The translations under genes and the position numbers were made by a program. A stretch of 53,383 bases of DNA, from positions 1-53,383 of the forward strand of contig CANMCY010000017.1 of the NCBI GenBank assembly GCA_947496375.1, written 5' to 3'. Below are positions 1 to 53,383 of the stretch, in pieces (position 1 is the first letter of the stretch; each line of letters begins with the position of its first letter). The notes beneath the pieces were generated by a model. It was not told the origin of the DNA and did no database searches. It saw nothing but the letters and a program-made list of their open reading frames with translations. Source of the stretch: Flavobacteriales bacterium (GTDB lineage: Bacteria > Bacteroidota > Bacteroidia > NS11-12g > UBA955).

Positions 1-1189
1 CCAGCGTTTTCAGTGGTTTTCCATACGTTTTACTGCCCATATCCCTGTCCAGTAAACTCAGCTGATAAGCACCCTCAATATCAAAAAGTTCCTGCTCATA
101 AGTACCTGTAGCACTGACAATCCATTTGAATTCCTTACCGGCCTCCGGATTGAATTTGAAAGTAAGTGCACCCATGGCATAATCATAATTCATTTGCTCG
201 GCACCAGCCATGCCCACATCCAGCTGGTATGCTTGCGAAACGGTACCGAACTCAGTTCTGCGGCTCTCAGGACTCAGATTGTATCGGTTTAATGCAAGGT
301 TGCCCATGAATTCTACTTTCCATCTGCGCCAGATTTTTCGACTTACTAACGTTTGTACGTCTGCAAAATTCATTTTGTATGCACCTTGTAAATCCAGACT
401 GCCTGTGAGCAGTGAATTGCTGAAATGCCTCACACCCAGTACAGCAGAGGTTTTTTTGGTTTTACCTTCCACAGAAAAACTGTTAAGTAGCAATCCTGCT
501 GTTGCGCTCACAGAAAAGGAGGTGGGCTGCACATATTCCACATCCAGCACACTGCTCATTTTATCACCATATTGAGCATCAAAACCGCCGGCACTGAATT
601 TTAGGGTTTTCACCAAATCCGGGTTGATAAAACTCAACCCTTCCTGCTGCCCGTTGCTGATGAGCTGGGGGCGGTAGATTTCAATATCATTCACATATAC
701 CAGGTTCTCATCATAGTTTCCGCCCCGCACACTATATTGTGAGGATAATTCGCTATTGCTGCTGGCACCCAGCGTTTTGATGATGGCTTCGATTCCTCCG
801 GTGGTCGGATTCATTCGTAAATCACGAGGTCTGATTTCATCCAGAAAAGGGGTGTATTCTTCTCGACTTTGAATATCTATCTGGGGCAATATATCTAATC
901 CTGAACTTTCATATATTACCCTTTCCAATTGAGCAGACCAATCCTTTGGCAAGCGATATCCGAAAATCTTGCGGTTTTCCTGATATCCAAAAATAAGTTG
1001 GGTAACCGGAATACTAAAATCTCCATTATTGTCGGTTACAGCGAGTGTTTCACCCTGACTGTTTTTAATGACAATGCCCACTGCGGGATCCCCGTTTTTC
1101 AATCTTACCTTGGCCCAAAAAGTGGGCTGTTGTGCATGTAACTCCCCGAATATGCACAGTAACAGCGCGAGGCAGGATTTATTCAGCAC
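1..1189 (-). CDS. TonB-dependent outer-membrane receptor, 5' part only
   Basis: This gene runs off the left edge; 396 codons of its N-terminus are visible. After a short signal peptide (hydrophobic core ALLLCIFG, then HAQ) comes a carboxypeptidase-like beta-sandwich domain (about residues 22-75). A plug domain follows with the Bacteroidota hallmarks YSVRGGNYDEN, VYVNDIEIYRP and GGFDAQYGDKMSSVLDV, and then the first barrel strands. It should be a TonB-energised receptor for an unknown substrate. No in-frame ATG precedes the signal peptide. I chose the GTG at 1189, which gives a plausible 20-residue signal peptide; a rarer start further upstream is possible. No SusD gene is visible, so a role in glycan uptake cannot be claimed. 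Confidence 0.88.
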   Translation of the reverse strand, partial: MLNKSCLALLLCIFGELHAQQPTFWAKVRLKNGDPAVGIVIKNSQGETLAVTDNNGDFSIPVTQLIFGYQENRKIFGYRLPKDWSAQLERVIYESSGLDILPQIDIQSREEYTPFLDEIRPRDLRMNPTTGGIEAIIKTLGASSNSELSSQYSVRGGNYDENLVYVNDIEIYRPQLISNGQQEGLSFINPDLVKTLKFSAGGFDAQYGDKMSSVLDVEYVQPTSFSVSATAGLLLNSFSVEGKTKKTSAVLGVRHFSNSLLTGSLDLQGAYKMNFADVQTLVSRKIWRRWKVEFMGNLALNRYNLSPESRRTEFGTVSQAYQLDVGMAGAEQMNYDYAMGALTFKFNPEAGKEFKWIVSATGTYEQELFDIEGAYQLSLLDRDMGSKTYGKPLKTL

Positions 1190-1220
1190 AGATATGAAAC
1201 GAAACAGGTTGATTTTTCTT

Positions 1221-1880
1221 TTATGAATTGGCAGTTTTATACAGCTGGGTGATGGTAGCAGACGGATTGGCTGTGGCAAATACAGCATTTCCTGCCACCA
1301 ACACATCAGCCCCTGCTTTCACAAGCGCTGCCGCATTGTTTTCAGAAACACCACCATCTACTTCTATCAGGGTTTGGCAATGCTGTTTATCAATCAGTTC
1401 TTTAAGCTCTGCCACTTTGCGGTAGGTGTTTTCAATAAATGCCTGCCCCCCAAAGCCCGGGTTCACACTCATTATGAGCACAAGGTCGCAATCAGTTATA
1501 ATGTCTTTCAGATGTGAAACAGGGGTATGTGGATTGAGTGCCACGCCTGCTTTCATCCCATGTTTTCTTATTTCTGCCAAACTCCTGTGCAGGTGTGTGC
1601 AGGCCTCATAGTGTACTGTAAGTACATGTGCTCCGGCTTCTGCGAATCGCTGAATATACCTGTCGGGTTCTACAATCATCAGATGCACATCAAGCGTTTT
1701 GGTTGCGTACTTTTTTAGCACATTCATGACCGGAAAGCCAAAGGAGATGTTGGGGACAAACACCCCATCCATAACATCTACGTGATACCAGCCGGCATCG
1801 CTATTGTTAATCATTTCACAGTCGCGCTGCAGATTACCGAAATCAGCAGATAAAATAGAGGGTGCTATAAGGGCCGGCAT
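1221..1880 (-). CDS. rpe: Ribulose-phosphate 3-epimerase
   Basis: This 219-aa protein interconverts ribulose 5-phosphate and xylulose 5-phosphate in the cytosolic pentose phosphate pathway. The TIM-barrel signatures are all present: IAPSILSADF at the N-terminus, the metal and acid residues in HVDVMDGVFVPN, DVHLMI, the flexible-loop MSVNPGFGGQ and the phosphate-binding EVDGGV near residue 175. Length is normal for the family. It lies on the same strand as folP and the DUF1801 gene and ends about 30 bp before the TonB receptor start, so it could be co-transcribed with its neighbours, although there is no functional link with them. Confidence 0.97.
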   Translation of the reverse strand: MPALIAPSILSADFGNLQRDCEMINNSDAGWYHVDVMDGVFVPNISFGFPVMNVLKKYATKTLDVHLMIVEPDRYIQRFAEAGAHVLTVHYEACTHLHRSLAEIRKHGMKAGVALNPHTPVSHLKDIITDCDLVLIMSVNPGFGGQAFIENTYRKVAELKELIDKQHCQTLIEVDGGVSENNAAALVKAGADVLVAGNAVFATANPSATITQLYKTANS

Positions 1881-1906
1881 GCTGCAAAGTTAAGGATTAA
1901 AATAAT

Positions 1907-2347
1907 TTAGCGTTTTAATCCTTTTTCATAACAAGCTACCCAATCAACAGGGCTCATTTTACTGCATAAATGACCTATCAGTTCAAGCGGAATTTGCTCC
2001 GGCTTTTTGAATCGGATACAGCTTTTTCCAATATCGGGCTTGGTTTTTACTTGCTTTTGCCATTCTGTTAAAAACCATTCCATCAGTTCATCGCTGCCGT
2101 AAAGCCCCATGTGGTATATCGCGATGTGTTGTTTTTGTGAGGCAATATTAATAAAGGGCAGGGCCAGGGAAGGATTGCAGTGATAGCCCGGCGGATAAAG
2201 GGATTTAGGCACAACCCAGCCCGGCATTCCATAACTGACAGTTTCTTCAAAACCGGGGGGTAAATTTTCGGTTATGATTTTCCTGAGCTCCAACATAATG
2301 CCGCTCCTTTCGGGTGAGACTAAACTGTAATATTCATCAGGATTCAT
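1907..2347 (-). CDS. DUF1801 (YdhG-like) domain protein
   Basis: This small cytosolic protein (146 aa) has the DUF1801 pattern: an N-terminal helix (MNPDEYYSLVSPERSGIMLEL), then ETVSYGMPGW, the HIAIYHMGLYG strand and the C-terminal GKSCIRFKKPEQIPLELI. Family members share a small alpha/beta fold and their biochemical role is not established. I start it at 2347, where ATG overlaps the folP stop as ATGA, which suggests translational coupling. A longer frame to 2380 exists, but it would overlap folP by 37 bp and adds residues that do not look like the family. Confidence 0.85.
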   Translation of the reverse strand: MNPDEYYSLVSPERSGIMLELRKIITENLPPGFEETVSYGMPGWVVPKSLYPPGYHCNPSLALPFINIASQKQHIAIYHMGLYGSDELMEWFLTEWQKQVKTKPDIGKSCIRFKKPEQIPLELIGHLCSKMSPVDWVACYEKGLKR

Positions 2348-3135
2348 GAGTTTTCCATACTTAAATACAGTGTCAAACATTCAGAAGCCGCTTTCACATC
2401 GTGTACCCTGAGTAAATCAGCTCCACGGATAAGTCCGGCCATGTGCAATGCGGTGGTTCCATTCAAAGCTTCCTCAGGGCTGGAGTTCAGGGTTTTCCAA
2501 ATCATGCTTTTTCTGGAAATTCCTATCAGAATGGGTTTGTTAAATATGCCAAATTCTTTCAACTGACGAAGAATCTGAAAATTATGCGCCTGCGTTTTTC
2601 CAAATCCGAATCCGGGATCCAATATCCAGTCATTGATGCCCAGATTTTGAAACAATACACTTTTGTTTGAAAAGTAGGCGGTGATTTCTTTTACAACATC
2701 AGTGTAAGCTGGATTTTCCTGCATATTCACAGGAATACCTCGCTTGTGCATGGCTATATAGGTAACGCCGGCTTTCGCAATGAAAGGAAGCATTTCAGGA
2801 TCATCATCTCCGGCAGAAATATCATTTACAATAGTGGCGCCTGCCTCTACGGCGGCTTTTGCCACAGATGCGTAATAAGTATCTACACTGATGGATGTGG
2901 CGGGAAAGTGTTGTAAAATGTTCTCAATTACAGGGAGCACCCTATCGATCTCTTCTGAAGCCGAAACAGGCACTGCATCCGGTCTGGTACTTTGACCGCC
3001 TATATCCAGTATATGTGCACCTTCCTGCAGCATCACGGCTGCAGCATCAAACGCTTTACCTACATGAATTCTGCTGCCCTCGTAAAAAGAATCTGGTGTG
3101 GCATTCAGAATGCCCATGATTTTTACCTGCCTCAT
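2344..3135 (-). CDS. folP: Dihydropteroate synthase
   Basis: This 263-aa TIM-barrel enzyme condenses 4-aminobenzoate with hydroxymethyl-dihydropterin diphosphate in folate synthesis and is the sulfonamide target. Visible signatures are MGILNATPDSF, ILDIGGQSTRP, SISVDTY, IVNDISAGD, LDPGFGFGKT, GISRKS and the C-terminal RVHDV. The loop after STRP reads DA where family members usually have GA. This is close to the pABA/sulfonamide site, but the effect is unknown. It lies 18 bp downstream of the fumC stop on the same strand and overlaps the DUF1801 start by 4 bp. Confidence 0.95.
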   Translation of the reverse strand: MRQVKIMGILNATPDSFYEGSRIHVGKAFDAAAVMLQEGAHILDIGGQSTRPDAVPVSASEEIDRVLPVIENILQHFPATSISVDTYYASVAKAAVEAGATIVNDISAGDDDPEMLPFIAKAGVTYIAMHKRGIPVNMQENPAYTDVVKEITAYFSNKSVLFQNLGINDWILDPGFGFGKTQAHNFQILRQLKEFGIFNKPILIGISRKSMIWKTLNSSPEEALNGTTALHMAGLIRGADLLRVHDVKAASECLTLYLSMENS

Positions 3136-3153
3136 GGGTATACCTGTAATGGC

Positions 3154-4566
3154 TTATTTGATGGATTCGTCCGGGTTGCCCACCATTTTTTCCGGTTTCA
3201 CCCACTCATCGAATTGCTCGTTGGTGAGCAGGCCCAGTTCAAGGGCAGCTTCGCGCAGGGTTTTATTTTCCTTGTGCGCTTTTTTGGCAATTTTGGCTGC
3301 ATTCTCATACCCGATGTGCGTGTTCAGGGCCGTAACAAGCATCAGACTTTGCTCTACCAGTTGCTGAATGCGGCTATGGTTAGGTTCAATGCCCTGTGCG
3401 CAGTGGGTGTCGAAGCTAAGGCATGCCTGGCCGAGTAGGCGGGCGCTTTGCAGCAGGTTGGCAGCGATTACGGGTTTGTATACATTCAGTTCAAAATGGC
3501 CCTGCGAGCCGGCAAAAGAGACAGTTACATCGTTACCCATAACCTGGGCACAAACCATGGTGAGGGCTTCCGGTTGTGTAGGATTAACCTTACCGGGCAT
3601 AATGCTGCTGCCGGGCTCATTTTCCGGTATGATGATTTCACCAATTCCGCTGCGCGGACCACTGCTGATTATACGAATATCGTTGGCAATTTTAAAACAG
3701 CTTACAGCAGCTCTTTTTAGGGCACCGTGCAATTCCACCATGGCGTCATGTGCAGCCAGGGCCTCAAATTTATTGGGTGCTGAAACGATAGGCAGGCCGG
3801 TTTCCTCCGCAATGAGTTTGGCTACCAGAGTAGCATATCCTTTTGGGGCATTAAGTCCGGTGCCCACCGCAGTTCCGCCAAGTGCAATTTCCGCAGCTGG
3901 GATTAAGGCACGATTGATGGCTGAAACACCGTTCTCCAGCTGTGTAACATATCCGCTAAACTCCTGACCCAGTGTGAGGGGAGTTGCATCCATAAAGTGT
4001 GTGCGACCAATTTTTACAATGTCTTTATAATCGCGTGACTTATGTTTTAAGGTGGTTTTCAATGCCTGAATACCCGGCAACGTGTAGTCTACCACTTGCT
4101 TAAATACAGCAATGCTCATGGCTGTAGGGAAGGTATCGTTACTGCTTTGGCTCTTATTTACATCGTCGTTGGGGTGCAATACCTTATCTTCATCTGTTAG
4201 CAAACCTCCGCTTAGCACATGTGCACGGTTGGCAATCACCTCGTTTACGTTCATGTTGCTTTGGGTGCCGCTGCCGGTCTGCCATATTACCAGCGGGAAC
4301 TCTGCGTCCAGTTTTCCTTCGATTATTTCATCACAAACCGTTACAATGAGGTTCTTCTTTTCTTCACTCAGCACACCCAGCTGATGATTGGCCATGGCTG
4401 CACATTTCTTAAGCACACCAAATGCGCGGATGATTTCTACGGGCATACTGCCTTCAGGCCCGATTTTAAAATTGTTGCGGCTACGTTCTGTCTGGGCACC
4501 CCAGTAGCGAGCTGCGGGCACTTTTACTTCACCCATGGTGTCGTGTTCAATACGAAATTCGCTCAT
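3154..4566 (-). CDS. fumC: Class II fumarate hydratase
   Basis: This 470-aa protein catalyses fumarate/malate interconversion in the TCA cycle as a soluble homotetramer. It has the class II pattern: [14 protein letters not shown] at the N-terminus, the GSGTQSNMN box, the [10 protein letters not shown] region and the superfamily signature [11 protein letters not shown] at about residue 316-326. The start at 4566 (MSEFRIEH) matches homologues, while a frame open to 4593 adds nine unlikely residues. A TAAATTCG element at 4582-4589 (minus strand) would place the promoter just upstream. The long AT-rich gap to the divergent histidine kinase gene follows. Confidence 0.97.
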
Positions 4567-4581
4567 TTGTAATCTTTGCCG

Positions 4582-4589
4582 CGAATTTA
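4582..4589 (-). promoter_or_regulatory. fumC: Putative -7 element of fumC (TAAATTCG)
   Basis: Read on the minus strand this is TAAATTCG, one base from the Bacteroidota -7 consensus TAnnTTTG. It ends 15 nt before the fumC ATG at 4566. I see no clear TTTG -33 partner. Confidence 0.4.
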
Positions 4590-4725
4590 GCATTTATACT
4601 TTGTTTAATGAAAACAGGTTTAATTCCAATTCTGAAAAATTAACTTCAATCCTCAATCCAAATAAAATTTTCAATAACAAAGTATAGTAATTACAATAAA
4701 TATCAATAAAAACAAGTAATATCCG

Positions 4726-4733
4726 TAAATTTG
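4726..4733 (+). promoter_or_regulatory. Orphan -7 element (TAAATTTG)
   Basis: This is a perfect TAnnTTTG element more than 320 bp upstream of the next gene. It would start either a long kinase leader or a small RNA. A hairpin-capable repeat (4745-4777) lies immediately downstream. In such AT-rich DNA the match could be chance. Confidence 0.35.
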
Positions 4734-4959
4734 CATCAAACATCAAATCACGATCAAAATTTTTTAAAAAGTGATTTTATAACATGTCGTTATGCATAAA
4801 CATCAATGTGATTTCAAAGTTAAACCACTAATCCTTATTGTATTCTTTTAATTCAGGTTTTACAGGCGGTGTATGTGAATTGTGCCAATATTTAAATTAA
4901 ACAAAAACAATTTAAAATAAATATAAATCTACAAAATAGCACAATATACGATAATGAAG

Positions 4960-4983
4960 TGACTAATGTCATGACAGTGATCA
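4960..4983 (+). promoter_or_regulatory. Tandem Crp-type operator boxes upstream of the kinase gene
   Basis: Two 12-bp boxes abut exactly. TGACTAATGTCA (4960-4971) is a perfect TGAC-N4-GTCA palindrome, and TGACAGTGATCA (4972-4983) has one arm mismatch. Their centres lie 41.5 and 29.5 bp before the -7 element at 5007. The same perfect palindrome recurs at 7454-7465. The likely binder is the Crp-fusion response regulator encoded just downstream, which is an inference from proximity and HTH type. Confidence 0.6.
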
Positions 4984-5006
4984 AAACAAATCCAATAAGT
5001 GCAGAA

Positions 5007-5014
5007 TATCTTTG
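5007..5014 (+). promoter_or_regulatory. -7 element of the histidine kinase operon (TATCTTTG)
   Basis: This is a consensus TAnnTTTG element 47 bp before the kinase ATG. The usual TTTG -33 element is missing at the expected distance, where the TGAC boxes sit upstream. This fits an activator-dependent promoter. Confidence 0.55.
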
Positions 5015-5061
5015 AACTGGCAAAATACACCATACGATTGTATGAAATAAAGAAGTAAAAT

Positions 5062-6396
5062 ATGAGAAAAAACGGAATTGACAATGGAATTATAACGAAA
5101 CTAAAACATGCAATTGGGCACTCATATGATACTGACAAGCTGGACAGTGAATCATGGAAAAGTTTATTGCTGTCTTCATTTCATTATGCATCAGAAGCCA
5201 TCATAATGGCTGATTATCAGGGTAAAGTGTATGTTGGAAATTCCCTAGCGGAGAATTTATTCGGTTATGATGCCAAAGAACTTGGATCAATGAAAGTGTC
5301 TCAGCTTTTCCAGTCGGCGACTGTCGGTGATGCTCCGTTTTCAATTCCCGACTTACTGCATTTTGAGGGGAAATCTATTGTTGGTTTGAGAAAGGGAAAT
5401 TTTGTATTTCCCATCAGTGTGAGAATGAAGAGTTTTAGCACGGCCACATCATTGTATATATTGTTTTTTGTAAATAGTCTGGAAAAACAATATATTAAGA
5501 ACAAAACCATTGAAAAGCGGAATACCCAAATCATAGAATTGAAACAGGCAATCAGTCATTTGAAAAACCAAAATGAACGCATGCTTCGAGAACGCACCCA
5601 ATTATTGCAGGAGTCTATTGAGGAATTGTCGAACACCAAAAAACAATTGCAACAATCTTTGAAAAAAGAGATCAATGCCCATGAGAAGTGTTCAAAGTTT
5701 GCTTATCTGTTGTCTCATGAATACAGAAATATATTAACCGGTATATTTACTTCATTAACACTTGTTCAAAAGTATGAAACACCCTCTTCGCAACTTGCTG
5801 ATAAACAAAGAGCAAGTATTATAAAAGCAAAAAACAGCATTCATCATTTAATTACCATTACAGATGAATTATTGCATTTAAATACAAATGTCAATCTGGA
5901 TTTTAAGCCAGAAATTTTTGAGGTTCCCTTAAATAAGTTACTGGAAGAAATTTGTAATGAGTGGAATGGTACAGAACAACAATGTTATAAAAACCCAATT
6001 CCAATAAAGTTGTCATCAATAGAATCTGTAGTTGCAGAAACCAATCCAGAGCTTTTAACCCAGATTCTCAACAATTTGATAAGCAACGCAATTAAGTATT
6101 CAGACGGAGAAGGAGAGGTGGTTATAGAGTGCAAAGACGAAAACACTGTCTATGCCATTTCTGTAAAAGACAATGGAAGAGGGATTCCGGGTGATGAGCT
6201 GCAAAAATTAACCAATGGATTTTACCGCGCGTCCAATACAAATGGAGTTGTGGGAAATGGGCTGGGTCTTTTTATTGTAAATCAATTTCTTGAACATCTT
6301 CATGGAGATTTTGACCTTGTAAGTGAACTTAATCAGGGAACATGTGCAACCATTAGAATACCAAAGAAATATGAAGAAAAAAGTATTATTAATTGA
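5062..6396 (+). CDS. Soluble PAS-domain sensor histidine kinase
   Basis: This 444-aa kinase has no membrane segment, so it senses something in the cytosol. Order: PAS domain (about residues 40-110, ADYQGKVYVGNSLAENLFGY), a Gln/Glu-rich coiled coil (about 125-205), a HisKA helix with phospho-acceptor H219 in LLSHEYRN, and a HATPase_c domain. The latter has its N box at N338/N342 (NNLISNAIKYS), G1 box DNGRGIPG (370-377) and G2 box GNGLGLFIV (from 398). No PAS cofactor residue is evident, so the signal is unknown. The gene overlaps the response regulator by 26 bp, which indicates translational coupling. The region is markedly AT-rich: I count 17 G/C in bases 5701-5760. Confidence 0.92.
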   Translation: MRKNGIDNGIITKLKHAIGHSYDTDKLDSESWKSLLLSSFHYASEAIIMADYQGKVYVGNSLAENLFGYDAKELGSMKVSQLFQSATVGDAPFSIPDLLHFEGKSIVGLRKGNFVFPISVRMKSFSTATSLYILFFVNSLEKQYIKNKTIEKRNTQIIELKQAISHLKNQNERMLRERTQLLQESIEELSNTKKQLQQSLKKEINAHEKCSKFAYLLSHEYRNILTGIFTSLTLVQKYETPSSQLADKQRASIIKAKNSIHHLITITDELLHLNTNVNLDFKPEIFEVPLNKLLEEICNEWNGTEQQCYKNPIPIKLSSIESVVAETNPELLTQILNNLISNAIKYSDGEGEVVIECKDENTVYAISVKDNGRGIPGDELQKLTNGFYRASNTNGVVGNGLGLFIVNQFLEHLHGDFDLVSELNQGTCATIRIPKKYEEKSIIN

Positions 6397-7429
6397 TGAC
6401 AGTCAGGATGTCAGAGAAAATGTAGCCGAAATCTTAACGCTTTCGGATTATGAGGTAATTACATCTGAAAACGGAAAAGATGGTGTGGAGGTAGCACAAA
6501 AAATTTTGCCTGACATCATCGTCTGTGATATCTCAATGCCGCTACTAGACGGATTTGGGGTAGTCCATTTGCTTGCACGTTCTCCCGAAACTGCCAAAAT
6601 TCCGATTATATTGCTTACTGCCAGAAATGACAGGGATAGTTTCAGAAAAGGAATGGAACTGGGAGCTGATGATTTTATTACCAAGCCATTTGAAGAAGCA
6701 GAATTATTGAGGGCTATAGAAGTACGGCTTAAAAAACACGATGAGAACGGAATTCACAGAAATGGCAGTGGAGATGGATTTCTTGCCCTGATGAATGATG
6801 GGAAATCACTGGAAAACTTTAGAGAAACTGCGGGTGATGGAACCATTTTTGAATTCCAGAAACGCGAATATGTGTACCGTGAAGGTGGGCAGCCTCGCTA
6901 TGTTTACTTCATAGAATCAGGCAAAGTGAAAACGGTTTTGCTTAGCAATGACGGTAAAGAGCTGATGACCGCTTTGTATGGGGAAGGCGATATATTCGGA
7001 CATATTGCAATGCTTGAAGAAGCTGAATATACCGAATCTGCAATTGCCGTTGAGCCTTTAAAGCTACATGCATTGAATAAAGCCGATTTTTTCTCATTGC
7101 TGGGTACACATCAGGGGGCCTCCGCTAAATTTATAAGAATTATGGCAGATCAGTTGGTGGAAACGGAAGATAAATTATTAAGATTGGCCTACGATTCTGT
7201 AAGAAAAAGGGTTGCAGAGGCCCTGGTTGATGTTTACCGAACCTACACTTTAAGTAATGGTAATAAGGAAATAGAAATTTCAAGGCAGGAACTCGCATCT
7301 TATGTGGGCACAGCAACAGAAACAGTCATTCGTACCCTTAGTGCATTCAAACAGGAAGGGTTAATTAATATTGTGCATAGTAATATCATTATTAAAGACT
7401 TGGCTGGACTGATTCGCATGAAGAATTAG
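6371..7429 (+). CDS. Response regulator fused to a Crp/Fnr-type transcription factor
   Basis: This 352-aa protein joins a receiver domain (residues 1-120: acidic pair in LLIDDSQD, phospho-acceptor D53 in IVCDISMP, LLTARND, switch Lys in ITKPFEE) to a cyclic-nucleotide-binding-fold domain (about 150-265) and a Crp-type winged HTH (about 275-345). The recognition helix carries E317 and R321 (TATETVIRTL), the spacing Crp and Fnr use to read the GA of their half-sites. I see no Fnr-type cysteine cluster. The start at 6371 gives the usual MKKKVLLIDD; earlier in-frame codons lie deep inside the kinase gene. The protein couples kinase signalling directly to a Crp-like DNA-binding module. The TGAC-N4-GTCA boxes at 4960 and 7454 are its likely operators (inference). 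Confidence 0.92.
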   Translation: MKKKVLLIDDSQDVRENVAEILTLSDYEVITSENGKDGVEVAQKILPDIIVCDISMPLLDGFGVVHLLARSPETAKIPIILLTARNDRDSFRKGMELGADDFITKPFEEAELLRAIEVRLKKHDENGIHRNGSGDGFLALMNDGKSLENFRETAGDGTIFEFQKREYVYREGGQPRYVYFIESGKVKTVLLSNDGKELMTALYGEGDIFGHIAMLEEAEYTESAIAVEPLKLHALNKADFFSLLGTHQGASAKFIRIMADQLVETEDKLLRLAYDSVRKRVAEALVDVYRTYTLSNGNKEIEISRQELASYVGTATETVIRTLSAFKQEGLINIVHSNIIIKDLAGLIRMKN

Positions 7430-7453
7430 AAATAAGCAGCTATTCGGTGGAAC

Positions 7454-7465
7454 TGACCAAAGTCA
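7454..7465 (+). promoter_or_regulatory. Crp-type operator box upstream of the 113-aa orphan gene
   Basis: TGACCAAAGTCA is a perfect TGAC-N4-GTCA palindrome, the same as the first box at 4960. Its centre lies 31.5 bp before a near-consensus -7 element TAATATTG at 7491-7498. In the kinase promoter the corresponding distance is 41.5 bp, so the two differ by one helical turn. Confidence 0.6.
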
Positions 7466-7521
7466 TTTCGCTGAATGATTAATGTGACATTAATATTGTT
7501 GCCGAATATATTAATTCTTAC

Positions 7522-7863
7522 ATGAACAACGTTGTTGAAAATTCGCAAACCGGTTTTTTTGATTGCACTGCTGATAGAGAATTTGAAAGACAATTCAATA
7601 CCATATTTCCATACTTGAGACTGTTTCTTAGAAAAGTAAGTTATCAAAAATTGGATTTGCCTACCAATCCCACACTCATATTTACCGAGAATTCTACTAT
7701 CAAAGAGTTGAGCGATAAATTATTGGTTGAGTATGGCAGGGAGGTTATATTCCAGCGTTACACCATCAATACCTGGCTTACGATAACTCAATCAATACAT
7801 TGGACATTGAAGAATCAGAATAATGAAGCAAGTAAACTATCTTGTCTCAATCGTGATTTTTAA
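7522..7863 (+). CDS. Conserved-looking small protein of unknown function, probable target of the Crp-fusion regulator
   Basis: This is a 113-aa soluble protein with no signal peptide or membrane helix. An N-terminal half with FERQFNTIFPYLRLFLRK is followed by a linker (NPTLIFTEN) and a second half, TIKELSDKLLVEYG, VIFQRYTINTWLT and HWTLKNQN. The layout (hydrophobic strand, helix TxxELxxxL, strand, W-T-L-x-x-Q-N end) resembles small Bacteroidota proteins I recall but cannot name. Its promoter carries the TGAC box at 7454, so it is probably controlled by the kinase/regulator pair just upstream. It lies 92 bp after the regulator stop and has its own -7-like element. No function is assigned. Confidence 0.7.
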   Translation: MNNVVENSQTGFFDCTADREFERQFNTIFPYLRLFLRKVSYQKLDLPTNPTLIFTENSTIKELSDKLLVEYGREVIFQRYTINTWLTITQSIHWTLKNQNNEASKLSCLNRDF

Positions 7864-7878
7864 TTTTTTTAATCGCTG

Positions 7879-7886
7879 TATCTTTG
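7879..7886 (+). promoter_or_regulatory. maeB: -7 element of maeB (TATCTTTG)
   Basis: This is a consensus TAnnTTTG element 10 nt before the maeB ATG, so the leader would be only a few nucleotides long. A T-rich tract at 7861-7870 stands in for the -33 element. Confidence 0.6.
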
Positions 7887-7896
7887 CAGGTAACAT

Positions 7897-10158
7897 ATGC
7901 CGAGTAAAAAATTGCTGGATGCCCTCAGTTATCATGCAGACGGACGTCCCGGGAAGATTGAGGTAGTAACGACCAAACCCACACAAACCCAGTTCGATTT
8001 AGCCCTGGCTTATAGCCCGGGGGTAGCCGAACCTTGCCTGAAAATTGCCGAAAATACTGAGGATGTATATAAATACACAGCCAAGGGAAATCTTGTAGCG
8101 GTTATCAGCAACGGTACGGCAGTGCTGGGGCTCGGTGATATCGGACCGGAGGCATCCAAGCCGGTTATGGAAGGTAAAGGGGTGTTGTTCAAAATATTTG
8201 CCGACATCGACGTTTTTGATATTGAGCTGAATTGTAAGGATGTAGACGAATTTGTACGCACCGTTAAAGCCATGGAGCCCACCTTTGGTGGAATTAATCT
8301 TGAAGATATAAAAGCCCCCGAGAGTTTTGAAATTGAAGAGCGGTTAAAAGCTGAACTGCAAATTCCCATCATGCATGATGATCAGCATGGAACGGCCATC
8401 ATCAGCGGTGCTGCGTTGCTCAATGCGTTGCGCATTGTAAATAAAGAAATTGGGAAAATAAAGATGGTGGTGAATGGTGCAGGTGCCAGTGCCATTGCCT
8501 GTTCTAAATTATTCGTGAGTCTGGGGGTGAATCCCGCCAACTTAACAATGCTGGACAGCAAAGGCGTTATTCATGCCGATAGAAACGACCTGGATAAATA
8601 CAAAAGCCAGTTTATTTCCAATTCTGCCGCCAGAACCCTCGAGGAAGCCATGAAAGGGGCCGATGTGTTTGTGGGTTTATCCAAGGGCAATATTCTTACT
8701 CCGGAAATGATTTTGGGGATGGCAGAAAAACCCATCGTCTTTGCCATGGCCAACCCTGACCCTGAAATTGATTATCAGCTGGCGGTGGATACCCGACCGG
8801 ATATCCTCATGGCCACCGGTAGAAGTGACTATCCCAATCAGGTGAACAATGTTTTGGGCTTCCCATTTATCTTCAGAGGTGCCCTGGATGTGCGCGCAAC
8901 CACCATCAACGAGGAAATGAAACTAGCCGCTGTGCGTGCCATCGCCGATCTGGCATTGGAGCCCGTACCGGAAGTAGTAATGATGGCATACAACGATTAT
9001 GATTTAGACTTTGGCCATCATTACATCATACCCAAACCCATGGATCCGCGTTTGCTTACTACGGTGGCCCCTGCGGTGGCTAAAGCTGCCATGGATAGTG
9101 GTGTTGCCCGTAATCCCATCACAGACTGGGATGCGTATAAAGCCGTGTTACGCAAAAGATTGGGTATAGACAATGATTTTGTGAACCGACTGGTACAACG
9201 CGCCAGGAAAAAACCCAAACGTGTGGTGTTTTCCGAGGCGGAAGACGTGAAAATACTCCGGGCTGCCCAAACCTGTCTCAATGAGGGAATTGCAACCCCC
9301 GTTTTATTAGGTAGACCCCACCAGATTCGTCAGGCAATGGAAGAACATAACATTGACCTTGGGCAGGTGACCATTCTGGACCCCTGGACAGAAGATGCGC
9401 TGTGTGAAGAATTTGGGGCGCTGCTCTATGAAAAACGAAAACGCAGCGGACTCACTCAGACCGAAGCTGTTAAAAATATGCGATACCGGAATTATTTCGG
9501 CGCCATGATGGTGGAAACAGGCAAATGCGATGCACTCATCAGCGGCTTAACCCGCAATTATCCCATAGCCCTGCGCCCTATGCTGGAGTGCATCCCTGTT
9601 GCGGGCACTAGCAGACGCATTGCAGGTATGCACATTGTGATGACCAAAAACGGCCCGCTGTTTCTCTCTGATACTACCGTAAATATTGATTATAAGCCCG
9701 AAGAACTGGTAGATCTGGTATTGAAAGTTCATGAAAGGGTGAGTAAATTCCAAATAGAACCCATCATTGCCCTGGTTACTTATAGCAATTTTGGCAGCAG
9801 CCGCGGACCGGCACCGGCTCAGATGAGAAAAGCCGTAGAAATCCTGCATGAATTGTATCCTCATATTCTTGTAGATGGAGAGATGCAGACCACTTATGCC
9901 ATGGACGGGGAAGCCCGAATCAGACAATACCCATTCAATAAGCTCGGCAACAAACCCGCGAATACCCTTATTTTCCCCGGTCTCAATAGCGGAAATGCTG
10001 CCTATCAGCTCATGCGGGGAATGGGAATGGTAGATATTATCGGTCCGGTGTTACTGGGCTTTGAAAAAAGTGTTCACGTACTCCACCACACCAGTAATGT
10101 GCGCGAAATTGTCAATATGGTTGCACTGGCGGTTTGCGAAGCCCAGGAAAAATCATGA
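7897..10158 (+). CDS. maeB: NADP-dependent malic enzyme with phosphotransacetylase-like C-domain
   Basis: This 753-aa MaeB-type protein oxidatively decarboxylates malate to pyruvate, supplying NADPH and linking the TCA cycle to gluconeogenic or anaplerotic flux. The malic enzyme half (about 1-425) shows [39 protein letters not shown] and the Rossmann segment [12 protein letters not shown]. The C-terminal third (about 430-753) is the PTA_PTB-like regulatory domain typical of MaeB, with [16 protein letters not shown] and [13 protein letters not shown]. Length is normal. The stop overlaps the GNAT gene start as ATGA. Confidence 0.96.
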
Positions 10159-10592
10159 GTCATCCGCAACCTACACTGCTGGAATGGGGCAGTAAACTGC
10201 AGATTCAAAGCATTGGCCTGAGGTACGAAGTGTTGAGAAAACCTTTGGACTTATTTTTTTTCCCTGAAGAACTGTTGTCAGAAACAACACAAATACATGT
10301 GGGGATGGTAGCAGGGGAGCGGGTTTTGGCTGTTTTGTTGCTGAAAATACTGGACAGGAATGTGGCCAAAATGAGGCAGGTTGCGGTTGCGGAATCTTGT
10401 CAGGGAAAAGGTTTGGGTAAACAACTCGTTAGGTTTTCGGAGGAAATATGCCGAGATAAACAGGTAAAAAGAATAGAACTACACGCACGCAAATCTGCCG
10501 TGAATTTTTACCTATCGCTGGGTTACCGGATACAGGGTCATGAATTTGAAGAGGTTGGGATACCGCACATTGCGATGTATCTGGATTTATAA
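10155..10592 (+). CDS. GNAT-family N-acetyltransferase
   Basis: This 145-aa acetyl-CoA-dependent acyltransferase has the family's core. The acetyl-CoA loop is QGKGLGKQLV, preceded by the strand KMRQVAVAE and followed by RIELHARKSAVNFYLSLGYR, the usual 'N-F-Y-x-x-x-G-Y' end. The ELAA/YjcF-like layout suggests a small-molecule or protein N-acetyltransferase, but the substrate cannot be read. I start at 10155, where the ATG overlaps the maeB stop (ATGA), implying translational coupling; an upstream in-frame ATG at 10134 lies inside maeB. It ends one base before the convergent gene at 10594. Confidence 0.88.
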   Translation: MSHPQPTLLEWGSKLQIQSIGLRYEVLRKPLDLFFFPEELLSETTQIHVGMVAGERVLAVLLLKILDRNVAKMRQVAVAESCQGKGLGKQLVRFSEEICRDKQVKRIELHARKSAVNFYLSLGYRIQGHEFEEVGIPHIAMYLDL

Positions 10593-10593
10593 A

Positions 10594-11358
10594 CTACCTG
10601 TATCCATGCCAGATTCCCGTTTCTCGGTCGTATAGCCAGTAATATCCATTGGCATAGGAAATGTCTCCGCATATCGGTTTCGGACCGGTTTCATCCATAA
10701 TCTGCAAAATACTGCGGCATCGCCCGGTTTTTGCGCTGTATAGTAAAATGCGATGCTGCCCTCGGTCATATATTCCAATCTCCCTGTTTTTGATGCCGGT
10801 GTAAATGAGTCCCATGCTGTTTAACTCATTTTCAAAATCGTCTATGTTTAAATTCAACGAGGGCCGGTGATGAGCATGCTTCGTTTTGTAACGGAATATG
10901 GTTTTATCATGATAATACCACATTTCCCTGCGATGGCTCGCCCATGCACCATTGCCTATGGCCACCGGGTTGTGGAGTGAGTAAAAAATATTTTCAAAAT
11001 AGGCAGGCAGACCCTCCCTTAAATGGATTACATACAAACCCTCCATTCCCGAGGCATAGCTTTTTAATGATTTTCCTGAGCCCTCCAGCCATAAACTGCC
11101 GGGATCAAATGGCAATGAATACGGCTTTTTGATGGGTTTTCCCTGCTGATTATAAATGATCAGCCATTTTTCTCCGGTACCTGAAACAGCTGCATAATAA
11201 CGATTTAACGGCGGGTTCCATACCACAGAAACACCCATGCCTCCACGAATGCCTTCCGATGTCAGTTTCATTGAAGGCCTGATTTGTTCTACCGGCTGAG
11301 CATTGGCAGTGATGCCTGATAATATGAAAATGCAACTAAAAAAAATGGAGTTTTTCAC
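10594..11358 (-). CDS. Secreted protein of unknown function, propeller-like
   Basis: This 254-aa protein starts with a clear signal peptide (MKNSIFFSCIFILSGITANAQ, cleavage after NAQ). The mature part is rich in short beta strands with aromatic ends. Several carry recurring patterns such as Y-Y-x-A-V-S-G, W-L-I-I-Y-N, Y-D-R-G-Q-H-R-I-L-L-Y and Y-W-L-Y-D-R-E-T-G. This suggests a small beta-propeller or repeated-strand fold, but I recognise no named family. It is probably periplasmic. It is transcribed away from rseP across a 150-bp gap and convergently with the GNAT gene. Confidence 0.75.
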   Translation of the reverse strand: MKNSIFFSCIFILSGITANAQPVEQIRPSMKLTSEGIRGGMGVSVVWNPPLNRYYAAVSGTGEKWLIIYNQQGKPIKKPYSLPFDPGSLWLEGSGKSLKSYASGMEGLYVIHLREGLPAYFENIFYSLHNPVAIGNGAWASHRREMWYYHDKTIFRYKTKHAHHRPSLNLNIDDFENELNSMGLIYTGIKNREIGIYDRGQHRILLYSAKTGRCRSILQIMDETGPKPICGDISYANGYYWLYDRETGIWHGYR

Positions 11359-11493
11359 CCGGGCAAATTGGCTGATATCCCTATATTTTTAGGTGATTTT
11401 ATATCACTTCGGGATTGATGTTTGTCATCAAATTACTTATCGTTATTTCAGTCAATTTAATCTGATTCGTGGGCAGTGGGAAAGTGTAGCATG

Positions 11494-11501
11494 TATATTT
11501 G
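11494..11501 (+). promoter_or_regulatory. rseP: -7 element of rseP (TATATTTG)
   Basis: This is a consensus TAnnTTTG element 7 nt before the ATG at 11509. This position rules out the upstream in-frame ATG at 11476 as the usual start and predicts a leaderless or near-leaderless mRNA. Confidence 0.6.
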
Positions 11502-11508
11502 CACCTTT

Positions 11509-12855
11509 ATGGGAACCCTCATTACTGTTTCGCAATTTTTGTTTGCCCTGTCCATTTTAATCATTTTGCATGAACTGGGTCATTTTCTGGCTGCCAGATA
11601 CTTCGGCATTAAAGTAGAGAAATTTTATCTTTTTTTCGATGCATGGGGGATCAAGCTGTTCAAATTCAGAAAAGGTGAAACCGAATACGGCATTGGATGG
11701 CTGCCTTTGGGCGGGTATGTTAAAATTGCCGGCATGGTAGATGAAAGTCTTGATACGGAGCAGTTGAAAACAGAGCCACAAAGCTGGGAATTCAGAGGTA
11801 AACCCGCCTGGCAGCGCCTAATCGTAATGATTGGCGGTGTAACAGTGAATTTACTCCTCGGAATACTCATTTTCTGGATGCTCACCTGGACTCAGGGTGA
11901 AAAATATGTACCCACTACCGCCATCAATGAAGCCGGTGGAATTTATGCCGGGCCCACCGGGAAAAAGCTGGGTTTCCTCACCGGCGACAAGGTTCTGGCC
12001 TTCAATGGCAAGCCCAGCGACAATATCATGGCAGAATTTGCTGATCCGGATTTCATTATGGGGGATAAGCATGAAGTAAAAATTAATCGCAATGGAAAGG
12101 ATACCACCATTGTACTTTCACCCAAAATTCAGGAATTACTTTCTGAAAAATCCGATTTCCCCGTTATTTCTCCGCAGTATTCATTTGAAATTGCCTCTGT
12201 AGTGGATGGAACCCCGGCGGCAAAAGCAAAACTCGTGAAAGGAGATGTAATTACGCACATAGACAGCCAGTCTGTAGCCAGTTTCATGGATTTTAAAGAA
12301 ATCATTCAGCAGAAAAAGAATCAAAATATCGCATTAACGGTCAAGAGTAATCTCAAGGATTCGGTTCGTGTGATAACACTGAAAGTAGAGGCCGACGGCA
12401 CCATTGGTTTCAAACCCAGGTTGTTCGGTTTTGAAAATAAAGAAAAAACCATTGAATTCGGATTTTTCGAGTCAGCAGGCATGGGCGTTTCAAAGGCCTT
12501 TTCATTTCTGGCCGCCAATGCCAAAGGCTTTGGTAAAATCTTCAGTGGTGAGGTCGATCCCCGCAAATCGCTCGCCGGTCCGGTGGGTATGGCTCAGATG
12601 TATGGCTCTACCTGGGACTGGGTTAATTTCTGGGGTTTGACGGCCATGATATCACTGGGACTTGCGTTTTTAAACATTATTCCCATACCTGCACTCGATG
12701 GCGGCCATGTGATGTTTCTGCTTTGGGAAATGATTACCCGCAAACCGGTGAGTGAAAAAGCCCTCTATGTAGGTCAGGTTATTGGGATGGTGATTCTGGG
12801 ATCCCTCATGATTTTTATATTCTGGGTGGATATTGCCCGCGCACTGGGTTTCTGA
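11509..12855 (+). CDS. rseP: RseP-type site-2 protease
   Basis: This 448-aa inner-membrane zinc metalloprotease cleaves within transmembrane segments, typically anti-sigma factors in envelope stress and remnant signal peptides. The first membrane helix holds the active site H21-E22-x-x-H25 (ILHELGH). A PDZ-containing periplasmic region follows (roughly 115-330, two PDZ-like segments, for example GDKVLAFNGKP and GDVITHIDSQSV). The second catalytic motif is in IIPIPALDGGH, and a final helix ends the protein. The start at 11509 fits the promoter and places the HExxH helix correctly. The anti-sigma-like gene at 29028 is a conceivable substrate, which is speculation. Confidence 0.95.
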   Translation: MGTLITVSQFLFALSILIILHELGHFLAARYFGIKVEKFYLFFDAWGIKLFKFRKGETEYGIGWLPLGGYVKIAGMVDESLDTEQLKTEPQSWEFRGKPAWQRLIVMIGGVTVNLLLGILIFWMLTWTQGEKYVPTTAINEAGGIYAGPTGKKLGFLTGDKVLAFNGKPSDNIMAEFADPDFIMGDKHEVKINRNGKDTTIVLSPKIQELLSEKSDFPVISPQYSFEIASVVDGTPAAKAKLVKGDVITHIDSQSVASFMDFKEIIQQKKNQNIALTVKSNLKDSVRVITLKVEADGTIGFKPRLFGFENKEKTIEFGFFESAGMGVSKAFSFLAANAKGFGKIFSGEVDPRKSLAGPVGMAQMYGSTWDWVNFWGLTAMISLGLAFLNIIPIPALDGGHVMFLLWEMITRKPVSEKALYVGQVIGMVILGSLMIFIFWVDIARALGF

Positions 12856-12861
12856 TGAAAC

Positions 12862-13389
12862 ATGGATCCGTTCGCTTTTTTTGAAATAGCGCCCTCATTT
12901 CAAATCAATATTCAGTTACTACGAAAGGCGTTTTTGGCCAATCAGCGTAAATGGCATCCTGATTTTCATGCAGGCAACCCTGAAATGTATAGTCTTGCCA
13001 TGGAAAATACGGCAGCTAATAACGAAGCCTATGCCATATTGACTGATGCATACAGCCGACTGAAGTGTCTACTCGCCATCCACCATATTGATGTAGAAAA
13101 AATACAGGTACTACCTCCCGAATTTCTCATGGAAATGATGGATCTGAGTGATATAATTGAGGATTGCCAAACCGGAAATCAGCAAAGCAAGCAAGAGGCA
13201 GAGGAATTGCTGGAAAAGTATTTTAGGGAAAATGAACTGTCATTGACGACGCTTTCAGTAGAGGCAGATAATGCGGCGGTTGATCAGGGATATGGCAGGG
13301 AAACCTTGCTAAAAGCGGCAGCCCTTTATCAGCAGCATCGTTATCTATGTCGATTGCGTAAAAATCTTTCCGGTATCAAAGAACTCTGA
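12862..13389 (+). CDS. hscB: Fe-S cluster co-chaperone HscB
   Basis: This 175-aa J-protein delivers the IscU scaffold to the HscA chaperone during Fe-S cluster assembly. The N-terminal J domain (1-75) has the HPD triad at 32-34 (KWHPDFH). The C-terminal three-helix domain shows the family pattern PPEFLMEMMDLSD and the end HRYLCRLRKNL. It starts 6 bp after the rseP stop and is probably co-transcribed with it. No isc or suf genes are visible nearby, so the partner operon lies elsewhere. Confidence 0.88.
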   Translation: MDPFAFFEIAPSFQINIQLLRKAFLANQRKWHPDFHAGNPEMYSLAMENTAANNEAYAILTDAYSRLKCLLAIHHIDVEKIQVLPPEFLMEMMDLSDIIEDCQTGNQQSKQEAEELLEKYFRENELSLTTLSVEADNAAVDQGYGRETLLKAAALYQQHRYLCRLRKNLSGIKEL

Positions 13390-13399
13390 GCATAATGTG

Positions 13400-13407
13400 T
13401 AAATTTG
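13400..13407 (+). promoter_or_regulatory. -7 element of the PyrR-like gene (TAAATTTG)
   Basis: This is a consensus TAnnTTTG element 8 nt before the TTG at 13416 and 14 nt before a second TTG at 13422. It supports a TTG start, since no ATG is available here. Confidence 0.5.
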
Positions 13408-13415
13408 CTCAATAA

Positions 13416-13916
13416 TTGCCATTGGATAACACCAAAACCCATATCCTCAATCACGCAGAGATTCTGACCAAATTGGAAAGAATGGCTTGCGAAATATGCG
13501 AAAAACACATTGATAGCGGTGAATTGTTGATATGCGGTTTGAATGATCGCGGTTTCGCACTTTCCCGCTTATTGGGGGAGAAGGTGGCTGCCATAGACCC
13601 CAATCTGAAAGTTTCCGATATCAATGCAAGGGTGACAGAGGATAATGTTCAGTTTATGCCTGAGGTGAATTTTCAGGGTAAACATGTGCTGGTTATGGAC
13701 GATGTAATCAATACCGGCAGCACACTCATGCTGGTGCTATCCGAAATTTATCGATTTAAACCCAATAGCATCGGTACTGTTTTTCTGGCCAAAAGGGAAC
13801 ATCGTAACTTTCCGGTGAAAGCGGATTATGTAGGCATCTCCATTGCCACTACCCTGCAGGAACATGTTCAGTTTGACAGCACTGACCCGAACAATCTTTC
13901 TATTTACCTGGTGTAA
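13416..13916 (+). CDS. PyrR-like phosphoribosyltransferase
   Basis: This 166-aa type I phosphoribosyltransferase has the PRPP-binding signature HVLVMDDVINTGSTL (about residues 89-103). An N-terminal helix (HILNHAEILTKLERMACEI) and the C-terminal DYVGISIATTLQEHVQF are typical of the PyrR-like group in Bacteroidota. Classical PyrR is a pyrimidine attenuator with weak uracil PRTase activity. Whether this one regulates, salvages a base or both is not clear, and no pyr operon adjoins. The start is TTG, at 13416 or 13422. The gene is convergent with the MFS carrier, their stops being 2 bp apart. Confidence 0.85.
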   Translation: MPLDNTKTHILNHAEILTKLERMACEICEKHIDSGELLICGLNDRGFALSRLLGEKVAAIDPNLKVSDINARVTEDNVQFMPEVNFQGKHVLVMDDVINTGSTLMLVLSEIYRFKPNSIGTVFLAKREHRNFPVKADYVGISIATTLQEHVQFDSTDPNNLSIYLV

Positions 13917-13918
13917 TT

Positions 13919-15181
13919 TTATTCTTCCACGTAGTTGAGATCCTTGTGGAAACTTTCTTGCACATTGTAGGTGCCCCAGGCAGCCAGTAACAGACAAACG
14001 GCTCCCACAATCAAAGCTGCGGTTGCATTTGCATGGCTGCTCAGTTGCATGTTGGTTAATGCATTAAAACCGAGGGTGATGGGAACCACGCCACCCCTCA
14101 CAAAATTAGGAACTGTGGCGGTTACCGTACTTCTGATATTGGTGCCAAATTGCTCACTGGCATTGGTTACAAACAAGGCCCAGTATCCTGTGGCAAGCCC
14201 AAGCAGATAACTCATGCCCTTGAGCCAGGTTGGAGAGACGTTGCTGCTGAACAAATAAACCAGGGTGAGTATCGCAATACCGGTCAGATTAAAGTATATC
14301 ACCTTTTTACGGCTTTTAAAAAGCTGTGAAAGCAGTCCGCTGAGCAGATCTCCGCTGCTAAGGCCCAGATAGCTCCACATCACCATTTCTGCAGTTTTAA
14401 TGCTGCCTCCCTGTATCCCGATTTCCGGTATAAATCTGCCCGACAATGCAATGAGTACGCCCACTACAAACCAAACAGGCAAGCCAATGACAATGCAAGA
14501 CAGGTATTTTTTAAATGTTTGCCGATCACGCAGCAACATGAAAAAGTTGCCTTTTACTACATTCGTCTTTTTAAGCTCGTGGAACATGCTGCTTTCGAAT
14601 GTACCGGCCCTCAGTGCCAGTAAAACCAGGCCTAAAACCCCACCCATGATGTAAGCCGTTTGCCAGTTTTGTATATTATCCGAAAGAAGATTTCGTAAAA
14701 TCTGGGTTATTTCAGGTCGGTTTGCAACAAAAAAAGCAAACACAGCACCCAAAGCACCAAAGGTTACAATGATCATGGTGCCAATGCCGCGTTTTTTGGT
14801 GGGCATGCTTTCCGCTACCAAAGTTACGGCAGCACCCAGTTCTCCTGCCAGCCCTACACCTGCAATGAAACGCCAGACAGCATATTCGGTGAGGTTGCTT
14901 ACAAATGCATTGGCAATATTGGCAAAACTGTACAGGAGAATGCTGCCAAAAAGCACTGAAACTCTACCTTTACGGTCGCCCCAAATGCCCCAAATCAGAC
15001 CGCCCAGAAGCATGCCTGACATTTGCCAGTTGAAAAGGGTGGTTTCAAACTCAGGCGCTATACCCAGCGCCTTCATGCTGTCAACCTTTATGATGTTGAA
15101 AAGGATGAGGTCGTATATATCCACGAAGTAGCCCAGCGAAGCCACGATAATCAGCAACACAATATTCTTTTTGACAGCCAT
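13919..15181 (-). CDS. MFS transporter (metabolite:H+ symporter-like)
   Basis: This 420-aa inner-membrane protein has about 12 transmembrane segments. The first helix carries the acidic pair DIYDLILF, followed by the MFS motif A region GIWGDRKGRVSV between helices 2 and 3. RFIAGVGLAGELGAAVTLV and E-x-x-P-x-x-x-R-G (ESMPTKKRG) fit the metabolite:H+ symporter branch, which takes organic acids, betaine or sugars. The substrate is not predictable. The start at 15181 (MAVKKNIVLL) is chosen because the frame extension to 15217 runs back into the upstream gene. It lies 8 bp after the fRMsr gene and is probably in one operon with it. Confidence 0.9.
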   Translation of the reverse strand: MAVKKNIVLLIIVASLGYFVDIYDLILFNIIKVDSMKALGIAPEFETTLFNWQMSGMLLGGLIWGIWGDRKGRVSVLFGSILLYSFANIANAFVSNLTEYAVWRFIAGVGLAGELGAAVTLVAESMPTKKRGIGTMIIVTFGALGAVFAFFVANRPEITQILRNLLSDNIQNWQTAYIMGGVLGLVLLALRAGTFESSMFHELKKTNVVKGNFFMLLRDRQTFKKYLSCIVIGLPVWFVVGVLIALSGRFIPEIGIQGGSIKTAEMVMWSYLGLSSGDLLSGLLSQLFKSRKKVIYFNLTGIAILTLVYLFSSNVSPTWLKGMSYLLGLATGYWALFVTNASEQFGTNIRSTVTATVPNFVRGGVVPITLGFNALTNMQLSSHANATAALIVGAVCLLLAAWGTYNVQESFHKDLNYVEE

Positions 15182-15189
15182 GATTCTTT

Positions 15190-15663
15190 TTAAAAGAGAT
15201 GGCCCAAAGTTGCACAAATTTTCTCCAGAAACAAACGATCGGTTTCGTCAAAACACGAAAAATGTTCACTATCGGCGTCCAGCAACGCCACCACGGCACC
15301 ATGCTTACAAACCGGAACCACAATTTCGCTGTTGCTTTCTGCAGAACAGGCAATGTGACCGGGGAATTGGTGTACATCCTTAACTACCAGGGTTTCGTTT
15401 TGGGCCCAGGCTGCCCCGCAAACTCCTTTCCCAAATGCTATTCGGGTACACGCTACCGGCCCCTGAAACGGACCTAACACAAGTTGCTTGTCCTTTACCA
15501 GATAAAACCCTACCCACCACCAATGAAATGCTTCTTTGAGCACGGCTGAAACATTGGCCAGGCCGGCAATCAGGTCTGTTTCTGTTTCCAGTAACCCTTC
15601 TATGCGTGTGTGGCATTCAGTATAAATCAGTGCTTTATCGTTAGTTGTAAGAGACTCAATCAT
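15190..15663 (-). CDS. msrC: Free methionine-(R)-sulfoxide reductase (GAF type)
   Basis: This 157-aa GAF-fold enzyme reduces free L-methionine-(R)-sulfoxide and repairs oxidised methionine in the cytosol. The family's three cysteines are C72 (GPVACTRI), C82 (GKGVCGAAW) and C106 (PGHIACSAESNSEI). Their spacing of 10 and 24 equals that of the E. coli enzyme (84/94/118). The start at 15663 gives the normal family length; the frame continues to 15777, but that part overlaps the promoter side of the divergent helicase gene. The MFS gene follows 8 bp downstream. Confidence 0.94.
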   Translation of the reverse strand: MIESLTTNDKALIYTECHTRIEGLLETETDLIAGLANVSAVLKEAFHWWWVGFYLVKDKQLVLGPFQGPVACTRIAFGKGVCGAAWAQNETLVVKDVHQFPGHIACSAESNSEIVVPVCKHGAVVALLDADSEHFSCFDETDRLFLEKICATLGHLF

Positions 15664-15757
15664 GGAATTATCGTGGATAAATGGTTGCGAAAATAAGTCC
15701 AAAACGTTTGTCCGCCTGCGCTGAATGTCGTTAGTTTGAAGGTTTAACTTGTGATAT

Positions 15758-18700
15758 ATGGCGATGGAAGTGGTCAATACCCAACCGTTTGAGGTGGTTT
15801 TTACATTTGTAAGACATCCTTATTTCGGACTTTTGGTAGAGGCCAATGCTGTGCAGCTGCTTGCCAATGGGGATTTTTCACTCACATTCCAGCGGGTCAG
15901 GCAGCAAACCAGTACCTATTTTAAATTGAATCCGGAGCAGACTGAGGTAGTAAAACTGCTGGAAGAGTTTGAAGTAGACGGAATCATGAAACGTTTTTAC
16001 AATGGCAACAAGCGCATTCGCCCCAATGAATTTCTGCTGAAACATTACACCCCGGAACTGCACAAGCTCGTGCGACCTTACATAGAAAAGAAGTTGTCAG
16101 GCGTACTGGATATCATCAAGAATTACCCGATGTATTGGGCCGGAAAAACTGGACAGGCACAGGGTGAGGAAATTCATTATTCCGAAGAACCTGCCACGGT
16201 GCTGTTTCATTTCAGACGCGATGAGCAGGGAACCAATTATTTTGCCACCATCAGGCACAACAATGAGAAGGTAGAGTTTTACCATAATGATTCGGAGATT
16301 ATTTCTGAAAATCCTTCCTGGCTAATTACCCCCAATAAATTATTGTTTTTCCCCAAACACATTGACGGAAAAAAAATCCGTCCTTTTCTTAGTAAAAAAT
16401 TCATCCACGTAGAGCCCCACCAGGAGGATAGCTACATGGACAAGTTTGTTAAACCCTTGCTGGAAAACCATGATGTGTTTGCCAAAGGTTTGCAGATTGT
16501 AACCGAACAATTACCCGCCAGGCCGGTAATTCGCTTGAACAAACTGTTTCAGGATAAACAATACCTGAGTCTGTATTTTCAGTATGGCGGGTGGAATTTT
16601 CCATTTCACATCCACAAAAAAGTGAATGTATCGCTGGAGAAAAATGGCAAGGATTTTATTTTTCACCGCATTCGTCGTTCCCTGACCATGGAAAGTGAAA
16701 AAATAGCACTGCTGAAGGAGCTTGGGCTTGAAAATGTGGAAGGGAGTCTCTTTGCCCTTGAAAATGCCGGTCAGTCTTATGAGTTGATTACATGGCTCAA
16801 TACCCACTCAGAGCTATTGAAAAGAAATGGATTTCAAATAGATCAGGAAGCTTCTGATGTGCGTTTTTACCTCGGGCCTGTGAGTCTGGAGGTGAAGCTG
16901 ACCAAGGGTGCAGACTGGTTTGATGTATTGGCTGTAGTTCGGTTTGGTACCTATGAAATTCCGTTTATCCGATTAAAAAAGAATATTTTAGAAAAACGGA
17001 GGGAGTTTGTATTGCCCAATGGTGAAATCGCAATTTTGCCCGACGAGTGGTTCACCCGATTCGGAAAAATCGCGCACCTGGCAGATATGGAAGGAGATTG
17101 TTTTAGGGTGAGAAATATGCATTTTTCCCTGCTGGATGATTTATCAGATTATGTAGATGTAGATGTGGCCAAGTCGGGGTGGGAGAAACTATTGCAGTCT
17201 GATAACATTCCCGAATTTCCTTTGCCGGATGGCCTGAATGCTGAGCTCAGACATTATCAGATTGATGGCTACCATTGGATTCGTTTTTTGTTTGAACACA
17301 AAATAGGGGCCTTGCTTGCCGATGATATGGGCCTGGGTAAAACCCTGCAAACGCTGGCTGTGATAAAGTACATGGCTGATTTACCTAAATCAGCTTTAAC
17401 AGAAGGTGATACTGTGAATATGGGTGAAACGCCCGTGACTGGAGAAATACCCCAATTGGAGTTGTTTGCAGCTTCATCAAACCTTTCGGTTTCTGATGAA
17501 ACTGCCCCGGCTCAAAAAGGCATGCCCTGCCTGGTGGTCGCGCCCAAATCCCTTTTGTATAACTGGCAGGCAGAGGCAGAGAAGTTTTGTCCATCCCTAA
17601 AAACACTCATTTATACCGGTATCTTAAGGAATCGGCTGCTACCCAAATTTGCACAAAATGACCTCATCATCATGAGCTATGGAACCATGCGCAACGATAT
17701 TGAAGAACTGCAACGCATTCCGTTTCGACTGGTGGTAATAGACGAAAGTCAGGCCATTAAAAACCCTACATCACTCACAGCCCGAAGTCTGCTGAAGATT
17801 GACGCTGTCTACCGGCTTGCCCTCACGGGTACCCCCATCGAAAACACCCTGCTGGATGTGTGGAGTCAGATGAATTTCCTAAACCGCGGATTGCTGGGTT
17901 CTTATGGGTATTTCGAAAAGAATTTTATCAGACCCATTGAGAAAAATCAGGATGCAGGACGAACTTCGGAACTGAAGCGAATCCTAGATCCGTTTGTATT
18001 GCGCCGCACCAAAAAACAGGTAGCAAAAGAGTTGCCGCCTAAGGTGGAGAAAATACATTACTGTGAGATGACACCTGAACAGGCAGAGCGGTATGAGAAA
18101 ACAAAAAGCCAATATCGAAATGAAATCCTTGAACATGTGAGCCAGGTGGGGATGGCCCGTTCCAGATTGAAAATATTCAATGGTTTGATGCACCTCCGTC
18201 AGCTGGCATTAAATCCCTTATTGAAAGACGATGATTATGAAGGGCAATCGGGCAAAGACGATGAAATAAGGAGAATGCTGCAGCGTGCGGTTGAGGGTGG
18301 ACACAAGGTGTTACTGTTTAGCCAGTTTGTAAGTTATCTTTCGGTGTTCAAGGATATGTTACAGGCCGATGGAATAGAATACAGCTATCTCGATGGAAGT
18401 ATGGATGAAAAGGAGAGGGCAGAGGCCATTAAACGCTTCCAGGAAAATGACCATGTAAAGGTGTTTCTTTTGAGTTTGCGCGCAGGAAACTCCGGCCTTA
18501 ATCTCACGGCTGCAGATTATGTATTTCTGGCAGACCCCTGGTGGAATCCCTTTACCATGAGGCAGGCAGAGGATCGTGCCCACCGCATTGGTCAGGAAAA
18601 AGCTGTGTTTTCATATAAATTTATTACAAAAAATACCATTGAGGAAAAAATACTGGATTTACAGAAAAAGAAAACCCACCTGGCAGAAAGTATCATCCCC

Positions 18701-18760
18701 GATGAAGACAGTGTTTTATCGGGTTTGAATGTGCAGGAACTGGAAGAATTGTTAGCGTAA
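15758..18760 (+). CDS. SNF2-family DEAD/DEAH helicase-like ATPase
   Basis: This 1000-aa protein is a double-stranded DNA translocase of the Swi2/Snf2 superfamily. An N-terminal half of about 490 residues with no recognised domain precedes the motor. Motif I is DDMGLGKTLQT (about 522-532), motif II is DESQ instead of the usual DEAH/DEAQ (about 661-664), motif III is LALTGTPIEN, and motifs V/VI are RAGNSGLNLTAADY and QAEDRAHRIGQ near residue 940. Between motifs I and Ia lies a low-complexity insert of roughly 50 residues. Roles in transcription recycling (RapA-like) or repair are possible. It begins 95 bp from the divergent msrC start. Confidence 0.93.
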   Translation: MAMEVVNTQPFEVVFTFVRHPYFGLLVEANAVQLLANGDFSLTFQRVRQQTSTYFKLNPEQTEVVKLLEEFEVDGIMKRFYNGNKRIRPNEFLLKHYTPELHKLVRPYIEKKLSGVLDIIKNYPMYWAGKTGQAQGEEIHYSEEPATVLFHFRRDEQGTNYFATIRHNNEKVEFYHNDSEIISENPSWLITPNKLLFFPKHIDGKKIRPFLSKKFIHVEPHQEDSYMDKFVKPLLENHDVFAKGLQIVTEQLPARPVIRLNKLFQDKQYLSLYFQYGGWNFPFHIHKKVNVSLEKNGKDFIFHRIRRSLTMESEKIALLKELGLENVEGSLFALENAGQSYELITWLNTHSELLKRNGFQIDQEASDVRFYLGPVSLEVKLTKGADWFDVLAVVRFGTYEIPFIRLKKNILEKRREFVLPNGEIAILPDEWFTRFGKIAHLADMEGDCFRVRNMHFSLLDDLSDYVDVDVAKSGWEKLLQSDNIPEFPLPDGLNAELRHYQIDGYHWIRFLFEHKIGALLADDMGLGKTLQTLAVIKYMADLPKSALTEGDTVNMGETPVTGEIPQLELFAASSNLSVSDETAPAQKGMPCLVVAPKSLLYNWQAEAEKFCPSLKTLIYTGILRNRLLPKFAQNDLIIMSYGTMRNDIEELQRIPFRLVVIDESQAIKNPTSLTARSLLKIDAVYRLALTGTPIENTLLDVWSQMNFLNRGLLGSYGYFEKNFIRPIEKNQDAGRTSELKRILDPFVLRRTKKQVAKELPPKVEKIHYCEMTPEQAERYEKTKSQYRNEILEHVSQVGMARSRLKIFNGLMHLRQLALNPLLKDDDYEGQSGKDDEIRRMLQRAVEGGHKVLLFSQFVSYLSVFKDMLQADGIEYSYLDGSMDEKERAEAIKRFQENDHVKVFLLSLRAGNSGLNLTAADYVFLADPWWNPFTMRQAEDRAHRIGQEKAVFSYKFITKNTIEEKILDLQKKKTHLAESIIPDEDSVLSGLNVQELEELLA

Positions 18761-18850
18761 TATTTTGTATAATTTTCGTTTGAATTCACAATAAAAATTT
18801 GCATATTTGCATTTTATTTTGTATATTTATTAATATTAATTGTAGATAGC

Positions 18851-19555
18851 ATGGAAGCAGCAGCAAGGCCGGATAAATCAGTGCAGATTGAAGATAGCTG
18901 GTACGATATTTTACATGAAGAATTTGACAAACCTTATTTTCATTATCTAAAGCAATTTTTGATCAAGGAAAGACAAGCCGGTTATGTCATTTACCCTCCG
19001 GGTTCCAGAATATTTGCTGCCTTTGATTATACGCCCTTCTGGGATGTGAAATGTGTAATTGTGGGTCAGGATCCTTATCATGGTCCCAGGCAAGCCAATG
19101 GATTGTGCTTTTCGGTGAGTGAGGGTCAGAAAAAGCCGCCATCACTGGTAAATATTTTCAAAGAGTTGCACGATGATATCGGTTGTCCAATACCCTACAG
19201 CGGCAACCTTGAACCATGGGCACACAATGGGGTTTTGCTGCTCAATACCATTCTTACGGTGAGAGCAGGACAGCCCAAGTCCCATCACGGTCATGGTTGG
19301 GAAGAATTTACCGCTGCTGCCATTCAGAAACTTAGTGATATGCATGAGCACCTGGTTTTTATTCTCTGGGGGCGAGAAGCACAAATGAAAGAAGAGCTTA
19401 TCGATACCTCAAAGCACCTGGTGCTAAAATCACATCACCCCAGTCCTTATTCTGCAGAAAAAGGTTTCTTTGGTAATCAGCATTTCAGCCGCACCAATCA
19501 TTGGCTTCAGGATCATGGAATTGCACCCATAGACTGGAATCCGGTGCTCCCTTGA
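18851..19555 (+). CDS. ung: Uracil-DNA glycosylase
   Basis: This 234-aa family 1 UDG removes uracil from DNA to start base-excision repair. The water-activating loop is GQDPYHG with D74 as the catalytic residue, followed by the uracil-binding GLCFSV. The glycine-rich WGREAQ region and the minor-groove loop HPSPYSAEKGFFG are intact. Length is normal. It follows the SNF2 gene by 90 bp of AT-rich DNA. Confidence 0.97.
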   Translation: MEAAARPDKSVQIEDSWYDILHEEFDKPYFHYLKQFLIKERQAGYVIYPPGSRIFAAFDYTPFWDVKCVIVGQDPYHGPRQANGLCFSVSEGQKKPPSLVNIFKELHDDIGCPIPYSGNLEPWAHNGVLLLNTILTVRAGQPKSHHGHGWEEFTAAAIQKLSDMHEHLVFILWGREAQMKEELIDTSKHLVLKSHHPSPYSAEKGFFGNQHFSRTNHWLQDHGIAPIDWNPVLP

Positions 19556-19620
19556 TAATTACCCTCATGGTGTGGACATCTTGTCTCGCATTCTTATAAT
19601 GGCTGCTGTTTATTTGAATT

Positions 19621-20367
19621 ATGGAATTTCCGGTAGAAATCCAGAACGCAACTATCTGTCAGGGGCGTATTCCTGTGCTTACGGAGGTGAATCTTCGCAT
19701 TCACAAGGGTGAGTTTGCTTACCTAATCGGTAAAACCGGATCAGGTAAATCCAGTTTGCTCAAAACTTTATACGGTGAATTGCCTTTAACCGACGGCATG
19801 GGACAGGTGGCCGGTATTGATTTGCAGAACCTCAAAAAGAAACAGATTCCTTTTTTGCGCAGAAAACTGGGCATCGTGTTTCAGGACTTTCAGCTGCTAA
19901 CAGACCGTTCCGCGCTGGATAACCTGCTTTTCGTACTAAAGGCAACCGGCTGGAAAGACAAGCAGGAACGAATGAACCGTGCCCAGGAGGTGCTGGCCAA
20001 AGTAGGCCTTGAAAATAAAGGGTATAAAATACCGGCAGAACTGAGTGGCGGAGAGCAGCAGCGACTGGTGATTGCACGGGCTTTGCTTAACAATCCCGAA
20101 GTCATTTTGGCAGATGAACCAACAGGAAACTTGGACCCGGATGTGTCTGATGAAGTAATGAGAATGCTTCAGGATATATGTAAAGAAGGCCGCTCCGTGG
20201 TGATGGCCACGCACGACTATCGGCTTATTGAGGAGTTTGGAGGCACCATCTACCGGGTGGCGGAAGGGAAAGTGAATAAAATTGATTCACTCCGTGATTT
20301 ATTACCTGCGCAGCCTAATAGCCATCTAGATTTTGGGTCAGATAATTCAATAGACTCCAAATCTTAA
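19621..20367 (+). CDS. ftsE: FtsE-like ABC transporter ATP-binding protein
   Basis: This 248-aa ABC ATPase has all catalytic motifs: Walker A GKTGSGKSSLLK (about 37-48), Q-loop FQDFQLL, signature LSGGEQQRL, Walker B VILADEPTGNLD and H-loop ATHD. The FtsE/LolD-like sequence (ADEPTGNLDPDVSDEVM, LRRKLGIVFQDF) matches the FtsE that pairs with FtsX to drive cell-wall hydrolases at division. No ftsX lies next to it, as is common in this phylum. LolD is the main alternative, since a LolC/E-type permease is encoded at 38148. Confidence 0.85.
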   Translation: MEFPVEIQNATICQGRIPVLTEVNLRIHKGEFAYLIGKTGSGKSSLLKTLYGELPLTDGMGQVAGIDLQNLKKKQIPFLRRKLGIVFQDFQLLTDRSALDNLLFVLKATGWKDKQERMNRAQEVLAKVGLENKGYKIPAELSGGEQQRLVIARALLNNPEVILADEPTGNLDPDVSDEVMRMLQDICKEGRSVVMATHDYRLIEEFGGTIYRVAEGKVNKIDSLRDLLPAQPNSHLDFGSDNSIDSKS

Positions 20368-20371
20368 GTAA

Positions 20372-21832
20372 TCATTCAATTTTATAGAGTTGTAAGGGTC
20401 CAAATAGTGTGGATTCTGTGCCTATGACAGTTATTTTCTCGTATTTTTTAAATGGATTGCTGTATACCATACTGTTTCTGCTCATCGGCATGGGATAATC
20501 ATATATATCTGTGTATAACGGCAGTTTTTGCTCTGTGCCTAGCGAATCTGCATCCATTAGTTGTATGCCTGCATCCCTGAATTTTTTCTGGTAGTCAGCA
20601 CTTTGAATGGATAGGTAGTTCTCCAGCATCACCCTTTCTCGGGCAATGAAGACAATACCATCCCCTTTCTGTTGATTCGCAATCTTCAGGAGTAAATTTA
20701 GTTCAGCACCGAAATTAATGGTTTTGATGTTGGCATTGGGTATGAGATAAACACCCATATTCCAGCAGAGCATAGCCATTGCCAGCGGTAGCAGTTTGTG
20801 TTGCAGTTTCAGCAATAAACCGGGTAATGAAAGCAAAAGTAAAAAAGGAATCATGACCATGAATTCTGCATTGCCCACCGAATAAGCCGCCCATAAAAAC
20901 TGAAATAACAATGCTAACCTAAGCCAACGCAGCGATTGGGGTGGTTGTTGCGATTTTTCATTATTAGATTGGGGCTTTTTAGTAAAAATTGCAACAGCGA
21001 TGAAACCCACTGCCATTGAGGGGAACAGCCATAGCCAGGGCCATTCGTTGAGGAAATAGGGGATGTTTCCATGTACCTGCACCCAGGTACGAATGCTGTT
21101 AATGAGGGTGAATGTTAGGTTGTCTAATCCCGGTGTTAGCGATACGGTTCCATTCATGGCATCCGAAAATGGATAGGTCCACCAAACTTTCCCCTGGTAT
21201 CTCGCGGCAGCCAGATAGGTGATAACCATTAACCCCAATGACAACAACAGGGCCCCCTGTTTTTTTCTGCCTGAAGGGTGAAATATCGCTGCTGCAAACC
21301 ACCACCAGCAGTGAATCTGATGAAATAATACTGCTATTCCCAGCAACCCGAAACCGCCATACAATCTGTAGGGTTTTTCATCCGAATGGTATTTGAGTAA
21401 CGCCCATGTCCCACATAAACTAAGCAACAAAGGCATGATATAGGTTTCATTTTCGGTAGCAAAACGCATTGTGGCGAAGGCACTACCGGCAATCAATACG
21501 GCCACATTTGAAGCTGTTTTATTTTGTGTAATTGTTTCAAAACAACCTTTCAGTATGTAAAGTGAAATGGCTGCGGCAAGGGCGTTCATTACCTGCATCC
21601 ATGGCAGATAATGGGTAAAATGCTTGCCGATAAGCCCGTATGTGACTTGTCCAAATGGCCCATACAGCAGGTGATGCGGGGAAAAAAGCCATCTTCCCGA
21701 TTCGGCATTTTGTAAATATTCTCCCGCATATCCCAAAGCATCGCCAGAAGGGTTGATACTGGGTAAAAAAAGGTAAAACAGGCCGAAACCAACCCATGCA
21801 AAGGGCATGATCCGGTTTTTAAACACCTGCAT
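20372..21832 (-). CDS. Multi-pass membrane protein, possible polyprenyl-type glycosyltransferase
   Basis: This 486-aa inner-membrane protein has about 10-12 predicted hydrophobic segments. Near the N-terminus a periplasmic loop carries NPSGDALGYAGEY and SPHHLLYGPFG. An early acidic residue in the first loop is the layout of GT-C glycosyltransferases, such as the PMT/ArnT group. The C-terminal part is soluble (LLKIANQQKGDGIVFIARE). This is a resemblance and not a firm family assignment. I start at 21832 because a minus-strand -7 element (TACCTTTG) ends 5 nt upstream. The frame is open to 21871, which would overlap the divergent CCA-adding gene. Confidence 0.7.
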   Translation of the reverse strand: MQVFKNRIMPFAWVGFGLFYLFLPSINPSGDALGYAGEYLQNAESGRWLFSPHHLLYGPFGQVTYGLIGKHFTHYLPWMQVMNALAAAISLYILKGCFETITQNKTASNVAVLIAGSAFATMRFATENETYIMPLLLSLCGTWALLKYHSDEKPYRLYGGFGLLGIAVLFHQIHCWWWFAAAIFHPSGRKKQGALLLSLGLMVITYLAAARYQGKVWWTYPFSDAMNGTVSLTPGLDNLTFTLINSIRTWVQVHGNIPYFLNEWPWLWLFPSMAVGFIAVAIFTKKPQSNNEKSQQPPQSLRWLRLALLFQFLWAAYSVGNAEFMVMIPFLLLLSLPGLLLKLQHKLLPLAMAMLCWNMGVYLIPNANIKTINFGAELNLLLKIANQQKGDGIVFIARERVMLENYLSIQSADYQKKFRDAGIQLMDADSLGTEQKLPLYTDIYDYPMPMSRNSMVYSNPFKKYEKITVIGTESTLFGPLQLYKIE

Positions 21833-21837
21833 ACAGG

Positions 21838-21865
21838 CAAAGGTAACATACAGGCCGTATCTTTG
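21838..21865. promoter_or_regulatory. Back-to-back -7 elements between the membrane protein and CCA-adding genes
   Basis: On the minus strand TACCTTTG (21838-21845) lies 5 nt before the ATG at 21832. On the plus strand TATCTTTG (21858-21865) lies 4 nt before the ATG at 21870. Both are consensus TAnnTTTG, and the two starts are only 37 bp apart, so both mRNAs should be leaderless or nearly so. Confidence 0.6.
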
Positions 21866-21869
21866 TAGC

Positions 21870-23279
21870 ATGCATCAGGCACTGCAAACCGAAGAGTTTA
21901 AAATCATCGCGGGGGTGGCCGCCCAAACAGGCATTCAGGCCTGGGTGGTAGGCGGTTTTGTGCGCGATCTGATGCTGGGTATTCCCACCAAAGACATCGA
22001 CATTGTGGTGCTGGGCTCGGGTGTGGAATTTGCAGAAAAAGTGGCCAGAAAACTGCCCGGCGATACACACGTGGCTTATTTCAAAAACTTTGGTACTGCC
22101 CAGATTAAAACACGGGACTTTATCATAGAATTTATCGGGGCCAGAAAAGAGAGTTACGACAGGCAAAGCCGCAAGCCCGCTGTGGAAGATGGTTCACTTA
22201 TCGATGACCAGAACCGCCGCGATTTCACCATCAATGCCATGTATCTAAGTCTGAACCCTTCTGATTTTGGTGCGCTGATGGATCCCTTCAATGGGGTGCA
22301 GGATTTGCAGGATAAAATCATCAGAACCCCCATGGGGCCTGATCTTACCTTCAGCGATGATCCGCTGCGCATGCTCCGTGCCGTGCGATTTGCTACCCGT
22401 CTGGGTTTTACGATACACCCCGAAACCATGAAGGCGCTGGCTTACAATGCCAAACGAATTTCCATTGTATCGCAGGAGCGTATTACCGATGAACTCAATG
22501 GTATCATCATGTGCAAACAGCCGGGTAAGGGTTTTGAAATTCTGTTTGATACCGGAATTTTGCAAATCATTTTTCCTGAGTTTACAGCCCTGCATGGGGT
22601 GGAAACCAAAATGGGCAAAAGCCATAAAGACAATTTCTATCACACATTAAAGGTACTCGATAATCTGTGCGAACTGAGCGACAATCTGTGGTTGCGCTGG
22701 TCGGCCATTCTCCATGATATTGCAAAACCCGCTACCAAACGGTTTGATCCCGTTGTGGGTTGGACCTTCCATGGTCATGAAGACCGCGGTGCCCGCATGG
22801 TTAAAGGGATTTTTAGAAACTTACGCCTGCCCCTGGATGATAAAATGCGTTATGTAGAGAAAATGGTGGCCCTGCACCTCAGGCCCATTGTGCTCAGTAA
22901 GGAAATTGTGACAGACAGTGCCGTAAGACGACTTATCGTGGATGCAGGGGAGGATGTTCAGGATTTGCTTAACCTATGTCGCGCAGATATCACCAGCAAA
23001 AACGAAATCAAGGTCGCAAAACACCTCGCTAACCTGGAAAAAGTCGCAGAAAAAATACAGGATGTTACCGAGCGTGATGCGATGAGAAACTGGCAACCTG
23101 TAGTTACCGGTAATCATATTCTGGAAATGTTTGATATCCGTAATCCCAAACTCATTGGTGTGCTTAAAAACACCGTAAGAGATGCCATTCTGGATGGAGA
23201 AATCCCCAACGAAACAGATCCTGCACTCGCGTTTACCCTTAAAAAAGGACTGGAAATGGGACTTACAGCCCGAAACTGA
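21870..23279 (+). CDS. CCA tRNA nucleotidyltransferase / poly(A) polymerase family with HD domain
   Basis: This 469-aa class II nucleotidyltransferase should add or repair the CCA end of tRNAs. The head domain has VVGGFVRDLMLG and the catalytic pair in KDIDIVVLG, then RRDFTINAMY, DPFNG and the RNA-binding helices RAVRFATRLGF. An HD phosphohydrolase domain follows, with LHDIAKP and FHGHEDRGA. Whether it is a CCA-adding enzyme or a poly(A) polymerase cannot be settled by sequence alone; in this phylum the single copy normally serves as CCA enzyme. The start at 21870 follows from the promoter; a frame extension to 21807 is unlikely. Confidence 0.92.
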   Translation: MHQALQTEEFKIIAGVAAQTGIQAWVVGGFVRDLMLGIPTKDIDIVVLGSGVEFAEKVARKLPGDTHVAYFKNFGTAQIKTRDFIIEFIGARKESYDRQSRKPAVEDGSLIDDQNRRDFTINAMYLSLNPSDFGALMDPFNGVQDLQDKIIRTPMGPDLTFSDDPLRMLRAVRFATRLGFTIHPETMKALAYNAKRISIVSQERITDELNGIIMCKQPGKGFEILFDTGILQIIFPEFTALHGVETKMGKSHKDNFYHTLKVLDNLCELSDNLWLRWSAILHDIAKPATKRFDPVVGWTFHGHEDRGARMVKGIFRNLRLPLDDKMRYVEKMVALHLRPIVLSKEIVTDSAVRRLIVDAGEDVQDLLNLCRADITSKNEIKVAKHLANLEKVAEKIQDVTERDAMRNWQPVVTGNHILEMFDIRNPKLIGVLKNTVRDAILDGEIPNETDPALAFTLKKGLEMGLTARN

Positions 23280-23312
23280 AAACTTTATCAGTTTCATAGC
23301 GACCCTTCATTG

Positions 23313-23320
23313 TATTTTTG
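23313..23320 (+). promoter_or_regulatory. serS: -7 element of serS (TATTTTTG)
   Basis: This is a consensus TAnnTTTG element 12 nt before the ATG at 23333. It lies in the short gap after the CCA-adding gene and argues against the in-frame ATG at 23318, which would overlap the element. Confidence 0.5.
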
Positions 23321-23332
23321 CCAACAGCAACT

Positions 23333-24604
23333 ATGATACAGCTCGCCAATATTCGATCCAACGCAGACGACATTATCAAAAGATTACAAATCAGGGGAAT
23401 AGATGCCACTGAATCGGTAAAAGAAATTCTGGATACCGACAAGAAAGCCCGCGACTGCCGTTCCGAAATGGAACAGAACCAGGCACGCGGTAACCAGATT
23501 GCCCGTGAAATCGGTGATTTGATGAAGGCAGGCCGTAGGGAAGAAGCCGAGCTTAAAAAGGCCGAAACGGCATCCATTAAGGAACGTTTAAAAACACTGG
23601 AATCCGATGTAGAAACGCTGGAGACTAAGGTGAAAGAACTAATCATTGCCTTGCCCAATGCACCTCATGAGTCGGTGCCCCATGGAAAATCGGCAGAAGA
23701 CAATGATACCGTGCTAACCTGGGGAAGCATGCCGTTATTGTCTGAAAATGCGATTCCGCATTGGGAACTGGCCGCCAAGTATGATATCATTGATTTTGAG
23801 CTGGGTGTAAAAATTGCCGGCGCCGGTTTCCCTGTGTATAAGGGTAAAGGTGCGATTTTACAGCGTGCGCTAATTCAGTTTTTCCTGAACGAAGCCAACA
23901 AGGCAGGGTATATAGAGGTACAGCCGCCCATCGTAGTCAATGCAGACAGTGGCTTTGGCACCGGTCAGTTGCCCGATAAAGAAGGGCAGATGTATTATGC
24001 GCCCCTGGATGATTTATACCTGATTCCTACCGCTGAAGTGCCCATTACCAATATGTACCGCGATGTGATTCTGGAGGAAAATGCACTGCCGATAAAACAT
24101 GCCGGATACACACCCTGTTTTCGTCGTGAGGCAGGCAGCTACGGAGCCCACGTCCGTGGCCTGAACCGCCTGCATCAGTTTGATAAAGTAGAGATTGTGC
24201 AAATTGTGAAACCTGAAAACAGCTATCAGGTGCTTGAAGATATGAGCGCCTACGTACAGGGGCTGCTGCAAAAACTCGGTTTACATTACCGTGTGCTACT
24301 GCTTTGTGGTGGCGATATGGGTTTTGCCTCGGCTAAAACCTACGACATGGAGGTTTGGAGCGGTGCTCAGAATCGCTGGCTGGAATGCAGCTCTGTGAGC
24401 AATTTTGAAACGTTTCAAACGCATAGATTAAAATGCCGCTACCGCAATACTGCCGGCAAAACAGAACTGGCACACAGCTTAAACGGAAGTGCACTTGCAC
24501 TCCCTCGCATTGTTGCGGCTTTGCTGGAAAATAACCAGACCCCGGACGGTATTAAAGTTCCGGAATGTCTTGTGCCTTACACAGGGTTTGAGATCATCGC
24601 ATAA
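23333..24604 (+). CDS. serS: Seryl-tRNA synthetase
   Basis: This 423-aa class II synthetase charges tRNA-Ser and tRNA-Sec. Order: an N-terminal long-helix arm for tRNA binding (about 30-105, highly charged and heptad-like), motif 1 (YIEVQPPIVVN), motif 2 (PCFRREAGSYG) and motif 3 (LNGSALALPRIVAALLEN). Its length is typical for bacteria. MIQLANIRSNADD is the usual start for this family. The DinB-like gene follows after 9 bp and may be read through. Confidence 0.97.
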   Translation: MIQLANIRSNADDIIKRLQIRGIDATESVKEILDTDKKARDCRSEMEQNQARGNQIAREIGDLMKAGRREEAELKKAETASIKERLKTLESDVETLETKVKELIIALPNAPHESVPHGKSAEDNDTVLTWGSMPLLSENAIPHWELAAKYDIIDFELGVKIAGAGFPVYKGKGAILQRALIQFFLNEANKAGYIEVQPPIVVNADSGFGTGQLPDKEGQMYYAPLDDLYLIPTAEVPITNMYRDVILEENALPIKHAGYTPCFRREAGSYGAHVRGLNRLHQFDKVEIVQIVKPENSYQVLEDMSAYVQGLLQKLGLHYRVLLLCGGDMGFASAKTYDMEVWSGAQNRWLECSSVSNFETFQTHRLKCRYRNTAGKTELAHSLNGSALALPRIVAALLENNQTPDGIKVPECLVPYTGFEIIA

Positions 24605-24613
24605 AAACGATTT

Positions 24614-25138
24614 ATGGAGCATTTGAAATATCCGGTAGGGAAATTTGACTCAGAGAAAACGGATTACCCTCTGGAAGAATTGTTGGAATGTGTATTGCAG
24701 ATTCAGGCACTGCCCAACGAACTCAGCAAGTTATTGAATGGAATCTCCGCAGAAAATGCGGAGAATACATACAGGCCCGGCAGCTGGAATGTGCGGCAAA
24801 TCATCCATCACCTGGCCGATGCCCATCTCAATGCCTGGGTTCGGACCAAATTGCTGCTAACCGAAGATAATCCCACGGTTAAACCTTGGAATGAAAATGC
24901 CTGGGCAGAAGGAAAGGATTATCATTTTGCTTTCGAAGCATCCTATTTGATGCTGGTGGGGATTCATCAGCGCTGGAGTCTGCTATTGCTGGAAACCCTT
25001 AAAAGCCCGGAATTGTTGTCGCGCACCTTTTTCCACCCGGAACACAACCGGTCATTTTCGCTGGCTCAGCTTATTGCCATGTATGCATGGCATGGAAATA
25101 CCCATATCGGGCATATTCGCCTTGCTTTAGGTAAATAA
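24614..25138 (+). CDS. DinB/YfiT-like metal-dependent protein
   Basis: This 174-aa four-helix-bundle protein of the DinB/YfiT superfamily has three histidines placed to bind a metal: one in QIIHHLADAH (about residues 64-73) and two in YAWHGNTHIGHI near the C-terminus. The N-terminus RPGSWNVRQIIHHLADAH and the middle WNENAWAE are typical of the YfiT branch, which includes thiol transferases and putative hydrolases. The substrate is unknown. It lies 9 bp downstream of serS, and its stop abuts the convergent RNase R stop directly. Confidence 0.88.
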   Translation: MEHLKYPVGKFDSEKTDYPLEELLECVLQIQALPNELSKLLNGISAENAENTYRPGSWNVRQIIHHLADAHLNAWVRTKLLLTEDNPTVKPWNENAWAEGKDYHFAFEASYLMLVGIHQRWSLLLLETLKSPELLSRTFFHPEHNRSFSLAQLIAMYAWHGNTHIGHIRLALGK

Positions 25139-27253
25139 TTACCATTCAGATAGCTGAAAATCAATCTGTCGGGTCTGCGGATTGGCGTTTTTAACCTTAA
25201 TGGTAATCACATCACCCAGTGAGAAGGTTCTGCGCGTTCTGCGGCCCATTACCTTACGTTCAGATTCAAAATACTCGTAACGGTCTCCTTTAATATCGCT
25301 TAGGCGAATCATGCCTTCGCAGTGGTTTTCAATAATTTCAGCAAAAATCCCCCATTCGGTAAGCCCGCTTACCACGGCCTCAAAGTATTGACCCACCCGG
25401 GCCTCCAGAAATTCTGCCATCTTATATTTGGTGCTGGCCCGTTCCGCCTCGGCGGCTTTTTGCTCCATATTGCTGCTGTGTTTGGCCATTCCTTCAATGC
25501 TGTCGGCCGTAATTACCGCATTCCGTTTGTGCAGGTAATGTTGCAGCAGGCGGTGTGCAATCAGGTCCGGATAACGGCGAATGGGAGAGGTGAAGTGGGT
25601 GTAATAATCAAATGCCAGTCCGAAATGGGTGCTCTTTTGTGAAGTGTAAACCGCCTTTGCCATGGATCGTAGTGCCATTTGCTGTAAAACATCTTCTTCG
25701 GGTTTGCCTTCAATCTCTTTGAGCAGTTTATTCATGCTGGCCCTCAGGTTGGCTTCAGTGCTAATGTCTATGCGGTACCCAAATAATTTACAAAACTTTG
25801 AAAATTCTATCAGCCGGTCTGTGGGCGGCGCATCGTGTGTACGGTATATGTAGGGGAGTTCCGGTTTTTGCAGGGTTTTGATGTAATACGCAACTTCTCG
25901 GTTGGCCAATAACATAAATTCTTCAATGAGCTTGTGTGCCTCAAAACGTTTTTTAACCAACACTTCCAGCGGTTTTCCCTGACTATCCAGCTTGAATCGT
26001 ATTTCATCGGTTTCAAACGATATGGCACCGGCTTTGAAACGGCTTCGCTGAAATTTTTCAGCCAGCGTATTGAGTTCGCCCAATTCCTTGGCCCAGTCAC
26101 CTTGTCCGGTTTTAATGCGATCCTGTGCTTCTTCGTAAGAGAAACGACGTTGGCTGTGGATGATGCTTTTTCCGAACCATCGGTCTTTTACCTCCCCATT
26201 TTCAGTCATGGTAAAAACAGCCGAAAATGCAAGCCGGTCTTGATGTGGACGTAAACTGCAAAGGTTATTGCTAAGTTTTTCGGGAAGCATGGGAATGGTT
26301 CGGTCTGCCAGATACACGCTGGTTCCCCGCTGCAATGCCTCCTGGTCCAGTCGGCTGCCTTCGGTCACAAAATGACTGACATCGGCAATATGTACTCCCA
26401 GTTCTATAAGTCCATCTTCAAGTTTGCGATACGAAATGGCATCGTCAAAATCCTTTGCATCCGCCGGATCTATGGTGCAGGTAGGCGTTTGGCGGAAGTC
26501 TCGGCGTTCCCGTATCGTCTGGTCGGGTATATCTTCAGAAAATGACTCAGCTTCCTTTTCCACATCAGCCGGAAACGATACAGAAAAACCAAATTCCGCA
26601 ACAATGGCGTGCATTTCAGCGTCATTCGTTCCCGGTTTTCCCAGCACTTCTATCAGTTTTCCAATAGGGTTTTGTTTCTTTTCAGGGTAATCGAAAACCT
26701 CAACAATGGCCTTCATGCCATCCAGTTCAGAGTCTACTTTCCCTTCAATTCGAATATCGGCTTTGAATGGGGCTTTGTCGGCAATGAGATAGCCGCTGCC
26801 TTCAAATACATCCAGATTGCCGGTGTATCTGCGTTTACTTCTGGACACAACCCTGATGACTCTGCCTGTGGGCCTGTTACCTCCTCCCAAAACATCCACT
26901 TCTACAGTATCACCGGGCAATGAACGGTTTAGCCATTCTGACGGGATGAAGATGTCTTTGGTTTCCGCTCCTGCGTTTTCAGGCGTAACAAAGCCATCAC
27001 CGCTGCGCACAAATTCGATAATCCCTGTAATTTTTACCGCCGGATGTTTAATCCTGAATTGTCCCTTACTGGGTTGTTCGGCTTTGTTGAGGTGGGTGAG
27101 GCGAAGCAGTGCCTTGTAAACGATATCGGTATTCAGCCGTGCTTCGCGGGGTATGCGGCTCATTACCCTGTTTGCATTCATCGTTCCTTTGGGATGATCC
27201 TCCAGAATTGCCAGAACCAGTTTTTCGGCCAATGATAGTTTTTCTCCGCCCAC
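25139..27253 (-). CDS. rnr: Ribonuclease R
   Basis: This processive 3'-5' exoribonuclease degrades structured RNA. Order: N-terminal winged helix (LAILEDHPKGTMNANRVMSRI), two cold-shock domains with the segment FVRSGDGFVTPENAG, a large RNB catalytic domain with the acidic cluster in TIDPADAKDFDDAI, then AHRLLQHYLHKRNA, and a C-terminal S1 domain (VSGLTEWGIFAEI). A lysine-rich tail is absent. I chose the GTG at 27253 (704 aa) because a TATCTTTG element ends just before it. The frame stays open to an ATG at 27340, but those 29 residues look non-coding and would crowd the divergent hydroxylase promoter. Confidence 0.92.
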   Translation of the reverse strand: MGGEKLSLAEKLVLAILEDHPKGTMNANRVMSRIPREARLNTDIVYKALLRLTHLNKAEQPSKGQFRIKHPAVKITGIIEFVRSGDGFVTPENAGAETKDIFIPSEWLNRSLPGDTVEVDVLGGGNRPTGRVIRVVSRSKRRYTGNLDVFEGSGYLIADKAPFKADIRIEGKVDSELDGMKAIVEVFDYPEKKQNPIGKLIEVLGKPGTNDAEMHAIVAEFGFSVSFPADVEKEAESFSEDIPDQTIRERRDFRQTPTCTIDPADAKDFDDAISYRKLEDGLIELGVHIADVSHFVTEGSRLDQEALQRGTSVYLADRTIPMLPEKLSNNLCSLRPHQDRLAFSAVFTMTENGEVKDRWFGKSIIHSQRRFSYEEAQDRIKTGQGDWAKELGELNTLAEKFQRSRFKAGAISFETDEIRFKLDSQGKPLEVLVKKRFEAHKLIEEFMLLANREVAYYIKTLQKPELPYIYRTHDAPPTDRLIEFSKFCKLFGYRIDISTEANLRASMNKLLKEIEGKPEEDVLQQMALRSMAKAVYTSQKSTHFGLAFDYYTHFTSPIRRYPDLIAHRLLQHYLHKRNAVITADSIEGMAKHSSNMEQKAAEAERASTKYKMAEFLEARVGQYFEAVVSGLTEWGIFAEIIENHCEGMIRLSDIKGDRYEYFESERKVMGRRTRRTFSLGDVITIKVKNANPQTRQIDFQLSEW

Positions 27254-27258
27254 TTCCA

Positions 27259-27266
27259 CAAAGATA
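27259..27266 (-). promoter_or_regulatory. rnr: Putative -7 element of rnr (TATCTTTG)
   Basis: Read on the minus strand this is a consensus TAnnTTTG element 5 nt before the GTG at 27253. It lies inside the longer open frame, which is the main argument for the shorter start. Confidence 0.45.
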
Positions 27267-27339
27267 CCTATTCTGCAGGGTTTAACGAAAGAAGGTGACA
27301 ACTTCCACAAGGATTGATTCAGGTAAGTGCCAAATAACA

Positions 27340-27347
27340 TAATTTCG
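27340..27347 (+). promoter_or_regulatory. Putative -7 element of the AlkB-type gene (TAATTTCG)
   Basis: TAATTTCG is one base from TAnnTTTG and ends 4 nt before the ATG at 27352. Confidence 0.4.
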
Positions 27348-27351
27348 CATT

Positions 27352-28380
27352 ATGTCCTTTCGCAATATTTCTTATCTTGCTTCGCTCATACCCGGTCTGC
27401 TTGCCTTGATGGGCAATTTCACCGGCGGTTATTGGACGCTTTCAGCAGCGGGTTTCTCCCTCATTGTTCTGGGACTTGCGGAGTGGTTTGCCGGAAAAGA
27501 CAGAAAAAACACAAATACAGACAACAGAGATCCCTTTCCTGAACTGATACTTTATATGCATGTCCTGGTTCAGTCCGGTGTGATTTTCTCATTTTTATTC
27601 GGAATTTATCGTCATACGCTTGTGGATGAATGGATTTACTGGGCAGCTTTTTCGTCTGGCGTGGCTGCCGGTATTGGCGGTATTGTTCCCGCTCACGAAC
27701 TCATTCATAAAGCCAATCCCATCAAGCAGTTTATGGGCAAATACCTGCTGATGAGCTGCGGCAACGTATATTTCTTTACCCATCATCTCCGCATTCATCA
27801 CCGCTATGTAGCCACCCCTCATGATTCGGCTACAGCCCGAAAAGGAGAGAGTTTGTATGCGTTTATGCTGCGCACCATTCCCGGTCAATACCGCGAGGCA
27901 TGGCAGTCCGAGGCAGACATGCAGCGTAAAAAAGGGAAAAGTGCTTTTTCGCTAAACAATGTCCTGTGGACGCAATCCCTAATCCAGTTAACGGCATTGC
28001 CTTTAATTTACTTCCTGCTCGGTCCGGTGGCCCTTACAGCATGGCTGCTGTATGTTTTGGTGGCTCATGTTCTACTTGAATATGTCAATTACATTGAGCA
28101 CTATGGCCTGTACAGAGAAACCGATGAAAGGGTTTCCGAACTGCACAGCTGGAATAGCGATAGTCGCGTTAGCCGTTATCTTTTGGTGGATTTAAGCCGC
28201 CATGCCGACCACCACTTTTATGCCAGCAAACCATACCACACCCTGCAGACTTATGATAATGCTCCGGAACTTCCGGGTGGATATGCCGCACTGCTGGTTC
28301 CTGCACTCATTCCGCCCTTATGGAAATCATTGGTTCATCCCCGACTTGCTGATTGGGAAAAAAATCAAAAAAAGGATTAA
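27352..28380 (+). CDS. AlkB-type alkane 1-monooxygenase / integral-membrane di-iron hydroxylase
   Basis: This 342-aa membrane enzyme has all the histidine boxes of the AlkB branch: HELIHK (115-120), HHLRIHHRYVATP (144-156) and RHADHHFYASKPYHTLQ (from 283), plus the alkane-monooxygenase signature NYIEHYGL (246-253). The VATPxD-type loop and ARKGESLYAFMLR follow box 2 as in AlkB. AlkB hydroxylates medium-chain n-alkanes at the terminal carbon using rubredoxin electrons. Neither rubredoxin nor rubredoxin reductase lies nearby. A role on fatty acids or another lipid is therefore equally possible. It is divergent from rnr, and the sigma factor gene follows 46 bp later. Confidence 0.85.
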   Translation: MSFRNISYLASLIPGLLALMGNFTGGYWTLSAAGFSLIVLGLAEWFAGKDRKNTNTDNRDPFPELILYMHVLVQSGVIFSFLFGIYRHTLVDEWIYWAAFSSGVAAGIGGIVPAHELIHKANPIKQFMGKYLLMSCGNVYFFTHHLRIHHRYVATPHDSATARKGESLYAFMLRTIPGQYREAWQSEADMQRKKGKSAFSLNNVLWTQSLIQLTALPLIYFLLGPVALTAWLLYVLVAHVLLEYVNYIEHYGLYRETDERVSELHSWNSDSRVSRYLLVDLSRHADHHFYASKPYHTLQTYDNAPELPGGYAALLVPALIPPLWKSLVHPRLADWEKNQKKD

Positions 28381-28426
28381 ACCACAGCACACTTTTTGCA
28401 TCTAAAAACAGACAAGCACATCTGTT

Positions 28427-28996
28427 TTGAGCCAAAATCCTCTGTCAAATACTTTAAATACTCTCACCGATGAGCAGCTGGTGGAGCTTTTTGTTTACCA
28501 AAATCAGCGTGTGCCGGCATTTAATGAAATCATGAATCGGTATAGAAAGAGGGTTTATTACCATGTTCGAAATCTGCTGCAAAACCATGATGATGCAGAT
28601 GATGCAGCCCAAAACACCTTCGTGAAAATTTGGGAGAAACTGGAAACCTTTAAAGGACAAAGTCAATTATACAGCTGGATATACCGCATCGCTACCAACG
28701 AGGCATTGACAATCCTGAGAAAGAAAGTACCGAATATCTCATTGGACGATGTGCTGCCTGAAACCATGGGAACTACCCATGGGCATCATGAAACATCAGA
28801 ATCTGTTTCCCAAAAACTCCGTGAGGCCATGTCTCAACTGCCGCTTAAACAGAAAATGGTATTTTACCTTCGGTATTTTGAAGATCTGTCCTATGCACAG
28901 ATTTCTGAAGTGACAGAAACATCTGAGGGAGCCCTGAAGGCCTCATATTTTCATGCAGTAAATAAAATAGAACAACATATTCAACGATCCATTTAA
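28427..28996 (+). CDS. ECF-type RNA polymerase sigma factor
   Basis: This 189-aa sigma-70 family factor has region 2 (NHDDADDAAQNTFVKIWEKL, SWIYRIATNEALTIL) and region 4 (LPLKQKMVFYLRYFEDLSY, then EGALKASYFHAVNKI) and lacks region 3, as ECF sigmas do. The start appears to be TTG at 28427 (MSQNPLSN), since no ATG is in place. It heads a three-gene set with an anti-sigma-like membrane protein and a Spy-like periplasmic protein, so it should respond to an envelope signal. Confidence 0.93.
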   Translation: MSQNPLSNTLNTLTDEQLVELFVYQNQRVPAFNEIMNRYRKRVYYHVRNLLQNHDDADDAAQNTFVKIWEKLETFKGQSQLYSWIYRIATNEALTILRKKVPNISLDDVLPETMGTTHGHHETSESVSQKLREAMSQLPLKQKMVFYLRYFEDLSYAQISEVTETSEGALKASYFHAVNKIEQHIQRSI

Positions 28997-29027
28997 ACCT
29001 TTTCCATTTAAATTCATCCAATATACA

Positions 29028-29489
29028 ATGAAGCAAGAAAAAACCCTAAAGCAACCCCACGAAGCTCCGCAAGGATACTTCGACGGATTTAATGAAAGGG
29101 TAATGCAGAAAGTTGCGCATGACAACAGGAAGAAACTCCATTGGCATGTTAATCGCAGATTTTTATATGCTGCCGCCGCAATACTTGCCATAATCGGCAT
29201 AGGGTTATATAAGGTGTTGAATCAGTCGGAAAACCGGGTTATCCAAGTAGTGAATACCCGCCAAATGAAAACTGTGAAAGACACAATAACACCGGAAATT
29301 ATCACGAACCGCGATGAAAAGTTGTTGCAGCACTGGGAAGAAGAAGCTGTTGCCCTTACAGCCGTAAAAGTGTCGGAAACTCCTAAAAATACTGAAGAGT
29401 TATCCATTGAAGAAGAATTGGAGGCAGCAGGGTTGATTGCCAGAGATGTGGAAACTGAATGGCTTAGCGAAAACGAAATTTTACCATGA
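29028..29489 (+). CDS. Single-pass membrane protein, probable anti-sigma factor
   Basis: This 153-aa protein has a cytosolic N-terminus with PHEAPQGYFDGFNERVMQKV (about 9-28), a motif I associate with proteins paired to ECF sigma genes in Bacteroidota. One transmembrane helix (about 47-63, FLYAAAAILAIIGIGLY) leads to a periplasmic Glu-rich tail with EELSIEEELEAAGL. No zinc HxxxCxxC motif is present. Position right behind the sigma gene and topology make an anti-sigma role likely but unproven. Its stop overlaps the Spy-like start by 4 bp (ATGA). Confidence 0.75.
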   Translation: MKQEKTLKQPHEAPQGYFDGFNERVMQKVAHDNRKKLHWHVNRRFLYAAAAILAIIGIGLYKVLNQSENRVIQVVNTRQMKTVKDTITPEIITNRDEKLLQHWEEEAVALTAVKVSETPKNTEELSIEEELEAAGLIARDVETEWLSENEILP

Positions 29490-30010
29490 AAAATATATTG
29501 ATTTTAGCATTGTTAATGGGGTTTGGAGGCCTGTATGCCCAACCATCCGATTCCACAAGAAAAGCCAAAATGGAGGCCTTGAAGAAAATTCGCAGGGAGC
29601 TTTATGTCAAGAAATTATCACTGACAGAGGATCAGTCCAAGAAATTCTTTCCTGTCATGGATGAATTTGAACTTAAGCAGCGGGAATTAAAAAAGCCATT
29701 TCGTGATAAATGGGGCAGTAAAAAACCGGAAGATCTTAACGATGCAGAGGCAGAATCATACCTCAATGATGTCCACCAGATGCGCGAAAATGAAATGCGA
29801 TTGGCAAAAACATACGCCGACAGGTTAAAACCCATCATCGGAGCAAAAAAAGTATTGATGCTGAAAAAAGTACAGCGTGAAGTGCAGATGGAAATGGTGC
29901 GCAAGTTCAGGGATATGCGCGGGCATGGCAGACCCGGTGGACCGGGTGGTCGCGGAGGTCATCGTCCGGGTGGCAAGCACGGCCCGCCACCACCACCCGA
30001 TGATTATTGA
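29486..30010 (+). CDS. Spy/CpxP-like periplasmic protein with Gly-Pro-His tail
   Basis: This 174-aa protein has a signal peptide (MKNILILALLMGFGGLYAQ). A helical LTxxQ-type core follows (KKLSLTEDQSKKFFPVMDEF, then long charged helices with LKPIIGAKKVLMLKKVQRE), typical of the Spy/CpxP/ZraP group that senses envelope stress or metals. The last ~30 residues form an unusual low-complexity tail of Gly, Pro, Arg and His ending in PPPPPDDY. It is translationally coupled to the anti-sigma-like gene. The arrangement recalls CnrYXH, in which a periplasmic sensor controls an anti-sigma factor. Confidence 0.8.
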   Translation: MKNILILALLMGFGGLYAQPSDSTRKAKMEALKKIRRELYVKKLSLTEDQSKKFFPVMDEFELKQRELKKPFRDKWGSKKPEDLNDAEAESYLNDVHQMRENEMRLAKTYADRLKPIIGAKKVLMLKKVQREVQMEMVRKFRDMRGHGRPGGPGGRGGHRPGGKHGPPPPPDDY

Positions 30011-30030
30011 TACTGCAACAAAATCCGGGT

Positions 30031-30038
30031 TACGTTTG
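30031..30038 (+). promoter_or_regulatory. -7 element of the FAD oxidoreductase gene (TACGTTTG)
   Basis: This is a consensus TAnnTTTG element 11 nt before the GTG at 30050. It supports a GTG start and separate transcription from the sigma cassette. Confidence 0.55.
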
Positions 30039-30049
30039 TTCCTTTCATT

Positions 30050-31267
30050 GTGAGTCCTGAAGTGATTATTGTGGGTGGCGGTATCACCGGATTGTCTGCC
30101 GCCAGACTGCTCAGTAGGAAAGGGGTAACTTTTATCTTGCTTGAATCAGCATCGGAAATAGGAGGGCGGGTTCAATCGGAATTATACGATGGATATTCTT
30201 TGGATAAGGGATTTCAGATATTGAATACCGGCTACCCGGAATGGGAAAATCAACAAATTAATATCCACGCCCTGTCGCTTCAGTCTTTCGCATCAGGAGC
30301 AAAAATTTTTCAGGATGGTAAGGTGCATACCCTGGCAGACCCCTTCCGAGACGGACTGATTGCATTTCAGGCATTCTTTTCTAAATCCGTTTCTGTAAAG
30401 GATATGCTACTGGTGCTAAAGTTGCGATTTTTACTAAAAAGACAAGAAATTGTGCGGATTTTTGCCATGGAAAACCAGTCAACTTTGCATTTTTTGCAAC
30501 AGTTTGGTTTCTCAACTCCGTTCATTGAAGCATTCTTTAAGCCGTTTTATTCGGGTATATTCCTGGAATCCGAGCTTAGAACCCCGGCTTCCATGTTTGC
30601 ATTTGTGTTTAAGGCCTTTGCTGAGGGAACAGCCGCATTGCCGCAAAAGGGTATGCAACAATTGGTCAGATTATTATCATCGGAGATTAACGATGAAAAC
30701 ATACTCACTCATTCAAAAGTAACCCAAGTGCAGTCAGGTATGGTGACGCTGTCGGATGGTACCACGCTGACCGCACCGAATATTTGGATCACAACAGGTA
30801 CCCGCCCGTTTCAAGGCGTTCAGCGAAAAGAATGGCAGGATAACCATTCTACCTCAGTGTTATATTTTTCGGCAGATATAGCCCCTAAATGGGGGCGATT
30901 TATCGGGTTGAATGCTGCTAAAACAGGACTGATAAACCATTTCTGCATGCCATCCTCAGTTCAGCCATCCTACTGTCCTGAAGGTAAGCATCTGCTCAGC
31001 GTTTCACTCAAACCCCAGTGGGAATATATTGAGGGTATGGAGCAAAAAGTGGTGGATGAGTTGATCGCCATGAATGCCATTCAGCACCCGGTTTCTTTCC
31101 TGAAAGCCGTAACGGTTAAGGGAGCACTTCCCAATCTGGTTTCTATGCGTTACGAACCCGAATTGATAAAATTACATGATGGGGTGCTGGCCACCGGTGA
31201 CTTTGCGGCATATCCCTCGCTTAATGCTGCACTCCACGCCGGCAGACTTCTCGTGGAAACCCTGTAA
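30050..31267 (+). CDS. FAD-dependent amine-oxidase-like oxidoreductase
   Basis: This 405-aa flavoprotein has the dinucleotide-binding fingerprint VIIVGGGITGLSAARLL at residues 5-21, then the ribose-binding LLESASEIGGRV. The C-terminal FAD motif is VLATGDFAAYPSLNAALHAGR. The arrangement is that of the flavin amine oxidase / protoporphyrinogen oxidase / phytoene desaturase-like group. The substrate is not identifiable. The start is a GTG and fits the promoter at 30031. No carotenoid or haem genes are next to it. Confidence 0.88.
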   Translation: MSPEVIIVGGGITGLSAARLLSRKGVTFILLESASEIGGRVQSELYDGYSLDKGFQILNTGYPEWENQQINIHALSLQSFASGAKIFQDGKVHTLADPFRDGLIAFQAFFSKSVSVKDMLLVLKLRFLLKRQEIVRIFAMENQSTLHFLQQFGFSTPFIEAFFKPFYSGIFLESELRTPASMFAFVFKAFAEGTAALPQKGMQQLVRLLSSEINDENILTHSKVTQVQSGMVTLSDGTTLTAPNIWITTGTRPFQGVQRKEWQDNHSTSVLYFSADIAPKWGRFIGLNAAKTGLINHFCMPSSVQPSYCPEGKHLLSVSLKPQWEYIEGMEQKVVDELIAMNAIQHPVSFLKAVTVKGALPNLVSMRYEPELIKLHDGVLATGDFAAYPSLNAALHAGRLLVETL

Positions 31268-31297
31268 TCTCGTTTCCTAAAGTCAGGTACATACCCT

Positions 31298-31305
31298 TAT
31301 TTTTG
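31298..31305 (+). promoter_or_regulatory. pccB: -7 element of pccB (TATTTTTG)
   Basis: This is a consensus TAnnTTTG element 5 nt before the ATG at 31311, which predicts a leaderless or near-leaderless message. Confidence 0.6.
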
Positions 31306-31310
31306 CGGTA

Positions 31311-32852
31311 ATGTCAAATGCTCGCCAGATCTTAGCGGCCAAGCGCGCCGAATCTCAGCAGGGCGGTGGTGAAAAACGCATCGCTTCCCAGCACGCAAAG
31401 GGCAAACTCACGGCCCGTGAACGATTAAACCTGCTGCTCGATGAAGGCAGTTTCTGCGAAATCGGTGCTTTTGTCACCCACCGCAGCAAGGATTTTGGTA
31501 TGGAAAATCAGCAGTTTCTCGGCGACGGGGTGGTAACAGGTTATGGTAAAGTAAATGGCCGTCTGGTATACGTGTTTTCGCAGGATTTTACCGTTTTTGG
31601 AGGATCACTTTCAGAAACGCATGCCGAAAAAATCTGTAAAATCATGGACATGGCCATGGAAAACGGTGCGCCCGTAATTGGCCTCAATGACAGTGGCGGT
31701 GCCCGAATTCAGGAGGGTGTGGTTTCCTTGGGTGGTTACGCCGATATTTTTTATCGCAATGTTATGAGCAGTGGCGTAATTCCACAAATCAGCGCTATCA
31801 TGGGGCCCTGTGCCGGCGGAGCTGTTTATTCTCCGGCCCTCACAGATTTTATCATGATGGTGGAAAATACTTCCTACATGTTCGTAACCGGGCCCAATGT
31901 GGTGAAAACGGTAACCAACGAGGATGTTAGCAGCGAACAGCTGGGTGGGGCATCGGTGCATAGTAGCAAGAGTGGGGTAGCCCATTTCACCGCCGCCAAT
32001 GAGGTGGAAGCCATCCTAAATATTAAACATCTCCTCAGTTACCTGCCTCAGAATTGCGAAGAGAAACCTGCGGCGTTGCCTTATCATGCCGGCAACGAAA
32101 CCCGCGATGGACTGAAAAACATTGTTCCCGAAAACCCCAATCAGCCCTATGACATTCGCGAGGTGATAGAAAATATCGTGGATGAAAACAGTTTTTTCGA
32201 GGTGCACAAGGCCTACGCTGAAAATATGATTGTGGGTTTTGGCAGATTGGCGGGCAAAAGCATAGGTATTGTTGCCAATCAGCCCGCTCATCTCGCGGGT
32301 GTGCTTGATGTGCAAAGCAGCCAAAAAGGAGCCCGATTTGTGCGTTTTTGCGATGCATTCAATATTCCGTTGCTGGTTTTGGAGGATGTTCCTGGATTTT
32401 TACCGGGAACCGATCAGGAATGGAATGCCATTATTACCAATGGAGCTAAGTTACTGTATGCGTTCAGCGAGGCAACAGTGCCCCGTATTACGCTGATTAC
32501 GCGCAAGGCCTATGGCGGAGCTTACGATGTGATGAACAGCAAGCATATTGGTGCCGATATGAATTTTGCCTGGCCTACAGCAGAAATTGCGGTGATGGGC
32601 GCCAAGGGTGCAGCTGAGATTATCTTCAAAAAGGAAATCGATGCTGCAGACGATGCTCAGCAGGCACTGAGGGACAAAGAAGCAGAATATGCAGGCATTT
32701 TTGCCAATCCATATCGTGCCGCCGAACGGGGTTTTATCGATGAGGTTATTTTCCCGGAAGAAACCCGTCAAAAGCTCATCATGGCGTTTGAAATGCTGGA
32801 AAACAAGGTTCGAAATCTGCCCCGTAAAAAACACGGAAATATTCCGCTATGA
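31311..32852 (+). CDS. pccB: Acyl-CoA carboxylase beta (carboxyltransferase) subunit, propionyl-CoA type
   Basis: This 513-aa carboxyltransferase transfers CO2 from carboxybiotin to an acyl-CoA, most likely propionyl-CoA. Two crotonase-like halves are visible. The N-terminal half has [39 protein letters not shown] and [12 protein letters not shown]. The C-terminal half has [15 protein letters not shown] (as LEDVPGF), [11 protein letters not shown] and [14 protein letters not shown]. The biotin carrier and biotin carboxylase are encoded 0.8 kb downstream. They are separated from it by an outer-membrane protein gene and a terminator, so the subunits are probably made from separate transcripts. 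Confidence 0.94.
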
Positions 32853-33532
32853 TGAAAATAAAAGTTGTCTGCAGTTTATTTTTCCTGCTATGTTTTGGCA
32901 ACATTTTAGCACAGGATAAAGCCAGTACTGCGCTCCCTATGTCTGCTTTCACCAAAGGCAATACCTACATAAGTGGTGGCTATGGTCTCATCAATGCCAA
33001 TTTTATGTTGGCCCGAACGCTGGAAAAATCACTGATGAATGGCTGGGATCAGGTGAACTTTTCTAAAGTGCCAAACATCTACGCAAAAGGCGAATACGCA
33101 CTTTCAAATCATGTGGGGCTGGGGTTGAATGTAGCTACAGGTGGGTTAATTGCACACGTGGCCATAGATAGTGTGAATAATCAGAATGTTCGCATTGCCG
33201 GAGACCTTACCTACAGAAGCTGGAGTGCCCTGGCCAGAATTAATTACCATGCCCTAAACTCCGAAAAGTGGGACCTGTACCTAGGTGTGGGGGTAGGGTT
33301 TAGGATGAATACTGTGAAAGTTACCTCAAATGACCCCATCACAGACCGTTGGGATTTTCCGGTAAATCTGGGCATCGTTGAAAGAAAAATACCCAATTCA
33401 ATTGCTATTCCGAGCTTGGGGGCTGATTTAACGATGGGATTAGCTTATCAGTTGTCTCCCTCGGTGTCGTTATACACTGAAGCGGGAATAGCAAAAAGTG
33501 CCCTTCAGGCCGGTTTAAGGGTTGGATTTTGA
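32849..33532 (+). CDS. Outer-membrane beta-barrel protein of unknown function
   Basis: This 227-aa protein begins with a signal peptide ([17 protein letters not shown]). Amphipathic beta strands follow, rich in Gly and aromatic ends ([37 protein letters not shown]). It ends in a terminal strand AGLRVGF with a C-terminal Phe, the usual signature for BAM insertion. The size suggests an 8- to 10-strand barrel of the OmpW/OprF type. The ATG overlaps the pccB stop by 4 bp (a second ATG follows at 32852), so it is probably translated from the pccB mRNA, an odd pairing of unrelated functions. Confidence 0.82.
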
Positions 33533-33587
33533 GAGGTGAGTTTTTCCGATTTTCCTTGGATTTTTCAAAAAAAATGCGTATATTCAT

Positions 33588-33628
33588 AAAAAAAACACCC
33601 TTTTTGGGTCGTTTTTAGGTGTTTTTTT
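33588..33628. terminator. Rho-independent-type terminator after the barrel gene
   Basis: The arms AAAAAACACC (5') and GGTGTTTTTT (3') flank an 18-nt loop, and the 3' arm runs into a T tract. It should end transcription from pccB before accB and may work in both directions. Confidence 0.65.
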
Positions 33629-33666
33629 GAATTTTAGCGTTTCTTTGCCAACATAAAATTCTCATT

Positions 33667-34143
33667 ATGGATTTAAAAGAAATTCAGGCCTTGATCAAAT
33701 TTGTATCAACCGCCGGTGTAGATGAAGTTGAAATCAACCGCAAAGATTTTAAACTGGTGATTAAAAAGAATGCCATTCAGGTAACGTCAGTTGCACCTGT
33801 TGCCATGCCCCAGCCCATAGCCCTGCCTGCAGCGCAGCCGGCGGCAGCAGTAGCTGCTGCGCCTGCGTCACCTGCCGCAGCTCCTGCTGCAAAAGCAGAT
33901 AACCTCATTACCATAAAATCTCCTATGGTGGGAACTTTCTACCGCTCATCCAATCCTGATACCCCTGCATTCGTGAATGTCGGTGATGAAGTGAAATCAG
34001 GAAAGGTGGTTTGCATCATCGAAGCCATGAAGCTGTTCAATGAGATTGAAAGTGAAGTTAGCGGCCGCATCGTGAAAGTATTGGTGGAAAACGCCACTCC
34101 GGTGGAATATGACCAGCCCTTATTTTTGGTTGAGCCCGCATAA
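33667..34143 (+). CDS. accB: Biotin carboxyl carrier protein
   Basis: This 158-aa carrier swings carboxybiotin between biotin carboxylase and carboxyltransferase. The N-terminal segment ([22 protein letters not shown]) is followed by an Ala/Pro-rich flexible linker (about 45-78). The biotinyl domain has the thumb-like [15 protein letters not shown] and the attachment site EAMKL with K122. It lies 23 bp before accC in one operon. The partner carboxyltransferase may be PccB upstream or AccA/AccD encoded elsewhere. Confidence 0.95.
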
Positions 34144-34166
34144 TCTTCTGTAAAATACAGATTCTT

Positions 34167-35504
34167 ATGTTTAAAAAAATCTTGATTGCCAACCGTGGCG
34201 AAATTGCCTTGCGTATTATCCGCACCTGTCGCGAGATGGGTATTAAAACGGTAGCAGTATACTCCACGGCAGATAAAGAAAGTCTTCATGTGCGCTTTGC
34301 AGATGAAGCGGTATGTATCGGTCCTCCCGCCAGTAAAGACAGCTATTTGAATATGCCCCGAATCCTGGCAGCAGCCGAGGTTACCAATGCTGATGCCATT
34401 CACCCGGGTTACGGATTTCTGAGCGAGAACTCTAAGTTTAGCGCCCTTTGCCGTGATCACGGCATTAAATTTATTGGTGCCACCCCAGAGCAGATTGATT
34501 CCATGGGGGATAAGTCCAATGCCAAAGACACCATGAAAAAGGCCGGTGTGCCTACCATTCCTGGCAGTGACGGATTGTTGGATAGCATAGAGCAGGGTAA
34601 GAAGATTGCAAAAAAAATCGGATATCCGGTAATCATCAAGGCTACGGCCGGCGGTGGTGGTCGCGGAATGCGCATTATTTGGGCTGAAGATGAACTTGAA
34701 GGTGCCTGGAACAGCGCAAAGCAGGAGGCCGGAGCCGCTTTTGGCAACGATGGTCTCTACATGGAAAAATACATCGAGGAACCCCGCCACATTGAAATAC
34801 AGGTTGCCGGTGACCAATATGGTAAGGTGTGTCACCTCAGCGAGCGCGACTGTTCTATACAGCGCCGCCACCAAAAGCTGATTGAGGAAACGCCCAGTCC
34901 TTTTATGACCTCCGAACTTCGTAAAAAAATGGGTAAGGCGGCCAAAGCGGCTGCAGAAATCATAAAATATGAAGGCGTAGGTACCGTTGAGTTTCTGGTG
35001 GATAAACACCGCAATTTCTATTTCATGGAAATGAATACCCGCATACAGGTAGAGCACCCAGTAACCGAGGAAGTAATCAATTACGACCTGGTGAAAGAGC
35101 AAATCCTGATTGCCGCAGGCGTTCCCATCAGTGGAAAAGATTACGAGCCCGGGAAATGCGCCATCGAGTGCAGGGTGAATGCGGAAGATATTTACAACAA
35201 TTTCCGTCCAAGCCCCGGCACCATCACCTCCATGCACAAACCCGGAGGTCATGGCACGCGTGTTGATTCACATATTTACGCAGGGTACACCATTCCACCG
35301 TTTTACGACAGCATGATTGCCAAGTTGATTGTTTCTGCCCAGACAAGAGAAGAGGCCATCGTGAAAATGGAGCGTGCCCTAAACGAATTCGTAATTGAGG
35401 GTGTAAAAACTACCATCCCCTTGCATTTGCAGATTATGCAAAACGAAGATTTCAGAAAAGGCAATTTCACCACCGCCTTTATGAATACATTTGAGATAAA
35501 ATAA
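34167..35504 (+). CDS. accC: Biotin carboxylase
   Basis: This 445-aa ATP-grasp enzyme carboxylates the biotin on AccB using bicarbonate and ATP. Visible motifs are the N-terminal [28 protein letters not shown], the glycine-rich lid [42 protein letters not shown], and the catalytic [15 protein letters not shown], followed by the carboxylase C-domain ECRVNAED. Length is normal. A strong hairpin terminator follows 36 bp after the stop. Confidence 0.97.
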
Positions 35505-35540
35505 CAGCGCAGGGACGATACGCATTCCTGCAATGCATGC

Positions 35541-35573
35541 AAAGCCAACGGTTGAAACCGTTGGCTTTTTTTT
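35541..35573 (+). terminator. Rho-independent terminator of the accBC operon
   Basis: A perfect 13-bp stem, AAAGCCAACGGTT / AACCGTTGGCTTT, encloses a 2-nt loop as written (in practice a tetraloop) and is followed by a T run. It is the clearest terminator in the window. Confidence 0.88.
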
Positions 35574-35618
35574 AACAGCCTCAAATAATTAGGTTTTTCA
35601 TATTATCAAAACATCTAC

Positions 35619-35626
35619 TATATTTG
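35619..35626 (+). promoter_or_regulatory. -7 element upstream of the AT-rich two-repeat gene (TATATTTG)
   Basis: This is a consensus TAnnTTTG element with a TTTTT tract about 21 bp upstream. It lies 39 bp before the first candidate ATG at 35666. Confidence 0.5.
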
Positions 35627-35665
35627 TGTTTAATTGTTTCAATTGCTCAATGAAGAGTAATTTAA

Positions 35666-36133
35666 ATGTATTACACAAGCTTTTTAATTCTAACAAGAGA
35701 CATGATTCCCTTAAAAATGAATAGAATGATAATATTGAAATCAAAAGTTATCATTGGGATTTTTATGATAATTACGTTTGCTCATAAGGCTCAATGTCAA
35801 TCGGAACCTCAAAATAATGTAATTGAAAATTTGGACGGTGAGATTTTCAAGCTATTTCCCACAAAAAATATTTGGACGTTTTTAAAACTGGATACTCGTA
35901 ATGGCAAAATATGGCAAGTTCATATTACAGTTGAAAAAGATGAGGTTAGAGGTGAGTTGGATGTAAATGAAATACCATTAGTTGTACCTAGCAAAGAACG
36001 TGCTGGTAGATTTATGCTTTATCCTACTGAAAATATTTATAATTTTGTGTTAATTGATCAAATTGATGGGAAGCTTTATCAGGTTCAATGGTCACAAGAG
36101 GCCAAAAATCGTGGTATCATTCCCATAAATTAA
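35666..36133 (+). CDS. Secreted two-repeat protein of unknown function (AT-rich gene)
   Basis: The start is uncertain; ATGs at 35666, 35702, 35717 and 35726 are all in frame. The last two give the best signal peptide (KSKVIIGIFMIITFAHKAQCQ). The mature part is two copies of one ~30-residue unit: FKLFPTKNIWTFLKLDTRNGKIWQVH and FMLYPTENIYNFVLIDQIDGKLYQVQ. A linker containing NEIPLVV joins them. Similar two-repeat proteins exist in other Bacteroidota, but I know no function for them. Base composition is lower in G+C than the flanks (I count 19 of 60 in 35821-35880), which suggests acquisition by transfer. Confidence 0.7.
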   Translation: MYYTSFLILTRDMIPLKMNRMIILKSKVIIGIFMIITFAHKAQCQSEPQNNVIENLDGEIFKLFPTKNIWTFLKLDTRNGKIWQVHITVEKDEVRGELDVNEIPLVVPSKERAGRFMLYPTENIYNFVLIDQIDGKLYQVQWSQEAKNRGIIPIN

Positions 36134-36155
36134 ATATTGAGCATTTTTAATGTAA

Positions 36156-36430
36156 TACTGCGTATTTTTTTTAGCAACTCTCGCAATCCAATTGGGTCAG
36201 AAATATGGCGATAAAGCAGAAAATATTATTACAGAAACCATTATCTGCAATCTGAGGCCTGGCAGCGTAAACGGTATGTTGTGCTGAAGCGAGACAACTG
36301 GACTTGTGTTCATTGTGGTGAAAAAGCTACCCAGGTGCATCATAAACGATATGCAAAAAACATAGGCCGCGAACCTATACATTGGCTGATTTCACTGTGT
36401 AATCGCTGCCACGAAGCAGTGCATGCTTAA
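36156..36430 (+). pseudogene. Decayed HNH endonuclease fragment
   Basis: The frame ending at 36430 encodes a clear HNH core: YLQSEAWQRKR, VLKRDNWTCVHCG, the metal-site VHHKRYAKN, and the closing LCNRCHEAVHA. Both CxxC zinc pairs and the HH are intact. However, no ATG precedes it and a stop lies in frame at 36212. A different frame with protein-like sequence (QLGQKYGDKAENIITE) runs from 36156, so the gene seems to have lost its start through a frameshift. A non-ATG start such as GTG at 36281 would leave only 49 residues. It is probably a remnant of a homing or mobile-element nuclease. Confidence 0.65.
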
Positions 36431-36470
36431 ATATTTCTAAAAAAACAGTTCCAATGGTGGGCTTTGTGCT

Positions 36471-36896
36471 TTATTTTATGAGTATGCCCCTTGCCTGAAA
36501 CTGAACCGAAATCTTGGGCGAGGTTATCTTGGCAGCTTCAGCTTCACTCAATCCCTCACGCTGTTGCTCTACCGTCTGGGTATCGCGGTAAAAATATCCG
36601 GTTGCGATACTGAATTTTCCAGTCACATCCTTGGGAATAGTGAACTTGTCAAACCCAACAAACTGCTCTTTATCGCCGTGCTTCAGTGTATACCAACAAC
36701 CTTCACCCGTGCACACCTGGCTGATTTGTCCTTTTATCACTGCATCGGCTTTGCCACTGCTTTCAAATGCTTTTAACGCCACATCCACAGTCTCTGCTGC
36801 AACTGTATCAATTTTTTCGCCATACGCACTGCTCTCTGTTTTGCTGCCACAGGCAAATACGCCCAAAGCAATCATGCTGAAAATAATGGTTTTCAT
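36471..36896 (-). CDS. DUF4920 lipoprotein
   Basis: This 141-aa protein has a lipoprotein signal peptide (MKTIIFSMIALGVFAC, lipid-anchored Cys16). The DUF4920 pattern follows: AYGEKIDT, a strand VIKGQISQVCTGEGCWYTL with the conserved C-x-x-x-x-C-W, KFTIPKDVTGKF and the end SVQFQARGILIK. The domain occurs widely in Bacteroidota envelopes and has no assigned function. The small beta-sandwich with conserved CxxxxCW suggests metal or redox chemistry, which is only an inference. It sits 38 bp downstream of the NamZ gene on the same strand. Confidence 0.85.
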   Translation of the reverse strand: MKTIIFSMIALGVFACGSKTESSAYGEKIDTVAAETVDVALKAFESSGKADAVIKGQISQVCTGEGCWYTLKHGDKEQFVGFDKFTIPKDVTGKFSIATGYFYRDTQTVEQQREGLSEAEAAKITSPKISVQFQARGILIK

Positions 36897-36934
36897 GTTG
36901 CAAAGGAAATGCGGAATTTGCGCTTATACAACCG

Positions 36935-38107
36935 CTAGGGCTTAGTATGTCCCACGCCCGGTACAAATGGGTAAAGCAGATAGCGGTTTCGCTTATATTC
37001 AAACTGAAACAATTCATTTTTCCATGATTCCCGAATCTTCTTAATGGGCATTCCGGCCATGAGGGCGGTGCGCAGTTCAGTGCTGCCGGCCAGTTTATCA
37101 AAAAATGAATTAAAGAACTTTTGTCGGTCGGGGCAGGTATTTAGCAGCATTTCATACCATTCAATATACAATTGCCTACTACCTGAAATGTAGTTGCGGG
37201 CAAAATCAGTCAGCAAAAAACCCCGGCATGTATCTCCTAAAAAGGGGGGATTTACAGCCTTTCCGGGAATGTTTCCGGGTACAAATACAAAGTGCCCTTC
37301 TTTTAGCCACGGAGCTCCAAAGCACTCAAAGGGTTTGTCTGTGCCTCTTCCCATGCTCATCACTGTCCCTTCCATCAGTCCCAAGGTGGGGTAGAGCAGA
37401 ATACTTTCCTGTGTTGGTAAATTAGGCGATGGCGGCACCGGTAAGGTATAGGCCGTGTTGTGATCCCAGTTTTTACATGGCACTACAGAAAGTCTGCAGG
37501 TGTCTCGAAGGCCCAGCCAACCTTCACCATTGATCATTTGGCCCAGCTCTCCCAATGTCATGCCATGCACAATGGGTATTGGATGCATACCAACCATACT
37601 TTCAAATCTGGGTTTGAGCACCGGGCCGTCTGTATAATGTCCGTTTGGATTGGGTCGGTCTAAAATCAGCAGCGGTTTGCCATTTTCGGCACAGGCCTGC
37701 ATCACATAGTGGAGTGTGGTGAGATAAGTGTAAAATCTAACCCCCACATCCTGAATATCAAATACCACCATGTCAATTCCTTTTAGGTCTTTTTTGGTGG
37801 GTTTTACATGTTTGCCATACAGGGAAACAATCGGCAATTTGGTAATAGGGTCGATGCCCGAGTGAACCTTTTCGCCATTGGCGGCCTGCCCGCGAAACCC
37901 ATGTTCAGGCGCAAATACTTTCTTAACCCTGATTTTGGCCGAAAGAAGGGTGTCTATAAGATGCCGGTTGCCAACAATCGAAGTTTGGTTGGCAACCACC
38001 GCAATGCGCTTTTTTTTCAGTTGGTTGAAATATTCATCTGTGCGCTCAGCGCCCGCAATAACCGATTGTGAAATAGCCACATTGGCCAGCCCTATGCAAA
38101 AAACCAT
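36935..38107 (-). CDS. namZ: NamZ-type exo-beta-N-acetylmuramidase (DUF1343)
   Basis: This 390-aa DUF1343 protein shows IAVVANQTSIVGN, KVFAPEHGFRG, GEKVHSGIDPITKLPIVSLYG, VVFDIQDVGVRFYTY and the substrate-side MEGTVMSMGRGTDKPFE. The family's characterised member removes terminal MurNAc residues during peptidoglycan turnover. A signal-like hydrophobic N-terminus (MVFCIGLANVAISQS) suggests periplasmic location. I start at 38107 because the longer frame to 38407 overlaps the divergent permease gene. Even so, the n-region is short, and a rare upstream start is possible. Confidence 0.88.
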   Translation of the reverse strand: MVFCIGLANVAISQSVIAGAERTDEYFNQLKKKRIAVVANQTSIVGNRHLIDTLLSAKIRVKKVFAPEHGFRGQAANGEKVHSGIDPITKLPIVSLYGKHVKPTKKDLKGIDMVVFDIQDVGVRFYTYLTTLHYVMQACAENGKPLLILDRPNPNGHYTDGPVLKPRFESMVGMHPIPIVHGMTLGELGQMINGEGWLGLRDTCRLSVVPCKNWDHNTAYTLPVPPSPNLPTQESILLYPTLGLMEGTVMSMGRGTDKPFECFGAPWLKEGHFVFVPGNIPGKAVNPPFLGDTCRGFLLTDFARNYISGSRQLYIEWYEMLLNTCPDRQKFFNSFFDKLAGSTELRTALMAGMPIKKIRESWKNELFQFEYKRNRYLLYPFVPGVGHTKP

Positions 38108-38131
38108 GACTGCGGTTAACCACTTTCGATG

Positions 38132-38139
38132 TACTTTTG
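38132..38139 (+). promoter_or_regulatory. -7 element of the LolC/E-type permease gene (TACTTTTG)
   Basis: This is a consensus TAnnTTTG element 8 nt before the ATG at 38148. It fixes the start well inside the longer frame that opens at 37878. Confidence 0.6.
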
Positions 38140-38147
38140 AAGCACCA

Positions 38148-39380
38148 ATGAACTGGCCTTTACATCTGGCACGCCGCTTGTCGGCATCGGGAAGGGGTTC
38201 CTTCTCCAGGTCCATTGTTCGTTTGGCTATTGCAGCTGTAGGACTCAGCTCGGCGGTGATGTTCATTGCGCTATCCACGGTGTCAGGTTTCCAATCCGGT
38301 ATCAAAAATAAGGTTATTGGCATAAACGGCGACCTGGTGATTGATGATATTTCCAATACTGAAGGGGCCGAACCCATTCCTATGGGTAGTAAACTACTCG
38401 CATTCACGCCCGATATTCAGTCTGTGCAGGGCGTTCAGAAGGTTTCAGTATGCGCTGTAAGGCCCTGTATTGTGAAGGGAGAGTCGGAAATAGAGGGTAT
38501 GGTGGCCAAAGGCGTTTCAGTGGATTATGATTTTTCGTTTCTTAAAAATCAACTTAAAAGAGGCACAGTGCCGGATTTTACCCAAGATTCAAATACAGTG
38601 CTGATTTCTGAGCTCACTGCCGGCCGCCTGGGACTGGATACCGGCATGTACCTGCAGGCGATTTTCTTTAAGGAAGATAGCAGTGGAAACCGAAGACCCC
38701 GCGCCATTTATCCCCGTATAGTGGGGGTTTACGCCACCGGACTTGATGATTATGACAAGTTACATTTTATTACATCCATAGGCCTGATACAAAAAGTATT
38801 GCCCGGCTCAGCGAGATTCACCCAATGGGAAGTTAGGTTACAAAATATGGATAAGACCCGGCAGGCCATAGACAATCTCAGCCGCAAATTACCAGCCGGG
38901 GTGTTTAATATTCAGTCTGCAGCACGCTACAATCGGCAGATATTTGACTGGCTGGCACTGCTTGATACCAATGTGGCGATTATTTTAACACTGATGCTGC
39001 TGGTAGCCGTTATCGGAATGTGTACCACCTTACTTATTCTCATCACCGAGCGCACCAATATGATCGGAACACTCAAGGCACTGGGTGCGGGCGAGTCTTC
39101 CATTCGCAAGGTTTTTCAATATCAGGCAATTTTCATTACCGGGTTTGGATTGCTGACAGGCAATCTGATAGGGCTTGGATTATGTTATTTACAGCATCGA
39201 TATGGTTTCATTACCCTAAATACAGAAACTTACTATGTAAACAAGGTACTGATTGAAATCCATCCCATGCACATAGTATGGGTAAACCTGGGTACCATAG
39301 TCATCAGCTGGATTGTACTGTATTTTCCGGCCAGGGTCATTGGACGGTTAAGCCCAATAAAATCAATAAAATTTCAATAG
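38148..39380 (+). CDS. LolC/E-type ABC permease
   Basis: This 410-aa inner-membrane protein has the MacB/LolC topology: one N-terminal helix (about 22-45), a large periplasmic core (about 50-270), then three helices ending near the C-terminus. The FtsX-like core has the helix ending MIGTLKALGAGESSIRKVF, the usual coupling element for a LolD-type ATPase. LolC/E extract lipoproteins for transport to the outer membrane. No LolD-like ATPase adjoins; the FtsE-like protein at 19621 is one candidate partner. It is divergent from namZ and convergent with gyrB. Confidence 0.88.
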   Translation: MNWPLHLARRLSASGRGSFSRSIVRLAIAAVGLSSAVMFIALSTVSGFQSGIKNKVIGINGDLVIDDISNTEGAEPIPMGSKLLAFTPDIQSVQGVQKVSVCAVRPCIVKGESEIEGMVAKGVSVDYDFSFLKNQLKRGTVPDFTQDSNTVLISELTAGRLGLDTGMYLQAIFFKEDSSGNRRPRAIYPRIVGVYATGLDDYDKLHFITSIGLIQKVLPGSARFTQWEVRLQNMDKTRQAIDNLSRKLPAGVFNIQSAARYNRQIFDWLALLDTNVAIILTLMLLVAVIGMCTTLLILITERTNMIGTLKALGAGESSIRKVFQYQAIFITGFGLLTGNLIGLGLCYLQHRYGFITLNTETYYVNKVLIEIHPMHIVWVNLGTIVISWIVLYFPARVIGRLSPIKSIKFQ

Positions 39381-39390
39381 CGAAATTGGA

Positions 39391-41346
<1,956 letters not shown>

Positions 41347-41565
41347 CTAACGTAAAAAAATCGTATTTTTAATTGTTTGTAAAAATACAACCTTATTCAG
41401 GGTTATGAGCTTTTCAATAATGCCTAATTTTCCACATTTTGAACACGTTTAAGCCATTTTTAAAGCATCAACCCTGATCCAAGTATATCATGAGTCGGAT
41501 ATTTCATTTGGAAGCCAATTTCATCATTAACCTGGCACAGACGGAATGCCTTGGTGCTGTCAAGG

Positions 41566-42975
41566 TTAGAAAATTCTGCCTATCACACCGGCCATCTCCA
41601 GATAAAGCGTTGCGCTTTGCACCTGCTTTTGTCTGTATTCATTTAGTTTGAGGCGTGTTTCAATCCAGCGGGTTTCTCGCATGTTCACCATAAAAACAGT
41701 CGCATCACCGGCATTAAACCGGGTCTTTTCATTTTCATACAGCTGCTGATACTGTCCGCTTATGACGGCAAAATCGCGGCTTAGGTTAGCGTACGTAATT
41801 GCCTCCCGGTATAATCCCCCTACCTTTTGTGTGGTTTCCCGTATTTTCTGTTGCAGCTTATAACCGGATTCCTGCCATGCAATTCTGGAAAGTTCATATT
41901 CTCCGCGCTCCTTGCGTAAAAATAATGAACTATTAATACCTAGGCCAAAGGTGGAATTCATCCGCATGGAGCTACCCTCGGGAAAATCAAATTTACCCGG
42001 ACTAAGTGCCCTGTATTTTACATTAACTTCCGGTAGCATGGCCTGCTTATTGAGTTGCATTTCCAGTTTGTTTTTCTGAACATACAAGTCCATTATCTGC
42101 AGCCCGGGCTGAAGTTGTTGAATACCCTCGCTCACAAGGGTGTCAGGAAATGCTGTTAGCATACTGTCCAGAAAGTCAAGTCCGGTAAAGTCAGGAACCA
42201 TGTTGTCTTTGATATTAACCGGCTCAGTGTTTTCATTCCAAAGATGCGCTGATAACATCAGCCGGCTTTTGTATTCTTTCACGTTTGCATTTCGGTACAG
42301 GATGTTGAAACTGCCCAGCTGCGCCGAGGTTTCTATGGTATCCGCCGCAGATTTGCTGCCTGCCTGATATTCGAATCGGATGGCGTTCATACGCTCATTC
42401 AAAAGGGCCACTGCCTGTCTGCAAATTTCCTTTTCTTGCCAGGCAAAGTACCATCCTGCATAATCCTGAACCACCTGCTGAGCCAGCTCATTAAGTAATT
42501 CCAGCCGCATTGCTTCACTTTGCTCTTTGAATAACTGTGCCTGCCTTAAGCCTGTTCGGCGTTTATCGGTAAGCATGTTTCGTAAAAGGGGAATATCAAT
42601 GCCTACATAGGATAGGCCGTTTGCAGGCGTTTTCATGTCCGGACTCAAATACAACCCGTCATTTTTTTCATATCCGGCTTTCAAATCGAGGCCGTACCAG
42701 GTAGGAATATTGATACCTGCGGATGTTTCGGTGTAATAGTTTTCGGTTTTAAACGTTTTCTCCCGTTGTTCAAAAAACATCTTGGGATCAAACCCTCCTC
42801 GAGCATACCTAAGGTATGCAGAACCCTGCCTGGGCAATAGTGCCGCCTGTTTCGCAGTAGGATGATACGCTCCCACCTGTTTTAATATCATACCCAGATT
42901 GATGTTTCCGCTGTTTTGTGCTTCCGCAGGAACAGAAACTACCACCATCAACATCAATATAACCCAATTTCTCAT
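41566..42975 (-). CDS. TolC-family outer-membrane efflux protein
   Basis: This 469-aa protein has a signal peptide (MRNWVILMLMVVVSVPAEAQ) and the two-fold helical hairpin repeat of the outer-membrane factor family. Long coiled-coil stretches such as LLNELAQQVVQDYAGWYFAWQ and QKEICRQAVALLNERMNAIR, and the barrel strands in between, are visible. It is the third gene of the ABC-HlyD-TolC operon and starts with an ATGA overlap on hlyD. It should provide the outer-membrane duct of the exporter. The substrate is unknown. Confidence 0.9.
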   Translation of the reverse strand: MRNWVILMLMVVVSVPAEAQNSGNINLGMILKQVGAYHPTAKQAALLPRQGSAYLRYARGGFDPKMFFEQREKTFKTENYYTETSAGINIPTWYGLDLKAGYEKNDGLYLSPDMKTPANGLSYVGIDIPLLRNMLTDKRRTGLRQAQLFKEQSEAMRLELLNELAQQVVQDYAGWYFAWQEKEICRQAVALLNERMNAIRFEYQAGSKSAADTIETSAQLGSFNILYRNANVKEYKSRLMLSAHLWNENTEPVNIKDNMVPDFTGLDFLDSMLTAFPDTLVSEGIQQLQPGLQIMDLYVQKNKLEMQLNKQAMLPEVNVKYRALSPGKFDFPEGSSMRMNSTFGLGINSSLFLRKERGEYELSRIAWQESGYKLQQKIRETTQKVGGLYREAITYANLSRDFAVISGQYQQLYENEKTRFNAGDATVFMVNMRETRWIETRLKLNEYRQKQVQSATLYLEMAGVIGRIF

Positions 42976-44303
42976 TTTTTTGGTTTGGTTGGGGCGGTCT
43001 CGGATTTATAATAATCTGGTGGAAAGCCATTGAGCTGCCTCCATATTTCATACCATACACGAACACGATTTAACAGGAGATAGCCGTGAGAACCCGTTCC
43101 TACCCGCAGTTGCGGAGGCCATTGCTTTCCACCCACTTCAGGAGCCACCAGCAAACGGTATTTTCCATTGGGTGAGGGGGTGTTGTCGATGGCAAAAATC
43201 CGTCCCGGAAAGGTGCCATAGGTGTAGTTTGGCCAGCCCGAAAATACTATGGTAGGCCAACCATCAAAAACGAAATTTACATGTTGGCCTTTCTTTACAA
43301 GCGGCATGTCCATGGGGTCTACATACATTTCCACGGCCAGATGCACTGCAGAAGGCATGACTGTGCAAATGGCTTCACCTTCTTTTACGGTTTCACCAAT
43401 GCCACTGGCAAGTGTTTTAGTAACATAACCATCCTGAGGCGCTAAAATGATGTAAAAGCCGCTACGAATGGAGTAGTTGCTAAACTGGTTGCGGAGTTTG
43501 CTCACTTCTGCCTCGGTTTCCATTTGATTGCTGATGGCACTATAACGTTCGCTCTCTGCTTTGGCCATTTTCTCGCCGTATTCCGCTGTAATATTCCTCA
43601 ACTCAAACCGGGCGTTCTCCAGAGATGCTCTGGCGGCCATCAACTTGTTTTCTGCCGAAATACGTTTGGCAATGCTCTCCTGCCATTTAACCCTGCGGTT
43701 TTCAACCTCCAACGGACTTTTGATTCCTTTTTTTTCCAGTGCGCTATCACGCGAAAATTGCTGTCGTGAAATGCTTTCTCCGGTTCTGGCTGCATCCAGT
43801 TCTGCCGTTTCACTGTTCACTTTCATCTGTTCCTGCTCCACTTTATTGCGGGCCTGTTTGAGCTTCAGGTCCTGATTAACTTCCAGTTGGGTGATTTGGC
43901 GGTTGATGGCATCTATTTTGGAGGTGTAGCTGTTAACGCTACTTTCTTTTGCCCTAATCTGGGTTTCGGTTTGCTCCAATAATTTTGGGTCCAGATAACT
44001 TTCTTTTACTTCACTGATACGAACGATTGTATCGCCCTTTCTCACGTAATCTCCCTCTGTTACATACCACTTTTCAATTCTTCCCCCAATGATGGTTTGG
44101 ATCTCCTGTGGGCGCTGGTTGGGCAACAATGTGGTTACCACACCCTGGGTCTGAATATTTTGGGTCCAGGGTAAAAACATAAATAGCACAAACAGCAGGG
44201 TTAGCCATATCAGAACCTTGCTAATGCGTCTTTGAGTCCATGGACTTTCCGTGAGCAGTAGTTCGTTGTCTATCTTATTTTTGGATTCTGTGGTTATTGC
44301 CAT
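42972..44303 (-). CDS. HlyD-family membrane fusion protein
   Basis: This 443-aa adaptor has one N-terminal membrane helix (about 30-48, KVLIWLTLLFVLFMFLPWT). A lipoyl/biotinyl-like half motif follows (GRIEKWYVTEGDYVRKGDTIVRI) together with a long coiled-coil hairpin (about 115-290). The second lipoyl half (APQDGYVTKTLASGIGETVKEGE) and a beta-barrel domain ending in LNRVRVWYEIWRQLNG complete it. It joins the inner-membrane exporter to the TolC-like duct. Its start overlaps the ABC gene by 10 bp and its stop overlaps the TolC-like gene by 4 bp. Confidence 0.92.
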   Translation of the reverse strand: MAITTESKNKIDNELLLTESPWTQRRISKVLIWLTLLFVLFMFLPWTQNIQTQGVVTTLLPNQRPQEIQTIIGGRIEKWYVTEGDYVRKGDTIVRISEVKESYLDPKLLEQTETQIRAKESSVNSYTSKIDAINRQITQLEVNQDLKLKQARNKVEQEQMKVNSETAELDAARTGESISRQQFSRDSALEKKGIKSPLEVENRRVKWQESIAKRISAENKLMAARASLENARFELRNITAEYGEKMAKAESERYSAISNQMETEAEVSKLRNQFSNYSIRSGFYIILAPQDGYVTKTLASGIGETVKEGEAICTVMPSAVHLAVEMYVDPMDMPLVKKGQHVNFVFDGWPTIVFSGWPNYTYGTFPGRIFAIDNTPSPNGKYRLLVAPEVGGKQWPPQLRVGTGSHGYLLLNRVRVWYEIWRQLNGFPPDYYKSETAPTKPKK

Positions 44304-45979
44304 GTAATGTCCTGTATTGCAGGTGGAACAATAGTTGGAGAAATTTTCCCCAAATCTGTGAGGCCGTTTTCATCCAAAAACAGGCATGTGTCAGCGTATG
44401 ACAATACCGGTATTTGATTACTGATGAATATGACGGTGGATTTTGTGCTGTTAATATGCTCCCAAATGGTTTGTAACTCCTTTTTGGTAAACGCACTCCA
44501 TACGTCATCAATCAAAATGAGGGGAGGGGTATGATAAAGGGCCCTTGCCAGAGGGATTTTGCGGGCAATGTTATTGGGTACACCGCTTTCAGATTCGAAT
44601 TCATGATTAAACCCACCCGGAAGGGAAGAAACAAAGCCATGCAGGTTTAAAGTTTTACTCAAGGCCGTGAGCTCTTTCAGATCGGGCTCATTGCCCAGAA
44701 CAATATTCTGGGCTAGTGATCCCTCAAATATGTGACTGCCCTGAAGACAAATTCCGGTAATACTGCCTAATCCCTCTGCAGATATATTCTCCACCGGCAC
44801 ATGATTGAGCTGTGAAGCATATTCTGTTTCAAGATCGCCAATAATAGCTTTGAGAATGCGTGTTCTCCCTGTGCCGGGCAAACCGCAAATCCCGATTTTC
44901 TGACCTGCCCCAATTTCAATGATGGCTTTTCCATTTTTTCGATCCACCAGCGTTACGGTGGGTGCCTCTTTAATTATATCGGTTTTGGTTGTATGTGCAG
45001 TACGAATTTCCATTGGAGCATCTGTAACACTGCCCAGTTTTTCCAGAGCAATCCCGGCATCATACACGCTTTCTACCGATATAACCAGTTTTCCGACGGC
45101 ATCGACTAGTGAAATAATCAATATCTCAGAGGCCAAAAACTGACCAAGACTAATATCCTCGCGAACCAGCAGAAAACTGCCTAGAAACAACATGGTCATG
45201 GTTAGTATTACCTTCATGCCAATGGCAATGGCTGCCTGATTATACAGGATGCGAAAGTGCGCCTGCCTGCTGCTTACATACCCTTTCAGATAATCGCTGG
45301 TTTTAATGAGATGGAAGTTTTGCTCCTGCTTTAAATTAAATGTTACCCTGTTTTGGGCAATTTCTGTCATCCAAAAAGCAGTTTTAAACTTAAAGTCACT
45401 CTCAGTTCTCGATGAAACTACTCCTCGGTTGTAGGTGGCCCGGAGAATGATGGCAACCAATATCAGCAAAGACATACCGAAAACTAGGAATGCAGGATGA
45501 TAGATGGCCAGCAGTACGATTCCAAAGAGGATTTCCAGCAGGGAAGTAGTGAAACTTAATAATAACTTGCTGAAACTCTTTTGAACCGTGATTATATCAA
45601 GAAACTTTTCAGATAATTCAACCAAACTGGTGTATTTTCTGAAGTGTTTTGAAGCAGATGCTAGTTTTTGCGAAAAATCATTAGCGGTGCGAACAAATAA
45701 ATTACTCTGAATGGATTCTACAATACTAAGCTGAGCCAAGCCGGTTAAACCGGATAAAAGGATAGCCAGGGTGATAAGTACAATAAGTATGAACCAGCTG
45801 CTGCTGAGTTTTCCTGCCAGTACCAACCCAATAATGGCTTGTATTCCCAATGGAACAACAAGACTTATCGCACCTGCCAAAATGGCATATATGTAAAGAA
45901 AACGGATGTTTCTTTTTTCAGTTCCCACAAGGCGCCAGATTCTCTTGAATGGGCTGAGGGTCTCGGGGATAGATTTCAT
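44294..45979 (-). CDS. ABC exporter protein with degenerate nucleotide-binding domain
   Basis: This 561-aa half-transporter has a normal six-helix exporter domain (about 1-310). Its C-terminal NBD is recognisable but has lost the catalytic residues. The Walker A is GLPGTGRT with Arg372 in place of the invariant Lys. The region of LSGGQ reads SESGVPNNI (about 464-472). The Walker B is LILIDD with Asp492 where the catalytic Glu should be. The H-loop His is Asn521 (FISNQ). The Q-loop Gln (CLQGSHIF) and the ARAL segment persist. It heads an operon with intact HlyD and TolC-like partners. It has no N-terminal peptidase domain. Confidence 0.88.
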   Translation of the reverse strand: MKSIPETLSPFKRIWRLVGTEKRNIRFLYIYAILAGAISLVVPLGIQAIIGLVLAGKLSSSWFILIVLITLAILLSGLTGLAQLSIVESIQSNLFVRTANDFSQKLASASKHFRKYTSLVELSEKFLDIITVQKSFSKLLLSFTTSLLEILFGIVLLAIYHPAFLVFGMSLLILVAIILRATYNRGVVSSRTESDFKFKTAFWMTEIAQNRVTFNLKQEQNFHLIKTSDYLKGYVSSRQAHFRILYNQAAIAIGMKVILTMTMLFLGSFLLVREDISLGQFLASEILIISLVDAVGKLVISVESVYDAGIALEKLGSVTDAPMEIRTAHTTKTDIIKEAPTVTLVDRKNGKAIIEIGAGQKIGICGLPGTGRTRILKAIIGDLETEYASQLNHVPVENISAEGLGSITGICLQGSHIFEGSLAQNIVLGNEPDLKELTALSKTLNLHGFVSSLPGGFNHEFESESGVPNNIARKIPLARALYHTPPLILIDDVWSAFTKKELQTIWEHINSTKSTVIFISNQIPVLSYADTCLFLDENGLTDLGKISPTIVPPAIQDITWQ

Positions 45980-46112
45980 GTATTGCTGTTTACGTAGTGA
46001 TTAATGTTTTAAATGGATTTTTGTTTTCATACCATTCCTTCAAAATAAATTCCATTCTGTTCAGATAGTCAGGGTTAGGGAAAAAAGTGATAGTTCTACA
46101 CAGGTAAATTTT

Positions 46113-47525
46113 TCATTTCCCGCGACCCTGAATCATAATTAGCGCCGTGTAAATCATGATTTTTATATCAAGGCCTAAACTCATGTTCTCCAGGTACAAT
46201 ATGTCGTATTTCATTCGCTCAACCATTTCATCAACATTCTCAGCATAGCCAAACTTAACCTGTCCCCAGCTGGTGATACCGGGTTTAATTCTGTGTAATC
46301 TCACATAGTATGGTGCCTTTTTCACAATCTGATCGATGAAAAACTGTCTTTCGGGCCGGGGTCCAACCACACTCATGTCACCTATAAGCACATTGATAAA
46401 TTGAGGTAATTCGTCAAGTCTGGATTTTCGTAAAACAGAGCCAATCCTGGTTCTGCGCGGGTCTGTTTCGCTACTTAACTGCGGACCCGCCAATTCAGCA
46501 TCCGTGCGCATGCTCCTGAATTTAAAGATGTAAAACGGTTTGCCCTTAAAACCGATTCTTTCCTGTCGGAAAAATATAGGTCCTTTGCTGTCAATTTTAA
46601 TTAGAATTCCAATTATCAGATAAACAGGTAAACCAATCAGGATGGCTATCATGCTGATGATGATATCAAAAAAACGCTTGGCTGTTTTTTGCCACTGTGG
46701 CATCACTTCAAAATCAACCTCAACCAGCATTGCGCCCAAAATGTTATTCATTTTAACCATGCCCAAAACCATTCCATAACTGTCGGGCATTATTTTCAAA
46801 TGCACCTTCTCATTTTGAATCTGGTCAACAAGTCCGGGGACTTTTTCATGTTCCTCATCGTCCAGGCAAATGATAACATCTTCCACCCCGTATTGCCTGA
46901 TAATGGATGATACTTCAGATATACTGCCAAGACAGGTAAGATCGGCCATCAGCGACTGTTCAGTATTGTTACCGGAAATATATCCCACCAAAAAAAATCC
47001 TTCTGATTTTTTTGCGGCGCATAATTCTTGATAGAGCTTCGAAGCATTAACGCCATTGCCAATAAGCAGCGTTTTGTAACCCCATTTTCTGTTCTGGATA
47101 TTGTATATGGTTCTGCTAACAACCAACAACCTCATCACCAGGGTGATGCCACAATGCAATGAAAAATAAACAAAAAGCGATTTGTAATAGTCACGATAAT
47201 TTCCAACACTGTCATCCAGTATTAACAGGAAGAATATGACCAGACTGCCCAATATGCCTGTAATCAGGGTTCGCTCAACTTCACGCAGGCGGCTTCTGCG
47301 AAATATATTTCGGTAATATCCGCTGCCGGCATATACAAAAAGCCACATAACAGGAATGAAAATTAAACCCGCATACAGCTTTAGATCGTTATTTACAGGG
47401 ATATCATAGCCGTGTTTTACCGCCTCTACAATGTGTTTTCTGTATAAAAAAAATAGCAACCAAGCGCCCGAAGATGAGACTATGTCAGCGACTACATGAA
47501 GAAATATTTGAAGTTTTCGATTCAT
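46113..47525 (-). CDS. Undecaprenyl-phosphate sugar phosphotransferase (WcaJ-like)
   Basis: This 470-aa membrane enzyme starts surface-polysaccharide repeat units by moving a sugar-1-phosphate onto undecaprenyl phosphate. Four N-terminal helices lead to a CoA-binding-like Rossmann domain (KTLLIGNGVNASKLYQEL). A reentrant membrane helix (FFDIIISMIAILIGLPVYLI) and the catalytic domain (GPIFFRQERIGFKGKPF, FKFRSMRTDAE, SRLDELPQFINVL, MSVVGPRPER) follow. The sugar (glucose or galactose) cannot be told. The ATG overlaps the lipoprotein stop by 4 bp, so the two are co-translated. Confidence 0.92.
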   Translation of the reverse strand: MNRKLQIFLHVVADIVSSSGAWLLFFLYRKHIVEAVKHGYDIPVNNDLKLYAGLIFIPVMWLFVYAGSGYYRNIFRRSRLREVERTLITGILGSLVIFFLLILDDSVGNYRDYYKSLFVYFSLHCGITLVMRLLVVSRTIYNIQNRKWGYKTLLIGNGVNASKLYQELCAAKKSEGFFLVGYISGNNTEQSLMADLTCLGSISEVSSIIRQYGVEDVIICLDDEEHEKVPGLVDQIQNEKVHLKIMPDSYGMVLGMVKMNNILGAMLVEVDFEVMPQWQKTAKRFFDIIISMIAILIGLPVYLIIGILIKIDSKGPIFFRQERIGFKGKPFYIFKFRSMRTDAELAGPQLSSETDPRRTRIGSVLRKSRLDELPQFINVLIGDMSVVGPRPERQFFIDQIVKKAPYYVRLHRIKPGITSWGQVKFGYAENVDEMVERMKYDILYLENMSLGLDIKIMIYTALIMIQGRGK

Positions 47526-48412
47526 TTAGGATAACTAAAACGTATGTTATCAATCAATATTATCTGCTCAGTTTTGATTTCTTCCGTCTTTATGGGACTG
47601 ATCAACAGTTGTATTTCCGTATCCGCCGGCTGGTTATATAACTCATAGATCAGATTGATGTAAAACCTTTTCCATTTTCCACCTGTCTCAAATAAATATA
47701 CATAAGGAAGATATAATTTTCCGCTGCTGTTCTTTCGTATCATGGCTACCTGAACAGGTACCGGAGTCTTGATGTCAAATTCCAGCATGATGTCTGTACC
47801 CATGAACGGCAGATTGCCAAAATACTTAAATGAGGCCATGTCAACAGTTTTGGCTGTGTCAGCAGCGGCAATAACCACCTTCATGCATCGGGTATTTCCC
47901 TCATATCGTCCATTCAGTGAAAATGCTTCGGTAGTTATGTACGAAGTATCACCTTTGACAGAATATAAACGAACCAGTTCACTGTTGCCATCCTCAAAGT
48001 CTTCTACCCATGGAAATTCAATATTATCCTTGTACTGAAGTATAATGTTGCCCGCCGCCGTAATCTTACCCTCCATTAAATCTATGGTGGTGTCTGCTCT
48101 TTTAAATAATCGATGAACAACATGCTGATTTACAACCCCATTAATCCGTACAGAAGGGATTACGGATAATTTATGTTTTCCCGTAAACAAAACAGGAAGG
48201 GTACAGGGAATTTCATACACACCAATGAACTGTTCATCTATGTATACGTTTAAGGCAGAAATTTCATGTATCGGGTTTCCCTGACCTGCTAAAGTTTTGA
48301 CGCTTACGGAGTCTATTCTGATGTATGACGGTATGGGTTCTGTTTCGCGGTCGCAGCCCGATAGAAAGATTAGAGCTGCTAAAAGAGCGGGTATAAATAC
48401 GCGGAATCCCAT
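47522..48412 (-). CDS. Lipoprotein of unknown function in the polysaccharide set
   Basis: This 296-aa protein has a lipoprotein signal peptide (FIPALLAALIFLSGC, lipid Cys near residue 21). The mature part is all-beta: a PEGA-like segment (LNVYIDEQFIGVYEIPCTLPV, GKHKLSV) and then a jelly-roll-like region (PWVEDFEDGN, LEFDIKTPVPVQVAMIRK). The domain identity is inferred from pattern only. The start at 48412 is supported by a TATTTTCG element 4 nt upstream. It precedes and overlaps the sugar transferase gene, suggesting a role on the cell surface. Confidence 0.75.
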   Translation of the reverse strand: MGFRVFIPALLAALIFLSGCDRETEPIPSYIRIDSVSVKTLAGQGNPIHEISALNVYIDEQFIGVYEIPCTLPVLFTGKHKLSVIPSVRINGVVNQHVVHRLFKRADTTIDLMEGKITAAGNIILQYKDNIEFPWVEDFEDGNSELVRLYSVKGDTSYITTEAFSLNGRYEGNTRCMKVVIAAADTAKTVDMASFKYFGNLPFMGTDIMLEFDIKTPVPVQVAMIRKNSSGKLYLPYVYLFETGGKWKRFYINLIYELYNQPADTEIQLLISPIKTEEIKTEQIILIDNIRFSYPK

Positions 48413-48416
48413 GCAG

Positions 48417-48424
48417 CGAAAATA
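48417..48424 (-). promoter_or_regulatory. Putative -7 element of the lipoprotein/sugar-transferase operon (TATTTTCG)
   Basis: Read on the minus strand this is TATTTTCG, one base from TAnnTTTG, and it ends 4 nt before the ATG at 48412. It could make the lipoprotein and sugar-transferase genes a transcript separate from the upstream gene. Confidence 0.4.
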
Positions 48425-48465
48425 CAACAGGATTGCACGGAACTCAAAAGTTATTTTACAGATGC

Positions 48466-49428
48466 CTACACCTCATGATAGCGTCTTTGTACCTTTTCTG
48501 TAATCAGAGATGATAGACGGTTTACGTCAATCAGATTTTCCAGAGATGTCAGCGGGGTTAATCCTTTGGTTATGTTCTCTTCAAAATTCCGTAATTCCAT
48601 TTTCCAGGAATCGAAAGGTATTACCGGGCGCTGTATCAGGGTAAGTTCTTTTTGCGCCTCATTATCAGAATCTTCAAGAAAGGTAAGCTGATCTCTGTTT
48701 TCTGTTTGTCTGTATTCGTTGAGGGTGTTTTCGGAAAAATCAAGGGCGAAAAGCTTGTCCTGCTGATATATTTTCAGTCGGTGTGTTCCCGGTTCAATAG
48801 CTCGGCCTGCAGATATGTGGCATATAGAATCGTTATCAAATTCAATATGTATGTTCAATAAATCAGGATTTTTACCGAAAAGAAAAAGGGGCCTGGCAGA
48901 GACTTCACGAATGCCGCACTGCGCTGTTCTGATGACCAAATCAAGATCTTGTGAAAGTTCCCGAAAAAGCCATTGTTCAAAACCACCGGGGGCAGGGGGG
49001 CGACATTCTTTTTCAAGTTTTATAAATCGGGGTTTTCGTAAATACTGAGATGCTGTGGTGTATAAGGGTTTGTTATACAGCGTGTTTGCAATGTGAAAGC
49101 AATTTCCACTCTCGGATTGCAGTCGCATGAGTTGCTCGTTGAAACCCATGTTCTGTATCAAAAAACCGTCCATCAATATGTGCTTCCCAAGGCGGGTAAG
49201 ATTTTCAATCATACTGCCTTCTATATTATGAACATGCCTGTCTATGATGAAAACATCCGCCTTTTCTGCCAGTTCAAAAATATAGAGAAGGTTGCCTGCA
49301 GCGTCTGCATTTTGATCGTTATCCGGATCGTAGTAGCCGCAAAATTCAAAAAGTCCGCTTCCGTCAAGTAGATGGGCAAATATCTCGGCTTTACGCTGTG
49401 CGCCTATAATGACAGTTTTCAGTTTCAT
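48466..49428 (-). CDS. Gfo/Idh/MocA-fold protein lacking the usual catalytic residues
   Basis: This 320-aa protein has the overall Gfo/Idh/MocA layout: an N-terminal Rossmann fold (MKLKTVIIGAQRKAEIFAHLL), then FELAEKADVFIIDRHVHNI and LGKHILMDGFLIQN. The central helices and an SQDLDLV segment correspond to the family's HDxDL. Its Rossmann glycine motif reads GAQRKA instead of GxGxxG, and the EKP catalytic lysine motif is replaced by D87-G88-F89. It may be a non-catalytic relative or use another mechanism. The start at 49428 follows homologue-like MKLKTV; the frame continues to 49518 across the divergent pcm promoter. Confidence 0.65.
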   Translation of the reverse strand: MKLKTVIIGAQRKAEIFAHLLDGSGLFEFCGYYDPDNDQNADAAGNLLYIFELAEKADVFIIDRHVHNIEGSMIENLTRLGKHILMDGFLIQNMGFNEQLMRLQSESGNCFHIANTLYNKPLYTTASQYLRKPRFIKLEKECRPPAPGGFEQWLFRELSQDLDLVIRTAQCGIREVSARPLFLFGKNPDLLNIHIEFDNDSICHISAGRAIEPGTHRLKIYQQDKLFALDFSENTLNEYRQTENRDQLTFLEDSDNEAQKELTLIQRPVIPFDSWKMELRNFEENITKGLTPLTSLENLIDVNRLSSLITEKVQRRYHEV

Positions 49429-49452
49429 ACAGTTATTTAAGGTGGGCTTTTG

Positions 49453-49460
49453 TACTTTTG
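49453..49460 (+). promoter_or_regulatory. pcm: -7 element of pcm (TACTTTTG)
   Basis: This is a consensus TAnnTTTG element about 58 bp before the ATG at 49519, leaving a leader of roughly 50 nt, longer than most in the window. Confidence 0.5.
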
Positions 49461-49518
49461 TACCCTGCAGCAAAATTGCATTCACCCAACCGGAATACCA
49501 GATAACTGTTTCTAACAC

Positions 49519-50187
49519 ATGTTCACAACCCCACCTATTTCAGAATCTCCAGTTATGGCCGGCCGCCGAAACCAGCTTGTTAATGAATTAAGGCAGAAGG
49601 GTATTGCCGATGAGCAGGTTCTGCAAGCCATAGGACGTGTGCCACGGCAGTTGTTTTTCCCAAAAGATTTCGAACAGTTTGTGTATCGAGACGCACCATT
49701 TCCTATAGGTCACGGACAAACCATTTCGCAACCCTACACCGTAGCATTTCAGAGTCAGTTATTGCAGATTAAACCCGGCGTAAAAGTGCTTGAAATTGGT
49801 ACAGGTAGCGGATATCAGGCCGGTGTGTTGTCGGCAATGGGCGCCCAGGTCTATACCATAGAAACGGTGCTTCCATTGCTGAAAGAGGCCCACAAAGTGC
49901 TTAAAATTCTGGACAATCAAATTCAGTGTTTTCATGGTGATGGTACGCTGGGCCTGCCTGCATTTGCTCCATACGATGCAATCATTGTTACTGCAGGTGC
50001 TCCCGAAGTGCCTCAAAACCTCTTAGATCAGCTGCAGGTGAACGGCCGACTGGTTATTCCGATAGGGGATAAGCCGGATTCACAAACCATGTTTAGGTTT
50101 ACCAAAAACCCCGATGGCTCACTAAAAAAAGAATCTTTTGGTCCCTTCCGTTTTGTGCCGCTTAAAGGCAAAGAAGGTTGGAGTTAA
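49519..50187 (+). CDS. pcm: Protein-L-isoaspartate O-methyltransferase
   Basis: This 222-aa SAM-dependent enzyme repairs isoaspartyl residues in aged proteins. The PIMT signatures are present: RRNQLVNELRQKG at the N-terminus, GHGQTISQPYTVAF, the SAM-binding motif VLEIGTGSGYQAGVL, and DAIIVTAGAPEVP. Length is normal. A second possible start at 49555 (MAGRRNQL) would trim 12 residues. It is convergent with the aminopeptidase gene, with the stops 7 bp apart. Confidence 0.95.
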   Translation: MFTTPPISESPVMAGRRNQLVNELRQKGIADEQVLQAIGRVPRQLFFPKDFEQFVYRDAPFPIGHGQTISQPYTVAFQSQLLQIKPGVKVLEIGTGSGYQAGVLSAMGAQVYTIETVLPLLKEAHKVLKILDNQIQCFHGDGTLGLPAFAPYDAIIVTAGAPEVPQNLLDQLQVNGRLVIPIGDKPDSQTMFRFTKNPDGSLKKESFGPFRFVPLKGKEGWS

Positions 50188-50194
50188 AAACCGG

Positions 50195-51475
50195 TTAACG
50201 GTTCATGAGGGCCTCTATTTCATCGGCTTCAATCGGCAAACCTGCCATAAAATCATGGATCCCGTCACTTTTCAGTAATACGTCATTTTCAATTCTTACT
50301 CCAATGCCCTCCTCGGGGATGTAAATGCCCGGTTCTATTGTGAGTACATTGCCCGCTTCCAGTGTTCCAAACCTATGCATAACGTCATGCACATCCAATC
50401 CCAGATGATGGCTGGTTCCATGCATGAAATACCTGGCAAATGCTCTTTTATCTTTTTTAACATCTTCCATGGTAATCAAACCCAGATTGACCAATTGCTC
50501 TGACATTACTTCACATACTTCCTGATGATATTCGGGTAGTTTTTTACCCGGTTTCAATAACCCGGCTGCTGCCCTGTGAACATGCAATACCGCATTGTAC
50601 ACGGCCTTTTGCCTCGGGGTAAATCTTCCGTTAACCGGTAAACAGCGGGTCAAATCACCATTGTAGTTCGCATATTCAGCTCCAAAATCCAAAAGCAGCA
50701 AATCTCCATCTTTGCATATTTTATTATTCTCCACATAGTGGAGTACACAAGCACTGGAACCACTGCCAATGATAGGGTCAAAGGCAAAACCCGATGACCG
50801 ACGACGTGTGAACTCATGGATTAACTCTGCTTCAATTTCGTATTCCCATACACCGGGCTTTACAAAGGTTAACAAACGCTCAAATCCAGCTCGTGTTATG
50901 TTTACGGCCTCCGTAATCAAGTCTATCTCTTCTTGCTCTTTCACCATTCTGCATTGGGCAAGAATGGGTGCGCTCCTGGCTATATTGTGTGCCGGATAAC
51001 GGTATTTTATTTCATGCGCAAATCGGAATGGATTGGCAGGAACATTGTCGGTTGAACGATCGTTTTCATTGAGGTTCAGGTAGATGGTCTCCGCCAGTAA
51101 GAATGCTGCGTGTATGGTTTTTTTGAATTCATGATACCAGAAAATTCTTTCAATTCCACTTACTGCCGTTGCTTCTTCAGGCATCAGTCTGGCGCCGTCC
51201 CAGATGGCAATTTGCTCTGATGTTTCTTTGATGAATAACATTTCCCTGTACAACGGATTGGGGCAATCCGGAAACAGCACCAAAATGGTGTCTTCCTGGT
51301 CTACACCTGTCAGATAAAACAAATCTGAGTTCTGCTTGAATTTATGATAGGCATCTCCGTTTTTGGGAACCTCATCATTACTGTGAAAAACCGCAATGGC
51401 GCCGGGTTTCATGGCGGCTGTGAACTTTTTTCTGTTTTTTACAAATAAAGATGAAGGAATGGATGAATATTTCAT
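50195..51475 (-). CDS. pepP: Xaa-Pro aminopeptidase (aminopeptidase P type)
   Basis: This 426-aa M24 metallopeptidase removes N-terminal residues that precede proline. The N-terminal AMP_N domain (about 1-150) is followed by the pita-bread fold with all five metal ligands. The two Asp lie in LLLDFGAEYANYNGDLTR, the His in HGTSHHLGLDVHD, the Glu in VLTIEPGIYIPEEG, and the last Glu in GVRIENDVLL. The start at 51475 (MKYSSIPSSLF) is chosen because the -7 element TAATTTTG lies over the earlier ATG at 51490. It is divergent from the surface-protein gene. Confidence 0.93.
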   Translation of the reverse strand: MKYSSIPSSLFVKNRKKFTAAMKPGAIAVFHSNDEVPKNGDAYHKFKQNSDLFYLTGVDQEDTILVLFPDCPNPLYREMLFIKETSEQIAIWDGARLMPEEATAVSGIERIFWYHEFKKTIHAAFLLAETIYLNLNENDRSTDNVPANPFRFAHEIKYRYPAHNIARSAPILAQCRMVKEQEEIDLITEAVNITRAGFERLLTFVKPGVWEYEIEAELIHEFTRRRSSGFAFDPIIGSGSSACVLHYVENNKICKDGDLLLLDFGAEYANYNGDLTRCLPVNGRFTPRQKAVYNAVLHVHRAAAGLLKPGKKLPEYHQEVCEVMSEQLVNLGLITMEDVKKDKRAFARYFMHGTSHHLGLDVHDVMHRFGTLEAGNVLTIEPGIYIPEEGIGVRIENDVLLKSDGIHDFMAGLPIEADEIEALMNR

Positions 51476-51487
51476 GAATGTAGGTTG

Positions 51488-51495
51488 CAAAATTA
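51488..51495 (-). promoter_or_regulatory. pepP: -7 element of pepP (TAATTTTG)
   Basis: Read on the minus strand this is a consensus TAnnTTTG element 12 nt before the ATG at 51475; it overlaps the alternative ATG at 51490. Confidence 0.5.
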
Positions 51496-51601
51496 CTCAA
51501 ATTCTGGTCTCAATTTGCAGTAATTACTTACTGCTAAATAAGAATTATTTCTAATATTAAGATTGGGTTTTACCACAAAAAATTATTGATTTGATCAATA
51601 C

Positions 51602-51633
51602 TTTGATGTTGTGTCAGAAAAATCTTATTTTTG
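51602..51633 (+). promoter_or_regulatory. Complete Bacteroidota promoter of the surface-protein gene
   Basis: TTTG (51602-51605), a 20-bp spacer and TATTTTTG (51626-51633) match the -33/-7 consensus at near-ideal spacing. This is the best complete promoter in the window, and it gives a leader of about 60 nt before the ATG at 51698. Confidence 0.7.
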
Positions 51634-51697
51634 AGGCAACAATCATTGGGTGAGGTGTGTCATTTAACCACAACACCCAAGTTGAATTAAATTGCGT

Positions 51698-53383
51698 ATG
51701 ACAAGAAAAATACTGTTTGCAATGGCCCTCTTGATAGGGTTATCTGGAAAACTTTCCGCCTCCCACATGATGGGTGCTGACATGACCTATCGATGTCTGG
51801 GGAATGGGAAGTACAAAATTATCGCCAAAATTTACCGTGACTGCAGGGGGATTTCTTTCTCAGGTCCGTCTTTTCAGGCCTTCGGTGGACTTAGCGGTGG
51901 AAATGCCTGCGGTAGCTACAACCTCAGTATCACACGTACCGGGATTCGAGACGTTACCCCTCGCTGTTCTTCTGCATCGCGCCCCTGCAACCCCCAAAAT
52001 ACGGGTTTCACAGGGGAGGGGATTGAAGAACATACGTTCGAGACAACGGTAGATTTTAGTGTTAATCCTCTGAAAAATTTCGTTGGCAAATCCAATTGTT
52101 GCGAAGTAACATTCGCCATTGGACAGTGTTGCAGAAACGGAGCCATCACAACCGGTCCCGGAAACAATGACTTCTGGTCTACCTGTATGATTAACATCTG
52201 CAACATTCCCAAAACGACTAAAAAGTGCAATTCCAGTCCTTCACTGTCTAACGAGCCCATTGGTTTCTTGTGTTGTAACCAGGCCTACTATTTTAATAAT
52301 GGTGCCATGGATACCACCGATTTCGACTCTTTTGGATACAAACTGGTTGCCGGTATTAATTCATTGCCCAGTACCAGCGTAAACTACTTGTCTCCGTTTA
52401 CGCCCAGGTACCCAATGACCCCATATTGCATTCCTCCCGGAAAGGTTGACTGTGTGCCCAATACCAGTACCAAGCCCCCTCGAGGTTTCTTCCTGGATAC
52501 CAGTTCCGGTGACATTATTTTCACACCTACAAAATGCGATGAGGTGGGAATTGTGGTAATTGAAATAACGGAATATCGAAGAGATAGTGCAACTTCCAAA
52601 TGGATAGTCGTCGGAAGAACCCGAAGAGATATGCAGCTGATTGTTAAAGACGATTGCGGCTACAATAAATCTCCCACGATTGAAGGTCCTGTAACAAACA
52701 AGGTGTGTGAAGGCGATAAAATCTGTTTTAAAATAGACGGCAAAGACGAAACGTTTACCCCATACCAGACCGTCCCTGATACGGTTCAGATGAAGTGGAA
52801 CCGGGGTATTCCGGGCGCTACATTTACGGTTTTGAACCCCAAGGACCGCGAAAAGCAGGCAGAATTCTGCTGGCAAACCAAGGTTGGACAGGCCAGTGAT
52901 GTATCGTATTCGTTTACGGTAACTGCCACCGATGACCACTGCCCCAAACCCTCACAGGCCATTCGAGGTTTTAAGGTGAAGGTAAATCCCCGCGCCTTTA
53001 GCACCCGTAAGTACACCACGCTCAAGTGCGGCCGTTTTGCCTGGGAGGCCAGTGTACCTGCCGGATTTAAGGGTATTCCTACCTATCGCTGGAGCCTTCG
53101 CGACAGTCTGGGCAGCAAGGAATACTTTTATTCAACCCGCAAAACCGATACATTCCGTTATAAATACGGCGGTAAGTATATCATGGTGCACACAGTAAAC
53201 AACTCTGATAACTGTCCCACGATTTACCGTGATACCATCATACTACCGAATCCCCCCACGGCCATACTGGCAACCAAGGACACATTCGCATGCTACAAAA
53301 CCAACATGCGTCTGCAACCATTGGTGCTGTTTGCCAAAGCCCCTTACCGCTACTACTGGACCCGTCCGGCAGACCACATCTCC
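51698..53383 (+). CDS. Large secreted Cys-rich surface protein, 5' part only
   Basis: The gene runs off the right edge; 562 codons are visible. A signal peptide (KILFAMALLIGLSGKLSA) is followed by SHMMGADMTYRCLGNGKYKI and YRDCRG. I recognise this opening from very large Bacteroidota exported proteins that usually end in a gliding-motility or type IX sorting domain; that end lies outside the window. The first ~250 residues carry many cysteines, several adjacent (NCCEV, QCCRN, LCCNQ), implying disulfides. The rest has repeated PKD/Ig-like strands (IKVKVNPRAF-type, YRWSLRDSLGS, GGKYIMVHTV). It is probably a cell-surface adhesin or scaffold. Confidence 0.85.
   Translation, partial: MTRKILFAMALLIGLSGKLSASHMMGADMTYRCLGNGKYKIIAKIYRDCRGISFSGPSFQAFGGLSGGNACGSYNLSITRTGIRDVTPRCSSASRPCNPQNTGFTGEGIEEHTFETTVDFSVNPLKNFVGKSNCCEVTFAIGQCCRNGAITTGPGNNDFWSTCMINICNIPKTTKKCNSSPSLSNEPIGFLCCNQAYYFNNGAMDTTDFDSFGYKLVAGINSLPSTSVNYLSPFTPRYPMTPYCIPPGKVDCVPNTSTKPPRGFFLDTSSGDIIFTPTKCDEVGIVVIEITEYRRDSATSKWIVVGRTRRDMQLIVKDDCGYNKSPTIEGPVTNKVCEGDKICFKIDGKDETFTPYQTVPDTVQMKWNRGIPGATFTVLNPKDREKQAEFCWQTKVGQASDVSYSFTVTATDDHCPKPSQAIRGFKVKVNPRAFSTRKYTTLKCGRFAWEASVPAGFKGIPTYRWSLRDSLGSKEYFYSTRKTDTFRYKYGGKYIMVHTVNNSDNCPTIYRDTIILPNPPTAILATKDTFACYKTNMRLQPLVLFAKAPYRYYWTRPADHIS

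Follow-up and report, generated by a model that had tools for sequence, protein, structure and literature searches.

A kinase and receiver-Crp cassette of a Flavobacteriales genome with TGAY-N4-RTCA boxes: a probable phosphorylation-gated, FixLJ/FixK-like activator of its own operon

In the FixLJ-FixK system of Alphaproteobacteria (PMC4999443), a PAS-type kinase and a receiver protein, FixJ, which acts on the fixK gene, are combined with a DNA-binding protein of the Crp/Fnr family that is devoid of iron-sulfur cysteines. The kinase, the receiver and the DNA-binding protein have counterparts in a locus found on a contig of a Flavobacteriales bacterium (assembly GCA_947496375.1, contig CANMCY010000017.1), whose 53,383 nucleotides were analysed as a whole and are referred to here as the window. 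In this case, however, the receiver and the Crp module form one protein, whose output domain is HTH_Crp_2 in place of the LuxR-type output of FixJ; phosphorylation and the Crp fold, both familiar as switches from the textbooks, are joined in one molecule. The locus also resembles FNR in its Crp fold, its E--xR recognition helix, the TGA-N6-TCA core of its presumed operator and the class-II-like position of the latter before the -7 element, and it shares the architecture of effector fold and HTH with regulators of the cAMP-CRP/GlxR type.

The locus is flanked by fumC (3154-4593, minus strand) on one side and by a maeB-type malic enzyme gene (7897-10158) on the other. Two overlapping forward-strand ORFs, read as an operon, encode a cytoplasmic histidine kinase of 444 amino acids (5062-6396) and a receiver-Crp response regulator of 352 amino acids (6371-7429); they are followed by a small gene (7522-7863, plus strand) whose 113-aa product belongs to a Bacteroidota-wide family. 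The initial annotation had described a soluble PAS kinase next to a receiver-Crp fusion. Pfam bears out the fusion, with Response_reg, cNMP_binding and HTH_Crp_2 in one protein adjoining the kinase; the receiver is placed at residues 5-117 (with Asp53), the Crp sensor fold at 161-246 and the HTH at 279-349 (with Glu317 and Arg321). As for the kinase, its cytoplasmic nature and its HATPase_c domain (E 1.2e-25) hold, while HisKA gives a weak, sub-threshold match and the PAS-like N-terminus is sub-threshold in the window protein (E 0.021) and clear, as PAS_9, in homologues. The H-box residue His219 is assigned as the phospho-acceptor by reading the sequence. The features of a two-component pair, i.e., phospho-acceptor His and Asp and the ATP-binding boxes, are thus present, and Asp53 and Lys105 of the receiver are invariant in 27 regulator orthologues, as are the recognition residues Glu317 and Arg321. 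Identity with the related genome G002 amounts to 95 % for fumC, 94 % for maeB, 88 % for the regulator, 50 % for the kinase and 54 % for the small protein; the last two diverge much faster than the regulator encoded between them.

Phosphorylation is the likely switch of this regulator, since it has neither the iron-sulfur cysteines of FNR nor an intact cyclic-nucleotide cassette. Its only cysteine is Cys52, sited in the receiver, so that there is no iron-sulfur cluster. Matches in the PDB show the effector fold and HTH of the cAMP-CRP/GlxR type, but the Glu and Arg of the cassette are replaced (GHIAMLEEAEYTESA versus GELSIFDPGPRTSSA in the alignment with the GlxR-type chain 3r6s) and a receiver is fused in front. 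By the features compared, the protein is to be placed outside FNR, CRP, FixK and FixJ and is predicted to work like FixLJ and FixK combined.

Two boxes precede the kinase operon. Box A, TGACTAATGTCA (4960-4971), is abutted by box B, TGACAGTGATCA (4972-4983), and both are followed by the -7 element TATCTTTG (5007-5014, plus strand), a TAnnTTTG motif which at this promoter is conserved in four species. Measured from the box centre to the first T of the -7 element, the distances are 41.5 bp for box A and 29.5 bp for box B. Box C, TGACCAAAGTCA (7454-7465), is centred 31.5 bp before TAATATTG (7491-7498, plus strand), the probable -7 element of the small gene, which has one mismatch to TAnnTTTG and reads TACTTTTG in G006. 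Boxes at these three places, with this geometry for boxes A and C, had been proposed in the initial annotation, as had the absence of a TTTG around -33 in the kinase promoter, and the sequence agrees on both points. Box B deviates by one mismatch from the proposed palindrome, TGAC-N4-GTCA, yet it is an exact match to TGAY-N4-RTCA, the wider code derived below, and sits exactly at the position that is the canonical proximal one in relatives. Another match to the wider code, TGATGTTTGTCA, is found at 11416-11427, 60 bp before an rseP-like gene (11476).

Frequency would by itself leave room for the view that the palindromes are chance matches. The window contains two exact copies of TGAC-N4-GTCA against 0.55 expected from shuffling, which is not beyond chance, and the 2.49-Mb genome contains 14, most of them within genes, against 25 for the reversed control. 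Counts in genomes of the same genus are likewise below the reversed control, and the genome-wide excess over background that had been set as a check for the palindrome is therefore not there. Nevertheless, conservation and position indicate that the boxes are real. The kinase-operon box and its spacing are kept in four species of the genus (41.5, 41.5, 41.5 and 40.5 bp): G002 and G004 have the box 41.5 bp and G006 has it 40.5 bp before the -7 element, and in G006 the operon behind the box includes an additional small ORF; the second check, boxes upstream of orthologous kinase genes, thus came out in favour of the proposal. The small-ORF box is found in five species of the genus, including G001, G002, G004 and G006, and in G006 it again lies 31.5 bp before TAnnTTTG. 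The promoter DNA surrounding the conserved boxes has diverged between species, so that fixed spacings of this kind, together with the phylum-wide evidence that follows, make a chance origin extremely improbable. Box B has no conserved counterpart elsewhere in the genus. G003 is without a receiver-Crp gene, and there fumC directly adjoins maeB: the kinase, the regulator, the small gene and both boxes are all missing, as one cassette.

The operator code was derived from 96 receiver-Crp loci, 80 of them from Bacteroidota genomes (including Pontibacter, Dyadobacter, Spirosoma, Chitinophaga and Mucilaginibacter) and 16 from the family and order of the window. All 4-mer inverted repeats with spacers of 0-12 were counted in the 124 kb of intergenic DNA of these loci, and the top two of the 3,328 patterns are TGAT-N4-ATCA (83 seen, 5.4 expected) and TGAC-N4-GTCA (38 seen, 1.33 expected). 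In the same DNA, the count of the FNR/FixK core TTGA-N6-TCAA stays close to expectation (10 seen, 5.0 expected); the outer T of the FixK box is not used here, and, in contrast to FNR, 78 % of the half-sites have A or C as their outer base and 13 % have T. Sites of the form TGAY-N4-RTCA are 22 times denser in intergenic DNA than in genes. As read from these sequences, the operator code is TGAY-N4-RTCA, distinct from the FNR/FixK box; the palindrome first proposed stands as an operator tied to this kind of regulator, within a code that is wider than had been thought. A box before the regulator's own operon, claimed at the outset for the window, turns out to be a general feature across Bacteroidota, since 36 of the 68 non-redundant receiver-Crp operons with upstream sequence have one, compared with 0-2 for eight control patterns. 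The window shares this feature, which as a mark of membership was itself derived from the relatives in the present analysis.

In the relatives, the promoters follow a strict grammar, although the counts over the 96 loci come from related loci and do not represent independent events. Box centres lie, with sharp peaks, 29.5 bp (25 cases) or 51.5 bp (40 cases) before TAnnTTTG, and where a promoter has two boxes these are separated by 22 bp in 22 cases and by 23 bp in five, with at most two cases for any other spacing. Such 22-bp tandems are another difference from FixLJ-FixK. The spacings of 41.5 and 31.5 bp in the genus of the window depart from the 29.5/51.5-bp rule. Since 29.5, 40.5-41.5 and 51.5 bp differ by steps of about one helical turn, the genus-specific kinase box would face roughly the same side of the helix. 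The genes behind the boxes, called mechanically as longest ORFs and named by our own reading of their sequences, fall into clusters of pair kinases (35), universal stress proteins (25), homologues of the small protein (15), ccoI-type ATPases (11), ccoN (8), the regulator itself (8), hemN (7), hsp20 (5) and hemA (4). More generally, the neighbourhoods of receiver-Crp genes are rich in ccoN, ccoI, ccoG, hemN and universal stress protein genes. In these relatives, TGAY-N4-RTCA is thus predicted to mark a large regulon for low oxygen and stress, which takes in cbb3 oxidase, ccoI, hemN, universal stress proteins and hsp20 and whose targets overlap with those of FixLJ-FixK (cco operon, hemA, hemN; PMC4999443).

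Which protein reads the boxes was addressed by a survey of the two architectures in 58 related genomes, 28 with the fusion and 30 without it. The 29.5-bp architecture gives 61 matches with the fusion (4 in the control) and 56 without it (0 in the control) and, being equally common without the fusion, indicates a code common to other Crp/Fnr proteins. Moreover, boxes of this architecture adjoin receiver-less Crp genes in G014, G022 and G024, and receiver-less Crp proteins probably share this proximal version of the box. Both observations would suit a separate, receiver-less Crp/Fnr regulator that reads the boxes and counts the kinase and receiver-Crp pair among its targets. We consider this explanation unlikely because the 51.5-bp architecture is associated with the fusion (36 matches and 4 in the control, versus 8 and 7 without it; rank test p = 0.002, which is only a guide as the genomes are related), because the boxes vanish along with the regulator in G003, and because the recognition residues of the fusion are invariant. 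In addition, the two genomes of the window's genus that lack the fusion are devoid of sites of either architecture, an indication that in this genus the fusion is the binder. As to the receiver-less proteins themselves, their genes at L043, L044 and G022:C59, all in genomes without the fusion, adjoin boxes of the 29.5-bp architecture, which suggests a shared code and autoregulation in their case as well.

The direction of the control can be read from the position of the boxes, which lie upstream of -7 elements that have no -33 element and hence suggest activation. Many autoregulated response regulators repress, and the distance from box to promoter varies among the kinase promoters of the relatives, so that negative feedback, with the regulator repressing its own operon and the small gene, has to be weighed as well. 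It is nonetheless quite improbable: the boxes are found upstream of the -7 element and not over it, their positions cluster at 29.5 and 51.5 bp, and a kinase promoter devoid of a -33 TTTG is what one expects of an activator-dependent promoter. Of the autoregulated, activator-dependent circuit that had been suggested initially, the box before the own operon and its activator-like upstream position are thus retained, while activation itself is a prediction.

The fusion would then probably be a phosphorylation-gated activator of the Crp/Fnr type, FixLJ/FixK-like, that responds to low oxygen or redox state and turns on its own operon. We infer phosphotransfer, DNA binding by this protein, activation and the signal alike. 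The cytoplasmic, weakly PAS-like kinase would sense a signal from within the cell, most likely low oxygen or the redox state, and phosphorylate Asp53 of the receiver, by which the Crp half of the same protein would be activated. A dimer of the regulator would bind TGAY-N4-RTCA upstream of TAnnTTTG promoters without a good -33 element and switch them on. Here the regulator would act on its own operon, as a positive feedback, on the gene of the 113-aa protein next to it and probably on a glycosyltransferase gene located elsewhere. The signal is proposed from the company of ccoN, ccoI, ccoG, hemN and universal stress protein genes in the relatives; of the relatives' regulon, at least cbb3 oxidase is absent from the genus of the window, where the signal may differ.

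The regulon of the own genome, searched by patterns only, appears to be small. Two sites have the canonical 29.5-bp spacing, namely box B and a site before a gene for a glycosyltransferase-4 (WecA-like; C1:97032), in which TGATATTAATCA lies 29.5 bp before TACTTTTG (gene at L363:9033-10118 of G000:C1). This gene, which is a likely further target, is preceded by a 21-bp tandem of boxes in G006, and it is interrupted in the two genomes without the regulator, where an assembly error is possible. It lies near carotenoid-type genes. A site before a secreted-protein gene on C8 was dropped as a target, its look-alike in G004 being located inside an ORF. Boxes are also found before a universal stress protein gene in G001 and before an hsp20 gene in G002, so membership of the regulon varies even within the genus. 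The description of the regulon as self-contained is therefore only roughly right: besides those of the locus, at least one further promoter has a box at canonical spacing, and the code is not private to the locus.

A literature search (receiver-Crp, Bacteroidetes, FNR box, cbb3) found no description of the regulator, the operator or the grammar. To our knowledge, low-oxygen control of respiration in free-living Bacteroidota is poorly worked out. The Crp/Fnr homologues of Flavobacteriales and Saprospiraceae genomes have been assigned to MalR (PMC8510549), and no such boxes are mentioned in the passages of that paper that were consulted. Taken across the phylum, the receiver-Crp proteins could form a Bacteroidota family of phosphorylation-gated Crp regulators with an operator grammar of its own, FixLJ and FixK in one protein, in charge of a phylum-wide low-oxygen regulon. 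This broader reading is tentative, and we hold it to be slightly less probable than its opposite. It takes in TGAY-N4-RTCA boxes in tandem, spaced by two helical turns and set at a fixed distance to the phylum-specific TAnnTTTG, a previously undescribed family of small proteins within the regulon, and the window as a minimal, cassette-like form. With operator and promoter geometry defined, the regulon can be predicted in many genomes and tested with one protein.

The system also points to a recurring small protein without an assigned function. The 96 loci (1,080 kb) contain 22 homologues of the 113-aa protein, 15 of which have a box, versus a single one in 80 control loci (240 kb), the latter being stretches of related genomes that were picked by box-like motifs and are not fully random. 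Searches of Pfam and NCBIfam gave no match to this protein, nor did a fold search of the PDB below E 0.5; the prediction is an alpha/beta fold with a mean pLDDT of 80. Members of the family adjoin universal stress protein, tryptophanase and receiver-Crp genes, and their alignment (A4) shows a conserved W-TL--QN ending.
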